Shown here: positions 1 to 64,000 of the stretch, piece after piece
Position numbering within the stretch: position 1 is the stretch's first letter
Layout of the letters: each line of letters begins with the position of its first letter
Assembly: GCF_008329945.1 (NCBI RefSeq)
Contig: NZ_CP035807.1
Coordinates: 2,914,001 to 2,978,000, forward strand
DNA length: 64,000 bases
Direction: 5' to 3'
Source of the DNA: Thiospirochaeta perfilievii
GTDB taxonomy: Bacteria > Spirochaetota > Spirochaetia > DSM-2461
Translations under genes and position numbers: made by a program
The notes under the pieces: generated by a model
Told to the model about the DNA's origin: nothing
What the model saw: the letters and a program-made list of their open reading frames with translations, nothing else
Database searches by the model: none

Positions 1-1
1 T

Positions 2-1138
2 GGTGATGATATTTTTAAAATTTTTTTTCAGTTGGAACTAAAGTCAGATTTAAAGTCAAACTTTAGTATAGATCCAAACTACCCGGAAGTAGGATATGGA
101 GAGTTTAATTTTGATATTTTTAAGCTATCTATAGGTAGAAGGAAACTAGCTACAGGGCCTGGTTTTTACGGGTTAAATATTGCCCAGCAGGCTCCCTATT
201 TTGACCATATTTGGTTTGAAGCTGGTAAACCTGAAGTAGGTAGATGGAGGTATTATTTTACCACTATTACTACGGATAACTTAGCTACTGGGCAGATATC
301 TGAAAAAGAAGATCCATATAAAACATATATTTCCCACTCTTTTAGTTATGTTTGGGATAATTTTATTTTAAATATTATAGATAGTAGCCTAATTTATGGA
401 CGAGTTCCTGATCTACAAGAAGCTGCACCATTTATTCATTACCACGGTCTCTACCAAAGGGGACAAAACGTAATTTTGGATATTAATTTTGACTGGTTGG
501 TAAATAGTAGATTAAGACTCTATGGAGAGGCTCTTATAGACGAGTTCCAGTTAAGTATAGAGAGTAGTGATAGTAACCCGGGAGCTATGGGTTTTATTTT
601 AGGTTCCCAATTTAAAATAAAAGATGGTAGAGGGGCAAAAAAAATACTAAATACCTCTAAGGATCACCTATTAAGAACAGAAAATTTTATTTTTGATAGT
701 GGTCTATATATTAGTTTTGAATCGATGTTTACAACAAAGTATTTATATAATAGGGATGTGGAACTAGGTAAAATAACAAACCCTATACTATATATGTGGG
801 ATAATGACTCTGTAATATTTAATACATACTTTGGTGCTGCCTATGGTCCAGATGCTCTTGTAAACAGGTTAGGTCTAACATATAACGTAGATCCATTTAA
901 GATGGATTTAACCTTTGAATCCTTTAGTTTTGGAGGATTTGGGATTAATGGTAGTTTTGACCCTCCCTACAACAACTGGTTATCAATTACATCCCTTACT
1001 AATTCTAATTTTAGGATAGCCTTAAATTTAGAATGGATATATAATAGCAATCAAACTTTCTATAGCAATATCAAATATGATTTTGGTTTGTTCAATAACC
1101 TTCAGTTTTTATTAGGTTGGGGTATGAAGTTATTTTAG
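2..1138 (+). CDS. Wzi-like outer-membrane protein, 5' truncated by window
   Basis: The frame is open to the left window edge. The first in-window start is a TTG at 32 with no Shine-Dalgarno before it, so the true start is probably upstream and this is the C-terminal part. The protein is rich in alternating aromatic and polar strands, typical of a beta-barrel. A short GPGFYG segment followed by an aromatic stretch resembles the capsule-assembly Wzi family, and the last residue region ends in LF as barrels often do. Its stop is 9 bases before the sugar transferase start, and a second Wzi-like gene follows that. A role in surface-polysaccharide export or anchoring is inferred from family and context only. 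Confidence 0.55.
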   Translation, partial: GDDIFKIFFQLELKSDLKSNFSIDPNYPEVGYGEFNFDIFKLSIGRRKLATGPGFYGLNIAQQAPYFDHIWFEAGKPEVGRWRYYFTTITTDNLATGQISEKEDPYKTYISHSFSYVWDNFILNIIDSSLIYGRVPDLQEAAPFIHYHGLYQRGQNVILDINFDWLVNSRLRLYGEALIDEFQLSIESSDSNPGAMGFILGSQFKIKDGRGAKKILNTSKDHLLRTENFIFDSGLYISFESMFTTKYLYNRDVELGKITNPILYMWDNDSVIFNTYFGAAYGPDALVNRLGLTYNVDPFKMDLTFESFSFGGFGINGSFDPPYNNWLSITSLTNSNFRIALNLEWIYNSNQTFYSNIKYDFGLFNNLQFLLGWGMKLF

Positions 1139-1147
1139 GAGGTCGAT

Positions 1148-2494
1148 TTGCTTAGAGAGCATCATAAATTATTAACTTTTATTCGGGTTTTTTTAGACGT
1201 TTCAATATCAATTAGCTCATGGCTAATTTCATACTTTATTAGGTTTAAAATTATTGGTGGTGGACAGCCGGATCTAGGAACATTTTATATTAAATTATCC
1301 CCTTTTGTAGCTTTAGCCACCATATATTTCCTATATAGAAAAGGTTTATATGGTCCTCAAAGATTTATAACCTGGCAAAGAGAGTTATTTAATACCTTTA
1401 TGGCTTCCATATCTGCCTTTGGTGTTATTGTCTTATTCTCCTATTTTATAATGAATGTAATACTCTCAAGATTAACAATATCTATATTTTTAATTATCTC
1501 CACAACCTTATTATTAATTATGAGAATAATTATTAGAAATACCATTCAAATGTTTAGAAGAAAGGGACAGAATTTAAGGTATGTTTTAGTAATTGGTTTA
1601 GGGGAAAAACTAGAGGAATATTTAAGTAAAATAGAGAAATATAAGGAGATGGGAGTAGTTGTTAGTTCTATAATAAACCCAATAGAGGAGGGTTTTGATA
1701 TTAGCCAGCTACTTCAAGAGCAATCTGTTGATCAGATTGTTATCTCAATACCCGAGGGGTATGAGTTATTAGAAACAGAGATTTTAAAGGCCTGTTCTAA
1801 CCAACTTATACCTGTTGTTATTATTGCAAATATACCATACTCTTTTATCGGTTCAAATATTTTAGATTTTAAGGGTATACCTGTATTGGAGTTTAACTCT
1901 CCAAGTATCGGCTTTAGTAGTAGAACAATAAAACGAACTGTGGATATTTTTGGTAGCCTGTTTGGTTTAATTGTATTATCCCCTATATTTCTAATTTTAT
2001 CCCTACTTGTTAAGTTTACATCTAAAGGTCCTATATTTTATGGTCAAGAGAGAATGACCAGGGAAGGGCGTGTATTTAAAATGTGGAAGTTTAGGTCAAT
2101 GAAGGTTAATGCAGAGAATATTGGATCTGGCTGGACTGTTAAGGATGACCCTAGGCGGACTGTAATTGGCCCATTTTTACGGGCAAGCTCCCTTGATGAG
2201 TTACCCCAGTTATGGAATGTATTAATTGGGCAAATGTCCTTAGTTGGACCTAGACCAGAACGTCCTATATTTATAGACCAGTTTAAGGACGAAATTCCTG
2301 CATATATGTTACGACATAAAATGAAGGCTGGTATAACCGGTTGGGCACAGATTAATGGTTGGAGAGGGGATACCTCTATAAGTAGAAGAATTGAGTGCGA
2401 CTTATACTATATTAAAAATTGGAGTATCTTTTTAGATATAAAAATACTTCTACTTACATTTATTAAGGGGTTTATAAATAAAAATGCGTATTAA
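1148..2494 (+). CDS. Polyprenyl-phosphate sugar-1-phosphate transferase (WbaP/WcaJ type)
   Basis: This is an initiating glycosyltransferase that loads a sugar phosphate onto undecaprenyl phosphate at the inner membrane, starting polysaccharide repeat-unit synthesis. About four N-terminal membrane segments lie within residues 10-130, followed by a soluble nucleotide-binding-like domain (about 140-250) and another membrane segment near 270-290. The C-terminal catalytic domain then shows the family signatures KFRSM, DELPQLWNVL, SLVGPRPE and GITGWAQINGWRG. Length (448 aa) fits the family. The start is TTG, strongly supported by AGGAGGT at 1137-1143, which overlaps the stop of the preceding gene. 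It is the likely first committed enzyme of the downstream cluster. The exact sugar cannot be told. Confidence 0.9.
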   Translation: MLREHHKLLTFIRVFLDVSISISSWLISYFIRFKIIGGGQPDLGTFYIKLSPFVALATIYFLYRKGLYGPQRFITWQRELFNTFMASISAFGVIVLFSYFIMNVILSRLTISIFLIISTTLLLIMRIIIRNTIQMFRRKGQNLRYVLVIGLGEKLEEYLSKIEKYKEMGVVVSSIINPIEEGFDISQLLQEQSVDQIVISIPEGYELLETEILKACSNQLIPVVIIANIPYSFIGSNILDFKGIPVLEFNSPSIGFSSRTIKRTVDIFGSLFGLIVLSPIFLILSLLVKFTSKGPIFYGQERMTREGRVFKMWKFRSMKVNAENIGSGWTVKDDPRRTVIGPFLRASSLDELPQLWNVLIGQMSLVGPRPERPIFIDQFKDEIPAYMLRHKMKAGITGWAQINGWRGDTSISRRIECDLYYIKNWSIFLDIKILLLTFIKGFINKNAY

Positions 2495-4016
2495 AACTAT
2501 CACACTATTTGTTATATATATCTGGAGTACTTTTATTTTTGCAGATGTAGGTGTATTGAACTTTTATAATGATATCGAATATTATAATCGATTAAGTTTA
2601 GAAGTTGATCATATTTCACAATATAAAGAAGGTTTTATTGATAAAGATAATAGAGTTTTATTAGAGGGAGATTCTTGGGATTTTAAGATATTTAATCCAA
2701 CACTTTTTTATTCCTTTAATAGTAGTTTTTCCACTGGAATTAATGATGGTGCATTATGGCAGGGAAAAGGTTTTAATGGACAGCTAGAAACAGGTTTCAT
2801 TTTTAACTCAGAGAATATTGTTATAAGGCTTTTACCTGAAATATGGTTCGCTCAAAATAAAGATTTTGAAATTGCTCCCTCTAAATACCTATATGGTTCC
2901 GTTATAACATGTATAGACTCTTATCAAAGACCTGGAAATGAAACATATTACGATATTAATTTAGGGAAGAGTTCTCTTTTATTCAAATATAATATTTTTG
3001 AAGCAGAGCTCTCCTCTGATAATATAATATTGGGGCCTGGAAGAATTTCTCCAATAATTATGAGTGATCATAGTGAGGGGTTTTATCATATAAGATTAGG
3101 TTTTGATGAGTGGAAATCCCCAATTGGTTCATTTGAATATAATGCATTTATTGGAAAACTTGATGAATCGTCATTTTTTGATGAGGATGAAACTAATAAT
3201 TCAAATCTAATTACAGCATATAATTTTGCATATTCCCCTGTATTTATTCCTGGTTTAACATTAGGGTTTAACAGATCTTTAACGGCTCCAATGAGTGTCG
3301 TTTCTCCACAGATTATCTTTAAAATTTTCGACCCCTTTATTGCTGGAGGATATATCGGAGAACCTTTTGGTTACGATAAAACAGATCAAAGAATGTCTAT
3401 AGTTATCGATTGGATATTTCCTGAGTCAGGGTTTAAAGCTTATACTGAAATTGCTAAAAATGACTACTCTACGAATATTGAATTATTATTACGAACTCCA
3501 GAGCATACTCTTGCATATACGATAGGATTTTCTAAAATTTTAGGTGATTTTTTATTAGAATTTGAACATACAGATTTACAAGAATCAAGAGAATATGTCT
3601 TAGGGGGCTTAGGAGGAGGAGGGTCCTTTTATCGGCATCATATAGTTAGCCAAGGTTATACTAATAATGGACAACTCTTAGGGGCTGGAATTGGATCTGG
3701 GTCAGACTCACAAACATTATCTTTATCTCATTTCCTAAAAGATAGAACCTTGAAGGCTTATATTCAACGTATAGCTATTAATAAAGATTATATTTATGGT
3801 AAGTATTTAGATCCTGATAATAGACCCTCTGGTTCTCCTTATGCTGTAGATGAGTTGCAGTTTAATATAAGATTAGGTTTTAAAGGTCTTTTTGACTTCG
3901 ATTCAGTATCCATGTTTGCAGAATTTGCTTATGATTATAGGTCTGCCTTTAACTTCATCCCATATGAAAAGATGAATAATATCTATTTAGCATTAGGCTT
4001 ACAATATAAATTTTAA
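2484..4016 (+). CDS. Wzi-family outer-membrane beta-barrel protein
   Basis: 510-residue protein with an N-terminal signal peptide ending near the FADV segment (residues 19-22). The rest is consistent with a large beta-barrel ending in aromatic LQYKF. Motifs resembling Wzi capsule-assembly proteins include an LGPGR segment near residue 185 and a glycine-rich stretch followed by YRHH and a GQLLG...GSGSD region near residues 370-410. Wzi-family proteins sit in the outer membrane and help attach or organise capsule or exopolysaccharide. The ATG overlaps the end of the sugar transferase gene by 11 bases, so translation is probably coupled. It appears to be a second family member after the truncated one at the left edge. 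Confidence 0.7.
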   Translation: MRIKTITLFVIYIWSTFIFADVGVLNFYNDIEYYNRLSLEVDHISQYKEGFIDKDNRVLLEGDSWDFKIFNPTLFYSFNSSFSTGINDGALWQGKGFNGQLETGFIFNSENIVIRLLPEIWFAQNKDFEIAPSKYLYGSVITCIDSYQRPGNETYYDINLGKSSLLFKYNIFEAELSSDNIILGPGRISPIIMSDHSEGFYHIRLGFDEWKSPIGSFEYNAFIGKLDESSFFDEDETNNSNLITAYNFAYSPVFIPGLTLGFNRSLTAPMSVVSPQIIFKIFDPFIAGGYIGEPFGYDKTDQRMSIVIDWIFPESGFKAYTEIAKNDYSTNIELLLRTPEHTLAYTIGFSKILGDFLLEFEHTDLQESREYVLGGLGGGGSFYRHHIVSQGYTNNGQLLGAGIGSGSDSQTLSLSHFLKDRTLKAYIQRIAINKDYIYGKYLDPDNRPSGSPYAVDELQFNIRLGFKGLFDFDSVSMFAEFAYDYRSAFNFIPYEKMNNIYLALGLQYKF

Positions 4017-4037
4017 TAGTAGAGGATAATATTTATT

Positions 4038-5504
4038 TTGAAGTTTTTAAAAGGAAAAAATAGTTATGGAGAAGCTGTTAAGATACTATTTATATTTGAT
4101 AATCTAACAAAAATTCTAAATTTTGCAAAAAACATTATAATAGCTGCTGCTTTAGGTTTTACAAAAATCCCTGATGCATATAATTTATCACGTTCAATTA
4201 ATGGTACGTTTTATGGTACTTTAACAGAAGCTCTACTTGCTGGCTCTCTTCCTCATTTGAACGAAAGAGAAGATATTCAGGAGAAAATAAATTTTCTATA
4301 TTCACTAATAATAGTTGTTATCTCTTTCTTTACAATTATAAGTTTAGTTCTTTTTATTTTTTTCCCAAATATTATGGATTTATTAGCTCCAGGATTCACT
4401 ATAGAACAAAAAAGGTTAGTGTTCATATTTTTTCTTTTACAACTTCCAATGTCTTTTCTGACTGTTTTTTCATATGCATTTGAAAGTTATTTTAGGTCTG
4501 AACAAATTTTTGGAATAGTTAATGTTGTTAAGTTTATTGTTGCTATAATCGCATTTTCATTAATGTTCTTTTTTATTAAGAATAATTTTTACTTTTTAGC
4601 TTTAGGTCCTCTTATTGGAACCGTTATTGGATTTCTATTTCTTCTATCCCAAATCCCTAAAAAAATGACTAAATTTGACCCAAAAGTTATTCAGTTGTTA
4701 AGATTTGCATTACCATTAATATTAGGAGGAAGCTTTACTATTATTAATTCTTTTGTAGATAAAGGGTTTTCTTCAACATTACCAGTTGGGCAGTTAACCA
4801 CACTTGATTTATCTATGAGACTGGTTGAACAGATAAAAGGCTTAATTGCAGGACCACTTGTAGGAGCTTTATATGCCTTTTTATCCCTTTCAATTACAAG
4901 AAAGAATTATAAAGTAGCACAACAGCAATTATCACAAATAACGGATAATCTCATTACCTTGTTTTCTTTAGTTTTTATTTTATTTATTCTTTTTGGAAAA
5001 TTCGCCTTGAGCATTATGTTTCAGCATGGAATTGTTAATTCTGATGATATTAACTTGTTATACGAGGTGACACTTATTAGCTTTCCTGTTTGTTTTAGCC
5101 TTGTTAATGTTTTAGTTATGGTTATGTATTCATTTAAAAATTCAAAAATAGTAACTATATCAGGTATTTTTACCACACTTCTTAATGTGTTTCTTAACTT
5201 TGTTTTTGTCAAAGTATTTGGAATTTATGCGTTAGCTTCAGCTACTCTTTTTGTTGTACTATTAAATGCATTAATAATATCTTTATTTGTTAAACATAAG
5301 TATAATTTTGTGACATATACTTGGAAACATTTTATTATCATATTCACTTCAATTGTCTCCTGTTATTTAATTATTATTTTTGATATTGATATCTATATAT
5401 CAACAATATTCATTTTAATTCTTATTGGAGAGTTGTTAGCTTTTAGATTGATTACTATGGATAAGATACTAAGTTTAAAAAATAAAGTTATAAAAAGGAG
5501 ATAG
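4038..5504 (+). CDS. MurJ/MviN-type lipid-linked oligosaccharide flippase
   Basis: 488-residue integral membrane protein with about 12-14 hydrophobic segments across its length, and the MOP-superfamily feel of MurJ/MviN (for example a DAYNLSRSI segment near residue 50 and an FVDKGFSSTLPVG segment near residue 240). Given its place between the initiating transferase and glycosyltransferases, it is more likely the Wzx-like flippase for this polysaccharide than the housekeeping lipid II flippase, but the two cannot be separated by reading. The start is TTG at 4038 with AGAGGAT at 4021-4027. It ends one base before the next gene. Confidence 0.75.
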   Translation: MKFLKGKNSYGEAVKILFIFDNLTKILNFAKNIIIAAALGFTKIPDAYNLSRSINGTFYGTLTEALLAGSLPHLNEREDIQEKINFLYSLIIVVISFFTIISLVLFIFFPNIMDLLAPGFTIEQKRLVFIFFLLQLPMSFLTVFSYAFESYFRSEQIFGIVNVVKFIVAIIAFSLMFFFIKNNFYFLALGPLIGTVIGFLFLLSQIPKKMTKFDPKVIQLLRFALPLILGGSFTIINSFVDKGFSSTLPVGQLTTLDLSMRLVEQIKGLIAGPLVGALYAFLSLSITRKNYKVAQQQLSQITDNLITLFSLVFILFILFGKFALSIMFQHGIVNSDDINLLYEVTLISFPVCFSLVNVLVMVMYSFKNSKIVTISGIFTTLLNVFLNFVFVKVFGIYALASATLFVVLLNALIISLFVKHKYNFVTYTWKHFIIIFTSIVSCYLIIIFDIDIYISTIFILILIGELLAFRLITMDKILSLKNKVIKRR

Positions 5505-5505
5505 T

Positions 5506-6624
5506 ATGAATATTTTATATATCGCTAATGGTTTCCCTGAAGCCCACAATATTTCATCTGGGGTTTTTAACTATCATAGATACAAAAAGTTAAAGGATTT
5601 AGGCCATAATGTTATTATATGTAAGATAAATCACATTCGTGAGAATGGATGGAAAAAAAGTTATAATTTAGAGTTTTTAGATCTACCTGAATTAGATGTT
5701 ATGTATATTAATTATTTACAAGTTCCAAAACTAAATTTTTATATTGGGTTAGTTTCCAAGCTAAGCAGAATTGTAAAAGAAAATAGTATTGATATAGTAC
5801 ATGTACACTATGCTACTCAATCATTTGCTGCATATCTATTAAAAAAGAAAACTGGGACTCCCTATGTTATTACTTCCCATGGTTCTGGGGTGTCTGTAAA
5901 TATGTTAAACGCTTTATACGCTAAAAAAACTAAAAAAGCATTTCTATTTGCAGATGCAGTAATGTATGTCTCAAAAGATTTACAAAAATTAGCCCATAAT
6001 TCAGATCTACATAATTTAAATGAATATATTACCTATAACGGTGTTGATTTTACTCTTAATCCTATTAATAGAAAAATCGAAAATGATAATTTAAATAAAA
6101 TTTGTTTTGTTGGTAATCTCATCGATATAAAAAGAAGCCAGTATCTGCCAGAAATATTTAGGAGTATAAAGGATAAATATCCTTCTGCTGAATTTACTAT
6201 AATAGGTAACGGAGAAAATAGAGAATTAATAAAAGAAAAACTTTCTGTATTAGAATTAAATTCATGTGTTAATCTTCTAACTGATACTATTCCTCAAATT
6301 GAGTTATTTAAGATCCTTTCTAACAATGACTTATTAATACTACCAAGTAAATACGAAGCATTTGGTTGTGTTTTAATTGAAGCTATGATGTGTGGTTGCC
6401 AAGTAGTTGTAAGTGAAAATGGTGGAATGCCTGAAGTTGTTGGAGATTTTGGTTCAATAGTCCCTGATTCAGAGGCATGGATTAATGATTTCTCTTCAGC
6501 TGTAGTATATAGACTTTCAAATCCTGTAGGATATGAGAAGTTAAAATTAAGGGCAAAAGAGTTTTCATGGGAGAATACTGTCAAAATGGAAGAGTCTATA
6601 TATAAAAGGTGTTTAACTAAATGA
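5506..6624 (+). CDS. GT4-family glycosyltransferase
   Basis: Cytosolic retaining glycosyltransferase of the GT-B fold, 372 aa. The N-terminal half has the acceptor-side pattern with a HVHYATQ segment near residue 100 and TSHGSG near 125. The C-terminal half holds the donor-binding E-x7-E motif within KYEAFGCVLIEAMMCG, near residue 285, followed by ENGGMPEVV. A good AAAAGGAG Shine-Dalgarno precedes the ATG. It overlaps the next gene by 4 bases. Its likely job is adding one sugar to the lipid-linked repeat unit built by this cluster. Donor and acceptor are unknown. Confidence 0.85.
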   Translation: MNILYIANGFPEAHNISSGVFNYHRYKKLKDLGHNVIICKINHIRENGWKKSYNLEFLDLPELDVMYINYLQVPKLNFYIGLVSKLSRIVKENSIDIVHVHYATQSFAAYLLKKKTGTPYVITSHGSGVSVNMLNALYAKKTKKAFLFADAVMYVSKDLQKLAHNSDLHNLNEYITYNGVDFTLNPINRKIENDNLNKICFVGNLIDIKRSQYLPEIFRSIKDKYPSAEFTIIGNGENRELIKEKLSVLELNSCVNLLTDTIPQIELFKILSNNDLLILPSKYEAFGCVLIEAMMCGCQVVVSENGGMPEVVGDFGSIVPDSEAWINDFSSAVVYRLSNPVGYEKLKLRAKEFSWENTVKMEESIYKRCLTK

Positions 6625-7703
6625 ATATAATTTATCACATACCTTGGGAAATAAAAGTAGGAAGAAAGTCTGCAACTGGAATTAGACCCTTGGAAATGTT
6701 AGAGGCTTTTAAAAACCTAGGCTGTAATGTTTATACTGTTATGGGTAGTGGTCATGACAGAAAAGTTGCAATTAGAAGTATAAAAACACTTATAAATAGT
6801 GGTGTTAAATTTGATTTTGTCTATTCAGAGAGTTCAACAGCACCTACATTTATAGCAAGTGGTTGGAAAGACTTTTTAAAATATGGAAGTTTAGATTTAA
6901 AGTTTCTGAAATATTGTAGAAAAAATGGGTTAAAGTTAGGTCTTTTTTATAGAGATATATACTGGCGATATCCTGAATATATGGAAGAGATACCTTTTTT
7001 AAAAAGAATAATTCTTCAATTAACTTACAGGTTAGATCTAATTTGGTATAAAAAGTGGGTAACTAATTTATATCTTCCCTCTGTTAAAATGAGTAGGCTG
7101 TTAGGAAAATATAGTTTTAATGTTAAAGGTCTACCTCCAGCAGGGTCAGAAATAGATTATATTGATAATTTAAATAACAAAAAACAGGATCTTAATCTTT
7201 TTTATGTTGGTGGTACTAATGAAAATTATAAGTTACATAAACTTTTTAAGATAGTTTCAAATAAGATAGGAACAAAACTAAGATACTGTACACGGAAAGA
7301 TGAGTGGAATATTGTAAGTTCCCAGTATAAATCAGGTAGCAATATAGAGGTTATACATAAAAGTGGTAAAGAGTTAAAGGAAGAGCTTATTAATGCAGAT
7401 ATCGGCATGCTGTTTTTTGAAACAGATGAATACCGTACTTTTGCTATGCCTGTTAAAATGTTTGAATACTTAAGTTATGGTATTCCTGTTATAGCCACTG
7501 AAGGCACAGCTGCAGGTGACTGGGTTAAAAAGAATGGGGTTGGTTGGACAATACCTTATAGTGAAGAAGCATTGGATAATTTGTTAAATAACTTAATTGA
7601 AAACCCTAATCAAATAGTTAACACTAAAAAAAATATTAGTAATGTTTTAAAAGACAATTTATGGTCTAGTAGGGCAGAACAGGTTATTAAGGATTTACGT
7701 TAA
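6621..7703 (+). CDS. Glycosyltransferase, GT-B fold
   Basis: 360-residue putative glycosyltransferase. The N-terminus has a glycine-bearing loop (KVGRKSATGIRP, near residue 13), and the C-terminal half contains a donor-site-like region around residues 250-300 (PVKMFEYLSYGIPVIAT followed by TAAGDWV) that is typical of GT4-like enzymes. The canonical E-x7-E pair is less clear than in its neighbours. The ATG overlaps the previous stop by 4 bases and its TAA overlaps the next ATG, which shows tight coupling inside the polysaccharide operon. Substrate not identifiable. Confidence 0.75.
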   Translation: MNIIYHIPWEIKVGRKSATGIRPLEMLEAFKNLGCNVYTVMGSGHDRKVAIRSIKTLINSGVKFDFVYSESSTAPTFIASGWKDFLKYGSLDLKFLKYCRKNGLKLGLFYRDIYWRYPEYMEEIPFLKRIILQLTYRLDLIWYKKWVTNLYLPSVKMSRLLGKYSFNVKGLPPAGSEIDYIDNLNNKKQDLNLFYVGGTNENYKLHKLFKIVSNKIGTKLRYCTRKDEWNIVSSQYKSGSNIEVIHKSGKELKEELINADIGMLFFETDEYRTFAMPVKMFEYLSYGIPVIATEGTAAGDWVKKNGVGWTIPYSEEALDNLLNNLIENPNQIVNTKKNISNVLKDNLWSSRAEQVIKDLR

Positions 7704-8836
7704 TGAAGGTATTAGTATTAGCATCATGGTATCCTAGCCCCATGTGGGAAGATCTAGGGGATTTTGTAGAGAAGCAGGTTAATGCACTAAACAAAAATGG
7801 GATAGAAACAGATGTAATTTACCCAAATATATACTCCCCAAAACGGATTTTAAAGTGTAAAAAAATCTCCCTTGGTATAAAAAAAGATAGAAGAAATAAT
7901 AACAGTGTTTATATAGGGTATGGAATTAAAACCCATTTAAACTCTTTTGATAGTTATCGAACTAAAAGATTAGGCCAGAAACTTTTTAAATTATATGTAA
8001 AGGAAAATGGATTACCAGATATAATCCATCTGCATAACTTTATGGCTGGAGATCTGGCAGTATGGATTAAAAATAAGTATGGAATCCCCTATATAGTAAC
8101 TGAGCACTACACTGGCTTTGCCAGGAATATTGTAACACCCTTTGAAAAAAAGATCGCCGGCAGAGTTTTTGAAAATAGTAGTAGGAATATAGCTGTAAGT
8201 GAACCTTTTAGAAAAATTTTAGAAGACGTTACAAATAAAACTTTTATAACAATACCTAACCTTATTGATACTGATTATTTTATACCTGGAGGTAGTAAAT
8301 TTGATCATTATACCTTTATTAATGTAGCAGATGTTGTACCTAAAAAAAATCAACAGCTACTATTAAGAGCCATCTCTAAACTAGTAGAAAAGGGATTAGA
8401 TATTCGTTGTATCTTTGTTGGGGATGGACCTGATAAAAAAGGTCTTGAAAATTTAGCAGTATCATTAGGTATTGATAGGTTTGTTACATTTACTGGTTTT
8501 AAACCACGGTCAGAGGTTAAGACTTTATTGCAAAAATCCCACTGTTTTGTATTGCCAAGTCTCCACGAAACTTTTGGTATTGTTGTTATAGAGGCTTTAG
8601 CTGCTGGTATTCCTGTTATAGCTACTCCCTCAGGTGGTCCTGAGTGGATCTTAAAAAATAGTAATGTAGGGCAAATAATTGATTGGAATATTGAAGAATT
8701 GACCCAAGCAATGGAAGATTGGATGACTATATCCATTAATTCTGATACCCTCCATAGCTGGGTAGTTGATAACTATTCGGATAGAGTAATATGTCAATCC
8801 CTAAAAAAACTTTATAAAGAGGTATTAGATTGTTAG
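7703..8836 (+). CDS. GT4-family glycosyltransferase
   Basis: 377-residue GT-B glycosyltransferase. The start shows the typical first strand (VLVLASWYPSPMWEDLGDF), then HLHNFMAG near residue 112 and TEHYTGF near 135. The C-terminal domain carries PKKNQQLLLRA, VGDGPDKKGLE and the E-x7-E donor motif in HETFGIVVIEALAAG near residue 295, followed by SGGPEWIL. It resembles exopolysaccharide glycosyltransferases that start with a surface-polysaccharide Trp-Tyr-Pro motif. It overlaps both neighbours by a few bases. Role: elongation of the cluster's glycan, inferred from context. Confidence 0.85.
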   Translation: MKVLVLASWYPSPMWEDLGDFVEKQVNALNKNGIETDVIYPNIYSPKRILKCKKISLGIKKDRRNNNSVYIGYGIKTHLNSFDSYRTKRLGQKLFKLYVKENGLPDIIHLHNFMAGDLAVWIKNKYGIPYIVTEHYTGFARNIVTPFEKKIAGRVFENSSRNIAVSEPFRKILEDVTNKTFITIPNLIDTDYFIPGGSKFDHYTFINVADVVPKKNQQLLLRAISKLVEKGLDIRCIFVGDGPDKKGLENLAVSLGIDRFVTFTGFKPRSEVKTLLQKSHCFVLPSLHETFGIVVIEALAAGIPVIATPSGGPEWILKNSNVGQIIDWNIEELTQAMEDWMTISINSDTLHSWVVDNYSDRVICQSLKKLYKEVLDC

Positions 8837-9738
8837 ACCCTAATTTACCAATATTTCTACAGGATTGGTACCTAGAAGCTGTATGTGGACAAGGAAACTA
8901 TAAAAAATTAGAGATAAAAAAAAATAACAGTGTAATTGCGTGGATGCCTATATTTTTTAAAAAAAGAGGTCCATTTAGATATATAACTCAACCAAATTTC
9001 TCCCAATTCCACGGACCTACACTATACTTCCCTAAGGATCAAAAGGTTGTTAAAAAAAACTCTTTTATAGATAAAAATCAGGACCTTATATTAGATCTAT
9101 TGGAAAAGGAGAAATTTCACTCATATAACCAAAATTGGAATCCAGATGTCTCTAGTTGGTACTCTTTTTATAAAAGAGGATATAATATGTTAGTTCGATA
9201 TACCTATATTTTAAGGGATCTTTCTAACTTAGACGCTGTCTGGGCCGGCTTTGATAATAGGCTTAGAACAGATATTAGAAAGTCCGAAAAGAACTTTACA
9301 TATGAAGTATCTGATAGTGTGGATAACCTATATTCAATTGAAGAGAAAACTTTTAAACGACAAAATCTATCAGTACCATTTTCAAAAAGTGATGTAAAAA
9401 CACTTTTTAATGCAGTAAAAGAGAATAATAGTGGAGAACTACTAATTGCAAAGAGTGAGACTGGGGTTATCTCTGCCTGTGTATATTTAGTATGGGATAA
9501 AAAAACATGTTATTATATATTAGGTGGTGCCGACCCAGAGAATAGGGTAGGTTCCCCCCAAGCATTTTTATTATGGGAAGCAATTAAAAGAACTGCAGAT
9601 AGAGGTCTAGAGTTTGACTTTGAAGGAAGTATGGTTCCTGGAATTGAAAAGTTTTTTAGATCCTTTGGTGGGGAGAGAGTACCCTATTATCAGGTTTGGA
9701 AACATAGATCAAAGATTTTTGGTCTGTTAAAGGGTTAA
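8830..9738 (+). CDS. FemAB/GNAT-like acyltransferase
   Basis: 302-residue protein of the FemAB-type acetyltransferase fold. Its C-terminal half has the GNAT-like run AKSETGVISACVYLVWDKK, then YYILGGADPENR and FEGSMVPGIEKFFRSFGG (residues about 215-285), as in polysaccharide-cluster FemAB-like proteins. The start is TTG at 8830 with AAAGAGG at 8816-8822. It overlaps the previous gene's stop. It is followed after 3 bases by a deacetylase-like gene, a pairing common in exopolysaccharide clusters. The acyl or aminoacyl donor cannot be told from sequence. Confidence 0.7.
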   Translation: MLDPNLPIFLQDWYLEAVCGQGNYKKLEIKKNNSVIAWMPIFFKKRGPFRYITQPNFSQFHGPTLYFPKDQKVVKKNSFIDKNQDLILDLLEKEKFHSYNQNWNPDVSSWYSFYKRGYNMLVRYTYILRDLSNLDAVWAGFDNRLRTDIRKSEKNFTYEVSDSVDNLYSIEEKTFKRQNLSVPFSKSDVKTLFNAVKENNSGELLIAKSETGVISACVYLVWDKKTCYYILGGADPENRVGSPQAFLLWEAIKRTADRGLEFDFEGSMVPGIEKFFRSFGGERVPYYQVWKHRSKIFGLLKG

Positions 9739-9741
9739 AAA

Positions 9742-11037
9742 TTGATAAGAGTAGAAGGTCCAGATAATAATAGAGTTCAAAGAGAGTATATATGTCATGT
9801 TCTATTTAATGAGATCCTAGGTATAGAGTATACATTTACACCTTCTAATAAAGATTCCTGGACAATAGGCTTTGATAATGGACTTATAATAATTCCAGAT
9901 TTACTTAAGGATAAGTATAACAAAGAGGATATACCCAAGGTAGTTAACTTTTATGAACTTCCATTTACTCCTGAAAAAGATATTCCTGGAATATTTACCC
10001 ATGGAGAGTATAATAGAAGTGGTAATGTAGTAACCCTTCCCATAGATATCTTCTCCTCTAGCTTTTTTATGTTAAGTAGGTGGGAAGAGTCGGTTTTAAG
10101 TGATTTAGCACCAAATGGACGTTTCTCGGCTACCGATAGCCTTTCATATAAAAATAACTTTTTAGATCGACCAGTAGTAAATGAGTATATAACCTGGATA
10201 TGGAATATTTTAGTTGAATTAGGTTACTCATCAATTAAAGAAGAGAAGAATTGGGAACTAGTAACAACCCATGATATTGATATGATTAGATTTCACCGAG
10301 TTAAAAGGTATTTAGGCGATATTGTTAAACACGCCTCCATCAAAAGATTTTTAGGTAGATTAATGTTACTTGGAAGTAATCCCTGGGATAGTTTTGATTG
10401 GATAATGGATCTGTCAGAGAGGGCGGGGATAAAGTCTCATTTTTATCTTTTAGTAGGTGGAAAGGATAGAATGGATAGGGATTTTAATCTTAAAGACCCA
10501 CTAATTAGAAATATTATAGACAAAATTAAGAGAAGAGGTCATATAGTTGGTATACATCCATCATATAGTTCCGCTATAGAGAAAAAACAGTGGCTTCTTG
10601 AACTAGATAAAGCAAAAACTTTTACAAATTGTAATATTGTTGAGGGCCGGCAACACTATTTAAGATGGCTCCCCAAATCTACTCTGACTATGTGGGAAGA
10701 GGGGAATATGGAGCTTGATTCAACACTTGGCTATCATAATGCTCCAGGTTATAGGTGTGGTACTGGTAATATATTTACACTATTTAACTTAGAAAAAAAT
10801 AGACCTTCTACTGTAAAGGAGCGGCCTCTTATATTTATGGATGGTACTTTTAGAGACTACTTAAAAGTTACACCAGAGAAGAGCCTAGACTACTTTAAAC
10901 TCTTTAAAGAGAAATCCGTTAAGTATTCAATGCCCCTAACTATTTTATTCCATAATTCTAGTTTTGATAGACTTACTTGGGCTGGTTGGGACTCTTTATA
11001 TACTTCTATATTAAATCTATCGGGGGGAAAAAAATGA
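9742..11037 (+). CDS. Polysaccharide deacetylase-like protein
   Basis: 431 aa. The N-terminal domain (about 1-150) is typical of the longer deacetylase-like proteins found in polysaccharide clusters. The C-terminal domain looks like the NodB/CE4 fold: THDIDM (residues near 175) supplies the metal-binding Asp pair, and GIHPSYSS near 275 supplies the His region. This suggests removal of acetyl groups from the glycan or a precursor, but catalysis is not proven. TTG start after AAAGGG at about 9730. Its TGA overlaps the next ATG (ATGA at 11034-11037). Confidence 0.7.
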   Translation: MIRVEGPDNNRVQREYICHVLFNEILGIEYTFTPSNKDSWTIGFDNGLIIIPDLLKDKYNKEDIPKVVNFYELPFTPEKDIPGIFTHGEYNRSGNVVTLPIDIFSSSFFMLSRWEESVLSDLAPNGRFSATDSLSYKNNFLDRPVVNEYITWIWNILVELGYSSIKEEKNWELVTTHDIDMIRFHRVKRYLGDIVKHASIKRFLGRLMLLGSNPWDSFDWIMDLSERAGIKSHFYLLVGGKDRMDRDFNLKDPLIRNIIDKIKRRGHIVGIHPSYSSAIEKKQWLLELDKAKTFTNCNIVEGRQHYLRWLPKSTLTMWEEGNMELDSTLGYHNAPGYRCGTGNIFTLFNLEKNRPSTVKERPLIFMDGTFRDYLKVTPEKSLDYFKLFKEKSVKYSMPLTILFHNSSFDRLTWAGWDSLYTSILNLSGGKK

Positions 11038-12125
11038 AAAAGGTACTTTTAGTATCTCCATATCCATACTCTAAAACAGGACGAGGTATGGATGTTTTAA
11101 CAGAGTGTTTTGAAGAAGAGGATTGGGATACTAACCATTTAAAGTTTCCAAACGTCTTTTATTCTGTAAATAAATCAAACTCTTTTGATACTAAGGTTAC
11201 AGAGTTTACCTCTAAAAAAGCCCTTATTCCATATGTTGATGGTTTTATGAAGTGGTTTCCAAGGTTTTTATTTAACATAATGGTAAAGTATCAGCAGAAA
11301 AAAGCGAGTTTTATAGATTTTAGTAAATACGACTATGTTGTATTAGAGAGTGGTAAACCCCTCTTTCTATTAGATAAAATCCCCCATAAGACTAAAATTA
11401 TATATAGACAATCAGACTCTGTTCGGCATGTACTAGGGAAAAACAGATACTATATCGCCCTTGAGGATAAAGTTTACAGTAGAGCAACAAAGATTATTGT
11501 AGTAAAGGATAGATTTAAAAATTTACTAGATAGCCAGACACAAAAAAAGGTTAGGGTTATAAGAAATGGCTATTCATTTCCAAAGGATGTTAATCTTTCT
11601 AATCCATATAGGGGAGATAGAAAAAACGCTATATATGTTGGTTTAACTAAACTAGATGCTCCAACATTAAAAAGTATCTGTTTAAAAAATGATAATCTTG
11701 ATGTTCATATATTTGGAAACTGTATTACCCCCTGGGATCTAAAAAAACTAAATAAAATTGAGAATTTTTATTACCATGGGTTTGAACCTAGGGATGTCTA
11801 CCTTTCATATATAAAATACGCAGATGTAGCAATTTTTCCATTTAAGCCATGGGATGCTATGGAGTGGGTTGGTTTTACTTCTAAATACCTAAACTTTATG
11901 TATTTTAAGCTTCCTGTTGTTTCATATTTAACAGGTGAATTAAGCGAGTTTGATGGTATGGGTGTTCTATTTCCTAAAGATGCGGAAGAGTTTGCAGTTA
12001 TGGTTAAGGATGTTATAGAGAGGGGCGAGAAGGTTGATTCTAAAATTGACTTTCATTTCTATTCCCATCCACAGAGAAAAAAAGAGTATAAAGAGTTTAT
12101 AAAGGAGTGTGAAAATGGAGACTGA
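11034..12125 (+). CDS. Glycosyltransferase, possibly GumK-like
   Basis: 363-residue glycosyltransferase. I choose the ATG at 11034 because a GGGGGG-rich Shine-Dalgarno sits at 11022-11027 and the start overlaps the previous stop as ATGA; an upstream in-frame start at 10977 lies inside the deacetylase gene. The central segment IYRQSDSVRHVLG followed by ALEDKVYSRA and IVVKDRF resembles GT70 glucuronosyltransferase GumK, and SKYLNFMYFKLPVVSYL is a donor-site-like region near residue 290. The family assignment is tentative; a cytosolic glycosyltransferase of GT-B fold is the safer statement. Confidence 0.65.
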   Translation: MKKVLLVSPYPYSKTGRGMDVLTECFEEEDWDTNHLKFPNVFYSVNKSNSFDTKVTEFTSKKALIPYVDGFMKWFPRFLFNIMVKYQQKKASFIDFSKYDYVVLESGKPLFLLDKIPHKTKIIYRQSDSVRHVLGKNRYYIALEDKVYSRATKIIVVKDRFKNLLDSQTQKKVRVIRNGYSFPKDVNLSNPYRGDRKNAIYVGLTKLDAPTLKSICLKNDNLDVHIFGNCITPWDLKKLNKIENFYYHGFEPRDVYLSYIKYADVAIFPFKPWDAMEWVGFTSKYLNFMYFKLPVVSYLTGELSEFDGMGVLFPKDAEEFAVMVKDVIERGEKVDSKIDFHFYSHPQRKKEYKEFIKECENGD

Positions 12126-12684
12126 ATATTTTATTCATGAGTCTAGTTATGTTGATGACGGGTGTAAAATAGGTCCTGGAACCAAAATATGGCATTTTAC
12201 ACATATTATGCCAAATAGTGTTATTGGGGAAAACTGTTCCATAGGTCAAAATGTAAATATTGGAAGTAAGGCAATAATTGGTAATGGTGTTAGAATTCAA
12301 AATAATGTCTCTGTATACGATGATGTAATATTAGAAGATGATGTTTTTTGTGGCCCATCATGTGTTTTTACTAATGTGATCAATCCTAGAGCTTTTGTTC
12401 AGCGAAAAAATGAATACTTGGAAACTCGGGTTAAAACTGGGGCATCAATTGGCGCTAATGCAACAATAGTTTGTGGTGTTACCCTAGGGGAATTCTCTTT
12501 TATCGGTGCTGGTAGTGTTGTTACAAAAAATGTACTACCCTACGCTTTAATGTATGGTAATCCAGCTAGACAACATGGTTGGATATGTAAATGTGGTGAG
12601 AAATTACCTAAGAACTTAAAATGTGAATCATGTGGTGTTATCTATAAAAATGATGGTAACACTATCGATGTAAAAAATAGTTAA
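12115..12684 (+). CDS. WbpD/WlbB-like sugar N-acetyltransferase with zinc ribbon
   Basis: Left-handed beta-helix acyltransferase of about 189 aa with hexapeptide repeats throughout (for example VIGENCSIGQNVNIG) and a loop NPRAFVQRKNEY typical of UDP-2-acetamido-3-amino-glucuronate N-acetyltransferases (WbpD/WlbB). The C-terminus, CKCGEKL then CESCG, is a small four-cysteine zinc-ribbon-like tail. The ATG at 12115 is preferred over the GTG at 12109 because AAAGGAG at 12101-12107 is spaced 7 bases from it. Its usual partners (dehydrogenase and aminotransferase) are not in this window. Confidence 0.8.
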   Translation: METEYFIHESSYVDDGCKIGPGTKIWHFTHIMPNSVIGENCSIGQNVNIGSKAIIGNGVRIQNNVSVYDDVILEDDVFCGPSCVFTNVINPRAFVQRKNEYLETRVKTGASIGANATIVCGVTLGEFSFIGAGSVVTKNVLPYALMYGNPARQHGWICKCGEKLPKNLKCESCGVIYKNDGNTIDVKNS

Positions 12685-13212
12685 ATGAATAGGGCTCTAT
12701 TTTTAGATAGGGATGGAATAATCATAAAAGATGTATCCTATCCCCATAAGATTGAAGATCTTATTATTAATAATGAAATTATACCTTATTTAAAACATTT
12801 TTTAGAGCTTGGTTTTAAACTTATTATTGTTACAAATCAAGCAGGTATCTCTAAGGGAAAGTTTACTATGGATCAGTATAAAGAGTTTCAAAAAGAGCTG
12901 ATTAATAGATTATCATTTTTAGGAGTATATATAACTGATACCTACTTCTGTCCATATCATAAAGATGGGGTTGTAGAGCCCTTTAATGTGGACTCTTATG
13001 ATAGGAAACCAAAGCCAGGAATGTTTTTAAAGGCAGCTAAAGATCATAATATTGATATTAGTAGGTCGTTTATGATTGGTGATAAGTTTAGTGATATAAT
13101 AGAACTTGAGTCACTTAAGTGTTATATTTTAGAGAGTGAGTATAATAGGGGAGAACCTGGTACTTATACTACAGTAGATGATATTTTTTGGGAGATAAAT
13201 AGTGAGTTATAA
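12685..13212 (+). CDS. gmhB: D-glycero-D-manno-heptose-1,7-bisphosphate phosphatase GmhB
   Basis: HAD-superfamily phosphatase, 175 aa, that removes the C7 phosphate of heptose bisphosphate in ADP-heptose synthesis. The nucleophile motif LFLDRDGIIIKD is at residues 5-16, VTNQAGISKG at about 49-58, RKPKPGM at about 110 and MIGDKFSD near 130. The zinc loop has CPYH, but the usual downstream Cys-x-Cys before RKPKPG reads as DSYD, so the zinc site may be incomplete. It starts directly after the previous stop and overlaps gmhA by 11 bases, within a three-gene heptose set. Confidence 0.85.
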   Translation: MNRALFLDRDGIIIKDVSYPHKIEDLIINNEIIPYLKHFLELGFKLIIVTNQAGISKGKFTMDQYKEFQKELINRLSFLGVYITDTYFCPYHKDGVVEPFNVDSYDRKPKPGMFLKAAKDHNIDISRSFMIGDKFSDIIELESLKCYILESEYNRGEPGTYTTVDDIFWEINSEL

Positions 13213-13792
13213 CGAAATTATTTTACAACGGTTAGGTGAATCCTCATCAGTTAAAAAAAAGATGGTAGAGTCTACCAAAATAATAGAATCTATAAACACT
13301 AGTGTTAAAATTATACTAGATAGTTATAAAAATTGTGATGGATCAATATTTTTTGCAGGAAATGGCGGGAGTGCAGCGGATGCACAACATTTAGCTGCAG
13401 AACTTGTTGGACGGTTTTATTTAAATAGAAAATCATTAAAGGCTGAGGCTATTACTGTAAATACTTCAACTATTACAGCTGTTGCAAACGATTATGGTTA
13501 CGATAATATCTTTTCAAGGGCAATAGAGGGTAAGGGTCGTAAAGGTGATGTCTTTGTAGGCATCTCAACTAGTGGAAACTCAAAAAATATTGTAAATGCA
13601 GTTAAACTCTGTAAAGAAATAGGTATTAAAACAATAGGTTTTACAGGAGAAAATCTTGGAATAATGGATGATATTTGTGATGTAATGGTTAAAATACCAT
13701 CCTCGAATACACCAAGAATACAAGAAGGTCATATCCTTGCCGGGCACATTATATGTGAATTAGTAGAGAAGGAGATGTTTCCTAATGTTTAA
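13202..13792 (+). CDS. gmhA: Phosphoheptose isomerase GmhA
   Basis: SIS-domain enzyme, 196 aa, converting sedoheptulose 7-phosphate to D-glycero-D-manno-heptose 7-phosphate. Diagnostic segments are AGNGGSAADAQHLAAELVGR (residues about 51-70), STSGNS near 120 and RIQEGHILAGHIICE near 172. GTG start at 13202 with GGGAG a few bases upstream. It overlaps gmhB upstream and hldE downstream by 8 bases. Together with those two it provides most of the ADP-heptose pathway for a surface glycan core. Confidence 0.9.
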   Translation: MSYNEIILQRLGESSSVKKKMVESTKIIESINTSVKIILDSYKNCDGSIFFAGNGGSAADAQHLAAELVGRFYLNRKSLKAEAITVNTSTITAVANDYGYDNIFSRAIEGKGRKGDVFVGISTSGNSKNIVNAVKLCKEIGIKTIGFTGENLGIMDDICDVMVKIPSSNTPRIQEGHILAGHIICELVEKEMFPNV

Positions 13793-15197
13793 AACTATTA
13801 AAGAGTCCCTTAATTCTAGATTAAACTATCTAATTATTGGGGATGTTATGATTGATAAGTATATTTTAGGAGAAGTTAAAAGAATTAGCCCGGAAGCTCC
13901 TGTTCCTGTATTAAAGGTAAAAAATAAAAAACATAATCCAGGAGGAGCTGGAAATGTTGCTGTAAATATATCTGGATTAAACTCGGATGTTACAATTGTA
14001 GGTTTTACAGGGAGGGATGAATCCTTAGATCTTCTAAGTTTAGACTTAGAAGGTTATAAAAATATTGAACTTAGGCCTACAATTTGGTCTAGGAATACCA
14101 TAACTAAAACTAGACTAATATCTGGGCAGCAACAGATTGTAAGAATCGATGAAGAGGAGAGTTTTTCTCCTACAAGCTTGGAACTAGATAATCTTCTAAG
14201 TGATATTAATAATATAGATTTGTCTAATTTTAACGGTATTGTTTTATCCGATTATGCTAAGGGCGTCTGTTCAGATTCTGTGTGTCAAAATGTAATTAAA
14301 AGAGCTGCAAATTTAAATATACCAACAATAGTAGATCCAAAGGGGTCTAATTGGGAAAAGTATAAGGGAGCCACAGTTTTAACCCCAAACCTTAAAGAGG
14401 TTGGAGATGTTTATGGTATGGAGATACCTAATAATGATAGTGAAGTTGAAAGGGTAGGTCTGGAGCTTTTAAATAGATTTAACCTAACTAATATAATTAT
14501 AACAAGAAGCGAAAAAGGGATGACCCTTATAAATAGGAATACAACTGAACATTTTCCTACAATGGCTAAGGATGTATTTGATGTTTCTGGTGCTGGTGAT
14601 ACGGTTGTAGCAGGTGTAATAAGGTTTCTAACAGCGGGTTTAGATATAAAAGATGCAATTAATATAGCTAACTTTGCTGCGGGTATTGTTGTTGGACATG
14701 TAGGTACCTGGCCAATAAAAATGGAAGAGTTATTGGAAAAATCATCGGATAGTAAAACCCTTAACAGCACTATTATAGACCTTAAAAAGAACCACAAAAA
14801 AATTGTTTTTACCAATGGTTGTTTTGATCTACTACATCCAGGCCATGTAGATTATATGCAGAAGGCTAAAGAACTTGGGGATTATCTAATAATTGGACTT
14901 AATTCCGATGAGTCTGTTAGAAGATTAAAGGGTAAAGATAGACCTGTTAATAGTGAACAAGTTCGTAAAACTATGTTAGAAGCCCTAGGTTGTGTAGATG
15001 CTGTAGAGATTTTTAATGAAGATACACCTTACCAGTTAATTAAAAGGATTTCACCTGATATTTTAGTTAAAGGTGGTGATTATAATATAGAAGATATAGT
15101 TGGTCGTGAGTTTGCAAAGGAGACAAAGACAATAGAGTTTCTTGAAGGATTCTCAACTACTAGCTTAATAGATAGGATTAAACAAGCATATGTGTGA
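13785..15197 (+). CDS. hldE: Bifunctional heptose 7-phosphate kinase / heptose 1-phosphate adenylyltransferase HldE
   Basis: 470-residue fusion. The N-terminal ribokinase-like domain (about 1-315) has NPGGAGNVAVN near residue 45 and DVSGAGDTVVAG near 265, and phosphorylates heptose 7-phosphate at C1. The C-terminal nucleotidyltransferase domain (about 335-470) has FTNGCFDLLHPGH near residue 343 with the HxGH motif, plus GLNSDESVRRLKG, and makes ADP-heptose. Full length for the family. It overlaps gmhA and the GT9 gene by 8 bases each. The final epimerase HldD is not seen in this window, so the heptose may stay as the D,D form or hldD may lie elsewhere. Confidence 0.92.
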   Translation: MFKTIKESLNSRLNYLIIGDVMIDKYILGEVKRISPEAPVPVLKVKNKKHNPGGAGNVAVNISGLNSDVTIVGFTGRDESLDLLSLDLEGYKNIELRPTIWSRNTITKTRLISGQQQIVRIDEEESFSPTSLELDNLLSDINNIDLSNFNGIVLSDYAKGVCSDSVCQNVIKRAANLNIPTIVDPKGSNWEKYKGATVLTPNLKEVGDVYGMEIPNNDSEVERVGLELLNRFNLTNIIITRSEKGMTLINRNTTEHFPTMAKDVFDVSGAGDTVVAGVIRFLTAGLDIKDAINIANFAAGIVVGHVGTWPIKMEELLEKSSDSKTLNSTIIDLKKNHKKIVFTNGCFDLLHPGHVDYMQKAKELGDYLIIGLNSDESVRRLKGKDRPVNSEQVRKTMLEALGCVDAVEIFNEDTPYQLIKRISPDILVKGGDYNIEDIVGREFAKETKTIEFLEGFSTTSLIDRIKQAYV

Positions 15198-16278
15198 TAG
15201 AGGAAACAGTAGTTTAAGGTTTTTTGATAGATACTTGGGAATACCAATAGTTTTCCTATTAGGATTATTTCATTTTAAAAGGAAAAAACCAGAGAGATTT
15301 AATAGTGTTGGAGTTCTTGCTACAGCAGCTATTGGAGATACTCTTTTAATCTCCCCCATATTAAAGGATTTAAAAAAAAGATACCCAGGTTCCGACATTA
15401 CAATATTTTGTGGAAAAACAAATAAGGCTACATTTGAGATGGCACTACCTAGTTTTAAACTAGTTGTAATCCCTGTTAATAATCCCTTAAAAAGTCTAAA
15501 AATAATTAGATCAAATAGTTTTGATATCTTTATAGATTTTGGACCCTGGCCAAGGTTAAACTCTATTTTATCCTATTTTGCTAAATCTAAATACAGAGTT
15601 GGGTTTAAATCAATAAATCAACATAGGCATTTTGTTTATGATAAAGTTGTTGACCATTTGGATACTAACCACGAAATTGATAATCTTAGAAGAGTTGTTA
15701 AGGAGTTTGATGTAGTTTCTGAATCTATACCATCATTAGGGGATTCGACACCTAACTTAGAAAATCCCTATGTTGTTGTTCATATGTTTCCAAGTGGATA
15801 TAAGGCTTTTTATAAGGAGTGGAGTGACTATAAGTGGGTAAATTTAATTAATGGTTTAACTGATAATGGTATCAATGTTAAACTAACTGGAGCTCCAGTA
15901 GATGTAGAACCTTGTAATAGGATTGTTTCTAGTTGTAAAAATTCTAGTAAGATTGAAGTTCTAGCAGGCAAAACTAATTTAAAACAAGCTGGAGAAGTTT
16001 TACAAAAATCTACACTTGTTATTAGTGTAAATACTGGTATTATGCATATGGCTGCAGCATATAATAAATATGTTATAGGCCTACATGGACCAACATCACC
16101 CTTAAGGTGGGGACCTATATGTAATAACAAAACAGATTTTACTGCCACAACTAAGGGGGCAGGTTGTCTTCATCTAGGTTTTGAGTATGTTGTAGATGAT
16201 GTAAATTCCCTTGACTCAATAGATGAGTCTTTAGTGTTAGAAGAAGCTGTTAGGATATACAAGGGAGTATTATGTTAG
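15190..16278 (+). CDS. GT9 heptosyltransferase-like protein
   Basis: 362 aa, GT-B fold of ADP-heptose:LPS heptosyltransferase type. N-terminal segment LATAAIGDTLLISPILKDL (residues about 38-57) matches the family's acceptor-side loop, and the C-terminal NTGIMHMAAAYNKYVIGLHG then TSPLRWGP (residues about 275-305) is the ADP-heptose site pattern. A hydrophobic stretch near residues 16-27 may anchor it to the membrane. It follows the ADP-heptose genes, so heptose transfer to a surface glycan is a good inference. Overlaps hldE by 8 and the next gene by 7 bases. Confidence 0.85.
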   Translation: MCDRGNSSLRFFDRYLGIPIVFLLGLFHFKRKKPERFNSVGVLATAAIGDTLLISPILKDLKKRYPGSDITIFCGKTNKATFEMALPSFKLVVIPVNNPLKSLKIIRSNSFDIFIDFGPWPRLNSILSYFAKSKYRVGFKSINQHRHFVYDKVVDHLDTNHEIDNLRRVVKEFDVVSESIPSLGDSTPNLENPYVVVHMFPSGYKAFYKEWSDYKWVNLINGLTDNGINVKLTGAPVDVEPCNRIVSSCKNSSKIEVLAGKTNLKQAGEVLQKSTLVISVNTGIMHMAAAYNKYVIGLHGPTSPLRWGPICNNKTDFTATTKGAGCLHLGFEYVVDDVNSLDSIDESLVLEEAVRIYKGVLC

Positions 16279-17642
16279 GGAAAAAAAGGGTTAGTTTTTA
16301 CATTCCATATCTCTTTATCGCAGCCCTCTATTGGATATTTCACTTAAAGTATATGCCTGAATATTTAGATGATGCATGGACCCTATCCTGGGCATACCGT
16401 TTAATGAAATTCAACGACGTTACCGACTATGTTTTTGGTTATGTAAATACAAGGGGATCAATACTTTTTGGACGGGGGTATGCCTACTTTTATGGTATTA
16501 TTCTTGAACTTATTGGCTGGAGTAGATCAAACGCTGTAATTATATCTACTAGTTTAACTTGGTTAACAGCCTTTATCTGGTTTAAAATAACAGTAAATCT
16601 TGGTTATTCAAAAAAGATGGCAAAAATAGTTTCTATATTATTTCTAATTATGGAGATATATTTTGCTTTAGGTAATAAGTTAAGATCTGACTCTTTAGCA
16701 CTATGTATAATTAGCTTTGCATTTTATCTGTTTATTAAAAAACACTACTTTTTTGCAGGACTTCTATCTATTATAGCATTTGAAGTGCATGTTATATCCC
16801 TTACCTACTTTTTATATATATTGGCCTATTTAATATCTATTTTTAAAGATATGAGGGATAGACCTCTATTCTATGTAAAAGGTGCTATAGTTTTTTTACT
16901 TGGTGTATCTGTTGGCTTGGTGTATTACTTTTTTTTACAGAGAGAATATTTAGAATACTTCTTTTCCCAAACTACAAGTGAGATGGTAGGCCATACTTTT
17001 TACTCTTATTTTTGGAAGATGAAGTTTGCTTGGAGACATTTGCCTGAACTAGTAATAGTATTGGTCTCATTAATTATATTTTTTAAGAAGAAATTGTATA
17101 AGATTGATAGTTTTATACTTCCTTTTTTTATATGTACTATTCTATCCACATTTATATTTAGACGGGGAAATTATCACTATACAGCTTTTGTCTACCCTTC
17201 AGTTTTATTGTTAATAGCGTTTATTGTTACAAATATTAAACAGGAAAAAATATTTTGGATACTGCTACTATGTTATCTAATACCCCAGTACGGTTTTTTA
17301 TATTATACTAACCATAGTTTTAGTCAAAAAGAGTATGAAGCCTCTCTACAATCATCTATTCCCAAGGATGGAAGGTTTATATTGGGAAATCCCGGGGCTT
17401 GGTTTGCTCTTAAAGATAGGGAATTCCATGAATATGGATATTTTAAAAGGGGTAATCGAGAAGTCTATGAAGTTCCAAATGAGCTCTATCTTATAAGTAC
17501 TAAGGATTACAGAGATAACATAATGGATCAAAAAGAGTGGAATGATACATTTATGAAGGATTATTTAGAAGAAAAAGTTGACTCTTTCTCTACTTTTGAT
17601 GGTAATATAGTTGATATATTGCTACTAAAAAAAAGGAAATAA
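16272..17642 (+). CDS. GT-C type membrane glycosyltransferase (GtrC/ArnT-like)
   Basis: 456-residue membrane protein with about 10 hydrophobic segments, followed by a soluble C-terminal tail of about 100 residues. The first periplasmic loop has YLDDAWTLSWAY (near residue 30), the acidic pair expected in polyprenyl-phosphate-sugar-dependent GT-C enzymes. It is directly followed by gtrA-like and gtrB-like genes, the usual partners that make and flip the polyprenyl-linked sugar, so this is probably the periplasmic transferase of a three-part glycosylation module. The acceptor is unknown. Confidence 0.7.
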   Translation: MLGKKRVSFYIPYLFIAALYWIFHLKYMPEYLDDAWTLSWAYRLMKFNDVTDYVFGYVNTRGSILFGRGYAYFYGIILELIGWSRSNAVIISTSLTWLTAFIWFKITVNLGYSKKMAKIVSILFLIMEIYFALGNKLRSDSLALCIISFAFYLFIKKHYFFAGLLSIIAFEVHVISLTYFLYILAYLISIFKDMRDRPLFYVKGAIVFLLGVSVGLVYYFFLQREYLEYFFSQTTSEMVGHTFYSYFWKMKFAWRHLPELVIVLVSLIIFFKKKLYKIDSFILPFFICTILSTFIFRRGNYHYTAFVYPSVLLLIAFIVTNIKQEKIFWILLLCYLIPQYGFLYYTNHSFSQKEYEASLQSSIPKDGRFILGNPGAWFALKDREFHEYGYFKRGNREVYEVPNELYLISTKDYRDNIMDQKEWNDTFMKDYLEEKVDSFSTFDGNIVDILLLKKRK

Positions 17643-18038
17643 ATGCAAATAATTAAACAGGCCGCTAAATTTTCCATTGTTGGGCTTATAAATACTGGTA
17701 TAACAATTGGATCTATTTTTATTTTGACAAAAATATTTTCTGTAAATTATATAGTTGCAAATGCTATAGGTTATATTTTAGGTCTTATTAATAGTTTTTT
17801 TCTAAATAGGTCTTGGACATTTAAAAGTAGGGGTAAATTTAGATCCCAGGGATTAAGGTTTGTTCTTGTTTTTATAATGTGTTACACACTACAATTAGGG
17901 CTCTTAATAATCCTTAAGGAGAGATTATATATAAATGTCGATATATCTCAAATTATTGGTATGGTTTTTTACACAGGATTAAATTTTATCTTAAGTAAGT
18001 TTTTTACATTTAAAAAGGAGTCTTTATATGAAAGTTAG
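17643..18038 (+). CDS. GtrA-family membrane protein
   Basis: 131-residue protein with four hydrophobic segments and the GtrA family pattern: FSIVGLINTGITIG (residues about 9-22), NAIGYILGLINSFFLNRSWTF (about 39-60) and a C-terminal NFILSKFFTF. GtrA proteins are thought to flip polyprenyl-phosphate sugars across the inner membrane. The ATG directly follows the previous stop and its end overlaps the GT2 gene by 11 bases, so the three form one unit. Confidence 0.88.
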   Translation: MQIIKQAAKFSIVGLINTGITIGSIFILTKIFSVNYIVANAIGYILGLINSFFLNRSWTFKSRGKFRSQGLRFVLVFIMCYTLQLGLLIILKERLYINVDISQIIGMVFYTGLNFILSKFFTFKKESLYES

Positions 18039-18957
18039 TATTATAATTCCATGTTACAATGAAGAGGAAGTTATTTCACTAGCCTACCAACGGATTTATA
18101 AAGTTATGGAACGTATTAGTTATCAATATGAAATAGTTTTAGTTAATGATGGTAGTAAAGACAATACTTATAACATATTAAAAGAGATATCTAGTAAGAA
18201 TGACACTGTTAAAGTTATTAATCTTTCTAGAAATTTTGGTCACCAGCCTGCAGTAACAGCTGGTATTGAGCTATGTAGTGGGGATATTGCCATAATAATG
18301 GATGCAGATATGCAGGATCCTCCAGAACTAATACCAGATATGATAGATGTCTATTTAAAAGAAGAAGCAAATGTAGTATATGCAGTTCGAGAGAGTCGTA
18401 AAGGGGAGTCCTTCTTTAAAAAAGTTACAGCTAAGCTTTTTTATAGGTTCTTGAATTCAGTTTCTGAAATAAAACTTCCATTAGACACTGGTGATTTTAG
18501 GTTAATTGATAGATCGGTAATTGAAGAGTTTAAAAAATTAAAAGAGAAAAAGACATATATACGTGGACTAATTACATGGGTAGGTTATAAACAGGTTCCA
18601 TTTTATTATAAAAGGGATCAAAGGTTAGCTGGAGAGACAAAATATCCTCTTTCCAAGATGTTAAAATTTGCTTCTAATGGCATTATGTCCTTTACTAAAA
18701 AACCACTTGAAATTGCCATCGGTTTAGGAACTCTAAACATAATAGTAGGAATTATACTAAGTGTATATGTATTTATCTCCCACTTTTCTAATAGTATAAC
18801 CACTGTCCCGGGTTGGGCCTCATTAATGATTGTTGTTATATTTTTTAGTGGAATACAGTTATTAAGTTTAGGTTTTATTGGTATTTATTTAGGAAGGGTT
18901 TTTGATGAAGTAAAGGATAGACCTGATTATATAATATCAGAGAAAATTAATTTTTAA
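18028..18957 (+). CDS. GT2 polyprenyl-phosphate glycosyltransferase (GtrB/DPM1-like)
   Basis: 309 aa. The N-terminal GT-A domain shows IIPCYNEEEV (residues 5-14), VNDGSKDNT (about 40-48), NFGHQPAVTAGIE and the DADMQDPPE metal site near residue 92. Two membrane segments lie at about 230-255 and 265-290. This is the GtrB/DPM1-like architecture, which transfers a sugar from a nucleotide donor to undecaprenyl phosphate on the cytosolic face. AAAAGGAG precedes the ATG. It partners the GtrA and GT-C genes just upstream. Confidence 0.9.
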   Translation: MKVSIIIPCYNEEEVISLAYQRIYKVMERISYQYEIVLVNDGSKDNTYNILKEISSKNDTVKVINLSRNFGHQPAVTAGIELCSGDIAIIMDADMQDPPELIPDMIDVYLKEEANVVYAVRESRKGESFFKKVTAKLFYRFLNSVSEIKLPLDTGDFRLIDRSVIEEFKKLKEKKTYIRGLITWVGYKQVPFYYKRDQRLAGETKYPLSKMLKFASNGIMSFTKKPLEIAIGLGTLNIIVGIILSVYVFISHFSNSITTVPGWASLMIVVIFFSGIQLLSLGFIGIYLGRVFDEVKDRPDYIISEKINF

Positions 18958-18966
18958 GGAAGAAGA

Positions 18967-19749
18967 ATGAAAAATATTTTTATTACACTACTTTTACTGT
19001 TAACATTGGATATATCTGCATTTAATAGTTTAATGCCAGACTTAACAGATGGGCAAAAAGAGCTTTTTAACAAACAATCCTATCTAAAGGAGAGTGATGT
19101 TAAGTATAAGGATGGGTTTAGATTAATACCTAAAGATTACCCTCTTAAAAGCGAATTTTTGAAAGAAGTTAATGAGTATAAACCTGAGTTATGTATTGAA
19201 CTTCTATTTGAGTTTGATAAACCAAATTTTGAAGGTGAAAAGTTAACTAAATTTTTACAAGAGAATATATTGGCAGTTTCAGACCAGGTTGGTATTGAGT
19301 ACTTCTCTTTTAATAGAAATAAAATGTACCCTCTAATAGAAAAGTCATATATGGTGGAGAGTTATTCAAATAAAAAAGAGAAGATAAGTGATCCTGTAAT
19401 TAATGAGGTTAAAGAACTAAGGAGATATACCCTTTTTCAAAAGGACTCTACATTTGGTAGTAATTACTACTCATTAATAAGTAGAACTAAGAAGGGTATT
19501 ATATGGAATCAAATGGATAATATTACAGACCTGTCTGTCTTTAAAATTTTTAAGGCGTTGGATGAGGGAAGTCTACGTGTTGATTATATGATAATCCCTA
19601 ATCAAGATAAACTACTTCTTTACTCTGTTGTGCAGATTAAAGATCCTCCAAAGGTAGAGAATGTTCTTGGTAGAAAAGTTAATATACCTGATTCTGTTAG
19701 AAAAAGGATACAAGCCATTATTGAGTGGTATATAAAAAAAATTACCTAA
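18967..19749 (+). CDS. Secreted protein of unknown function
   Basis: 260 aa with a signal peptide (hydrophobic residues 5-18, likely cleavage near ISA-F). The mature part has no membrane segment and no motif I can name with confidence; it resembles periplasmic proteins of the DUF6675 kind from spirochaetes, but this is from memory and weak. AAGGAAG precedes the ATG, and it lies 9 bases after the GtrB-like gene and 16 before a glycosyltransferase, so it may be cotranscribed with envelope-sugar genes. Confidence 0.55.
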   Translation: MKNIFITLLLLLTLDISAFNSLMPDLTDGQKELFNKQSYLKESDVKYKDGFRLIPKDYPLKSEFLKEVNEYKPELCIELLFEFDKPNFEGEKLTKFLQENILAVSDQVGIEYFSFNRNKMYPLIEKSYMVESYSNKKEKISDPVINEVKELRRYTLFQKDSTFGSNYYSLISRTKKGIIWNQMDNITDLSVFKIFKALDEGSLRVDYMIIPNQDKLLLYSVVQIKDPPKVENVLGRKVNIPDSVRKRIQAIIEWYIKKIT

Positions 19750-19765
19750 AAGGAATTAATAAAAG

Positions 19766-20986
19766 ATGAAGATTGCGATTTTTACTGATACATTTTACCC
19801 ACAAATTAACGGGGTTGTAACATCATTAACAGATCTAGCAAAGGGAATGACCGATAGAGGTCATAAGGTTTTTATTGTAGCACCAGAGGATAAGGGTGAT
19901 TATACAGAGTTCCAGTATAAGGATATTGAGGTTCTAAGACTTCCTGCTATTAATGCTTCTTTTTATGAGGGTTTTAAATGGTCTGCTATAATGCATAAAC
20001 CATCTTTTAAAAAGTTAAAGGAAGAGGATATTGATATTGTACATTTTATGACTCCTATAACAGTATCCGTTTTTGGTATTTTAGTTGCAAAGTTATTAAA
20101 AAAACCAATGATTGGTACATATCATACTTTTATTAGTGAGTTAAGTTATATAAGGCAGTTTTTTCCCCACGCTGGTCCTGCAACTCAAAAATTTGCATGG
20201 CAATATAGTAACGCCTTTTACAATAGAGCCCACCTAATTACAACACCTTCGGATTTTACAACTAATGAATTAATTAAAAACGGATGCAGACAGAGGGTCA
20301 TTACTGTATCTAATGGTATTAACCTTTCCTGCTTTGATAATAGTAAAAAAGATGAGATTAAGGCTAAATATAATCCTAATGGTCATATCGTTCTATATGT
20401 TGGTAGAGTCTCTATCGAGAAGAATATGATGATTCTATTAGAGTCATATAAAGAGGTTTGTAAAACAGATAAAACAACAAAGTTCTTAATTGTTGGAAAT
20501 GGCCCATTTTTTCTAGAGAGTAAGGCCTTTGTTAAAGAGGCAAATCTAGAGGATCGAATTATCTTCCTTGGTTCAATACCTAATAATGAGTTAAAAGTCT
20601 CTGGTCTTTTTGGTGCATCCCGTCTATTTGTTACAGCATCTAAAACCGAGAACCAGCCTGTAACTGTTCTTGAGGCCAAGGCAAATGGGATTCCATGTAT
20701 TGGTCCAGACTCTATGGGTATGCCAGGAGTTATAGAGGATAATTATAGTGGTTTTATTGTACCAAAGGATGACTCCAAGGCTATGGCAGAGGTTATTATT
20801 AAAATTCTATCAGACGATAGTTTATATGAACAGTTCTCTAAAAACTGTTTAGAATCTGTTAAAACCCATGAACTAGGATTTATATTAGATGAGTGGGAAG
20901 AGAGATATAAACATCTAATAGAAAACCCAGTTCGTTTAAAAAAACATAAAAGTTTTAAAAGGGCTAAAGCTAGTTTAAAAGAATAA
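19766..20986 (+). CDS. GT4-family glycosyltransferase, glycolipid type
   Basis: 406 aa, GT-B fold. N-terminus FTDTFYPQINGVVTSLTDLA (residues 5-24) is characteristic of the branch that includes diacylglycerol glucosyltransferases and mannosyltransferases; TYHTFISE lies near 115. The donor motif is ENQPVTVLE near residue 295 with the E-x7-E spacing. The basic C-terminal tail (RLKKHKSFKRAKASLKE) could help membrane binding. A glycolipid glycosyltransferase is the best guess. Its end overlaps the convergent outer-membrane gene by 12 bases, so no separate terminator fits between them. Confidence 0.8.
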   Translation: MKIAIFTDTFYPQINGVVTSLTDLAKGMTDRGHKVFIVAPEDKGDYTEFQYKDIEVLRLPAINASFYEGFKWSAIMHKPSFKKLKEEDIDIVHFMTPITVSVFGILVAKLLKKPMIGTYHTFISELSYIRQFFPHAGPATQKFAWQYSNAFYNRAHLITTPSDFTTNELIKNGCRQRVITVSNGINLSCFDNSKKDEIKAKYNPNGHIVLYVGRVSIEKNMMILLESYKEVCKTDKTTKFLIVGNGPFFLESKAFVKEANLEDRIIFLGSIPNNELKVSGLFGASRLFVTASKTENQPVTVLEAKANGIPCIGPDSMGMPGVIEDNYSGFIVPKDDSKAMAEVIIKILSDDSLYEQFSKNCLESVKTHELGFILDEWEERYKHLIENPVRLKKHKSFKRAKASLKE

Positions 20987-22267
20987 GCTACTAGTAATAT
21001 CTATCTCTAAATCTTCCTTCCAGTCAAATGTACCTGAGTCGAAGTCTGAAAGATTTAGGGATATAGAGCCCCTAGCTACAAGGGATTTTAACTTATCCAC
21101 ATAGAGTATAAAGTCTGCTCCTGTACCAATTTTTGGTTTTAGGTAGTCTGTAATACCAAAATCCAGGTGGGGACTAAATATAGCCTCTGCAATATTTTCC
21201 AACTTTATAACCCTAATAAAAACGTTGTTATTAGAAAAGATTCCAAATGTACCGTATAAGTCTCCACTAGGGACACCTCTTACATTTCCTCCTAATCCTA
21301 ATAACTCACTATTAACCGATATAGTGCTTATTAGTTTAGAACCAATTGATATTGGTAGGTCTCCAAAGGTTTTAAAATAGGATCCACTTAAAGAGAACTC
21401 TGTAGTTGGTTTTATCTCTTTAGTATGTGTCTGTACAAGGGATATTGAGTTACTAATTCCATAGCTGTAACCGTCCCTAAAGTTCCCTATCCAGTTTACA
21501 CTGCTTTTCCCTAGGCCATGGCTATATGATAGTGATAATGGAACTTTATACTCATTAATTATAGCGTCACTTGTTATACTGTTTACAGGTTTATGATCGT
21601 ACTCTGCTATAATAGAGATTTTAGGGGAGTAGTTATACCCCTTAATAAAGTTAAATGTTGAGCTAAGGCTTAATTTAGACTTTAAATAACTCCACTCATA
21701 GTCATCCTTGTTACTCCTTTCTAGGGTTTGGTTGTAGGATATATTATAAAATCTATCTAAAATAAGTATCTTATCCACCGATAAACTTGTATCCCAGGTT
21801 AGAACCTCTAACTCATTAGTTTCACTATTAAGACCAATATTTACGCCACCTTGAATAAGTGTATTTGTTAAGGTTCCTAAACTATTGTACCAATAGAGTT
21901 TCATTGCAACTCTACCACCGGTTTCAGAGTTATACTTAGGGTATCCAAAGGGTATTATACCCCATGCTTCATCTAGATATATACTAATGGTAACGCTATT
22001 ACCTATTAAACTGTATGTTACATCTGAATCTTCAAATATTCTTAAGTTATCAAGGCTCTGCTTTAATGTTGCAACGTAAATTTCAATCTCTTCTATGGAA
22101 TTAAAGGTTATATCCTTTGTTATTCCAAGTCTCTTTTCTAAAAAGTATGGTTTAGTAGAACCCTTTATATCATATTTTATATCAGAAATATTATATGATA
22201 CATTCTCTGCTACTAAAAATGTTATTCCATACAAAAATGTAAGTAAAATAAGTAGTAATTTCTTCAT
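20975..22267 (-). CDS. Putative outer-membrane protein with POTRA-like N-terminus
   Basis: 430 aa with signal peptide (cleavage near LVA-E, residue 20). Residues about 25-105 look like one POTRA-type alpha/beta repeat (YFLEKRLGI, a helix, then ISIYLDEAWG), and the rest reads as a beta-barrel of alternating residues ending in SSLFF with terminal Phe, as recognised by BAM. This is an Omp85-like architecture, but much shorter than BamA and with a single POTRA. AGGAG is absent, but ATTACCTAT-type AT-rich sequence and an ATG at 22267 are clear. Divergent from aroB with about 60 bases between. Confidence 0.6.
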   Translation of the reverse strand: MKKLLLILLTFLYGITFLVAENVSYNISDIKYDIKGSTKPYFLEKRLGITKDITFNSIEEIEIYVATLKQSLDNLRIFEDSDVTYSLIGNSVTISIYLDEAWGIIPFGYPKYNSETGGRVAMKLYWYNSLGTLTNTLIQGGVNIGLNSETNELEVLTWDTSLSVDKILILDRFYNISYNQTLERSNKDDYEWSYLKSKLSLSSTFNFIKGYNYSPKISIIAEYDHKPVNSITSDAIINEYKVPLSLSYSHGLGKSSVNWIGNFRDGYSYGISNSISLVQTHTKEIKPTTEFSLSGSYFKTFGDLPISIGSKLISTISVNSELLGLGGNVRGVPSGDLYGTFGIFSNNNVFIRVIKLENIAEAIFSPHLDFGITDYLKPKIGTGADFILYVDKLKSLVARGSISLNLSDFDSGTFDWKEDLEIDITSSLFF

Positions 22268-22315
22268 GGAAATAATATATCATATAAACTACTTTAGTCA
22301 TATATTAATTCTTGA

Positions 22316-22321
22316 TATGAT
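22316..22321 (+). promoter_or_regulatory. aroB -10 hexamer, leaderless type
   Basis: TATGAT ends 6 bases before the aroB ATG. The -35 region is weak. No Shine-Dalgarno precedes the start, so the mRNA probably begins at or near the ATG. Confidence 0.45.
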
Positions 22322-22327
22322 AAATAT

Positions 22328-23341
22328 ATGAGTAGTTATGAATTTAATTTTGGACAGTTTAAAACAGCAGTAGGTTTTTACGAACTAGAAAACCTTATAC
22401 CTGATAGTGGATCACTTTTTATCGCAGATGAAAATACATCCTATTTAATCCCTAAAAAATACTTAGATCGTTGTGTAATTCTACCCCCAGGGGAGGAGTT
22501 TAAATCCTGGGAGAGCATAGATAAAATACTTACTAAGGCAGTTGATTTAGAACTAGCTAGGGACGCTAACTTTGTAGGTGTAGGTGGTGGTGTAATATGT
22601 GATATGACAGCTTTTGCTGCATCTCTATTTATGCGAGGTTGTTCTGTAACCCTTATTCCCACAACCCTTTTATCCATGGCCGATGCAGCCCTTGGTGGTA
22701 AAACTGGAGTTGATTTTAAGGGGTATAAAAATTTAGTTGGTAGTTTTTATCCAGCTAAGGAGTTAAGGATTGCAGTAGACAGTTTAAAAACCCTAAGTAA
22801 AAGGGAGTTTTTATCCGGTCTTGCAGAGGTAATTAAGTCTGCTATGATTGGGGATGTAGAACTTTTAGAGTATATAGAAAATAGTAGAGATGATATTTTG
22901 GATTTAAAGAAAGAGTCCTTAAACTATATAATTAATAGCTGTATTAAGGTTAAGGGGAGAATTGTAGAGGAAGATCTATATGAGAAATCAGTTAGAGCAA
23001 ACCTTAATTTAGGGCATACATTTGGTCACGCCCTAGAGAGTGTTACCGGTTTTTCAACATTTAGTCATGGAGAGGGTGTCGTTTGGGGTATAACTAAGGC
23101 CATGGATACTTCCCTGGAACTAGGTATTGTTTCTAAGGATTATCATAGTAGGATTCTCAGTTTATTAAAAAGTTATAACTATAGGTTAGAAGCGGATGTT
23201 AAAGCTACAGATATTATAGATGCAATGAAACTTGATAAAAAGAAAAAGGGTGGAGTTGTTAAATTTATACTTCAAACAGCCCCGGGAGAGACTCTAATTA
23301 GAGAAGTTCCCGAGGATGTTCTATATAGTGTTCTTAAATAG
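22328..23341 (+). CDS. aroB: 3-dehydroquinate synthase AroB
   Basis: 337 aa, second step of the shikimate pathway (DAHP to 3-dehydroquinate), cytosolic, NAD- and metal-dependent. Clear signatures: VGVGGGVICDMTAF (residues about 80-93), IPTTLLSMADAALGGKTGVD (about 111-130), NLVGSFYPA and NLGHTFGHALE near 235 with metal-binding His. Length fits. There is no Shine-Dalgarno; a TATGAT hexamer at 22316-22321 ends 6 bases before the ATG, which suggests a leaderless message. Confidence 0.95.
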   Translation: MSSYEFNFGQFKTAVGFYELENLIPDSGSLFIADENTSYLIPKKYLDRCVILPPGEEFKSWESIDKILTKAVDLELARDANFVGVGGGVICDMTAFAASLFMRGCSVTLIPTTLLSMADAALGGKTGVDFKGYKNLVGSFYPAKELRIAVDSLKTLSKREFLSGLAEVIKSAMIGDVELLEYIENSRDDILDLKKESLNYIINSCIKVKGRIVEEDLYEKSVRANLNLGHTFGHALESVTGFSTFSHGEGVVWGITKAMDTSLELGIVSKDYHSRILSLLKSYNYRLEADVKATDIIDAMKLDKKKKGGVVKFILQTAPGETLIREVPEDVLYSVLK

Positions 23342-23346
23342 TCTAA

Positions 23347-25866
23347 CTACAGATAAAAAGAGTCTAACTTACTATAAACCCTATTTATAATACTCCAACT
23401 ATCAGGTTTTACCTGGTTTTTGGAGCTATTAGCCAATGCCGAAATTGCTTCGGTACTCTGGTTTAATGCTGTGTTAAATCTCTTAGTAGACTTAAACCAG
23501 TATGTTCCATTGTTATCCGTATTTAGGCTTAAAAAGCCTAACTCGTTTTTACTCTTTTTCTTTTTACTAACAGGAGTTAGATTCATAACATATTTAAGGG
23601 ATGGTATTAATAACTTCTCAACATCCTCCAGGCTATTTATATGAAAAGTCTCAGATGGAAAATCCATTATTATCTCAGACTCAGGGTTTATTAGTTTTAC
23701 AGCTTTAAATATTTTATTAACCTTTGCCTCTTTTAGAATTACAAAGTTTTTGAACTTTAACTCACCTCTTAAGTTACCAAGGGATGGAATCTCTTCCCAT
23801 TTTATACTCTCTACTGCAGGTTTTATATCAAACCAGTTAAACTCCACATACTTATTACCTCTAAACTGTTTTATCGGGAATGTATACTCACCTAAATAGA
23901 TCTGATTAGTAGTATCTTTCTTAGTTTTATGTGTCTCTCTCTCCCGTTCCCTTTTATTATTAGAGCCCTTCATTATTCCACCAGTAATTAAGTCCAGGTA
24001 TAAATCCTGGGATATATCCTTAATCCACTGTTTTTTTAAGGGGCTTACACTTCTTGCATACATTCTGCTTGTTTTTACAATTTCTCCTGCTACAATAAAG
24101 TCTGGTTTCTCCCTAAAAAGAACGGATCCTGGGTGTATAATTACCTTGTCAGTTGTTGGAGTTCGGTAGATACCTCTACCGGTTTTTGCTCCTATAAACT
24201 GTATTAAACCAGCACTTAAACTAATAATATACTCTTTAAAACTAAAGGGTGCATCTAGGGATATTGGTATGCCCATTTCGCTAATAATCGAGCTTAACTG
24301 CTCGTGGATATTAACAATTTCGAACATTATCTTCTCATCTAAATAGAATCTTTTACAAAACTTATCCTTTTTTACAGCTTGGTTAAACATTTTAAAAAGT
24401 TTTAGATAGGCCGAGAAGTCTCCATTTTCATCTCCAAAGGATGCATGGGCTTCCCTGGCATCTATTTCCTCCCCTGGAGGTAGGGCGTAGGGGCTTCTTG
24501 TACTAATAAAACTTGTTGCAATAATTACTTCGTTTAATACATTAGGGTACCTTAAAATTGATTCTACTATCATTCTAGAGTGTCTAGGTAGTAGGGGAAA
24601 CTGTACCATCATCTCTCCTATACTACTTAGAGAGTTATCACTATTTAATGCTCCAAACTGTTGTAGGGTTTTTACAGCCCCTGTTATACCCTGTTTCCCA
24701 GGGGATGATAAAAAGTCAAAGGAGTGGAAATCCCTAATTCCTATCTCTGACATTCTTAAAACAACTTCGGATAGGTCAGTTCTAAAAATCTCTTCTGGTG
24801 TATATTTATCCTTTAGTTCATAATCTTTTTTTGAGTAAAATCTATAACAGGTTCCAGGGGCAGTTCTTCCTGCCCTTCCTTTTCTTTGGTCTGCCGAAGC
24901 CTTTGATATAGAGTTTTCTATTAAGGACGATGTAAATGTATGGGGGTTGTAGTAATTTAGTTTACTTAAACCAGAGTCTAATACACAGGTAATACCATCA
25001 ATTGTTACAGATGTTTCTGCAATATTAGTTGATACTACAACCTTTGTTTTAAACAGGGGAGTTTTAACAAAAATCTTCTCCTGCTCTTCCTTACTTAATC
25101 TACCATATAGGGGGATTACTAATAGTTTTTTATTAACAATTGAACTCTCAAGGGCTGTTACAGTATCTTTAATAAGTTTTTCCCCGGATAGAAAGATTAA
25201 AAAATCTCCATCTCCCTTCTCTTTGTTAATAACATTACGCTCTACTGTCTCTGTTATAGCCCTTATTAGCTCATCTGTATTGTCACTTTTTAGTGGGTGA
25301 TACATTAGATTTACAGGGTAGGGTTTAGTCTCTATAGAGATTATAGGTGCATTAAAAAAGTAATCAGAAAAACTCTGGGTATTTAAAGTTGCTGATGAAA
25401 TTATAACTTTAAAATCGGCTCTTTGCCTTAAAATACTCTTTAGTAGACCAAGTACAAAATCAATATTTAGACTTCGTTCATGGGCCTCATCTACAATAAT
25501 TACACTGTAAGCAGATAAAAGTGGGTCATTTTTTACTTCCTGGAGAAGTATTCCATCTGTCATTATTTTAAGTGCAGTTGTCGGGACTGTTTGGTCGTCA
25601 AACCTCATTTTATACCCAACATAACCCGGGATTGTTGTTTTTAGCTGTTTAGCCATATACTCTGAAACAGAGAGTGTTGCTATTCTTCTTGGTTGTGTAA
25701 TACCAATAACACCGCTTGTTGTATAACCAGCCTCGTTTAATATAAGTGGTAGCTGGGTTGTTTTTCCAGATCCTGTAGGACTCTCTACAATTACAACCTG
25801 ATTATTTTTAACTGCTTCTAGTATTCTCTCTTTCTCTTTATATACGGGCAATTCTTTTGGATTCAT
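23347..25866 (-). CDS. DEAH-box ATP-dependent RNA helicase, HrpA/HrpB-like
   Basis: 839 aa. Walker A PTGSGKTTQLPL at residues about 29-40, DEAHERSLN near 125 (motif II), SATL near 160 (motif III), GRAGRTAPGTCYRFYS near 330 (motif VI), then winged-helix and ratchet-like domains and an OB-fold-like region with HPGSVLF near 585. This order matches HrpA/HrpB-type DEAH helicases, which act on structured RNA. It is shorter than E. coli HrpA (about 1300 aa) and close to HrpB length. It converges with aroB, whose stop is 5 bases away. Confidence 0.88.
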   Translation of the reverse strand: MNPKELPVYKEKERILEAVKNNQVVIVESPTGSGKTTQLPLILNEAGYTTSGVIGITQPRRIATLSVSEYMAKQLKTTIPGYVGYKMRFDDQTVPTTALKIMTDGILLQEVKNDPLLSAYSVIIVDEAHERSLNIDFVLGLLKSILRQRADFKVIISSATLNTQSFSDYFFNAPIISIETKPYPVNLMYHPLKSDNTDELIRAITETVERNVINKEKGDGDFLIFLSGEKLIKDTVTALESSIVNKKLLVIPLYGRLSKEEQEKIFVKTPLFKTKVVVSTNIAETSVTIDGITCVLDSGLSKLNYYNPHTFTSSLIENSISKASADQRKGRAGRTAPGTCYRFYSKKDYELKDKYTPEEIFRTDLSEVVLRMSEIGIRDFHSFDFLSSPGKQGITGAVKTLQQFGALNSDNSLSSIGEMMVQFPLLPRHSRMIVESILRYPNVLNEVIIATSFISTRSPYALPPGEEIDAREAHASFGDENGDFSAYLKLFKMFNQAVKKDKFCKRFYLDEKIMFEIVNIHEQLSSIISEMGIPISLDAPFSFKEYIISLSAGLIQFIGAKTGRGIYRTPTTDKVIIHPGSVLFREKPDFIVAGEIVKTSRMYARSVSPLKKQWIKDISQDLYLDLITGGIMKGSNNKRERERETHKTKKDTTNQIYLGEYTFPIKQFRGNKYVEFNWFDIKPAVESIKWEEIPSLGNLRGELKFKNFVILKEAKVNKIFKAVKLINPESEIIMDFPSETFHINSLEDVEKLLIPSLKYVMNLTPVSKKKKSKNELGFLSLNTDNNGTYWFKSTKRFNTALNQSTEAISALANSSKNQVKPDSWSIINRVYSKLDSFYL

Positions 25867-25961
25867 ATTATAAGTTTAACACAAAAATGAATCTTTGTCT
25901 TTTATCATATTTATATGATCTAATTCTAATTTTAAGACCTTTCTGTTGCAAACTCTTAATT

Positions 25962-25991
25962 TTGGACAAAGGTTATTAAATAACTTATTAT
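25962..25991 (+). promoter_or_regulatory. Promoter of the dCache-HAMP receptor gene
   Basis: TTGGAC at 25962-25967 and TATTAT at 25986-25991, spaced by 18 bases, lie about 38 bases before the ATG. The rest of the 162-base gap from the divergent helicase gene shows no gene. Confidence 0.4.
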
Positions 25992-26028
25992 TATAATTAT
26001 GGATTCTTTAGTGTAAGGTTGGTTACAG

Positions 26029-27561
26029 ATGAAAAAACTTAAAATTGATATAAAACATTTATTATTGTATATACCTTTGCGTTGGTTATTAGTTACACCA
26101 CTTGTTATTCTATTTATAATTTCCAGTATTAGTATTTTTACTCTTTTTACTGGTGCCTCAAATGATTCTACTAAAGAGAGTGTAAGCCTACTTATGAACC
26201 GAATCCAATACGAGTTAAAGTTGGAGTTAGATACCTACCTTGAAGAAGCTTTACATATAAACCGTACAAATAGCCGTTATTTAGAGCTTAATATTGTTGA
26301 TCCTTATATTCCGGAAGTTCGAGAACCATTTTTCTCTTCAATACTTGATATTTGGGATAGCCCAGTTATGTCTTTTTTTGGGGATCCAAAGGGAGAGTTC
26401 TATGGTGCTCGTCGAAACATAGATGGGCTTATAGAAGTAGTCGAAAATAATCAGGATACCAATGGAGCCTCACATTATTTTTCAATCAACGATAGTGGTC
26501 GTGCTGAAAAAGTTGCAGCTGAGTATCCTGGATTTGACTGTCGAACCAGACCATGGTATAAAGCAGCCCTTGAGAACAAAACAGCGGTTTTTAGCCCTAT
26601 TTATAAACACTTTGTTTTCAATGATCTTGCAATAACAGCAAGTCTTCCGATGTACAGGGAAGATGGGGAGATTATAGGTGTTTTTGGTGTAGACTTTTTA
26701 CTTAATAGAATAAACACATTTTTGAAGGAAAACCGGATAATAGACAATATGGTGATATTTATTGTCGAAAATGATACTGGTCATTTAATAGCAAATTCTG
26801 AAAATGTAGCCAACTTTATATCAGAAGATAATAACAAGCTAAGAAGACTCAGACCAGATGAGAGTGGACACACCCAGCTAAAACAAATTTACCTCTCTTT
26901 AATGTCAGTAGGAGATAATACTACTGTTCGTAGGGATAGCAACCTTATAGGACACACTAGTTATAAAAAGGAGAACCTTAAGTGGGACTTATACATTTCT
27001 ATTCCTGAGGAAACTTTCCTCTCTGTTTTTAAACGTATAAGTATAATTTCGATCTTTTATATAATTTTGTTCATTATTTTAACTATTATTATGGCTCTAT
27101 ATCTCTCTAAAACTATTACAGGGCCTATAAGCAATTTATCACTAACAGCAGAATATTTCTCTAATAACCATTTAGACATTCGGGTTCCAATTAAAGGTAA
27201 TAATGAAGTAACTCGTCTATCTATTTCATTCAATACCATGGCAGAGGAGTTACAGGATTTTTTTGAAAACCTGGAAAAGAAGGTTTCAGAGCGGACAATA
27301 GAGCTAACTGACAAAGTACAAATTATTGAAGATAAAAATAGGGATCTAAGATTAGCCCTCGAAAAGATAAATACTTTAGAAGGTATTATTCCTATCTGTT
27401 CATACTGTAAAAATATCCGTAACGACGAAGGTTATTGGAAGAGAGTAGAGGAGTATTTCTCTGATGTTACAGAAGCGCAATTCTCCCATAGTCTTTGCCC
27501 TGATTGTGTTAAGAAATACTATCCTGATATAGCAAATAAAATTTTAAAAGAAGAAGAATAG
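26029..27561 (+). CDS. Membrane receptor: dCache sensor, HAMP, coiled coil, Cys-rich tail
   Basis: 510 aa. Membrane segment at about 12-42, periplasmic dCache-like sensor about 43-335 (RPWYKAALENK near 180 and FGVDFLL near 222 are typical), second membrane segment about 338-362, HAMP about 360-415, coiled coil about 415-450. It then ends in a module with PICSYCKNIR near 455 and SLCPDCVKKYYP near 490. This Cys-x2-Cys pair arrangement is known as a C-terminal tail in sensory proteins and may bind metal. No histidine kinase, GGDEF, phosphatase or chemotaxis signalling domain is present, so its output is unknown. Confidence 0.75.
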   Translation: MKKLKIDIKHLLLYIPLRWLLVTPLVILFIISSISIFTLFTGASNDSTKESVSLLMNRIQYELKLELDTYLEEALHINRTNSRYLELNIVDPYIPEVREPFFSSILDIWDSPVMSFFGDPKGEFYGARRNIDGLIEVVENNQDTNGASHYFSINDSGRAEKVAAEYPGFDCRTRPWYKAALENKTAVFSPIYKHFVFNDLAITASLPMYREDGEIIGVFGVDFLLNRINTFLKENRIIDNMVIFIVENDTGHLIANSENVANFISEDNNKLRRLRPDESGHTQLKQIYLSLMSVGDNTTVRRDSNLIGHTSYKKENLKWDLYISIPEETFLSVFKRISIISIFYIILFIILTIIMALYLSKTITGPISNLSLTAEYFSNNHLDIRVPIKGNNEVTRLSISFNTMAEELQDFFENLEKKVSERTIELTDKVQIIEDKNRDLRLALEKINTLEGIIPICSYCKNIRNDEGYWKRVEEYFSDVTEAQFSHSLCPDCVKKYYPDIANKILKEEE

Positions 27562-27567
27562 GTTACA

Positions 27568-27592
27568 AGTTTTATTAATAATTATTAAAACT
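27568..27592. terminator. Weak bidirectional terminator between receptor and Crp/Fnr genes
   Basis: AGTTTTA at 27568-27574 pairs with TAAAACT at 27586-27592 across an AT-rich loop. It lies between two converging genes and overlaps the Crp/Fnr stop codon. The stem has only one G-C pair, so it is weak. Confidence 0.35.
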
Positions 27593-28214
27593 GTTCTACT
27601 ATTTGTTTTATATCTTCAATTTTATTGATTGTAAAATGTTTATTATCATATTCTAATATCCCTTCTTTTTGACAATCATTTATTATTCTATTTAAACTTC
27701 GAATTGGTGTTGCTGTCTCGTTACATAACATTTTTTTTGTTACTGTATTAAGGGACCCTAACTTATAGTGGTAGTATAAACTGCTTAAAACCCTTTCTTT
27801 TATAGTCATAAGTGTTAGTTTTAACCTGATCTTTGATGTCTCAGCCAGCCTTTTAGTCAACTCTTCAATAATTAAGATTCCAAGTTCTGGTTCAATACGA
27901 ATCCATTCTTTAAGTTTAACACCACTTAATTGGTATATTTTACAGTTAGTTTTAGCTTTGACTGTTAATGTTTTATAATCATTATTAAAAATTTCCATCT
28001 CCCCAAAATATGTAAAAGGCCCATATTCTCGAATGTTTACAATAGAGCCGTTATATCCCTGTTTATATATTTCTACTCTCCCTTGTAAAATAATATATAG
28101 TATATCGTTTTTCATATTTGGATCTAATATAAATACATCTTCCTTATAGTTTTTTTCAACGAAATGATTTGAAATAATATTTGGTGTTCTGTTAAATAAT
28201 TCTTTAAAATCCAT
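27585..28214 (-). CDS. Crp/Fnr-family transcriptional regulator
   Basis: About 209 aa. I choose the ATG at 28214 because AAGGAG lies just upstream (complement of 28219-28226); an in-frame start at 28466 would run through the divergent nucleoside hydrolase gene. The N-terminal cyclic-nucleotide-binding-like fold has LYIILQGRVEIYKQG (residues about 35-50) and FGEMEIFN near 75. The C-terminal half has a winged HTH around residues 155-200 (ETATPIRSLNRIINDCQKEGIL). No cysteines suited to an Fe-S cluster are obvious at the N-terminus. It probably controls the divergent nucleoside hydrolase. Confidence 0.82.
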   Translation of the reverse strand: MDFKELFNRTPNIISNHFVEKNYKEDVFILDPNMKNDILYIILQGRVEIYKQGYNGSIVNIREYGPFTYFGEMEIFNNDYKTLTVKAKTNCKIYQLSGVKLKEWIRIEPELGILIIEELTKRLAETSKIRLKLTLMTIKERVLSSLYYHYKLGSLNTVTKKMLCNETATPIRSLNRIINDCQKEGILEYDNKHFTINKIEDIKQIVEQF

Positions 28215-28229
28215 AAAAATCTCCTTTCG

Positions 28230-28241
28230 GGTCATTTGACC
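28230..28241. promoter_or_regulatory. Candidate operator between Crp/Fnr gene and nucleoside hydrolase
   Basis: GGTCA-TT-TGACC is a 5-bp inverted repeat with a 2-base centre in the 76-base divergent region. A TATAAT at 28256-28261 lies 14 bases downstream, and the TTGACC half overlaps a possible -35. A dimeric regulator such as the adjacent Crp/Fnr protein could use it, but the spacing differs from classic Fnr or Crp sites. Confidence 0.4.
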
Positions 28242-28290
28242 TATATGAACCATACTATAATACCCTATTATATTACTTAAGGAGAATGTT

Positions 28291-29229
28291 ATGAGAAAAT
28301 TTATTATAGATACTGATACTGGAAGTGATGATGCAATTGCACTAATTATGGCATTAAAAAGTAAAGAAATAAATATAGAAGCAATTACTACAGTATGCGG
28401 AAATATTACATTAGAGCAAGCAACATTAAATGCTTTAATGACAATAGAAGTAACAGATACTGTCAAACCACCAGTATTTTCTGGTTCAAGTAAACCATTA
28501 AAACGGAAATTGGAAACAGCTGAAGGTGTTCATGGACAAGATGGTATGGGGGGCAAGGGATTAATACATCCAACCCTGAAAAAAACAGGTAGTAATGCAG
28601 TAGAGAAAATATTATCAATAGTAGAAGAAAACCCAGGAGAGATAGAGATAATTACAATTGGACCAGTAACTAATCTTGCTCAAGCTATATTAGAAGCACC
28701 AGAAACAATGAAAAAAGTTAAGCATATTTATTCTATGGCTACAGGTGGGTTTGGTCCTGGAAATGTCACTCCAGTTGCAGAATTTAATGTTTATGTCGAT
28801 GCAGAAGCATTTGATATAATGCTAAGATCTGATATTCCAATAACTATAGCTGGTTTTGATATCTGTATTGGGGATGCTGCATTTAATGAGGATGAAATAA
28901 ACTTCTTGCGTAGTTCAGAAAGTAGTCTAGCTCGATTTGCAATGGATATAAATAGCCAAAAGATTGAGTGGAATATAAAGACATATAACCGTTACGCTGT
29001 AAATTTACCTGACCCTGTTGCTATGGCGGTTGCTCTATGGGACGATATTGTTATCGAAAAGGTAGAAGCTCATTGTCACACTTGTATAAAAGAAGAAGCG
29101 GCATATGGGCAGGTAATTGTAGATACAGGAAAGTTTGGTAATAAAACAGAAGATTTTAATGCTGTTGTTATTAAATCAATAGATGCGGATTTGTATAAAA
29201 AACGTCTGATTAAATTATTAGTAGATTAA
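28291..29229 (+). CDS. Inosine-uridine type nucleoside hydrolase
   Basis: 312 aa, cleaves the N-glycosidic bond of ribonucleosides to base and ribose. The Ca-binding signature DTDTGSDDAIALIMAL is at residues 7-22, followed by VCGNITLEQATLNAL, SKPLKRK and GVHGQDGMGG near 75. AEFNVYVDAEAF near residue 163 is the C-terminal part of the active site. Length matches RihA/B/C. AAGGAG precedes the ATG. It is divergent from a Crp/Fnr regulator and shares a 76-base intergenic region with a palindrome, so nucleoside or carbon state probably controls it. Confidence 0.9.
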   Translation: MRKFIIDTDTGSDDAIALIMALKSKEINIEAITTVCGNITLEQATLNALMTIEVTDTVKPPVFSGSSKPLKRKLETAEGVHGQDGMGGKGLIHPTLKKTGSNAVEKILSIVEENPGEIEIITIGPVTNLAQAILEAPETMKKVKHIYSMATGGFGPGNVTPVAEFNVYVDAEAFDIMLRSDIPITIAGFDICIGDAAFNEDEINFLRSSESSLARFAMDINSQKIEWNIKTYNRYAVNLPDPVAMAVALWDDIVIEKVEAHCHTCIKEEAAYGQVIVDTGKFGNKTEDFNAVVIKSIDADLYKKRLIKLLVD

Positions 29230-29372
29230 TATATTTTTTTAATTTTATCATGAAAATAAATAGAGAACTGTCGGTAATGGTTATTGGTAAAGCTATATGA
29301 AAATGGAGTAAAAACTAAATATTAGGATTATTTAAATTTATGTATTATAGTTTAAGTAGAGAGGTACTTGAA

Positions 29373-29432
29373 ATGGATACTGAAAAGAAAATCTTTAAAT
29401 ACGATATGAACTCTCAAGAAGTATTATATTAG
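29373..29432 (+). CDS. Possible 19-codon small ORF
   Basis: In the 262-base gap between the nucleoside hydrolase and the PhoH gene, an ATG at 29373 is preceded by AGAGAGG (about 29358-29363) and gives 19 codons ending in TAG at 29430-29432. The peptide is charged (MDTEKKIFKYD at the start). It may be a genuine small gene, a remnant, or chance in AT-rich sequence. Nothing else in the gap is convincing. Confidence 0.2.
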   Translation: MDTEKKIFKYDMNSQEVLY

Positions 29433-29492
29433 GTAGCAAAGTATATTCAGCACCATTTTATTTGTCTATAAATCATATTAAAGGAGCTTGCC

Positions 29493-30833
29493 ATGGGTGA
29501 TATTGATAAAAATGGAAGAAATGCAAAAATTAACAAAGATACTAAAACGTTCGTTATTGATACCAACGTTTTAATTCATCGTCCTGATGCCATATTTTCT
29601 TTTAAAAATAGTAAGGTTGTTATTCCTATTGAGGTATTTGAGGAGTTAGACAAACTTAAATCAGAGCACCACTCTGGTAGGGGTAAAAGTGCAAGAACAG
29701 CAGTTAGATTAATAGATGGAATTATTAGTAAAAGGGATGTTTCTAAGGGTGTAAAAATGCCTAGTGGAGGACTTCTAGTAATCCCCATTCTAGAGGATTT
29801 TAAGGAGTTTCACGGTCTTGTAAAGGGCAAAAAGGATAATCATATACTTTTAACAGCCCTTGCATTAAAACAACAGGGGGATTTAGTATTTTTTGTCTCA
29901 AAGGATATAAATGCTAGAATTAAAGCTGAAGCCCTTGGCATTAGAGCTGTTGATTATGAGAAACATAAGGTTAGTACAAACGACCAGTATAAGGGGTATG
30001 TTGAACTTGAGGTTTCCGAGGATAAGTGTAAAGAGTTAGAGGAGATGAAGTCTGTAGAACTTGAGGGTAACTTCTATGACAATCAATACTGTTTTTTAAC
30101 AAACTCATCATCATCTACTATATATATAGGTCGATACGACAAGGAAGCTGAGTGTTTTAGGCATATACCATCTAATTTAGAACCTGTAACAGGTATAAGC
30201 GCTTTAAATACCGAGCAGAGGATAGCTTTTGATGCACTTCTTAACCCAAATATCAATCTTGTAACCCTAGTAGGGGCAGCTGGAACAGGAAAGACTCTTT
30301 TGGCCATAGCTTCTGGATTGCATATGGTTACCTTTGAAAAACAGTACTCCAGGGTTTTAGTTAGCAGGCCTATTGTTCCGATGGGTAATGATATTGGTTT
30401 TTTACCAGGGGAGAAGTCCCAAAAAATGTCCCCTTGGATGCAACCTATTTTTGATAATCTGGAGTTTATTATCGAGAGGTCTAATAAACAGAATGTTAAG
30501 AGTGTGGATCAGCTAATTAATAATAAGATATTGGAGATTGAGGCTTTAACCTATATTAGAGGTAGAAGTTTGCCAAAGCAGTATATAGTTGTTGATGAGG
30601 CACAAAATTTAACAACCCATGAAATTAAAACTATTGTTAGTAGAGCAGGTGAGGATACAAAGGTTATATTAACTGGAGACCCATACCAGATAGATAACCC
30701 ATACTTAGATTCGGAATCAAACGGATTAATAACCCTGGTTGAGGCTTTTAAAGAGGAGAAAATATCTGCCCATGTAACATTAACAAAAACAGAGAGAAGT
30801 TCCTTAGCTGAGTTAGCTACACAACTTCTTTAA
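29493..30833 (+). CDS. PIN-domain PhoH-family ATPase
   Basis: 446 aa. N-terminal PIN nuclease-like domain: FVIDTNVLIHRPDAIF (residues 10-25), then EVFEELDKLK, SARTAVRLID and a C-terminal acidic cluster near 110-130 (KGKKDNHILLTAL). The C-terminal PhoH ATPase domain (about 240-446) has Walker A GAAGTGKTLLA near 270 and a Walker B VVDEAQNLT near 370, followed by GDPYQID. The PIN-PhoH fusion (YlaK type) is linked to RNA processing or unwinding in other bacteria. AAAGGAG Shine-Dalgarno. Converges with the gene ending at 30842. Confidence 0.88.
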   Translation: MGDIDKNGRNAKINKDTKTFVIDTNVLIHRPDAIFSFKNSKVVIPIEVFEELDKLKSEHHSGRGKSARTAVRLIDGIISKRDVSKGVKMPSGGLLVIPILEDFKEFHGLVKGKKDNHILLTALALKQQGDLVFFVSKDINARIKAEALGIRAVDYEKHKVSTNDQYKGYVELEVSEDKCKELEEMKSVELEGNFYDNQYCFLTNSSSSTIYIGRYDKEAECFRHIPSNLEPVTGISALNTEQRIAFDALLNPNINLVTLVGAAGTGKTLLAIASGLHMVTFEKQYSRVLVSRPIVPMGNDIGFLPGEKSQKMSPWMQPIFDNLEFIIERSNKQNVKSVDQLINNKILEIEALTYIRGRSLPKQYIVVDEAQNLTTHEIKTIVSRAGEDTKVILTGDPYQIDNPYLDSESNGLITLVEAFKEEKISAHVTLTKTERSSLAELATQLL

Positions 30834-30841
30834 TATACTAA

Positions 30842-31198
30842 TTATTCCAGGGTCTCTTTTAAATCTGATAATAGAGTATCAGCATCAAAGGGGCCCATAT
30901 ATTTTATCTTCTTATTTACAGTTAATATAGGAAATGAAAAACTCATGTTTATTAGGGTTTTTACATCCTGATACTCTGATAGATCTTCCTTATATATATC
31001 TTTAAACTCTACACTTACCTTATGTTGTAGGGAGGCTTTAATTACAGAATCTTGAAGCTGTTTTGTTAGTTCTCTACATGTTATCTGGGGTATGTTAACA
31101 GTGCACTTGTGATCTCCATTATCATCACACCCGCTACACGATGAACAACTACTTGTAATTGGGGACTCTTCTTCACCAAATAATATAATTTCATTCAT
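30842..31198 (-). CDS. Small thioredoxin-fold-like protein with Cys cluster
   Basis: About 118 aa from the ATG at 31198; a GTG at 31213 would add 5 residues. Neither start has a well-spaced Shine-Dalgarno. The N-terminal part has four closely spaced cysteines (SSCSSCSGCDDN near residues 16-27, with another Cys shortly after) and an ITCREL motif. The C-terminal half, FPILTVNKKIKYMG then LLSDLKETLE, resembles the cis-Pro and last helix of thioredoxin-like proteins. Possible redox or metal role; no confident name. Confidence 0.5.
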   Translation of the reverse strand: MNEIILFGEEESPITSSCSSCSGCDDNGDHKCTVNIPQITCRELTKQLQDSVIKASLQHKVSVEFKDIYKEDLSEYQDVKTLINMSFSFPILTVNKKIKYMGPFDADTLLSDLKETLE

Positions 31199-31257
31199 TC
31201 CTCTATTTTGCACATTTAGAAATATAATGTAAATATTAATTAAAGTTTATTATTGTT

Positions 31258-31286
31258 TTGCATTCCTCTAATATGGTTATTATAAT
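31258..31286 (+). promoter_or_regulatory. Promoter of the zinc-ribbon gene, leaderless type
   Basis: TTGCAT at 31258-31263 and TATAAT at 31281-31286 are spaced by 17 bases. The ATG is 6 bases after the -10, where transcription itself should begin, and there is no Shine-Dalgarno. Confidence 0.6.
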
Positions 31287-31292
31287 AAAGAT

Positions 31293-31514
31293 ATGAGAGA
31301 TATAGAAAAGTGTGTAATTTGCAATAACGAGATCACAAATACTATGGTATTATGTCCAAACTGTGGGAACGTTATAAACAGAGCAGATTACAGTGAAAAT
31401 AGGGTAAAGTATAATTACACCCTAGATAAAAATATAGAATCCCTAGAAAAAATTGATATGGCATTATGCCATTTAGAAGAGGAGTTAGATGCCTTTTTGT
31501 GTAAAAAAAGATAG
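31293..31514 (+). CDS. Small zinc-ribbon protein
   Basis: 73 aa with a four-cysteine zinc ribbon, CVICNNE at residues 7-13 and CPNCGNV at 21-27, followed by a charged helical region ending in LCHLEEELDAFLCKKR. Promoter-like TTGCAT at 31258-31263 and TATAAT at 31281-31286 (17-base spacer) put the expected transcription start at or next to the ATG, so the message may be leaderless. It precedes fliS by 134 bases. Function unknown; a nucleic-acid or protein-binding adaptor is possible. Confidence 0.6.
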   Translation: MRDIEKCVICNNEITNTMVLCPNCGNVINRADYSENRVKYNYTLDKNIESLEKIDMALCHLEEELDAFLCKKR

Positions 31515-31593
31515 ACAATCTTCAAATATCTAACACAAAAAACTTTCAAACTATTAAGTTTAATGATAGTGTATCTTTTATTACATGATAAGT

Positions 31594-31621
31594 TAAAGAG
31601 ATAGAGCCAGTTTGTCGATAA
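31594..31621 (+). promoter_or_regulatory. Sigma28-like promoter of fliS
   Basis: TAAAGAGA at 31594-31601 and GTCGATAA at 31614-31621 match the flagellar TAAAGTTT / GCCGATAA consensus well at the first five and last six bases, with a spacing one base over the usual 11. Its position 27 bases before fliS, a late flagellar gene, fits FliA control. Confidence 0.5.
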
Positions 31622-31648
31622 TGACTATAATAACTTTAAGGAGGTCCT

Positions 31649-32068
31649 ATGAGGCGAGGGGCATTAAACTCATATAAAGAGACTAAGGTAACTACTGCAA
31701 CACAGAGTAAGTTAATTATAATGTTATATGATGAGGTTATAAAACAGATTACTATTGGTGTTGAAGCAGTAAAAACCAAAAAAGCAAAGGATGTTTCACA
31801 CAACGCTTTTGTAAAATCCCAGGATTGTATATCGGAGCTTATGGTCTCCCTGGATCTTGAGAAGGGTGGTGATATAGCCCAAAACTTATTTAGCCTGTAT
31901 AACTATTTTAATAGGGAGTTATTGGAAGCTAATACTAGTGGGAAAATAGAAAAAGCACTTGATGTACAGAGTATGATGAAAGAGTTAAGATCGTCTTGGG
32001 TCTCTATCTCTGGTACCACTGAACATGAAACAACTCCGGATAGAGTAGGAATAAATATCGCTGGATAG
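31649..32068 (+). CDS. fliS: Flagellar secretion chaperone FliS
   Basis: 139-aa helical protein of the FliS family, the cytosolic chaperone for flagellin export. Diagnostic runs are NSYKETKVTTATQSKLIIMLYDEVI (start residue about 7) and a C-terminal amphipathic region with LRSSWVSI. AAGGAGGTCCT precedes the ATG. Upstream is a sigma28-like promoter. It overlaps the start-less reading frame that follows, which lies in the +1 frame. No flagellin or FliD gene is in this window. Confidence 0.9.
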   Translation: MRRGALNSYKETKVTTATQSKLIIMLYDEVIKQITIGVEAVKTKKAKDVSHNAFVKSQDCISELMVSLDLEKGGDIAQNLFSLYNYFNRELLEANTSGKIEKALDVQSMMKELRSSWVSISGTTEHETTPDRVGINIAG

Positions 32069-32441
32069 ATTAGAAGTTTTAGAAGAGAGGGTTTTTAAAT
32101 CCATAGAGGAGTATAAAACCCTAATTATTTCCCTTAAAAAATCATTTAAAACAAAAAACACAGATCAGATAACCTTTTTACAGCTAAAAGAGAAGGAACT
32201 ATTAAAAACCCTAACTAGACGGGTAAAACTCTATAACAGCTATATTAAGGATCAGAAACTACCTCCTGGGGATATAAATAATCGATTAATTGAATTAAAC
32301 TCATATATAAAAAATATTAGAGACGAGCTAATATTAGATAAAGAGATATTAAAAACAGAAATTTCCAGGGTTAATAAAGTTGTAAGACCCCTTGGGAAAG
32401 GACGTGACTATACCGCAGGGAGGATAGATATAACTACATGA
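32061..32441 (+). CDS. Hypothetical helical protein lacking a canonical start codon (FlgN/FliT-like?)
   Basis: The frame is open from 32055 (a TAA lies at 32052-32054) to TGA at 32439-32441 and contains no ATG, GTG or TTG at all. I list it from CTG at 32061, 10 bases after an AGGA; an ATA at 32055 is another option. The 126-residue peptide is Met-free, Leu/Glu/Lys-rich and strongly helical (LDRLEVLEERVFKSIEEY at the start), ending in GKGRDYTAGRIDITT. Its stop forms an ATGA overlap with polA, as real coupled genes do here. A flagellar chaperone of FlgN/FliT type is a guess from fliS context. A frameshift fusion to FliS is also possible. Confidence 0.5.
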   Translation: MDRLEVLEERVFKSIEEYKTLIISLKKSFKTKNTDQITFLQLKEKELLKTLTRRVKLYNSYIKDQKLPPGDINNRLIELNSYIKNIRDELILDKEILKTEISRVNKVVRPLGKGRDYTAGRIDITT

Positions 32442-35119
32442 GCAACAAGGAACCTTTATATATATTAGATGGATACGCTATTATCTTTAGATCATATTAT
32501 GCATTTATAAATAGACCATTAAAAAATAGCCAGGGTAACAATATAAGTGCTATTTTTGGATTTTATAGAACACTTTTTAATTTTTTTAAGACCTATAAAC
32601 CAAAGAATTTTATTGTAGCCCTAGATAGTAAGGGCCCAACCTTTAGAAGTGATATATTCCCGGAGTATAAGGCAAATAGATCCCCTGCTCCAGAGGACTT
32701 AATAGCCCAATTTCCTATAATAATAAACATATTAGAGGAGCTTAATATCCCCTCTGTAGGGTTAGTTGGTTATGAGGCCGATGATATTATAGGAACCCTT
32801 GCATCCCGGTGCGAAAAAGAGTCTAGGCAGTGTTTTATTATTTCTGGGGATAAGGACTTAATGCAGTTAATATCGGACAATGTAACCCAGTTAATTCCTG
32901 ATGGTAAAGGAAGTTATACCGTATTTGATAGTAAAAAAGTATTTGAAACAAAGGGAGTACACCCAAATCAAATAATTGACTACCTATCTCTTATGGGGGA
33001 TTCTGCAGATAATATTCCCGGGGTTAAGGGTATAGGAGAGAAGACCGCAGGTAAACTTTTAGACCAATTTAAAACTCTTGAGAACCTGTATGCTAATATT
33101 GAAAATGTTAAAGCTAAGGGGCAAAGAGAGAAGTTAATAAATGGAAAAGAGAGTGCTTTTTTAAGTAAAAAACTTGTTGTATTAGACTTAAATACCCCAA
33201 TTGACATTGAACCTAAAGACTGTATTCTCCCTGAAATTGATGGGAAGCTAAGCCAGGAGCTATTCGCTGCCCAGGGAATTAATGCCGTATCCCCAGGTGG
33301 AACTTCTTCTAATGAGAAACCTAAAGAAGAGGGTAAAAAGGGTAGTTATAAGGTAATTCTGGATAAAGATGAGTTAGATTTAGTTATTAATAAAGCTATT
33401 GAGAGTAAAATTGTAGCATTTGATTGTGAGACTGACTCTTTAGATGCTATAAGTGCAAACCCTGTAGGGTTTTCAATATCATTTGTTAAAGAAGAGGCCT
33501 ACTATATTCCTTTAAAAGCAAAGGGGTGTGAACCACTTGAAGAGGAAGTAGTTAAAGATGCCCTTAAAAAACTGTTTAATAGTGCCCAGATTGTAGGGCA
33601 AAATATAAAGTATGACTATAAGGTTTTAGCTAAATGGGGTCTTAATATAAAGAATATTATTTTTGATACAATGGTCGCAGCCTGGATATTAGACTCATCT
33701 ATTACAAGCTACTCAATGGATAGTTTAGCAAAGAGTAGACTTAATTATACCACAGTAGCATTTAAGGATATTGTTCCAAAAAATGGTGTTTTTAGTGATG
33801 TCCATATAGATTTAGCTACAGAGTATGCAGCAGAGGATGCTGATATAACATATAGATTATACCTTGATATGGTAGATGATCTAGATAGGGATGCAACACT
33901 TAAAAAATTACTTTATAACATTGAAATACCTCTAATTAATATTTTAGCGAATATGGAGATTGAGGGGGTTTTATTAGATGGGGAGAACCTTAATAACTTC
34001 TCAAAAGAGTTAGAGAATAGTATTAAAGAGTGCGAAAAAGAGATTTTTAACATATGTGGAAAAGAGTTTAATATAAGCTCTACTAAGCAGTTACAGGAAG
34101 TTCTGTTTGAAGATAGGGGACTTACTCCTATTAAAAAAACAAAGACCGGTTACTCTACAGATACAGCGGTTTTAGAGCAGTTGGCTAAAGAGGATGTTGT
34201 TCCAGAAAAAATTATAGAGTACCGTGGTTTATCTAAACTTAAATCAACTTATGCTGATGCCCTACCTAAACTAATAAATAACAGAACAGGAAGGGTTCAT
34301 ACCCACTTTTTACAAACAGGAACAGCTACTGGTCGATTAAGTAGTAAGGATCCTAACCTACAAAATATTCCGGTAAAGGATGATAGGGGAAGACGTATAA
34401 GGTCAGCCTTTGTTCCAACGCCAGGTAAAGTATTTTTGTCCGCCGACTATTCACAAATTGAGCTTGTTGTTCTTGCCCACCTTTCTAAAGACCCGGGGTT
34501 AGTTAGTGCCTATAATAATGGAAGGGATATTCACACCCAGACTGCGGCAATTATTAACCAGGTAGAATTAGAAGATGTAACACCTGGAATGAGAAGAGTC
34601 GCTAAAACTATTAACTTTGGTGTAATGTATGGAATGAGTGCTTTTAGGTTATCTAACGAGTTAGAGATTCCAAGAAAGGCAGCAGCAGATTTTATTAATA
34701 GATATTTTACAGAGTTTGCGGGTATTAAAACCTTTATGGATGAGACCCTTCTAGAGGCGGAAGAGCACGGTTATGTATCAACAATTTTAGGTAGAAAAAG
34801 GGTTTTACCTGGTATAACAAGTAGTAATAAAATGGTTAAGGCTGGTGCCCAAAGAGCAGCTGTAAACAGTGTTGTTCAAGGTTCCGCAGCCGATATTATG
34901 AAGCTTGCTATGTTAGAAATAAACAAGAGAATAAAAGAGGAGTGTCCAAACTCTAAAATGGTTCTACAGGTACACGATGAGTTTATCTTTGAGGCGAACT
35001 TAGATGAGGTGGAAATATTAAGATCCCTTGTTAAAGAGTCTATGGAGGGGGCGTATAAGCTAATTGTGCCCCTTACATCCTCAATTGAGACTGGTAATAA
35101 TTGGGGGGATATTCATTAA
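32438..35119 (+). CDS. polA: DNA polymerase I
   Basis: 893 aa, replication and repair polymerase. The N-terminal 5'-3' exonuclease (about 1-290) has LDGYAIIFRSYYAF and SGDKDLMQL; the 3'-5' exonuclease (about 305-490) keeps FDCETDS, NIKYDYKVL and YAAEDADITYRLY, so proofreading looks intact. The polymerase domain has TGRLSSKDPNLQNIP, motif A ADYSQIEL, motif B RRVAKTINFGVMYG and motif C QVHDEFIF. Motif A reads ELVVLAHLS where most family members have Arg after IEL. The start overlaps the preceding frame as ATGA, and the stop overlaps coaE. Confidence 0.96.
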   Translation: MSNKEPLYILDGYAIIFRSYYAFINRPLKNSQGNNISAIFGFYRTLFNFFKTYKPKNFIVALDSKGPTFRSDIFPEYKANRSPAPEDLIAQFPIIINILEELNIPSVGLVGYEADDIIGTLASRCEKESRQCFIISGDKDLMQLISDNVTQLIPDGKGSYTVFDSKKVFETKGVHPNQIIDYLSLMGDSADNIPGVKGIGEKTAGKLLDQFKTLENLYANIENVKAKGQREKLINGKESAFLSKKLVVLDLNTPIDIEPKDCILPEIDGKLSQELFAAQGINAVSPGGTSSNEKPKEEGKKGSYKVILDKDELDLVINKAIESKIVAFDCETDSLDAISANPVGFSISFVKEEAYYIPLKAKGCEPLEEEVVKDALKKLFNSAQIVGQNIKYDYKVLAKWGLNIKNIIFDTMVAAWILDSSITSYSMDSLAKSRLNYTTVAFKDIVPKNGVFSDVHIDLATEYAAEDADITYRLYLDMVDDLDRDATLKKLLYNIEIPLINILANMEIEGVLLDGENLNNFSKELENSIKECEKEIFNICGKEFNISSTKQLQEVLFEDRGLTPIKKTKTGYSTDTAVLEQLAKEDVVPEKIIEYRGLSKLKSTYADALPKLINNRTGRVHTHFLQTGTATGRLSSKDPNLQNIPVKDDRGRRIRSAFVPTPGKVFLSADYSQIELVVLAHLSKDPGLVSAYNNGRDIHTQTAAIINQVELEDVTPGMRRVAKTINFGVMYGMSAFRLSNELEIPRKAAADFINRYFTEFAGIKTFMDETLLEAEEHGYVSTILGRKRVLPGITSSNKMVKAGAQRAAVNSVVQGSAADIMKLAMLEINKRIKEECPNSKMVLQVHDEFIFEANLDEVEILRSLVKESMEGAYKLIVPLTSSIETGNNWGDIH

Positions 35120-35685
35120 TGGTTATTGCCCTATCTGGAAAGTGTTGCTCAGGAAAAAACTACATAAGTTCTATTTTTGAGAGTAGGGGATTTAAAATAA
35201 TAGATGTGGATATTCTTGCAGGAGAGATCTTCTCTAAATTAGATAACCAGATTCTTAAAATTTTTGGAAACACTGTTTTAGTTAATGGAAGAGTAGATAA
35301 AAAGAGAGTAGGTGATCTTCTTTTTAAGGATAAGGAAAAAAGAGAGGAACTAGAGGGGATTATTCACCCCTTAGTTTATGATAGAATAATTGAGATAATA
35401 GGTGATAAAGGGGACTATATAATAAATATTCCCCTGTTAAAACCAAGTATTTTAGTGGATTATTTAGATTATATAGTATGGATTAAATCTCCACTTTTAT
35501 TAAGATTATATAGGGCAAAACATAGGGACAACTACACTTTTATTACATTAGTTAGAAGAATATGGGCTCAAAAAAAACTTAGTGTTAAATATTTTATAAC
35601 TACGGTCGATATTTATTATATATATAATAGTTGGTTTACTAAGGGACTAGATAAACAGGTTAGTTCAATTTTAAACAAGCTTTAA
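35119..35685 (+). CDS. coaE: Dephospho-CoA kinase
   Basis: About 188 aa, last step of CoA synthesis. P-loop at residues 5-13 reads SGKCCSGKN, a match to GxxxxGK with two unusual cysteines. VDILAGEIF near residue 34 and GIIHPLVYDRI near 84 fit CoaE. The family is normally about 200 aa. I use the ATG at 35119, whose first base is the last base of the polA stop; an in-frame TTG at 35101 lies inside polA. Weak family conservation at the C-terminus, but the overall call is sound. Confidence 0.8.
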   Translation: MVIALSGKCCSGKNYISSIFESRGFKIIDVDILAGEIFSKLDNQILKIFGNTVLVNGRVDKKRVGDLLFKDKEKREELEGIIHPLVYDRIIEIIGDKGDYIINIPLLKPSILVDYLDYIVWIKSPLLLRLYRAKHRDNYTFITLVRRIWAQKKLSVKYFITTVDIYYIYNSWFTKGLDKQVSSILNKL

Positions 35686-35695
35686 AGAGGTTAGA

Positions 35696-36406
35696 ATGGC
35701 AGATAATGTTAAAAAAGATATAAATGATACTAAAATTTCCACAGATACGCTCTTTGTACTACTACTTGTAATTTGCGGGATAGCTGTAATTATCTTAGCC
35801 GCCTACCTACTGTACAAACCCCACCAGGGAAGTAATGATGTTGTAATTAGGGATATAATTGTCTCCGGTGCAATTCCAAATGAGAGTGAAAGTGTTCAAA
35901 GTGTAGAGGACTCTTTAAAAAATAGTTATTTAGTGGAGCCTACATTAGATGAGGAAAAGAAAGAAGAGCCTAAATTAGAAGAGAGTATAGAAGATGAGAC
36001 TCTAATAACTAAAAAAGACCAAGACCTTCCGGTAATTAAGGATAAACCAATCTTCAAAAAATCAACTACAACCCCTGTATTAAAACAGACTGTAACTAAA
36101 ACTACAGTTGTTAAACCTAAAAAGGTTCAACAAAAATTAGTTACAATTAAGGCTTATTGGATACAGGTTGGCTCCTTCTCTTCCAGTGCCCAGGCTAATA
36201 AAAGTGTAGACCTTCTTAAATCCAAGGGACTATCTTCCAGGGTTGTATTAAAAAGTGTTAACGGAAAGAGTGTTTATAGAGTTAGAATAGGCGCCTACGA
36301 AAGTAAGGATGAAGCTGATAAATTTTTAAGTGAAGTTCAAAAAATTGATGGCTATTCTGGAAGTTATGTATCGGAATCTACAACACAAAAATATATAGAT
36401 ATATAA
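35696..36406 (+). CDS. SPOR-domain membrane protein
   Basis: 236 aa. A single membrane anchor lies at about residues 19-41, then a long acidic, lysine-rich linker (about 60-150), then a C-terminal SPOR domain (about 155-225) with YWIQVGSF, SKGLSSRVV and YRVRIGAYES. SPOR domains bind denuded peptidoglycan at the division site. Type II topology would place SPOR in the periplasm. AGAGGTTAGA precedes the ATG; it follows coaE by 10 bases. Probably a cell-division or envelope-organising protein. Confidence 0.85.
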   Translation: MADNVKKDINDTKISTDTLFVLLLVICGIAVIILAAYLLYKPHQGSNDVVIRDIIVSGAIPNESESVQSVEDSLKNSYLVEPTLDEEKKEEPKLEESIEDETLITKKDQDLPVIKDKPIFKKSTTTPVLKQTVTKTTVVKPKKVQQKLVTIKAYWIQVGSFSSSAQANKSVDLLKSKGLSSRVVLKSVNGKSVYRVRIGAYESKDEADKFLSEVQKIDGYSGSYVSESTTQKYIDI

Positions 36407-36422
36407 AAAATCAAACAAACTC

Positions 36423-37745
36423 TTGCAGTTTAATGATTTTATATTAGAATTAGAGGTATTAAATAATATAAGAGATGCAATGATAGATTTAGATAATACC
36501 TTAATGTTCAAGACACTTTTTAAGTTATTGGACCATGATACTCGAAATACCTTTGTTAAGCTAAACGCACTAGTTTCGGATTTAGACGAATCTCCTGTAA
36601 AGGATATGATTACTGACTCTGTTCAAGAGCTATACGATATAATAGCCTCTTCTTCCGGTTTTATTGATGGTAAGAAGAGAATTATGTCCATGTATGATAT
36701 AATATCCCAGTTATCCCTAACATCGGATAAAATCGCGTTGTCCCATCACCATAGGGTAAAACTTACTACAGATCCAAAAATATATCTGTTTGTAGAGGTT
36801 TCAGAACTCTTTAACCACGCTATTTTAAATATAATAGAGAATGCATTAAAGTACTCCCCAACTGATACTGTTGTAGAAGTTGATATAAAACGGGAAGAGA
36901 ACTATGTTACTGTATATGTTAAGGATTCAGGTATAGGTATAGATAAAGGTGAGTTAGAAGCTATCTTTAATCAGGGTTATAGGGCCTCTAATGCTAAGAG
37001 TTTTGAAGGTACCGGAACTGGGCTTTGGATTACTAAGAATATTATTCAGAGGGATTCTGGTACTATAGAAGTTTATCAAAATGATGATAAAGGAACTATT
37101 TTTAAAGTGATGGTCCCAATATTTTTTACAAATAGCCTTGAAGAGTCTATGGATATTGTAATATTTAACTATGTTGAGGATAACGATGAGTTAGATAAGA
37201 GTTTAAGCAGTGTCAAAACACTAATAGATATGCATAATCCACCACCCCAGTACCACTATGACTCCCTTGTGTTTGCAAACTTACTAAACTATCTAAGAAA
37301 AGAGAAAAGAAATAAGACTGAGTCCCACTTTAAAGAGAAGTTATTAGAGATCAAATCAAAAAACCCTAATGGTAAAACAGTATTAATTGTAGATGATTCT
37401 ACCTATGTTCACTACTATTTAGGTTCATTCTTTTCCAAACTCGGTTATAGGGTTTTAGATTTTGCATATAATGGACAGGAGGGTTTTAACCTATATGAAA
37501 CATATAACCCAGATATTGTAACTTTAGATATTACTATGCCTGTAATGTCTGGTTTAGAAGCTAGTGAGAAGATTTTAGAGTTTGACCCAAAGGCAAAATT
37601 ACTCTTTTTATCCGGGTTAGGTGGTCATGGGGGGCTTCATGCTACTATTAACAATAAGTTAAAGGGTAGACCCTATGGAATTTTAACAAAACCCTTTAAA
37701 TTGGAAGATTTAAAAGACGCTTTAACTACTTTTAACCAACTATAG
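36423..37745 (+). CDS. Hybrid histidine kinase with C-terminal receiver domain
   Basis: 440 aa, cytosolic. A His-containing helix [13 protein letters not shown] near residues 35-47 is the likely phosphoacceptor, followed by a HATPase with [11 protein letters not shown] (N box), [15 protein letters not shown] (G1) and [13 protein letters not shown] (G2), about 140-235. The receiver domain starts near 315 with [10 protein letters not shown], phospho-Asp in [14 protein letters not shown] and the conserved Lys in LTKPF. No sensor or output domain. TTG start at 36423 lacks a clear Shine-Dalgarno, so the true start may be downstream. It overlaps the convergent cysE by 14 bases. Confidence 0.85.
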
Positions 37746-38616
37746 TGTAGTCTATAGGTTTATTATATATTTTAGAGTCCTCTGGAACAGACTTAACTAT
37801 CCATACATTACCACCTATAGTTGAGTTTTTTCCAACTACAGTCTCCCCTCCTAATATTGTAGCTCCAGCATAAATAGTAACTCCATCCTCTATTGTTGGG
37901 TGTCTCTTTATATTCGCTTCCTCTTTTTTAACACTAAGTGCACCAAGGGTAACTCCCTGGTATATTTTTACACTCTTACCTATAACAGTGGTCTCACCAA
38001 TTACTACCCCTGTACCGTGGTCAATAAAAAAAGATTCACCAATTGTAGCACCAGGGTGAATATCTATTCCTGTTGTTTCATGGGCGTATTCTCCCATCAT
38101 TCTAGGTATTAATGGGATCTTCATTAAGTAGAACTCATGGGCAATCCTATGGATCATTACAGCCTTTAAGCCAGGGTATGATAGTATAACCTCTTCCATT
38201 GATGCTGCAGCCGGGTCTCCTGCTAAGGCTGCCTCCGCATCTAGAAGCAGTTTAGAACGTATTTTAGTCAACCTTGAAAGTAGTTCTAAGGTATGGTCAA
38301 GGGATGATGATAGACAACCTTCACAGTTACAAGAGTCCGAGGAAACTAACTTTTTACATGAAGCCTTTTTAGTTTCACTGTAGAGTTTTTTAAAAAGTCT
38401 GTTTAACTTTTCACTAGTTCTATAGGATAAAATTGATTGATCAATAACTTCATCTGCTTGGAACCCTGGAAACATTAGGGACTCTATAATCATTAATATC
38501 TTTTTAATACTCTCGCGGGAGGGTAGGGATGGCCCATCAATATGGTTTACACCTCCACCTAAGCTATATGATTTTAGTAACTCTTTTTTTATTTTATCTA
38601 ATTTATCATCATCCAT
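37732..38616 (-). CDS. cysE: Serine O-acetyltransferase CysE
   Basis: 294 aa, makes O-acetylserine from serine and acetyl-CoA for cysteine synthesis. The helical N-terminal half is followed by a left-handed beta-helix: RIAHEFY near residue 160, [20 protein letters not shown] near 190, VIGETTVIG and [11 protein letters not shown] (residues about 210-265). The N-terminal region has a Cys-rich insert ([15 protein letters not shown] near residue 90), which is uncommon and may affect metal or redox behaviour. There is no strong Shine-Dalgarno; the ATG follows an AT-rich leader. Confidence 0.88.
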
Positions 38617-38667
38617 AAAAGTAATTTAAGTTTTCCTATGTAAAAAGTCTACCTATTGTGCTTTATT

Positions 38668-39330
38668 TTATAGATTATCACTTATATATTCAGCAAAGTG
38701 TTCTTTGAAGTAGTTGGACTTAACATCATTTTTAATATGTTTATTTATAAACTCTTCAATTTCAGTTTTATCCCCATTTATTAGTGCTTTTGTAATTTCT
38801 TTATGGTCACTATACAGTTTATTTAATTTCTCCTTCTCTAACATATGGAGTCTTCTATATCTTATATAATGGACATTTAACTTCTGAATTAAATTCCAAA
38901 GAAACTCTCTCTTTGCAGCTATAAAAAGATTTTTATGAAAAAGATCATCATACTTTAGAAATTTATTAAAGTAGTTCTCTTCTCCAATTACTCTATGTTG
39001 TTCCTTAAGAAGCTTTTCAAGCTCTATTATAGTCTCCTTGGACAGGTTTCCACATAGGTCTGTTAATATCTGTTTCTCTAGGGTAGACCTTAAGTAGATT
39101 ATCTGTTCTACAGACTTAAGGTCTATATAGGATACTCTAGTTGCCCGTTGAGGGGAGATAACAATGTAATCATCAGCTGATAACTGTTTAAGAATATCCC
39201 TTACCGGGGTTCTTGATATGCTGTATCTTGCTGTTAATGTAGCTTCACTAAGTGCTGAACCCGGCTTTAGGGTGAGATTAAGTATTTCATCTTTTAATTG
39301 GTTTATTATTTGATCCTTTGTTAATGCCAT
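38668..39330 (-). CDS. GntR-family (FCD) transcriptional regulator, UxuR-like
   Basis: 220 aa. N-terminal winged helix-turn-helix with LSEATLTARYSISRTPVRDIL near residue 27 and YIVISPQRATRVS, followed by a helical FCD ligand domain (about 80-215) with a conserved Asp/His-rich pocket pattern. It is divergent from uxuA-uxuB and a perfect 18-bp palindrome lies between them, so it most likely represses hexuronate breakdown until an inducer binds. The ATG has no Shine-Dalgarno, but TATAAA sits 5 bases upstream. Confidence 0.9.
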   Translation of the reverse strand: MALTKDQIINQLKDEILNLTLKPGSALSEATLTARYSISRTPVRDILKQLSADDYIVISPQRATRVSYIDLKSVEQIIYLRSTLEKQILTDLCGNLSKETIIELEKLLKEQHRVIGEENYFNKFLKYDDLFHKNLFIAAKREFLWNLIQKLNVHYIRYRRLHMLEKEKLNKLYSDHKEITKALINGDKTEIEEFINKHIKNDVKSNYFKEHFAEYISDNL

Positions 39331-39335
39331 TATTA

Positions 39336-39365
39336 TTTATACACATTAAATATTGAACTTGACAA
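39336..39365 (-). promoter_or_regulatory. gntR promoter, overlapping the uxuA -35
   Basis: On the minus strand TTGTCA (complement of 39360-39365) and TATAAA (complement of 39336-39341) are spaced by 18 bases, and TATAAA is 5 bases from the ATG. The -35 shares bases with the uxuA -35, so the two promoters compete. A leaderless regulator message is implied. Confidence 0.6.
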
Positions 39366-39387
39366 CAGGTAATTTCTAAACTATCGT
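39359..39387 (+). promoter_or_regulatory. uxuA promoter
   Basis: TTGACA at 39359-39364 and TATCGT at 39382-39387 are spaced by 17 bases, a strong sigma70-like promoter. The operator palindrome begins 12 bases after the -10, so a bound regulator would block transcription. Confidence 0.7.
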
Positions 39388-39398
39388 TAGATATAGTC

Positions 39399-39416
39399 AA
39401 ACTTGTATACAAGTTT
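39399..39416. promoter_or_regulatory. Perfect 18-bp palindromic operator for uxuAB/gntR
   Basis: AAACTTGTATACAAGTTT is a perfect palindrome centred at 39407/39408. It lies just downstream of the -10 of uxuA and 13 bases before its ATG. Its spacing and TTGTATACAA core match sites used by FCD-type GntR regulators. Likely bound by the adjacent divergent regulator. Confidence 0.85.
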
Positions 39417-39428
39417 ATAGGAGTTTAT

Positions 39429-40505
39429 ATGGAAATGACATGGCGATGGTATGGTGAGAATAATGATTCAATTACACTAGACCATATAAGACAGATACCC
39501 GGTGTTACTGGGATAGTTTGGTCCCTGCATGATAAGGCTGCAGGGGATATTTGGGAAATGGATAGAATCCAACAGGTTACCGACCTTATACGGAGTAAGG
39601 GATTTACCCCTGATGTAGTTGAAAGTGTAAATGTCCATGATGATATTAAACTTGGACTCCCAACTAGGGATGGATATATAGATACTTACATTGATACAAT
39701 AGAGAAACTCTCCAAGGTGGGTGTTAAGGTTATTTGTTATAACTTTATGCCAATTTTTGACTGGACAAGAACAGACCTATATAAAGAGCATCCCGATGGT
39801 TCTAATGCCCTTTTTTATGAAAAAAATGCTATAGACTTAGATCCAAAGGTTATGGCTAAAAAAATTATTGACGGAGCAGGGGACTTCTCTATGCCGGGTT
39901 GGGAACCTGAGAGAATGGCTAAGCTTGATGAACTCTTTAAAGCTTATGAGGGCGTTACAGAGGATATCTTATTTGAAAACCTAAAATACTTTCTAGAGAA
40001 GATAATACCTGTATGTGAGAGGTGTGGAGTAAAAATGGCTATCCATCCAGATGATCCTCCTTGGCCTATATTTGGACTTCCTAGAATTATTAGAAGTAGA
40101 GACCACATTGCAAGATTTTTAAAACTTGTTGATTCTCCATATAATGGGTTAACACTTTGTACAGGATCTCTAGGTCCAAATCTGTCAAATGATATACCAG
40201 CAATAGTTAGGGAGTTTCAAAACAAGATAGCCTTTGCCCATATTAGGAATGTAAAGGTTTTTGATAATGGAGACTTTATTGAGGCCTCCCATAGGGGTAA
40301 AGATGGAAATGTGGATGTATATGAAGTTTTAAAAGCATACCATGATAATAACTTTACAGGTTATATTAGACCTGACCATGGAAGACATCTATGGGGAGAA
40401 GAGAAAAATTGTAGGCCTGGTTACGGATTATACGACAGAGCCCTAGGGGTTATGTATATGTTAGGGATATGGGACTCTTTAGATAAATTAAAGGAGGGTA
40501 AATAG
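39429..40505 (+). CDS. uxuA: Mannonate dehydratase UxuA
   Basis: 358 aa, dehydrates D-mannonate to 2-keto-3-deoxygluconate in glucuronate degradation. TIM-barrel signatures are visible: MTWRWYG at the start, CYNFMPIFDWTRT near residue 97, HPDDPPWPIFGLPRI near 200 and the catalytic/metal residues in LCTGSLG and AFAHIRNVK (near 240-275). IRPDHGRHLWGE near 317 completes the site. GGAG at 39420-39423 precedes the ATG. First gene of a two-gene operon with uxuB. Confidence 0.95.
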   Translation: MEMTWRWYGENNDSITLDHIRQIPGVTGIVWSLHDKAAGDIWEMDRIQQVTDLIRSKGFTPDVVESVNVHDDIKLGLPTRDGYIDTYIDTIEKLSKVGVKVICYNFMPIFDWTRTDLYKEHPDGSNALFYEKNAIDLDPKVMAKKIIDGAGDFSMPGWEPERMAKLDELFKAYEGVTEDILFENLKYFLEKIIPVCERCGVKMAIHPDDPPWPIFGLPRIIRSRDHIARFLKLVDSPYNGLTLCTGSLGPNLSNDIPAIVREFQNKIAFAHIRNVKVFDNGDFIEASHRGKDGNVDVYEVLKAYHDNNFTGYIRPDHGRHLWGEEKNCRPGYGLYDRALGVMYMLGIWDSLDKLKEGK

Positions 40506-40506
40506 T

Positions 40507-42078
40507 ATGGAATTATCTTTAAACTCTTTAAAAGATAGAGAGGTCTGGGAAAATATAGATATAAAGTTACCAGAGTTTAATATAGATGAAGTAGTTAAAA
40601 ACACAGAAAATAATCCTAAATGGCTACATTTTGGGGCTGGAAATATATTTAAAGCGTTAATTTGTAACAGGTATCAGGATCTTTTAGATAAAAAACTTGT
40701 AGATACAGGTATTATAGCTGTTGAATCCTTTGATTATGAAGTTATTGAAGCTATATATAAGAAGTTTGATAATCTCTCAGTTTTAGTTTTAACCAAGGCT
40801 GATGGTAGCCTGGAAAAAAGAGTAGTTGCCTCTGTTACTGATGCTATTACAACTAGAGATTCAAAGCTTAAAGAGATTTTTATTAATCCTGGTTTACAGA
40901 TTGTAAGTTTTACTATTACAGAGAAGGGTTATGGATTATATAAACCTTCTGGTGAGTATTTAGATATAATAGAAGATGATATAAAGAACGGATTAGAAAA
41001 TCCTACCCATTTAATGAGTATAATTACTTCTAATCTATATAACAGATATAAAAATGGAGGAGCACCAATAACTGTTTTAAGTATGGATAACTGCTCCCAT
41101 AATGGGGATAAGCTTAAAAGTGCCGTTTTAACAATTGCAGTTAAGTGGCTTAAAAAATCCTTTGTTGACCAAGGGTTTATTGATTATATTCAAGATCGGT
41201 CTAAGGTATCCTTCCCACTATCTATGATTGATAAGATTACACCAAGGCCTTCGGATGTATTCAAACAGGACCTTGAGAAGTCAGGCCTAAAGAGTATGGA
41301 TATTGTAATTACATCAAAAGGTTCATATATGGCTCCCTTTGTTAATGCCGAAATAAGTGAGTATTTAATAATTGAGGATGATTTTACCAATGGTAGACCA
41401 GAATTAGAAGCGGGTGGGATTATTTTTACAACACGAGAGACTGTAAACAGTGTTGAGACTATGAAGGTTACAACCTGTCTTAATCCCCTACACACAGCCC
41501 TTGCAGTAACAGGTTGTCTACTAGGGTATACCCTTATTTCTGATGAGATGAAGGACCCGTTACTTAAAAAACTTGTAGAAACAATTGGGTATAATGAGGG
41601 ATTAAAAGTTGTATTGGATCCAGGAATTATTAATCCTAAAGAGTTTATAGACGAAGTAATATATGAGAGATTTGTTAATCCATATATTCTTGATTCTCCC
41701 CAACGAATAGCAACAGATACCTCACAAAAAGTAGCTATTAGGTTTGGAGAGACAATTAAGTCCTATATAAAGAGTGAAACACTTAATGTTTCTGATTTAA
41801 TTGGTATTCCCTTAGCAATAGCTTCTTGGCTTAAATACTTAACAGGTATAGATGATAGTGGTAAAACTTTTACTCTAAGTCCAGACCCAGAACTTGATGT
41901 GTTAAAAGGGAAAATTAAGGATGTATCCGGAGTTAAGTGGATTTTAAGTAACCAGAAGATATTTGGACTGGATCTATATATGGCTGGTTTAGGTGATAAA
42001 ATTGAGGATATGTACAATGAGATGTGTAGTGGTATTGGTGGGGTTAGAAGGTGTCTTAAAAGATACCTAGATATGTAA
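40507..42078 (+). CDS. uxuB: Fructuronate reductase-like mannitol dehydrogenase family
   Basis: 523 aa, long-chain mannitol dehydrogenase family. By family and operon it likely reduces fructuronate to mannonate, the substrate of the uxuA product. The N-terminal Rossmann part has WLHFGAGNIFKALI near residue 38, and the middle has VLSMDNCSHNGDKL near 195 and VSFPLSMIDKITPRP near 232. The catalytic Lys region follows in the C-terminal half (about 290-330). It starts 1 base after the uxuA stop with AAGGAGG. An alternative is tagaturonate reductase; the UxuA neighbour favours fructuronate. Confidence 0.85.
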   Translation: MELSLNSLKDREVWENIDIKLPEFNIDEVVKNTENNPKWLHFGAGNIFKALICNRYQDLLDKKLVDTGIIAVESFDYEVIEAIYKKFDNLSVLVLTKADGSLEKRVVASVTDAITTRDSKLKEIFINPGLQIVSFTITEKGYGLYKPSGEYLDIIEDDIKNGLENPTHLMSIITSNLYNRYKNGGAPITVLSMDNCSHNGDKLKSAVLTIAVKWLKKSFVDQGFIDYIQDRSKVSFPLSMIDKITPRPSDVFKQDLEKSGLKSMDIVITSKGSYMAPFVNAEISEYLIIEDDFTNGRPELEAGGIIFTTRETVNSVETMKVTTCLNPLHTALAVTGCLLGYTLISDEMKDPLLKKLVETIGYNEGLKVVLDPGIINPKEFIDEVIYERFVNPYILDSPQRIATDTSQKVAIRFGETIKSYIKSETLNVSDLIGIPLAIASWLKYLTGIDDSGKTFTLSPDPELDVLKGKIKDVSGVKWILSNQKIFGLDLYMAGLGDKIEDMYNEMCSGIGGVRRCLKRYLDM

Positions 42079-42112
42079 TTAACATATTCTAAATAAGTTT
42101 AAATAGTGGTAT

Positions 42113-42118
42113 TATACT
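42113..42118 (+). promoter_or_regulatory. -10 hexamer of the aminomutase-like gene, leaderless type
   Basis: TATACT ends 5 bases before the ATG at 42124; no Shine-Dalgarno is seen and the -35 is poor. Confidence 0.35.
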
Positions 42119-42123
42119 GCTAA

Positions 42124-43062
42124 ATGAAGAGTTTTAGAGTTACAGATTATTATAAATCAATATCAATAAATAAACCCCAACTAGAGAAACAGTTTACTCC
42201 GGATATTAGAGAGAAGGATGTATTAAGTTACGAAGTTGGGGATCCTTTAAATGAGGAAGAACACATAGTGGCCCCTAGATTAGTACATAGATACAAAGAT
42301 CGGGTCCTACTGTTAGTTACAGATAACTGCAGGCTCTACTGTAGACACTGTTTTAGAAGGGATTTTATCGACAGAGGTGATAATGATATTACTGATAAAG
42401 AGATAGATGCTGCCTGTTTATATATAAAAAATAACATAGATGTTCATGAGGTTCTAATTAGCGGAGGTGATCCCTTAACCCTTGGTTATAAACGTCTATC
42501 CTATCTGTTACATAGTTTAAAATCTGCCAGGGATAATTTAGTTATTAGAATTGGGACAAGGGTTCCAATTGTTGATCCAGACTTTATTGATAATGGGATG
42601 TTAGATCTATTTAAGAGTATATCCCCTGTTTGGATGGCACTTCAGGTTAACCACCCGGATGAATTAACACCTAGGGTTAAGGAAGTATTAAATAAGTTAA
42701 CTTTTTCTGGTGTAACCCTATTAAATCAAGCTGTTCTATTAAAAGGGGTAAATGACAACCTTGAAACCTTAAAGCAGTTGTGTCAAAAGCTTCTGGAGTT
42801 TAGGGTTAAACCCTATTATATTTTTCAAGGGGATCTTGCAAAGGGTACTTCCCACTTAAGAGTTCCAATCTCTAAGGGGCTTAAACTTATGGCTTCCTTA
42901 CGGGATGAAGTATCCGGTATTGCAATGCCTACCTACGCTGTGGATATCCCTGGAGGTGGGGGGAAGATACCTTTAAACCCAGATTTTATAGAGTCTGAGG
43001 ATGATAACTTTTATTACTTAAAAAATAGTGCCGGTTTTATAGGTAAATACCCAAAGGAGTAG
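42124..43062 (+). CDS. Lysine 2,3-aminomutase-like radical SAM enzyme (EpmB-type)
   Basis: 312 aa. Radical SAM cluster motif CRLYCRHCFRR near residue 69, ISGGDPLTL near 115, and the PLP-site glycine-rich AVDIPGGGGKIPLNP near 275. Length and lack of a long C-terminal extension favour EpmB-type over full lysine aminomutase (KamA, above 400 aa); EpmB makes beta-lysine for elongation factor P. No efp or epmA gene is nearby. No Shine-Dalgarno; TATACT lies 5 bases before ATG. A Nudix gene follows after 2 bases. Confidence 0.8.
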   Translation: MKSFRVTDYYKSISINKPQLEKQFTPDIREKDVLSYEVGDPLNEEEHIVAPRLVHRYKDRVLLLVTDNCRLYCRHCFRRDFIDRGDNDITDKEIDAACLYIKNNIDVHEVLISGGDPLTLGYKRLSYLLHSLKSARDNLVIRIGTRVPIVDPDFIDNGMLDLFKSISPVWMALQVNHPDELTPRVKEVLNKLTFSGVTLLNQAVLLKGVNDNLETLKQLCQKLLEFRVKPYYIFQGDLAKGTSHLRVPISKGLKLMASLRDEVSGIAMPTYAVDIPGGGGKIPLNPDFIESEDDNFYYLKNSAGFIGKYPKE

Positions 43063-43064
43063 AT

Positions 43065-43628
43065 ATGGTTAAAAAGTGGATTACTAAGAGTAAGGAGTTT
43101 TTAAATGACTATAGAATATTTAAAACATATAGGGTTAAAAGGGAGAGTTCTGATAGTGGAATTAGTGGAGACTTTTTTTTAGTCGACCCTCCAAACTGGG
43201 TAATGGTTATTCCTGTATTAAATAATAGTAATGGGGAGGAGTGTTTTTTAATGGTAAAACAGTATAGACACGGTAGTAACTCTGTAACCCTAGAGTTCCC
43301 TGCAGGAATGGTTGATAATAGTGAAGTGGCTATTGAAACTGGTCTTAGAGAGCTTGCAGAAGAGACTGGTTACAACACAACTAATATAAAAGAGATTGGG
43401 AATGTAAACCCAAACCCAGCTTTTATGACAAATAAAATTACAACCCTTCTAGCTAGGGATCTAAAGAGAGTTTGGGATCAAGATCTTGATGAGCATGAAG
43501 AGATTGATACTTTATTAGTACCGATTAAAGAGTTTGATAAGATGATAGGCGAGTTTACAACCTCAAACTCAGTTGTAAACTCTGCAATTACTCTACAAGC
43601 CTATCTTCTATATTTAAAGAGTCTATAA
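43065..43628 (+). CDS. Nudix hydrolase, ADP-sugar pyrophosphatase-like
   Basis: 187 aa. The Nudix box runs from GMVDNSEVAIETGLRELAEE (about residues 85-104) to TGYN, matching G-x5-E-x7-REUxEExGU. The preceding KQYRHGSNSVTLEFPAG (about 65-81) is typical of ADP-ribose pyrophosphatases. Likely cleans up nucleoside-diphosphate derivatives in the cytosol. It overlaps nothing and is 2 bases from the aminomutase-like gene; dnaE converges with a 1-base gap. Confidence 0.88.
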   Translation: MVKKWITKSKEFLNDYRIFKTYRVKRESSDSGISGDFFLVDPPNWVMVIPVLNNSNGEECFLMVKQYRHGSNSVTLEFPAGMVDNSEVAIETGLRELAEETGYNTTNIKEIGNVNPNPAFMTNKITTLLARDLKRVWDQDLDEHEEIDTLLVPIKEFDKMIGEFTTSNSVVNSAITLQAYLLYLKSL

Positions 43629-43629
43629 T

Positions 43630-46600
43630 CTATTCTCTCCAGACGTTTTTTACTTTTGGTAGGTTTCGTAGCTCTATAAGAGTAGTATCACCACCATTTA
43701 TAGTAAGTTGGCTAGATATTCTAATTACAACTTCCCTAACCTGACCGGGTCTTTTAATATGAAAGTAGACCTGGCTATTTCCCTTATTATCCATAATATA
43801 AGTTCTTAGATGTTCTAACTCATCCTCGGATAAATCCTCAGGGTGGAACTCCATGTGTATCTCAGGAGCTATAAGCTCTTTTAACTCATCGGGATCTTTT
43901 ATCTCCTCGACTTTAAAAGATGGCTTGTCCCTAGATGTATCTACATTTCCTGTTATTCCTAAAACAGCATCTGGCTGTAGAAGGTGTCCATACTGTTCAA
44001 ACTTCTTGGCAAATAGTACTAGCTCTATGGAACCATTATAATCCTCAAGCTCTGCAAATGCCATTCTCTTTCCACTCTTTGTTGTTATGGATTTCGGATT
44101 TTTTATCATTCCTAAAATAGAGTATGTCTTATCCCCAGAGGCTGTTTTGGGGTTACTTAAATCCAGGTTTACAGTTCTTTTCCACTGGTCTTTATACTTA
44201 TCCATAGGGTGCCCCGAGAAGAAGAAACCAATATTCTCTTTCTCCATTTTAAGTAGCTCTAATTCTGGATACTCTTCAACTTCATCCCATACAATATCTG
44301 GAAATATCTGCTCCTCTATATCTCCAAATAGGGAGCCTTGACCAAACTGGGTACTCTCTAATTTTTTCTGAATAGTTGTTATAATTTTTTCACAGTTATT
44401 CATAATAGTTGCCCTATTATGCTTCTCTATTTTACTAAAAAGACCAGAAGTTATTAGAACTTCTAGAACCCTAGAATTTACAGCTCTTAGTTCAACCTTC
44501 TCGATAAAATCTTCAAAGTTTTCAAACTTACCCTTCTTCTGGCGGGCGGTAATAATAGCATCAACAGCGGCTGATCCTATACCCTTCATTCCAGTTAAAC
44601 CGTAGACAATTTTACCATCTACAACTGTAAAGTACTTCTCCGAGTCATTAATATCAGGTGGGGCTAACTCTATACCCATCTCTTTACACTCACTTAAGTA
44701 GTCAGAAAAGGCTGTTGGGTTGGAAATTTCATTTGTAAGGTTTGCAGCCATAAACTCGGCTGGGTAGTTTGCCTTACAGTAGGCTGTTTTATATGCAACC
44801 ACCGAGTAGGCTGCAGCATGGGACTTATTAAAACCGTAGCCGGCAAAGGGTACTAGCATATCAAATATTTCTGATGCATGTTCCTCGGTGTGTCCTAACT
44901 CCTTAGCTCCTTTAATGAATTCGACTTTCATCTTATCCATCTCCGCAACCTTCTTTTTACCCATGGCACGACGTAAAATATCCGCTTTACCAAGACTGAA
45001 ACCACCTATTATTTGGGCAACCTTCATTACCTGCTCTTGGTATACAATAACTCCATAAGTTGGTTTTAGTGTCTCCTCTAGTAGGGGGTCAGGGTATTTT
45101 ATCTGCATCTTACCCATTTTAGAATCGATAAACTGGGGAATATACTGCATAGGTCCCGGTCTATATAGGGCATTTAGGGCAATTAAATCCTCTATATTAT
45201 CTGGTTTTGCCCTACGGAGGATATCCTGCATTCCAGCACTTTCAAATTGGAATACAGCACTACTTTTCCCATCCTGTAACATCCTGTAGGTTTTCTCATC
45301 ATCTATTGGGACATCATCTACCTTAAAATCCTTATTATGCTTTCTTACTAACTTCTCTGTATTAGAAAGAAGGGTTAGTGTTTTAAGACCTAAGAAGTCC
45401 ATTTTTACTAGTCCACAGGGTTCAATAATATCCATTGTATACTCACTGGATACAGCCCCGGTTTTCTGATCTTTATATAGGGGTACATAGTCTGTAAGTT
45501 TAGTTTTTCCAATAACCATTCCACAGGCGTGGGTAGATACATGCCTGTTCATACCCTCTAATATACTAGCTGTTTCAAATAGCTCTTTATATATCCCACC
45601 TCTGTTTTTATACTCCTGGAGTTCCGGGGTTATCTCTAAAGCGACATCTACATTTATTTTTCTTCCATCTGGGGCCTTACCCTCAGGTAGTAGTTTGGAT
45701 ATAGCATTTGATTCAGCAAATGGAATGTCTAAAACCCTGGCTACATCCTTTAATACAGCCTTTGTTTTAAGTGTTCCAAAGGTACATATACCCCCAACTT
45801 GCTCCCGACCATACTTCTCTGTTACGTAATTAATAACTTCTCCCCGTCTCTCAAAACAGAAGTCAACATCAAAATCCGGCATTGAAACCCTATCTGGGTT
45901 TAAAAACCGCTCAAAGAGTAGCTCATATTTAAGTGGGTCAATATCTGTAATTCCTATGGCATAGGCAATAATAGAACCTGCACCTGAACCCCGTCCCGGT
46001 CCAACTGAGATGTCGTGTTTTTTTGCCCAGTCGATAAAATCCCAAACAATTAAAAAGTAACCTTCAAAACCCATTCCTAATAGAATACCAAGCTCGTACT
46101 CAGTTCGCTTTTTAACTTCATCAGTTACTTCTTTATACCTCATCTTAATACCTTCCCATGTTATATGGGTTAGATACTCTGCCTGATTTTCAAACTCGGA
46201 TGGTATTTCGTAGTCAGGTAAAATTGGTCCAGGTTGTGGAATTGTAACATTACACATGTTGGCAATTTTAACCGTATTATCTAGGGCCTCAGGAATATCC
46301 TTAAATAGTTCATTCATCTCCTGGGGGGATTTAAAATATAGGTGGGAGCCGTGCATCTTCATACGCTTAGCTTCATTTTTTTTCTTATTTGTACCAATGC
46401 ATATTAATATATCCTGGGCATTTGCGTGCTCTTTTTTTTGATAGTGGATATCATTGGTTGCAACAAGGGGAATTCCAGTCTCTTTTGATAACTTTTTCAT
46501 CCCCTCGATAACTATCTTCTCCTCAGGAAGTTCATGATTCATGACTTCAAGGTAGTAGCTATCCTCCTCAAATAGAGAGTTGTAATATAGGGCTCTCTCC

Positions 46601-47064
46601 TTAGCCTTCTCATAGTTATTATTTAGTATATTTTGTGAAATCTCTCCGGCTAAACATGCCGAAGTACATATTAATCCTTCAGAATACTTCTCTAAAAGCT
46701 CATCATCTATTCTAGGTTTATAATAAAATCCATCAATATACGCTTGGGAAACAATAGCTGTTAGGTTTTTAAATCCTATCTCATTTTTACATAGAAGTAT
46801 CATGTGGTAGTATTTTTTTTTGGTTGAATCCTTATCCTGCCTCTTCCCTGGGGCTATATATACTTCACACCCAATAATTGGGTTAATCCCGGCCTTTTTA
46901 CAGGCTGATTCAAATCTTAAGGAACCAAATAGATTCCCATGATCAGTTAGGGCAAGATGTTTCATATCGTATTTTTTAGCCATTTCTACTAGGCCATTTA
47001 TAGTTACCGCTCCATCTAAGAGGGAGTAGTCTGAATGGTTATGTAGGTGTACAAAATCTCTCAT
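43630..47064 (-). CDS. dnaE: DNA polymerase III alpha subunit DnaE
   Basis: 1144 aa, replicative polymerase. PHP domain at residues about 1-280 with HNHSDYSLLDGA and TDHGNLFG. The polymerase core has PGRGSGAGSIIAYAI near 355, PDFDVDFCFERR near 395 (catalytic Asp pair) and GYGFNKSHAAAYSVVAY near 745. An OB-fold-like region follows near 990-1065. AGGAG precedes the ATG at 47064. Length matches DnaE1. It is 48 bases after the molybdenum-hydroxylase-like operon in the same direction. Confidence 0.96.
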   Translation of the reverse strand: MRDFVHLHNHSDYSLLDGAVTINGLVEMAKKYDMKHLALTDHGNLFGSLRFESACKKAGINPIIGCEVYIAPGKRQDKDSTKKKYYHMILLCKNEIGFKNLTAIVSQAYIDGFYYKPRIDDELLEKYSEGLICTSACLAGEISQNILNNNYEKAKERALYYNSLFEEDSYYLEVMNHELPEEKIVIEGMKKLSKETGIPLVATNDIHYQKKEHANAQDILICIGTNKKKNEAKRMKMHGSHLYFKSPQEMNELFKDIPEALDNTVKIANMCNVTIPQPGPILPDYEIPSEFENQAEYLTHITWEGIKMRYKEVTDEVKKRTEYELGILLGMGFEGYFLIVWDFIDWAKKHDISVGPGRGSGAGSIIAYAIGITDIDPLKYELLFERFLNPDRVSMPDFDVDFCFERRGEVINYVTEKYGREQVGGICTFGTLKTKAVLKDVARVLDIPFAESNAISKLLPEGKAPDGRKINVDVALEITPELQEYKNRGGIYKELFETASILEGMNRHVSTHACGMVIGKTKLTDYVPLYKDQKTGAVSSEYTMDIIEPCGLVKMDFLGLKTLTLLSNTEKLVRKHNKDFKVDDVPIDDEKTYRMLQDGKSSAVFQFESAGMQDILRRAKPDNIEDLIALNALYRPGPMQYIPQFIDSKMGKMQIKYPDPLLEETLKPTYGVIVYQEQVMKVAQIIGGFSLGKADILRRAMGKKKVAEMDKMKVEFIKGAKELGHTEEHASEIFDMLVPFAGYGFNKSHAAAYSVVAYKTAYCKANYPAEFMAANLTNEISNPTAFSDYLSECKEMGIELAPPDINDSEKYFTVVDGKIVYGLTGMKGIGSAAVDAIITARQKKGKFENFEDFIEKVELRAVNSRVLEVLITSGLFSKIEKHNRATIMNNCEKIITTIQKKLESTQFGQGSLFGDIEEQIFPDIVWDEVEEYPELELLKMEKENIGFFFSGHPMDKYKDQWKRTVNLDLSNPKTASGDKTYSILGMIKNPKSITTKSGKRMAFAELEDYNGSIELVLFAKKFEQYGHLLQPDAVLGITGNVDTSRDKPSFKVEEIKDPDELKELIAPEIHMEFHPEDLSEDELEHLRTYIMDNKGNSQVYFHIKRPGQVREVVIRISSQLTINGGDTTLIELRNLPKVKNVWRE

Positions 47065-47112
47065 TTTAACTCCTGTTAAAAAACTCTATATTATAATTTT
47101 AGAAAATTCTAC

Positions 47113-47955
47113 TTAAAAACCCTCAAGGAAGTGAAGTATTATCTGTGCCATTCTATAAATCTCACTCTCTTTTAATCTAGGGTTATCGCTTAAGCTAGTT
47201 TTTATAATTGATAATAGAGGCTCTCTAGATCTATAACTAATAGGCATATGTTTTCCTATTAATTCCGCCTCAATCTCCTTGGTTCTAATAATTTTTTTGT
47301 TCTCAATATTAAAAGCCATGGACAGGGAGGATATATTACTTTTTTCTATCTCTGCAATAGCGGAGAATGAAATTTCCTTAAATAGGTTAAAAGAGTGGCC
47401 CGTTTTATAATATGAACAAGTAGTTGTTGTAATAAGAGGAATCCTTACCCTGGTTATTAGATGCAATCCCCTCTCATCCTTTGTTGAGATATACTGGGTT
47501 AGAGATTCCCATTTTGCCCTATTTTTTTTATCTACTAGGGGTATAACCTCTACTTTACAGTTTAAAATTAGAAGTAGGGGTATTATATCGGAAATAATAT
47601 CCTTATTTGCTATTGTTCCACCTATTGTTGCTAAATTTCTTATAGGGTAAGGAGCCATGGATTCTAGACTCTCTAATAGTATTTTAGGTAGGTTATTTTT
47701 TGAACCACAAATAATCTCTTGTATGGTAAACATACTACCGAATTCAAAGTATCTCTCAGTCCTATTCTCTTTTTTTAGTTCAACAATATCATCGAGTATT
47801 ATTATTACTCCAGGAATTATTAAATTATCACCATTTATTGTTCTAAAAAGAGAAGTTCCCCCTGCAAGTAGAGTAATATCCCTCTCTTTTTTTACTATTT
47901 CTTTTAGATCTCCAACTGTTTTAGGTCTGAAAAATCTTGTACCTTTCTTTTTCAA
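47113..47955 (-). CDS. FAD-binding subunit of a molybdenum-hydroxylase-like complex (XdhB/CoxM)
   Basis: 280 aa. FAD-site motif LLAGGTSLFRT near residue 30 and the second motif YPIRNLATIGGTIANKDIISD near 105 match the CoxM/XdhB family. It would pass electrons between the Fe-S subunit and NAD or another acceptor. It overlaps the Fe-S subunit gene by 4 bases and is the third gene of the operon. The FAD motifs look better kept than the catalytic motifs of the large subunit. Confidence 0.85.
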   Translation of the reverse strand: MKKKGTRFFRPKTVGDLKEIVKKERDITLLAGGTSLFRTINGDNLIIPGVIIILDDIVELKKENRTERYFEFGSMFTIQEIICGSKNNLPKILLESLESMAPYPIRNLATIGGTIANKDIISDIIPLLLILNCKVEVIPLVDKKNRAKWESLTQYISTKDERGLHLITRVRIPLITTTTCSYYKTGHSFNLFKEISFSAIAEIEKSNISSLSMAFNIENKKIIRTKEIEAELIGKHMPISYRSREPLLSIIKTSLSDNPRLKESEIYRMAQIILHFLEGF

Positions 47956-48425
47956 AAGTTACCACCTTCGTAAAAGTTTGCAGATAGGTAGATAGCCTCT
48001 TTTAAACTCTTATTATCTGTACAGTCACAGGTTACACTTTGAATAATATTCTCTATCATATCACCTGTTAGCTCTTTACTTCTTCCTAACTGGTAATAAG
48101 TTATAAGTAGTCTTGATGGGGCACAATTTGGACATAGATCAACATTAGCTAGTTCAAAGCCCTTTATAATATTGTTATACTCTGATTTTTGTGTAATCCC
48201 TTCCAGGGTTACTATAGTCTGGTTTTGTGCCTTTGTTGCAGGGTATAGGCAAGAGTATATTGGTTTATCATTTAATAAAATTAGGCAGTATCCACACCTT
48301 CCACATCCACAACTATGTTTTACAGCCTTCCGTCCTAAAATCTCCCTTAGTAATACGGATAATCTAATGTTTGAAGGGGCATCAACCTCCTGCTCTTTAC
48401 CATTTACATTAAGTTTAAATATCAT
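47952..48425 (-). CDS. [2Fe-2S] subunit of a molybdenum-hydroxylase-like complex (XdhC/CoxS)
   Basis: 157 aa. All eight expected cysteines are visible: the plant-ferredoxin-type set in HSCGCGRCGYC with the fourth Cys in YSCLYP (residues about 38-60), and the second cluster in LCPNCAPS near 97 and VTCDCTD near 130. The usual QCGYC and CRCTGY wording is altered around the cysteines, so the subunit is divergent but the two [2Fe-2S] sites look intact. Overlaps the large-subunit gene by 11 bases. Confidence 0.88.
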   Translation of the reverse strand: MIFKLNVNGKEQEVDAPSNIRLSVLLREILGRKAVKHSCGCGRCGYCLILLNDKPIYSCLYPATKAQNQTIVTLEGITQKSEYNNIIKGFELANVDLCPNCAPSRLLITYYQLGRSKELTGDMIENIIQSVTCDCTDNKSLKEAIYLSANFYEGGNF

Positions 48426-50511
48426 CTTTTATCAACTCTTTATATATCATCTCTTTATTTATTGGAAATGTATTAATATTTGACCCAATAGCTTGATTCA
48501 CACCTTGAATATACGCCCCTGGGAGTGTATTTCTAATTAGGGAGCCAACCCCCCTGGGTATATTTTTATTTTTTCCTGTCTCATATATTGAGATATTAAT
48601 TATAGGGTTAGATTTAACCAGAGGTTTATTATAAAAGTAGTGGGTAGAAAACTCTCCATCCCTCTCTTTGGGTTCGCTATTTTGCAACCAGTTAATAGTC
48701 TGATTTATCTCCCTGGATACGGAGTTTAGAAGAGCCTGTTTATTTAAAATTAGACCAACTTCCAACTGAATCCATATCTCCTTTATTATACAGCTTAAAC
48801 TTCTTTTGTCTATTTCTACTTCCACTGCACAGGCTGCATAAGAGCTGTTTTTAAAGGGTTCTCCCTTCCAGTTTTCATAATTCCAAACATTAGATGATTT
48901 TTTCCTTGTAACTTTAAACTGTCTAATAGGTAGTGGATCTTTAAATCGTCTAACCTTAATTTCATCTGCACATTGCTTAATTAGAGGTGTTAAGATTGTT
49001 ACGTTTTTATTATCTATATTTGGACCAGAGTCCATTATCATGGTAAGGTCCTCGGTAAATATTTTAATATTCTCCCTCTCTATACCTAGTGTTTCAACTA
49101 ATATATCTTCCCAAACTGTTAAAAGATCTAAATTGTTTATTCTACAACTAACTTTTAACTCTACCATTCCATTTCTCTCTAACTCTACTACTACACTATG
49201 GGCAGAGATGTTTTTTTCATTAGAGATAAAACCATTTCCATTATATCCTACAGAAATTCCAACCCCCCTCTTTGCAGAGTAGTGTATTCTCTTCTCTTTT
49301 CTTAATAAGGATAGGTTTATAGAGGAATTCTTTCTTAAAAAATCAGACTGCTCAACAACGTTTTTTAACATTATATCCAGGGGTAACTCTCTTTTTATAA
49401 CGCTTCCTGTTGAGTTTCTATACCCTTTTTTGATTAAATTTTCATTTCTATATAGGTATTGGTCCTTTTTACTCTCTTTTATTATTTTACTAATTAAAAG
49501 TTCTGCTACAAATAGAGCATCGGCAAGATATATATCCTTAGAAAGACCAGCTGGTGGAAGATTTGATTTATAACCTGTAACCGTAACCTCTATATTTCTA
49601 TGTTTATAGTAGGAGGTAACACCGTGTAAAACCCTTAATACCTTCTCTTTTACAAAAATTGGGTATGCTCCACAGTTTATCTTAATATCTAGTTTTATTC
49701 CAAGAACAGTATCTTCTGAGTCAAATACAATCTGCCAATTTGCCTCTAGTCCATAAAGTTTGTTTGAGTATAAATATTGATCTTCTGGGGTTGGTATATA
49801 AAAGACATTCTTTTTAATAATTGATGAGGATATAGTCGTAAAGGCTGCTGCACTATAACTATCTAGAAGGGGATACTCATCCTCTCCTGTAGTTGTTGGA
49901 GTTACTATCTTAATCTTATCAGATTCAACCCCACATATATTTGCTATATTATCCCTTAATGGATACTCCCATATAGATGATGAGTAGATATTATATGAGT
50001 CTGCCTCTCTTTTAGTAAATGAACCTAGAAGATACTTACTTTCAATAACGCTTTTTGGTGTTTTAATACTACCAGAAAGGGTTTTATATGGAGTTGTAAA
50101 AGCCTCTAATGTATCACCTATCTTTATTGTTTTGCTAAAGAAGATCTCATCTGAAACCTCTTGATCAATATCTATTTTATAAGTTATTTCTATCTTTTTA
50201 TGTATAGCCTTAAGTTTAGAAATATTAGGTCCTACTAATAGTAGTATTGGCTCACCTATATAGTTTACTTTTTTGTTTGCGAGTATTGGAATTTTATTTC
50301 CATCAATTTTCAAGAAATTTTTTCCCTTTAAATCCTTGGAGCTTATTATAGAGTAGTTTTCCTCAACTTCCGGTAAGCTTATATTCTCTATTAAACCGCG
50401 TTTTACAGTAGATCGATATACCAATATTTTGTAACTCTTTTTAGTTGCTGTATCTAAGGGTAGGGCATATTTTCCTGAATAGATTAACTTTATGTGTTCG
50501 GCTTTATTCAT
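48415..50511 (-). CDS. Large subunit of a divergent molybdenum-hydroxylase-like complex (XdhA/CoxL)
   Basis: 698 aa, shorter than the usual 750-800. It is homologous in layout to XdhA/CoxL (substrate domain, then cofactor domain), but key cofactor motifs are changed: where GGxFGxK is expected near residue 200 it reads TTTGEDEYPLL, and where RGxGxPQ is expected near 315 it reads NLPPAGLSKD. Near the C-terminus the expected GVGE catalytic Glu reads GVGS. So catalysis of the normal kind is doubtful. No Shine-Dalgarno; CATAAT lies 8 bases before ATG. Confidence 0.7.
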   Translation of the reverse strand: MNKAEHIKLIYSGKYALPLDTATKKSYKILVYRSTVKRGLIENISLPEVEENYSIISSKDLKGKNFLKIDGNKIPILANKKVNYIGEPILLLVGPNISKLKAIHKKIEITYKIDIDQEVSDEIFFSKTIKIGDTLEAFTTPYKTLSGSIKTPKSVIESKYLLGSFTKREADSYNIYSSSIWEYPLRDNIANICGVESDKIKIVTPTTTGEDEYPLLDSYSAAAFTTISSSIIKKNVFYIPTPEDQYLYSNKLYGLEANWQIVFDSEDTVLGIKLDIKINCGAYPIFVKEKVLRVLHGVTSYYKHRNIEVTVTGYKSNLPPAGLSKDIYLADALFVAELLISKIIKESKKDQYLYRNENLIKKGYRNSTGSVIKRELPLDIMLKNVVEQSDFLRKNSSINLSLLRKEKRIHYSAKRGVGISVGYNGNGFISNEKNISAHSVVVELERNGMVELKVSCRINNLDLLTVWEDILVETLGIERENIKIFTEDLTMIMDSGPNIDNKNVTILTPLIKQCADEIKVRRFKDPLPIRQFKVTRKKSSNVWNYENWKGEPFKNSSYAACAVEVEIDKRSLSCIIKEIWIQLEVGLILNKQALLNSVSREINQTINWLQNSEPKERDGEFSTHYFYNKPLVKSNPIINISIYETGKNKNIPRGVGSLIRNTLPGAYIQGVNQAIGSNINTFPINKEMIYKELIKDDI

Positions 50512-50608
50512 ACATTCAAATTATGTGAATTTTTTCTAAAAAAAACAATAGATAATATATAATAGAGCGGGTTCTATAAACTGTTATCCTAGTATTTTAT
50601 ATTATAAA

Positions 50609-50641
50609 CCTTGTAATTAATTTTGATAAGTAGTTACAAGG
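50609..50641. promoter_or_regulatory. Inverted repeat in the divergent xdh-like / rlpA-like gap
   Basis: CCTTGTAA at 50609-50616 and TTACAAGG at 50634-50641 form an 8-bp dyad with a 17-base loop. The 233-base gap is divergent, so a terminator is less likely than a regulatory dyad or the start of an RNA structure. No gene is seen in the gap. Confidence 0.45.
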
Positions 50642-50744
50642 CTTATTGTTTCTAAAGTTATTTTAATTATATAAAATAAAGTTTAATATCTCTATTTAGA
50701 TAATAATTAAAGTAACCGATAAAATGACTAGGAGCCTTTAATCA

Positions 50745-52088
50745 ATGAATAAACAGAGTTATTTCGCTATATTATTTTTATTATGTGGGTCAATTTTTGC
50801 CCAGTCAACATATTCAGGTAACCTCTCTGTATCCGATGACAACTTTTTTAAAGGATGGGAAGAGAGTTCCGATTACCACTTAGGAGGGTGTAATGCTTTT
50901 CCAATTGGAACTTATGTTAATGTTAAATTACCTTATTCTGATGATTCAGTTAATGTAAAAATTGTTACAAGGATACCTGAAGATGGAATTTTTATCTTGG
51001 TAGATAAAAGTGCAGGTGAGTCTATGTATCTTGAAACAGGAGATGTTCTTCCTGTAAGAATTCAGGTAATTAACTATATTCCACCTCCTATTTCAGAAAT
51101 TGATGAATCTATTGATCCTACCCCTGAAATTAAAGGTCTTACTGCTGAAGCCATTAAAAATAACCGGGATGTTTTGCCAGAAACAGAAGTTCTACCAGAA
51201 ACAGAAGTTCTACCGGAAACTGAGGTTTTACCGGAGACAGAAGTTTTACCGGAGACAGAAGTTTTACCGGAAACTGAGGTTTTACCAGAGACAGAAGTAT
51301 TACCAGAGACAGAAGTATTACCAGAGACAGAAGTATTACCAGAGACAGAAGTATTACCAGAGACTGAAGTTTTACCGGAGACAGAAGTTTTACCGGAGAC
51401 TGAGGTTTTACCAGAAACTGAGGTTTTACCAGAAACAGAAGTTTTACCAGAGGCAGAAGTTTTACCGGAGACAGAAGTTTTACCAGAAACAGAAGTTTTA
51501 CCAGAAACAGAAGTTTTACCAGAGGCAGAAGTTTTACCAGAGGCAGAAGTTCTACCAGAGGCAGAAGTTTTACCAGAGGCAGAAGTTTTACCAGAGGCAG
51601 AAGTTTTACCAGAAACAGAAGTTTTACCGGAGACTGAAGTTTCACCTAAGAAGGATACAATTATATATGAGGATGAATTACCTGTAGAATCAATGTTTTC
51701 TAATGATAAAATTGTTGAGCCAATTACAGAGATTATTCCTAAAAAAATAAAAAGAGTTTTCTTTTTAGAACCAGCAAATAATAAACCTCCTGAAGGTGGA
51801 GTACCAGATATAAAACTTATACCAGTTACTACTGAAAAAGAGAAAGATTTTCAGGATGGGTACTACTTACAAGTTGGTATTTATAAAAATAGTGATATTG
51901 CCGAGTTAGATAGAAAAAAATTAGATGAGCTTCATTTTCCTAATATCACTGTTAGAGAAAAAGATGAAGAAATGAGACATAGGCTACTTGTAGGTCCGGT
52001 AAATAACGATGAACTTGGAGTTATAATGCTCCATTTAAAAAATAGAGGATTCAAGGAATTTTTCAGATATAAGAAGAAATCTGAATAA
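50745..52088 (+). CDS. RlpA-like protein with tandem repeat linker and SPOR domain
   Basis: 447 aa. Signal peptide (about 1-19, ending FAQ-S). Residues about 40-110 resemble the RlpA double-psi barrel (HLGGCNAFPIGTYVNV, then VDKSAGESMYLETGDVLPV). Residues 143-298 are 26 copies of VLPE(T/A)E encoded by 18-bp repeats. The C-terminal SPOR-like domain (about 370-440) has YYLQVGIYKN and RHRLLVGPV. RlpA proteins cleave or bind denuded septal peptidoglycan. Whether the catalytic residues are intact is unclear. The acidic, proline-rich linker could span the periplasm. Confidence 0.65.
   Translation: MNKQSYFAILFLLCGSIFAQSTYSGNLSVSDDNFFKGWEESSDYHLGGCNAFPIGTYVNVKLPYSDDSVNVKIVTRIPEDGIFILVDKSAGESMYLETGDVLPVRIQVINYIPPPISEIDESIDPTPEIKGLTAEAIKNNRDVLPETEVLPETEVLPETEVLPETEVLPETEVLPETEVLPETEVLPETEVLPETEVLPETEVLPETEVLPETEVLPETEVLPETEVLPETEVLPEAEVLPETEVLPETEVLPETEVLPEAEVLPEAEVLPEAEVLPEAEVLPEAEVLPETEVLPETEVSPKKDTIIYEDELPVESMFSNDKIVEPITEIIPKKIKRVFFLEPANNKPPEGGVPDIKLIPVTTEKEKDFQDGYYLQVGIYKNSDIAELDRKKLDELHFPNITVREKDEEMRHRLLVGPVNNDELGVIMLHLKNRGFKEFFRYKKKSE
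51171..51638 (+). repeat. 26-unit 18-bp tandem repeat (VNTR) inside the RlpA-like gene
   Basis: 468 bases are exactly 26 units of 18 bp encoding VLPE(T/A)E. Unit variants cluster: four consecutive units use gtattacc, and a run of five near 51513-51602 encodes the Ala version. Blocks of like units suggest local duplication or gene conversion. Because the unit is a multiple of 3, copy change keeps the frame, so the linker length can vary without breaking the protein. Confidence 0.95.
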
Positions 52089-52128
52089 TAATAATTGCCA
52101 ATTAGTTTGAATCATAGTATAAGAGAGC

Positions 52129-53283
52129 ATGGCTATTTTTTTAACTTTCTTTCTTATACTATCGTTCTTAATAATTATTCTCTTTATCGTTGGTAGTAGT
52201 CAATCTATCTCCCTTGGTGGTGTTGATTTTATAGCTAAGGGTAAAGAAGCTGGTCTTACTGCAAAAGAGATTAAAATGCTCAAAAAGACTGCGGATATCC
52301 TAAAATTAGAGAAACCTTTAATACTTCTTGGATCTATTAATAATATTGACGATGCTATATTAAAGCTAAACTCAAAATTACAGGATTGTGATTATCACGA
52401 TTTAGAGATTATTGATCTTTTAGAAGATCTACATAACTATAGACGAAATATCGAACTTGAAAAGTTAGATAAACGGGGTGTCATCTCTTCATCTAGAGAG
52501 ATGTCCGTAAGCCAAGAAGTAAAAATTACTGTAGGAAGCATGGAGATTCCCATTGTGGGGGTTGTATCAGATATCACTCAAAATTTTATTACAATAGATT
52601 TAAAAAATGAGACAGGGGTAAGACCTGGTGTAAATTGGAATGGACCTATAAATATCTACTTCTGGAGAAGGGACGATGCAGGGTACTATTTTGAATCTAA
52701 AGTAATAGAGACTCCCGGAATCTTAAAATGGAATGTAAGCCACTCTTCTAATTTAATTAGAAGCCAAAAAAGGTCAGACCTTAGAGTAGATTATGAAACA
52801 AACTGTTATATCTATAAGCTTGAGGATATCACAAAACGAAACTATAATTTTCAAGGCTTTACAGGAACATTCGCCCAGCTAAAGAATATATCCGAGGGAG
52901 GAGCAGCTTTTTTAGTTAATGGAAAGGTTCAACCTGGGCTCCCACTAAAGATGGAGTTTAAACTTGATAACAAAAATATAGTTCTATGTGGTCTTGTTAA
53001 GGATTCCTCATATAATCAATCAAATAATATATCCTATGTTAGGGTTAAAGTTGTTGATCCTCCCTTTGAGATGCTCTCAATTTTAAGGCCTTTTTTATTT
53101 ATAAAAAGCAGGGAGATTAACCTAATAAATAAGAATAAAGTTGATAATAGTGTTGAAAATATAGATGAAATAAACAACAATAATAATAATGTGGTAGATA
53201 GAGAAGAGATTACTGAAAATGAGGCTGAAGAAGAGATTTTAGAAGTTGAATATCTACCCGAGAGCAGTGGTGCTCTAAATTAG
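52129..53283 (+). CDS. Membrane-anchored PilZ-domain protein (c-di-GMP receptor)
   Basis: 384 aa. N-terminal membrane segment (about 2-24), a helical region (about 40-120), a YcgR-like beta domain (about 125-205), then PilZ with RSQKRSDLR (RxxxR, near residue 208) and LKNISEGGAAF (NxSxxG, near 253). Both halves of the c-di-GMP binding motif are present. The C-terminal tail is acidic and Asn-rich (NNNNNVVDREEI). Links cyclic-di-GMP to envelope or motility processes. AGAGAG near the ATG; 40 bases after the RlpA-like gene. Confidence 0.82.
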   Translation: MAIFLTFFLILSFLIIILFIVGSSQSISLGGVDFIAKGKEAGLTAKEIKMLKKTADILKLEKPLILLGSINNIDDAILKLNSKLQDCDYHDLEIIDLLEDLHNYRRNIELEKLDKRGVISSSREMSVSQEVKITVGSMEIPIVGVVSDITQNFITIDLKNETGVRPGVNWNGPINIYFWRRDDAGYYFESKVIETPGILKWNVSHSSNLIRSQKRSDLRVDYETNCYIYKLEDITKRNYNFQGFTGTFAQLKNISEGGAAFLVNGKVQPGLPLKMEFKLDNKNIVLCGLVKDSSYNQSNNISYVRVKVVDPPFEMLSILRPFLFIKSREINLINKNKVDNSVENIDEINNNNNNVVDREEITENEAEEEILEVEYLPESSGALN

Positions 53284-53313
53284 AACATAATAAAATTAAA
53301 AGAGGTAACAAGA

Positions 53314-54207
53314 ATGAAACTATTTAAAGGATTTTTACTTACTTTATCCATTGCTTTTATTTTTTCATGTGCAACAACTGAAAAAGGGCCAAAGGAATTA
53401 GATTCCGAAGTGGTTGAAGAGCAAGCACAGAAAGAAGAAATAGAGAAAAAAATGGTTGAGAAAGAAGTTGAAGTAAAAACATACTATCCAACAATTGAAG
53501 AAACATATTATGGTGACGGTCAAATTGATACAATTACTAAGTACACCTATAACGATAACTATGATCTTATTAAAAAAGTACAAACTAATGAACAAGAAGA
53601 AGTTTTAGAGTCCCACATTTATACTGTTGAAAATGGTTTAAAAACAAAGGATGTAAGTTATGGCTTTGGGAATGTATTAAATAGTTATTCCACCTTCGAA
53701 TATGATGTTAACGGTAATTTAGTTAAAGAGACTCTTTTTGATAAAAATGACTCTGTTCAATCAATTAACACTTATGAGTATCAAGGTAAAAATTTATCAA
53801 TATGGAGAACCCTAGGTCCTTCAGAGGGTGTATTAGCTATAACAGGATACTTCTATGATTCAAATAACAATATAACTAAAGTTGAAATGAGAAACGGTGG
53901 TAATGTTGTAGATGGTACTATTCAAAAGAGTTATAGTGATAATCTTATTACAGAAGAGAAGATATTAGACTCAGAGGGTAATATTGAGAAGTCAATATCC
54001 TATATCTATGATGGTAATTTACTTATAGAAAAGATCTATCTTGATGATAAGGGTAATAAAAAAAGAAGTGAAAGTTTTGAGTACTCTGAGTCTAAGCCTG
54101 TTCCAGATAGAATAAACCAACTCTATAGGAGTGGAGCTGTTGAAGCTTATACAAATATTCAATATGATCTTAAAATAGTTACAAATATAATTCTAGTTGA
54201 GGAGTAA
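53314..54207 (+). CDS. Lipoprotein of unknown function with YD/MORN-like strands
   Basis: 297 aa. Signal peptide with lipobox AFIFSC (Cys at about residue 19), so it is probably a lipoprotein. A Glu/Lys-rich linker (residues 25-55) precedes a domain of repeated beta motifs, for example YTYNDNYDLIKKV, YDVNGNLVKET and YDSNNNITKVEM, like the YD or toxin-antidote-type repeats seen in many spirochaete surface proteins. AGAGG before ATG. Followed by a HEAT-repeat secreted protein after 2 bases. Function unknown. Confidence 0.7.
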   Translation: MKLFKGFLLTLSIAFIFSCATTEKGPKELDSEVVEEQAQKEEIEKKMVEKEVEVKTYYPTIEETYYGDGQIDTITKYTYNDNYDLIKKVQTNEQEEVLESHIYTVENGLKTKDVSYGFGNVLNSYSTFEYDVNGNLVKETLFDKNDSVQSINTYEYQGKNLSIWRTLGPSEGVLAITGYFYDSNNNITKVEMRNGGNVVDGTIQKSYSDNLITEEKILDSEGNIEKSISYIYDGNLLIEKIYLDDKGNKKRSESFEYSESKPVPDRINQLYRSGAVEAYTNIQYDLKIVTNIILVEE

Positions 54208-54209
54208 AA

Positions 54210-55391
54210 ATGAGAAAATATTTAATTCTCTCTGTTTTTGTTATTACAGGAGTATTTCAGGGTTTCGCTGGAGATAAGGCCGAGGTTTGGTCTAGACTAT
54301 ATAAAAGAAGTGTTTTACCAGAATTTAAATACTCTATTATGCTAAATATTGTAGAACTTAATGATAGAGCGATGATTCCATTATTAGAAGAGATTTTAAC
54401 AGAGGATATTATTGCTAATCTAGATAATAAACGTTCTGTAACAGAGGAACGAGATTTTAATGAGTTAACAAAACTAGTTGTTAGAGAGCTAGGAGAGTTA
54501 AAGTCTAAGAGATCAGCATCCCTTGTATATACTATTGCAAAAGAGACAAGTGACCCTCTTTTAAAAGTCGATGCTATTGTTGCTCTAGGTAATATGAGAG
54601 CAACTGATTATTTAAACGATATCTCTTTTATCTTAAGAAATATAAATATGCGGCCTGTGAAAGGTAAGTCTGCTGAGTTAGAAGCAGAATCAAAAATTGC
54701 CTATGGAGCAATTAGTGCCCTTGATCGTTTTAAATCTATAGAGGGTTATTCTTCTGTGTTTTTCGCATCAATTGGATGGTATGATCAAAGGGTTAAATCA
54801 TTTGCGGATAAGGTTTTAAAAACTATTGTTGATAATCCAATAGAAGCTCTTATTCCAATAATCACAGATGGATTATTTTCTGAGAAAGAGAAAGCTATTT
54901 TAGAGGTTGCTAAGTGTGATGCTCCAACTGAAGATAAGGCAAAAGCAGCTAGAGAGGCTATGAAACAGGGGTTAGACAATGTAGCAGAGACTATTAAAGA
55001 GGGAATGACACTTACCTCTATAAGAAAAAATGCTATAAAAGTTCTTTACTTTAGTAAGTCTAGTGACCCTGAGGATGTATACTACTTAAGTCAATCAGTT
55101 CGAAGTGGATCAGATTTAGAAGAGAAGATCTATGCTATTAGAACTCTAGGATTAAATGGTTCAGATGAGGCTATTGATGGATTAGTTTCTATCTTATCAG
55201 ACTTTAATGAAAGAAGTATTAGTGGCCTTGATATCTCCTATTCAGACCAAGATATTATTAAAGAGATTATTGTAACTCTTGGTAATACAGGAAATGAGAA
55301 GGCAAGTGGTGTTTTAACAGAGGTTCAGTTCTCAAACTACTCTTCTGGAATTGTAAAAGCAGCTAAAACTGCTTTATCTACTCTAAATTAA
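54210..55391 (+). CDS. Secreted HEAT-repeat protein
   Basis: 393 aa. Signal peptide (about 1-21, ending FAG-D). The mature part is almost all alpha-helical, with several HEAT-like pairs: VVRELGELKSKRSASLVYTI (near 95), VDAIVALGNMRATDYL (near 128), IYAIRTLGLNGSDEAIDGLV (near 312) and IIVTLGNTGNEKASGVL (near 353). HEAT arrays are protein-binding scaffolds, probably in the periplasm. AGGAG precedes ATG. Cotranscription with the lipoprotein gene is likely. Confidence 0.75.
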   Translation: MRKYLILSVFVITGVFQGFAGDKAEVWSRLYKRSVLPEFKYSIMLNIVELNDRAMIPLLEEILTEDIIANLDNKRSVTEERDFNELTKLVVRELGELKSKRSASLVYTIAKETSDPLLKVDAIVALGNMRATDYLNDISFILRNINMRPVKGKSAELEAESKIAYGAISALDRFKSIEGYSSVFFASIGWYDQRVKSFADKVLKTIVDNPIEALIPIITDGLFSEKEKAILEVAKCDAPTEDKAKAAREAMKQGLDNVAETIKEGMTLTSIRKNAIKVLYFSKSSDPEDVYYLSQSVRSGSDLEEKIYAIRTLGLNGSDEAIDGLVSILSDFNERSISGLDISYSDQDIIKEIIVTLGNTGNEKASGVLTEVQFSNYSSGIVKAAKTALSTLN

Positions 55392-55428
55392 TTGAAGTAA
55401 AAATATATAATCTCTCTATTTATTAAAT

Positions 55429-56814
55429 ATGAATAGAGAGATTTTTAGTCCATTATCAATTGGGGTTGTTACTATTTGGGTAATAATGTCCTTCAAGATT
55501 TTTATTAGTTACTACATACTACTAATAATTTTTTCAGTACTTATAAGCCTTTATACTATCTATAAGGTCAAACTTTATTACAATGTTATTATAATAATTA
55601 TCGCACTATTTATCGGCGTATTTTCTGTTAATAGAGTAAAAATAGAGTCGAAATATAACTACATCCCAACTTTAAGAAACAGTATTACTAGTGTAGATGT
55701 AACTGTAATAAAGGACTCTATCCCTGTTTCAGGTGGTTATCTCTCCTCTGGTTTAGTTTTTCGTGTAAATAGTAGGCAGCATAGTATTATTGCAAATAGC
55801 AAAGTTACAATATTCTCAAAAAATAGCTTATATATTGGTCAGATATTCAGAGATATAGATGTAAAGTTTAAAGATGATTCAGCATTTATTAATATTAAAG
55901 ATCATGGTGAGTTTAAGTATGAAAGTAGTTATTATAAATTTAGAAGTAAGATTTTAAATGGATTAATTGGTCGAACATCTTCACCTCTCTTAATCGCATT
56001 AATAACAGGTAATAAGTCTTTACTCGATCTAGATATAATAGAACTCTTTAGAAAAAATGGTTGCTCCCATATACTGGCTCTGTCAGGTTTTCATGTAGGG
56101 GTTATTACCGTAATAATTATACTGTTTTTAAGAGTTTTTATTTGGGGTAACTCCATATACATACTTTCATCCTTAACTCTTATACTATACCTTCTATTTG
56201 TAGGCCCAACAGCCTCTTTAATTCGATCAATACTAATGTTTATTATCGCCTCAATTTTTAAAATTAAACAGCAAAGGATATCTATATATAAAATTTTAAT
56301 TATCTCCTTTTATATTATTCTAATTTTTATACCTAGGGAGTTTGAAACCCTATCTTTTAAATTATCCTATCTAGCACTTTTTGGTATTGTTGTTTTAGGG
56401 CCTGAGTTAGATAAACTTTTTATATTTAAAAAAATCCCAAAGGTTGTTAGGGTCCCCTTTACCACATCCCTATCTGCGCTTATTTCAACTTCAATTGTAA
56501 TTATTCCTGTTTTTGGAGTTCTATATCCCTCAGGTCTATTTGTTTCAATACTTATTACACCTATTATTACACTTTTTATGTGGACGGGAGTTTTATCATT
56601 AATTGTTCCAAAGTTAGATAGTGTTGTAAAAATATTGGAAAAATCCATATTTTATTTATTAGATTTCTTTTCAAAAGGTGATTTAGAATTAAATTGTGAT
56701 ATAAATTCTCTACTTATACCTTTAATTTTGGCTTCAATTCCTGTTATATTAGTAATACTTAAAATATATAGGAGAGCAGATGCCAGACGATTCAATCTTA
56801 AATTTAAATTATGA
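55429..56814 (+). CDS. ComEC/Rec2-family membrane protein, lacking a nuclease domain
   Basis: 461 aa. Two or three N-terminal membrane segments, a soluble OB-like region (about 85-165), then the competence domain of about eight segments with the signature LFRKNGCSHILALSGFHVGVI (near residue 208) and LIRSILMFIIASI. The family signature LSGxH is intact. There is no C-terminal metallo-beta-lactamase domain seen in longer ComEC proteins. It may form the inner-membrane DNA channel, but no other competence gene is in the window. Overlaps rsmA by 35 bases. Confidence 0.82.
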   Translation: MNREIFSPLSIGVVTIWVIMSFKIFISYYILLIIFSVLISLYTIYKVKLYYNVIIIIIALFIGVFSVNRVKIESKYNYIPTLRNSITSVDVTVIKDSIPVSGGYLSSGLVFRVNSRQHSIIANSKVTIFSKNSLYIGQIFRDIDVKFKDDSAFINIKDHGEFKYESSYYKFRSKILNGLIGRTSSPLLIALITGNKSLLDLDIIELFRKNGCSHILALSGFHVGVITVIIILFLRVFIWGNSIYILSSLTLILYLLFVGPTASLIRSILMFIIASIFKIKQQRISIYKILIISFYIILIFIPREFETLSFKLSYLALFGIVVLGPELDKLFIFKKIPKVVRVPFTTSLSALISTSIVIIPVFGVLYPSGLFVSILITPIITLFMWTGVLSLIVPKLDSVVKILEKSIFYLLDFFSKGDLELNCDINSLLIPLILASIPVILVILKIYRRADARRFNLKFKL

Positions 56815-57658
56815 CTCACCCCAAGAGATAAAAGAGTTATTAGATATTATGGGCTTGGGACCTAGAAAGAGGTGGGGTCAGAATTTTTTAATTAATAGTG
56901 GTGCAAGAAAAAGAATTGTTGACCTACTAGAGATGAAAGAGGGTGACACTGTTTGGGAAGTAGGACCGGGACTTGGTTCTATTACAAAAATAATTTTAGA
57001 TAGGGGTGCAAAGTTAAAGGTATTTGAGATCGATCCAGGCTATATTGATTACTTAACAAAAGCGTTTGAAAGTTACCCTAAATTTTCTATTGTTCCAGGA
57101 GATGTGATTAAAACATGGAAAGGACATAGACGAAAACCACCAAAAAGGTTTGTAGGAAACCTACCATATAATATTTCATCAGCTATAGTTTCATCCTTTA
57201 TAGAGAACGACTTTATTCCTGAAAAGATGGTTTTTACTGTTCAACGAGAGATGGGGCAAAGAATGACCGCTAAGCCAAATAATAAAAACTACTCTTCCTT
57301 CTCTGTTTTATGTCAATTTGCCTGTGATGTTAAGGAAGTAGGAGTATTAAAGCCAGGTTCTTTTTATCCTGTTCCAGGAGTTTCATCAGCTATTATTTCA
57401 ATGGTACCCCACCAAAGATATAGGGAACTAGAGGATAAAGAGACATTTTTTAAGGTTACTAGGCAGTTATTCTCATCTAGAAGAAAGACACTAAAAAATA
57501 ATATTAATTTAAGCCCATATTTAAAAGAGTTTAATAAGGATGATGTGTTTAAAGCTTTTGAGATTGTTGGGATTGATGTAACTAGAAGAGCAGAAACAGT
57601 CTCTGTTGATGAGTATGTTGAGTTAGCAAAAGAGATAAGTAAGTTAAAAGATAAATAA
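56780..57658 (+). CDS. rsmA: 16S rRNA dimethyladenosine transferase RsmA (KsgA)
   Basis: 292 aa. Dimethylates the two adenines of helix 45. SAM-site and family motifs: KRWGQNFLINSGARKRIV (residues about 29-46), VWEVGPGLGSITKIIL (about 58-73), FEID (about 82) and NLPYNISSAIV (about 123-133). RKTLKNN near 232 closes the domain. GGAGAGCAG precedes the ATG at 56780. The start overlaps comEC by 35 bases. A terminator hairpin follows its stop. Confidence 0.95.
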   Translation: MPDDSILNLNYDSPQEIKELLDIMGLGPRKRWGQNFLINSGARKRIVDLLEMKEGDTVWEVGPGLGSITKIILDRGAKLKVFEIDPGYIDYLTKAFESYPKFSIVPGDVIKTWKGHRRKPPKRFVGNLPYNISSAIVSSFIENDFIPEKMVFTVQREMGQRMTAKPNNKNYSSFSVLCQFACDVKEVGVLKPGSFYPVPGVSSAIISMVPHQRYRELEDKETFFKVTRQLFSSRRKTLKNNINLSPYLKEFNKDDVFKAFEIVGIDVTRRAETVSVDEYVELAKEISKLKDK

Positions 57659-57663
57659 AAAAA

Positions 57664-57708
57664 GGCTGTTGAAAGTCATAATGACTTCTGCAACAGCCCC
57701 TTTTTTTT
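57664..57708. terminator. Rho-independent terminator between rsmA and dapA
   Basis: Inverted repeat GGCTGTTG at 57664-57671 pairs with CAACAGCC at 57691-57698. Within the loop, AAGTCAT and ATGACTT add a second stem. A run of eight T follows at 57701-57708. rsmA reads into it from the left and dapA from the right, and a short A run precedes the left arm, so it may act in both directions. Confidence 0.9.
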
Positions 57709-58582
57709 ATATTAAATTACTCTCTTTAAGTAAAGTTTTTAGTTTCTCTCTTGTTGAATCCATTGGTTCACAAAGGGGTAGTCGGTATACTTCTTTGCAA
57801 ATACCCATTAGTGCTAAGGCAGATTTTACAGGAATAGGGCTTGTTTCAAGGAACATTCCCTTACATAAAGGTAGAATCTCGTAATGAATTTTTCTCGCCT
57901 CTTCTATATCACCACTTTTAGTTAATGAAACTAATTTTTCCATCTTTCTTGGTATTATATTACTAATAACAGAAACAACTCCATCTCCCCCAAGGGCTAC
58001 AAAAGGAAAAGCTATATTGTCATCACCAACCATTACAGAAAAACCTTCAGGTTTATTTCTAATAACATCCATCATCTGGGCTAAATCACCGCTTGCCTCT
58101 TTAACTCCCACAATGTTTTCATGTTTTGCCATTCTTAATAGGGTATCTGTCTCTATATTAACACCACTTCTTCCCTTAATATTATAAATTAATAGGGGGA
58201 TATCACACTTATCAGCAATTGTCATAAAGTGTCTATATAAACCTTCTTGAGTTGGTTTATTATAGTATGGAGCTACTTGTAATGATGCGTCTGCACCCAT
58301 GGATTTAGCAATAAGAGTCATATCAACAGCCTCTTTAGTACTATTGGAACCAGTACCTGCAACAACAGGTGTCTTCCCATCGGCTATTTTTATTGCTTCC
58401 TCAACAACTTTTAAATTCTCCTCATGGGAGAGAGTGGGACTTTCACCTGTAGTTCCTACAGGAAGTAGACCTGTTATTCCCTCTTTTATCTGGTTGTTAA
58501 TTAGGGCCCTATATGAATCAAAATCAATTGATCCATCCTCTTTAAATGGTGTTATAAGAGCTGTGTATACTCCGCTGAACAT
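57707..58582 (-). CDS. dapA: 4-hydroxy-tetrahydrodipicolinate synthase DapA
   Basis: 291 aa, condenses pyruvate and aspartate semialdehyde in lysine and diaminopimelate synthesis. TGESPTLSHEE near residue 44, GSNSTKEAV near 78, QVAPYYNKPTQEGLYRHF near 101 and the catalytic Lys in VGVKEASGD near 160 are all present. The usual YNVPGRTG reads YNIKGRSG, a modest change. Length is typical. dapB lies 13 bases upstream in the same direction, so the two form a lysine/DAP operon. Confidence 0.95.
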   Translation of the reverse strand: MFSGVYTALITPFKEDGSIDFDSYRALINNQIKEGITGLLPVGTTGESPTLSHEENLKVVEEAIKIADGKTPVVAGTGSNSTKEAVDMTLIAKSMGADASLQVAPYYNKPTQEGLYRHFMTIADKCDIPLLIYNIKGRSGVNIETDTLLRMAKHENIVGVKEASGDLAQMMDVIRNKPEGFSVMVGDDNIAFPFVALGGDGVVSVISNIIPRKMEKLVSLTKSGDIEEARKIHYEILPLCKGMFLETSPIPVKSALALMGICKEVYRLPLCEPMDSTREKLKTLLKESNLI

Positions 58583-58595
58583 AAATATCTCCTGT

Positions 58596-59342
58596 CTATT
58601 TTTTTAGAAGTTCTTCAATGAAGTCTTCTACTGTAAAAAAACCTTTTTTATCTTGTAGCCACTCAGAAGCCATAACTGCTCCTAGGGCAAAACCACTTCT
58701 ATTTCTAGCATTATGGGTTATTTGAATAGAGTCGGCAAAGGAGTCAAGTGTAACAGTGTGTATTCCAGGGATTTGACCACCTCTTACAGATGCTACATGT
58801 AACTCATTATCATCTATAGCCCTATCTAACTTATCAGTCCAGATTTTCTCTTTTCTATTATTATTTTTAAGTATTTTTTCCGCAGTTGTTAAAGCTGTAC
58901 CAGAAGGTGAATCCTTTTTTTTGTTATGATGGTACTCTAACATCATAATATCATACTCTGGTGTATTATTAATTAACCCTGCAGCTTTAGATACTAGGTC
59001 AAAAAATATGTGCGCACCAACTGAAAAATTTGAACCGTAGAGAAGGGTACTCTTATTATTTAGAATAATATCTTTTATAATATCTTTTTTATCATCCCAA
59101 CCTGTAGTACCAATAACAACAGGTGTTTTGGATTGAGCGTAAAGCCTTATATTATTTTCTATACCCTGGGGTAGTGAGAATTCTATAACTACATCAACAC
59201 CCTTAAGTCCATCTGCAGTTACTTCTGTACAATCCCCATAACCACCCTTGTCTACTCTAAGGGCAATCGAATGCCCCCTTTGGATAAGGATGTTTTCAAT
59301 CTCTCTACCCATTCTACCATAACCAGTTATCATTACATTCAT
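58596..59342 (-). CDS. dapB: 4-hydroxy-tetrahydrodipicolinate reductase DapB
   Basis: 248 aa, second enzyme of the pathway, NAD(P)H-dependent. N-terminal Rossmann motif ITGYGRMGREIE (residues 5-16), VIGTTGWDD near 93, the signature EYHHNKKKDSPSGTAL near 148 with catalytic His and Lys, and VRGGQIPGIHTV near 200. Length is slightly below the usual 265-270. Same operon as dapA; pta lies upstream. Confidence 0.95.
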   Translation of the reverse strand: MNVMITGYGRMGREIENILIQRGHSIALRVDKGGYGDCTEVTADGLKGVDVVIEFSLPQGIENNIRLYAQSKTPVVIGTTGWDDKKDIIKDIILNNKSTLLYGSNFSVGAHIFFDLVSKAAGLINNTPEYDIMMLEYHHNKKKDSPSGTALTTAEKILKNNNRKEKIWTDKLDRAIDDNELHVASVRGGQIPGIHTVTLDSFADSIQITHNARNRSGFALGAVMASEWLQDKKGFFTVEDFIEELLKK

Positions 59343-59381
59343 ATCTAATATAATAGCTAACTGGTTATATGATGTAAAGTG

Positions 59382-60377
59382 CTATTTGCACTGAGTCATT
59401 GTAACAGCTGTTGTGTTAACAATATCATCTATGCTACAACCCCTAGATAAGTCGGATATAGGTTTTGCAAAACCTTGTAAAAATGGACCATAGGCACCAG
59501 CACCAGCAAATCTTTGAACCATTTTATATCCAATGTTTCCTGACTGTAAATCAGGGAAAATAAGTACATTCGCTTTACCAGCTATAGTTGAGCCTGGAGC
59601 TTTTTTAGCAGCAACACTCTCTATTATAGCAGCATCAGCCTGAAGTTCTCCATCAACAATCAGTGTAGGTTCCTCTTCTTTTACGATTTTAAAAGCTTCT
59701 GTAACTTTATCTACATTTGGATGTTTTGCTGAACCCTTTGTTGAAAATGATAACATTGCTACCTTTGGCTCTGTATTTAAGAAATCTCTACACGATTGGG
59801 CAGATTGTCTAGTAATTGCGGCTAGCTCAACACTTGTTGGGTCCACAATTGTTGCACAGTCACTAAAAATCATAAGACCATCTTTACCCCATTTTGCATC
59901 TGGCATATCCATTACAAAACAAGAAGATGCTGTTTTTACACCAGGAGCTGTTTTGATTATTGTAAAACCAGCAACCAACACCTTACCTGTAGAGTTCTCG
60001 GCCCCAGCTACCATAGCATCAGCATCATCTAGTCTTACCATCATAGCTCCCCATTTTAATGGGTCAACAATAGCAGTTTTAGCTTCATCTTCAGTTAAAC
60101 CTTTATGTTTTCTTAATTCATAATACTCTGTAGCGTACTTATTAAGTTTTTCTGATTTTGATGGATCGATTAGAGTAATTCCATCTAAAGATGTATCTAC
60201 ACCCTTTGCAATAGTGTTTATCTCGTCCTTTTTTCCAATTAAAATAACATTACTACATATTTTCTCATCAATTAGAATTCTTGCTGCTTGAATTGTTCTA
60301 GGTTCACTACCCTCTGGTAAAACCACAGCTTTTTGTAATTCTATTGCTTTCTCTTTCATTTTATTTACAAATGACAT
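59382..60377 (-). CDS. pta: Phosphate acetyltransferase Pta
   Basis: 331 aa, short form without the N-terminal DRTGG/P-loop extension. Interconverts acetyl-CoA and acetyl phosphate. Visible segments: VVLPEGSEPRTIQAA near residue 18, AGAENSTGKVL near 125, SFSTKGSAKHPNV near 210, ELQADAAI near 242 and GNIGYKMVQRFAGA near 281. It ends 39 bases before the dapB start. Often partnered by ackA, which is not in this window. Confidence 0.93.
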   Translation of the reverse strand: MSFVNKMKEKAIELQKAVVLPEGSEPRTIQAARILIDEKICSNVILIGKKDEINTIAKGVDTSLDGITLIDPSKSEKLNKYATEYYELRKHKGLTEDEAKTAIVDPLKWGAMMVRLDDADAMVAGAENSTGKVLVAGFTIIKTAPGVKTASSCFVMDMPDAKWGKDGLMIFSDCATIVDPTSVELAAITRQSAQSCRDFLNTEPKVAMLSFSTKGSAKHPNVDKVTEAFKIVKEEEPTLIVDGELQADAAIIESVAAKKAPGSTIAGKANVLIFPDLQSGNIGYKMVQRFAGAGAYGPFLQGFAKPISDLSRGCSIDDIVNTTAVTMTQCK

Positions 60378-60465
60378 GTTTGACTCCTGGTAAATTGATA
60401 ATTATATATATAATTTAAACGTAATTTTTTTTAAATACAATAGTGTTTTTTTTATAGATCTCCTT

Positions 60466-60471
60466 TATAAT
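60466..60471 (+). promoter_or_regulatory. tyrA -10 hexamer, leaderless or very short leader
   Basis: A consensus TATAAT ends 8 bases before the tyrA ATG in the 102-base divergent gap with pta. No Shine-Dalgarno is visible. Confidence 0.4.
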
Positions 60472-60479
60472 CACTATTT

Positions 60480-61223
60480 ATGACGATAGGGATATATGGA
60501 TTAGGTAGATTTGGTGTTTTTTGGGGAGATCAGCTCTCAAAAGTTGCTACGGTTAAGGGTTATAGCCGGAATAGCAGTAGAGTAGCTCCTTCAACAATAA
60601 AGAGGGTTTCTGAGGATGAAGTTTTATCCTGTGATGTAATTGTTATTTGTGTTGCAATTTCAGCAATGGAGAGTTTTTTGCACAATATTAAGGATAGGGT
60701 TAAACCTGGAACTTTAATAATGGACACTTGTTCTGTAAAAGTTCATCCTATTAAACTAATGTTGGATTTATTACCTAGCAGTGTCGATATTATAGGTACC
60801 CATCCTATGTTTGGGCCTGATTCTGGTCGTTTTGGAATTGCAGGGCTACCTATAGTTGTGTCTGAAGTAAGGGTGGATAAATCTAAATATAATAAATGGA
60901 TTGATTTATTTAATTCTTTGAATTTGTCTGTTATAGAGATGACTCCCCAGGAGCACGATAGAGAGGCAGCGTATACCCAGGGTATAACACATTTTATAGG
61001 TAGGACTCTTTCAGATCTTCACTTAAAAAATAGTGCAATATCTACAAGTGGTTACAATAGCCTACTTGAAATAATAAAACAGACTTGTAATGATGAATAT
61101 CAGTTATTCTTAGATTTACAAAAATATAATTCATATACGTCGGATATGAGAAGGGATTTAAAATCCTCTTTAAATAAAGTTTTAGGCGTTGTTGAAGCAG
61201 AAATTAGCGATAAGGAGAGATAA
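60480..61223 (+). CDS. tyrA: Prephenate dehydrogenase family protein (TyrA)
   Basis: 247 aa. Nucleotide-binding motif IYGLGRFGVFWGDQL (residues 4-18), VICVAISAM near 56, DTCSVKVHPI near 80 and the catalytic His region GTHPMFGPDSGR near 101, as in TyrA. QEHDREAAYTQGITHF near 158 completes the site. It is shorter than bifunctional forms, with no chorismate mutase or ACT domain. No Shine-Dalgarno; TATAAT at 60466-60471 is 8 bases before the ATG, suggesting a leaderless message. Likely tyrosine synthesis. Confidence 0.87.
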   Translation: MTIGIYGLGRFGVFWGDQLSKVATVKGYSRNSSRVAPSTIKRVSEDEVLSCDVIVICVAISAMESFLHNIKDRVKPGTLIMDTCSVKVHPIKLMLDLLPSSVDIIGTHPMFGPDSGRFGIAGLPIVVSEVRVDKSKYNKWIDLFNSLNLSVIEMTPQEHDREAAYTQGITHFIGRTLSDLHLKNSAISTSGYNSLLEIIKQTCNDEYQLFLDLQKYNSYTSDMRRDLKSSLNKVLGVVEAEISDKER

Positions 61224-61225
61224 AA

Positions 61226-61582
61226 TTGGCAGAAATTCATTCAAGTAGGGTTAAAGAACACGAATTAGATACAGTAATGGGTGAAGATATAGAATTTACT
61301 GGATCCTTAGAATTTAGTGATCCTCTAATGATTAAGGGAAAATTACATGGAGATATAGACTCTGTAGGAATATTATATATAGAGAAGGATGCAAAAGTTG
61401 AGGCTAATATTAATGCTGCTAGTGTAAACATTAGAGGTGAAGTAATAGGGGATATTAAGGCCACAGAGAGTGTTATACTTTTTTCAACAGCAAGAGTTAC
61501 TGGGGATATTGAGGCTCCAAAAGTAAAAATGGAAAATGGTTGCTTCTTTAGTGGTAAGTGCCAGATGACAGGGGAGGCCTAG
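61226..61582 (+). CDS. Bactofilin
   Basis: 118 aa polymer-forming cytoskeletal protein. The core is a right-handed beta-helix of short repeats, for example GSLEFSDPLMIKGKLHGDID, YIEKDAKVEANI and VNIRGEVIGDIKATESVI (residues about 26-95). The N-terminal tail is charged. TTG start at 61226 with AAGGAGA nearby. Bactofilins scaffold cell-shape and envelope-synthesis proteins; in spirochaetes a bactofilin has been linked to the flat-ribbon filament and cell shape (family knowledge). Follows tyrA by 2 bases. Confidence 0.9.
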   Translation: MAEIHSSRVKEHELDTVMGEDIEFTGSLEFSDPLMIKGKLHGDIDSVGILYIEKDAKVEANINAASVNIRGEVIGDIKATESVILFSTARVTGDIEAPKVKMENGCFFSGKCQMTGEA

Positions 61583-61584
61583 AT

Positions 61585-62235
61585 TTGCTTAATAATAAAC
61601 TTAGATCCATATTTTTAATTCTTTCTCTAATGTTAATAACCCTGCCAATCTTCTCTCAAAAAGAGAAAAACGCCTTAGTTTCATGGCGCCAAGGGAATTA
61701 TGATGAGGCTGTAGATATCTGTTTAGAGGAGCTTGATACCCTGCCTGAGTCTAGTTTTGCAGAGAGAATGGACTCCTATACGGTACTTTGTTGGTCTTTA
61801 CTTGGGCTTAAAAGGTATGATGAAGTAGTTAAATACGGCTCTGAAGCCTTTGAGAAATCCTCTAGGGATTGGCGATTTGTTGCAGTTTTAGGGGAAGCCC
61901 ACTACTTTTTAGGTAATAATAAAGAGTCTTTATATTTTTTAGAGAAGTATATAGAGCTTCGAAGCTCTGGGGATAAGGCGGACTATATGTACTACCTTAT
62001 GGGACATGTTTTTATTCGTCTTGAGGAGTATAATAGGGCTGATGTAGCTCTATCTATGGCTGTGTATTTAAAACCTTTAGATGCTAAATGGTGGGCTAGG
62101 TTAGGTTATGCTAGGGAGCAGGCTAAGGATTATCAAAGAGCAAAGGATGCTTATAGTAAAGCGTTATCTATAAACTCATCATTAGTGGATGCTGAGAGAG
62201 GTATGAAAAGAGTTCATGAATCTTTAGGTTTATGA
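61585..62235 (+). CDS. Secreted TPR protein
   Basis: 216 aa from the TTG at 61585, which I choose because GGGGAGG at 61571-61577 sits 7 bases upstream; an in-frame GTG at 61558 lies inside the bactofilin gene. Signal peptide in residues 1-22 (ending IFSQ). TPR-like helix pairs follow: YDEAVDICLEELDTL, YDEVVKYGSEAFEKS, NNKESLYFLEKYIEL, YNRADVALSMAVYLKPLDAKWWARLG and YQRAKDAYSKALSI. Probably a periplasmic interaction scaffold, perhaps with the bactofilin. Confidence 0.85.
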   Translation: MLNNKLRSIFLILSLMLITLPIFSQKEKNALVSWRQGNYDEAVDICLEELDTLPESSFAERMDSYTVLCWSLLGLKRYDEVVKYGSEAFEKSSRDWRFVAVLGEAHYFLGNNKESLYFLEKYIELRSSGDKADYMYYLMGHVFIRLEEYNRADVALSMAVYLKPLDAKWWARLGYAREQAKDYQRAKDAYSKALSINSSLVDAERGMKRVHESLGL

Positions 62236-62236
62236 T

Positions 62237-62265
62237 TTGTGTATTAGTTCTAACTGGTTTATAAT
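62237..62265 (+). promoter_or_regulatory. Promoter of the lipoprotein-FadL pair
   Basis: TTGTGT at 62237-62242 and TATAAT at 62260-62265 have a 17-base spacer, directly after the TPR gene stop. A normal leader with AAGGAG follows, in contrast to the leaderless cases. It separates this pair from the bactofilin unit. Confidence 0.6.
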
Positions 62266-62300
62266 AAGTATGTAAGTAAGTATTATTTAAGGAGTAGGGT

Positions 62301-63224
62301 ATGAAGTATTTGTTAAAGCACATACCAATTGTGTTTTTGTTAATTGGCCTAACATCCTGTGATGTGGTAACAAGCCTATTAACTACAAATTATTTTGAAG
62401 GGTTTAGTGATATTAATCCATTTAGCCTAGTAGTTGATGAAAATAGTTTCCCCACAGATGATGATGAAGCTGCTATATTACTAATAAATAAATATACTGA
62501 TGTTGCTCTATCTGATGATGCAGAGAATTTTTTTGCAGCATTAAAGGGATTGGATACCTATAGGAGTGACTTAATAGCTTATTATAACTCTATTCTTATT
62601 ACAAAACCTGATAATACACTACCTACCTACCTAGATGATATAGATATCTACCAAAGAAGATCATTAGCCCTTGCTAAAATAGAGCTATACACTAGGAATG
62701 CCTATGCAATAGATGGCTTTGATAGACTTTATACAAAATATGTAACAGGTGAAGAAGATGCTGATTTAACTATCAATCTTTTAATTGAGAATGTTTTTAA
62801 TACAGAAGACCCAGATGTAACACGAGTAAGTTTAGAAGACGATTTCCAAGGATTTTTTAATGCAGGAGACGCTATAGACTTGTTAGGTAAAACTATAGTT
62901 GATACTGATAATCCTACTTCTAAAGTATTAGATGAAAATGAAGGTGTATTTATTCTTTTATCATCTATAATCAATAGAGTAGTTGAGCTCTCCCTTGAAG
63001 GTGATTTAAGTAATACAAAAAATGAGAATGATGTCTTTGTAGCTCTAGCTGCATACGTTTTAAATGGAACGACTTCGTCTCTCTTAGTATATCCCCAGGA
63101 CCTACCTCCTGAAGGTGGACAAAGTATGATTGAGCACTATCTAGGTTTAGGTGGGGCTTTAGCATATACAGCCTCAGGTTTCGAACTTCCTGGAGTATCA
63201 ATTCTTGGAGGTAGTCAATTATGA
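62301..63224 (+). CDS. Lipoprotein of unknown function
   Basis: 307 aa. Signal peptide with lipobox IGLTSC (Cys near residue 20) suggests lipid anchoring. The mature part is mostly helical, Asp/Asn/Leu-rich, without a motif I can name. TTAAGGAG precedes the ATG, and a good promoter (TTGTGT at 62237-62242, TATAAT at 62260-62265) lies just upstream. The TGA overlaps the next ATG, so it is translated with the FadL-like barrel that follows, and may be its accessory lipoprotein. Confidence 0.65.
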   Translation: MKYLLKHIPIVFLLIGLTSCDVVTSLLTTNYFEGFSDINPFSLVVDENSFPTDDDEAAILLINKYTDVALSDDAENFFAALKGLDTYRSDLIAYYNSILITKPDNTLPTYLDDIDIYQRRSLALAKIELYTRNAYAIDGFDRLYTKYVTGEEDADLTINLLIENVFNTEDPDVTRVSLEDDFQGFFNAGDAIDLLGKTIVDTDNPTSKVLDENEGVFILLSSIINRVVELSLEGDLSNTKNENDVFVALAAYVLNGTTSSLLVYPQDLPPEGGQSMIEHYLGLGGALAYTASGFELPGVSILGGSQL

Positions 63225-64000
63225 AAAAATTAATACTACTAATTATAAGTATCTTAATTATATTTAACATTCATGGGGAAGACTCTTTTTTTGAGAAGAA
63301 GGTATCTTTTAATAGTCCTAAGATTTTGGGAATGGGAAATACCTTTGTTGCAAATGCCAATGGATTAGAATCCTTTGAATATAATCCTGCAGGATTAAAT
63401 GGAGATGGAAGTTTTACTATTTTTAATGGTAACTTTAATCTTATTTCTAACTTTATCCAATTAAGCGATGATCTTGTAGCCTCATATAATGAGGCCAATA
63501 GTACAGATAAAACTTCTATTGAATTAGGAGATCTAAGTTATTATTTGGACCCAATAAACAGAAGAGAGATAATAGGAGCCCTTATATCTCAAGCTACTAC
63601 ACCCTATTTAAATAATAAATATGCTAATGGACTTGGTTATAGCTCTTCTATTTCTTTAGGGTATGCTGGAAATGGTTTTGGTTTTGGTCTACTTTTCTCA
63701 CTAGATTCCGAGGTTTATGGGGAGTCTTTAACCGTAACCCAACTGGATAGTATTTTAACAACATCCCTTTTGCTTGGTTATGGGATTTCCCTTGATCTAG
63801 GAATTATTGGTTTAGAGATAGGTGCTGCGGCAAGGCCCATGTATAAGATTAGAACTACTACCAGTTTAAACCCTGTTGTTGAGTATCTATTAGCTGAAAA
63901 CAGTGGTAACACTACTTTTATTGAAGAGTTAGATTATAAAACAGGAGTTGGTATTGGTTTTGATCTAGGTGTAAAAGCCCGTTTTATGGGTTTAACCGCT
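63221..64000 (+). CDS. FadL/PorV-like outer-membrane protein, 3' truncated by window
   Basis: The reading frame starts at ATG 63221 (overlapping the previous TGA) and stays open to the right edge, giving 260 codons. It has a signal peptide (about 1-20, ending IHG-E). The early mature segment LGMGNTFVANANGLESFEYNPAGL pattern (shown as the GMGN...NPAGL frame) is the hallmark start of FadL/PorV-like barrels, including spirochaete UPF0164 proteins. The rest shows barrel-type glycine-aromatic strands. Ligand unknown. The true end lies outside the window. Confidence 0.7.
   Translation, partial: MKKLILLIISILIIFNIHGEDSFFEKKVSFNSPKILGMGNTFVANANGLESFEYNPAGLNGDGSFTIFNGNFNLISNFIQLSDDLVASYNEANSTDKTSIELGDLSYYLDPINRREIIGALISQATTPYLNNKYANGLGYSSSISLGYAGNGFGFGLLFSLDSEVYGESLTVTQLDSILTTSLLLGYGISLDLGIIGLEIGAAARPMYKIRTTTSLNPVVEYLLAENSGNTTFIEELDYKTGVGIGFDLGVKARFMGLTA

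What the first reader, a model, noticed from the sequence alone, without database searches (positions are those of the whole stretch)
32055..32441. A 126-codon gene with no ATG, GTG or TTG between fliS and polA
Seen: the frame is open for 128 codons, overlaps the fliS end in the +1 frame, and its TGA overlaps the polA ATG as ATGA, the coupling seen between real genes in this window. The peptide is helical and Met-free. No common start codon exists in the frame. Options: rare start (CTG at 32061 or ATA at 32055), a +1 frameshift from fliS giving a FliS-fused chaperone, or a sequencing error or decayed start. Flagellar chaperone identity is inferred from context.
Basis: partly seen in the sequence, partly recalled or inferred. 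Interest (0 to 1): 0.72.

Follow-up and report, generated by a model that had tools for sequence, protein, structure and literature searches.

The report
Conserved flagellar gene lacking normal start
Between two ordinary genes, a sulfur spirochaete and its relatives keep a real flagellar-chaperone-like gene that, in two of three species, has none of the usual start signals; it most likely begins at a rare CTG codon inside the end of the preceding gene, made by the ribosome that has just finished that gene.

Summary
Window 32055-32441 (Thiospirochaeta perfilievii P) is a 128-codon stop-to-stop frame with no ATG, GTG or TTG; it overlaps the end of fliS in the +1 frame, and its TGA overlaps the polA ATG. 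It is a real gene: two congeneric genomes keep fliS-ORF-polA at 46-51% protein identity with near-saturated synonymous sites, and 42 of 48 other Spirochaetia fliS loci have a helical protein gene there, usually ending in (I/V)D(I/V)xx; some hit Pfam FlgN. One congener also has no canonical start near its N-terminus (first: a TTG about 110 codons in). The other has an ATG and a TTG in frame inside fliS. Sequencing error and simple decay are therefore unlikely.

The only near-start codon shared by all three before the conserved helix is CTG 32061. It lies at an 8-nt overlap with fliS, the third commonest overlap in prokaryotes. The conserved FliS ending Ala-Gly-stop limits a start there to CNG. 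Other lineages use TTG one codon upstream, where the overlap allows TNG. Best explanation: termination-reinitiation from fliS at CTG. A +1 frameshift giving a FliS fusion is less likely but not excluded. No protein-level evidence exists; FliT/FlgN identity is inferred.

The parts
31649..32068 (+). fliS, upstream gene; ends GINIAG then TAG
   Evidence: Pfam FliS 3.8e-33; C-terminal G(I/V)N(I/L)AG-stop conserved in most Spirochaetia examined
32055..32441 (+). open frame without any ATG/GTG/TTG (stop to stop), +1 relative to fliS
32061..32441 (+). proposed coding sequence of a FliT/FlgN-like flagellar chaperone, 126 codons from CTG plus stop
   Evidence: conservation in G001/G002, pN/pS, family alignment and profile match, three-helix model
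32061..32063 (+). CTG, proposed start codon; 8-nt overlap with fliS (CTGGATAG)
   Evidence: only near-cognate codon shared by all three species before the conserved helix; -8 is the third commonest overlap in prokaryotes (PMC10666635)
32057..32068 (+). ATCGCTGGATAG, read in two frames, identical in the three species
   Evidence: only 27 of 77 other conserved fliS residues keep one codon in all three
32047..32050 (+). AGGA, weak Shine-Dalgarno-like core 10 nt before CTG (GGGA in congeners)
   Evidence: sequence inspection; not tested
32093..32128 (+). possible RNA hairpin AGGGUUUU ... AAAACCCU, 24 nt after the fliS stop
   Evidence: predicted in all three species, weak z-scores -0.7 to -2.1; a lead only
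32438..35119 (+). polA; its ATG overlaps the ORF stop as ATGA, conserved in congeners

Best explanation
The ORF is a genuine gene for a FliT/FlgN-like flagellar chaperone. It is translated by termination-reinitiation: ribosomes that finish fliS at TAG 32066-32068 step back about 2 nt and restart at CTG 32061 with initiator tRNA, then couple again into polA through ATGA. The start is a non-canonical CTG because it lies inside the codons for the conserved FliS C-terminus Ala-Gly, which restricts an 8-nt-overlap start to C-N-G; CTG is the only near-start codon of that form. A weak start here would keep the chaperone scarce relative to FliS. Shown: gene conservation, absence of canonical starts, geometry, class-wide synteny. 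Inferred: that CTG is used, the coupling, chaperone function and the dosage effect.
For: Frame, synteny and missing start recur in G002 (51% protein identity; TAA two codons before TCG CTG, first canonical codon TTG at +325). Synonymous sites are near saturation (pS 0.60-0.71) while pN is 0.34-0.35. Codons 2-4 (TCG CTG GAT) and 6 (TTA) are identical in all three, and Arg5 is kept. The fliS-overlap 12-mer is fully conserved where only 35% of conserved fliS residues keep one codon. CTG gives an 8-nt overlap, third commonest after -4 and -1. With CTG as start, predicted helix 1 (residues 3-31, block pLDDT 90-97) is complete. Independent lineages L075, L086 and L087 have as their only nearby canonical start a TTG at an 11-nt overlap in the same +1 frame, where the Ile codon allows T-N-G. 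Bacterial genes with ATT and GTC starts are established (PMC5472188).
Against: No proteomics or ribosome profiling. CUG is about 0.024% of bacterial starts and 0.86% as efficient as AUG (PMC11497404), and the initiator tRNAs here have the normal GGG/CCC anticodon stem, so no special tolerance is evident; I found no report of reinitiation at CTG. Only three genomes carry this form, and the third (G001) has an in-frame ATG at -41 and TTG at -20 that it could use. TCG before CTG is also conserved although Ile ATC is only 9.7% of Ile codons here; this could hint that the frame is translated further upstream, though ATC is common at this fliS position class-wide. The Shine-Dalgarno-like site is weak.
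Confidence: 0.6

Rival explanations
1. A programmed +1 frameshift in the last codons of fliS (32055-32068) makes a minor FliS-chaperone fusion protein; no separate start is used.
For: The frame is open only from 32055, just overlapping the fliS end; the overlap 12-mer is invariant, including the rare Ile codon ATC whose alternatives would give TTG or a TAG stop in the +1 frame.
Against: No codon in AAT-ATC-GCT-GGA-TAG allows the P-site tRNA to re-pair after a +1 step, and there is no prfB-like upstream Shine-Dalgarno at the right distance (inspection). FliS has a conserved C-terminus in most of the class and the gene has its own start elsewhere. The predicted hairpin begins 24 nt after the stop, not at the usual stimulator distance.
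Confidence: 0.13
2. Another non-canonical start deeper in the frame is used, for example the Ile codon 17 (ATA/ATA/ATT), giving a shorter protein.
For: Near-cognate in all three; a purine-rich GAGAGG-like stretch lies upstream in two of them.
Against: Codons 2-16 are conserved as protein, with synonymous change at Leu9 (TTA/CTC/TTA) and Ser16 (TCC/TCT/TCT); starting at 17 cuts predicted helix 1 in half; the spacing from the purine stretch is long and part of it lies in a predicted hairpin.
Confidence: 0.1
3. The ancestral start was the ATG at -41 (or TTG at -20) inside fliS, still open in G001; in T. perfilievii and G002 it is cut off by stops, so the gene is poorly expressed or dying there.
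For: G001 keeps an open frame from that ATG; the same ATG triplet is present in the other two, followed by in-frame TAG and TAA (window) or TAA (G002).
Against: The two cut-off copies still have intact 128-codon frames, pN well below pS and the C-terminal motif, at high divergence. The ATG arises from fliS codons that are kept for FliS, so its presence is not independent evidence.
Confidence: 0.1
4. Sequencing or assembly error hides a normal start.
For: PacBio-only assembly of the window genome (PMC7380536).
Against: Coverage 176x; the invariant junction is seen in two independent metagenome assemblies and is start-free in one of them.
Confidence: 0.02

Closest known systems
FlgN (PF05130) / FliT (PF05400) flagellar type III export chaperones
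   Same: Small helical protein next to fliS, the position fliT has in fliDST operons (general knowledge); 10 of 34 orthologues at this locus hit FlgN, 2 hit FliT weakly; three-helix bundle model
   Different: The window protein hits neither model; a separate FlgN gene next to a flgK-like gene exists in G002, so this is the fliS-linked one; substrate unknown
Bacterial genes with non-canonical starts: infC (ATT), sigR (GTC)
   Same: A conserved gene whose start is not ATG/GTG/TTG; low-efficiency initiation possibly used for dosage (PMC5472188)
   Different: Here CTG within the upstream gene, with no strong Shine-Dalgarno (sigR has AGGAGGTG); start identity forced by overlap with a conserved protein end; infC itself appears to start with TTG in this genus
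Termination-reinitiation (TeRe) at overlapping gene pairs
   Same: 8-nt overlap is the third commonest arrangement (PMC10666635); experimental coupling at short overlaps (PMC6728339)
   Different: Described pairs use canonical starts; a CTG restart is not described in the passages I read
Programmed +1 frameshifting such as prfB
   Same: Downstream frame is +1 and open only at the overlap
   Different: No slippery re-pairing, no positioned Shine-Dalgarno, and a conserved terminating FliS end

Membership tests
FlgN/FliT-like flagellar chaperone | Sequence match of the window protein to Pfam FlgN or FliT | tested here: not met
   Window protein: none; 10 of 34 orthologues at the locus match FlgN
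FlgN/FliT-like flagellar chaperone | Homology to the fliS-linked spirochaete family | tested here: met
   hhalign A2 vs A7 E 9.3e-6, probability 83, nearly full length including the IDI C-terminus; weaker vs the FlgN-hitting group A6, E 0.004, probability 8
FlgN/FliT-like flagellar chaperone | Helical-bundle fold close to a solved FliT/FlgN | tested here: inconclusive
   Three-helix bundle, pLDDT 87; PDB search no hit below E 0.001, FliT 3h3m at E 2.2
FlgN/FliT-like flagellar chaperone | Binding to FlgK/FlgL or FliD | not testable with these tools
   needs pull-down or knockout
Gene with non-canonical start codon | No ATG/GTG/TTG available at the start | tested here: met
   also in G002, but not in G001
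Gene with non-canonical start codon | Initiation at the stated codon shown by protein data | not testable with these tools
   no proteomics or ribosome profiling available
Translational coupling by termination-reinitiation | Overlap or near-contact of stop and start | tested here: met
   CTGGATAG, 8 nt, if CTG is the start
Translational coupling by termination-reinitiation | Dependence of downstream translation on upstream termination | not testable with these tools
   needs reporter assay
Programmed +1 frameshift | Slip site that re-pairs in +1, plus stimulators | tested here: not met
   inspection of AAT ATC GCT GGA TAG and congeners; some known +1 sites do not need re-pairing, so this lowers but does not exclude it

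The most novel reading that the evidence does not exclude
A conserved overlap has trapped a gene's start at CTG: the invariant FliS C-terminus (Ile-Ala-Gly-stop) allows only T-N-G or C-N-G in the +1 frame, so this genus relies on reinitiation at CTG, and selection keeps it weak (Ile stays ATC, although ATT would create a TTG start) to hold a flagellar chaperone at a low fixed ratio to FliS.
Probability: 0.3. Interest if true: 0.7.

Novelty: new variant of a known kind. Interest (0 to 1): 0.5.

Why it matters
Gene finders assume ATG/GTG/TTG, so conserved genes with other starts are missed or misplaced. This locus is a conserved case in which a reason for the odd start can be read from the sequence: the overlapping FliS ending forbids normal start codons at that spot. 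It makes it testable whether a ribosome that has just terminated can restart efficiently at CTG, a codon that de novo initiation nearly rejects, and whether such starts set protein ratios in flagellar assembly.

Tried and rejected
ATA 32055 as start: ACA in both congeners. Altered initiator tRNA (C30-G40 type): two Met-CAT tRNA genes in this genome carry the normal GGG/CCC stem. Genome-wide use of odd starts: none of the other 34 start-free frames in 464 kb is a free-standing gene. Named-genome scan with the ORF profile found no relatives; with FliS it found only the same two MAGs; the order search held only the same 26 genomes as the family. Ribosome-termination-structure reading of the hairpin: such structures are reported to inhibit reinitiation and to lie right at the stop (PMC7518266), so the hairpin 24 nt downstream is not claimed as one. 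PDB fold search gave nothing significant. In one search the first protein was mistyped by me and must be ignored; hold the correct scans.

Full report
Identity of the sequence. The genome holding the window has two contigs, total 3,700,583 bases, contig 1 being 3,667,739 bases. These are the sizes of the chromosome (3,667,739) and plasmid (32,844) of Thiospirochaeta perfilievii P, CP035807/CP035808, a closed PacBio assembly at about 176x (PMC7380536). The two congeneric genomes are MAGs: G001 = contig JAFGYD010000153.1 (ZodW_Metabat.93) and G002 = QKAW01000058.1 (SZUA-382), identified by matching contig lengths.

The observation. The frame runs from after TAA 32052-32054 to TGA 32439-32441, 128 codons, with no ATG, GTG or TTG. 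It overlaps fliS (31649-32068) in the +1 frame and shares ATGA with polA. In 464 kb of this genome there are 35 start-free frames of at least 90 codons, and the other 34 all lie over longer genes. The codon score is that of a real gene (0.127 per codon against 0.173 +/- 0.070 for genes and 0.021 mean for the other start-free frames). No terminator-like site lies between 31500 and 32700.

It is a conserved gene. G002 and G001 carry fliS-ORF-polA with proteins 51% and 46% identical to the window's. Synonymous differences are near saturation (pS 0.60-0.71), nonsynonymous 0.34-0.35. I looked at the stretch after fliS in 48 further Spirochaetia loci. In 42 a single small helical protein gene sits there, often just before polA and usually ending (L/F/Y)(I/V)D(I/V)xx, like GRIDITT here; in two more it looks split. 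A canonical start is available in all of these. The genus profile matches a set of them (E 9.3e-6, probability 83). Ten of 34 members hit Pfam FlgN and two FliT at E up to 0.1; the window protein hits neither. AlphaFold gives a three-helix bundle, mean pLDDT 87, helix 1 beginning two residues after the CTG; PDB comparison is uninformative. A separate FlgN lies before a FlgK-like gene in G002, so the fliS-linked protein is more likely FliT-like; this is inference from position.

The missing start is conserved, with a caveat. In G002 a TAA lies two codons before TCG CTG, and the first canonical codon is a TTG 325 nt after the fliS stop; in G001 the frame stays open upstream and includes ATG at -41 and TTG at -20 inside fliS. 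So two of three species have no canonical start, and the third may. Error and decay are poor explanations for the two.

Why CTG. In all three species the ORF reads (ATA/ACA) TCG CTG GAT AGR TTA. ATA is not conserved; CTG is the only shared near-cognate before the conserved helix. CTGGATAG is an 8-nt overlap; -4, -1 and -8 are the commonest distances in 2.66 million gene pairs (PMC10666635), and short overlaps couple translation (PMC6728339). FliS ends in a conserved (I/L)AG-stop in most of the class. In the +1 frame an 8-nt-overlap start is then the second and third base of Ala plus the first base of Gly, that is C-N-G, and an 11-nt one is T-N-G. In L075, L086 and L087 the Ile codon is ATT and the only nearby canonical start is that TTG. 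In this genus Ile is ATC, giving TCG, and Ala is GCT, giving CTG. This geometric argument is mine; it explains why the start cannot drift to ATG without changing FliS.

Doubts. CUG is very poor, 0.86% of AUG, and 0.024% of bacterial starts (PMC11497404). The initiator tRNAs look normal, so no special tolerance is evident. The upstream TCG is conserved although ATC is only 9.7% of Ile codons; this could reflect translation upstream of CTG (frameshift), avoidance of a stronger TTG start, or simply the class-wide frequency of ATC at this fliS position. With three genomes these cannot be separated. The +1 frameshift has no obvious slip site. A hairpin AGGGUUUU/AAAACCCU at 32093-32128 is predicted in all three species, but its z-scores are weak, and reported structures after stop codons inhibit reinitiation (PMC7518266), so I do not build on it.

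Verdict. A genuine, conserved flagellar-chaperone-like gene without a canonical start in two of three species; reinitiation at CTG is the best reading (0.6), unproven at the protein level. Interest is moderate: the kind (odd start, coupled overlap) is known, and the trapped CTG restart is a new variant if confirmed.

Noticed in passing
L042 and L049 (G055, G030; fliS junction): In this other family the fliS-linked gene is also in the +1 frame, and the only start near its beginning shared by both is an ATG about 35 nt inside fliS; L042 alone also has a GTG at +37. Another candidate for an unusual start.
   Followed up: partly
L033 (G013) and L035 (G052), after fliS: The fliS-linked gene looks split: an N-terminal part ends at a stop and the rest continues further on. 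Frameshift or draft error.
   Followed up: no
L075, L086, L087 (and possibly L056): Only nearby canonical start is a TTG overlapping the fliS end by 11 nt in the +1 frame, repeated in separate families (L056 has further upstream candidates).
   Followed up: partly
32093-32128: Hairpin AGGGUUUU/AAAACCCU with invariant codons AGG GTT TTT and ACC in all three congeners; weak folding z-scores.
   Followed up: partly
G000 contig 1, about 185873-189130, 217927-218397 and 270823-271242 (first 400 kb): Coding-looking frames whose first canonical start comes late (82, 113 and 124 codons in), perhaps truncated or frameshifted genes.
   Followed up: no
L112-L114 (infC): infC in this genus seems to start with TTG rather than the ATT known from E. 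coli.
   Followed up: no
31293-31514: Small ORF with a zinc-ribbon-like N-terminus just upstream of fliS (weak Pfam matches only).
   Followed up: no
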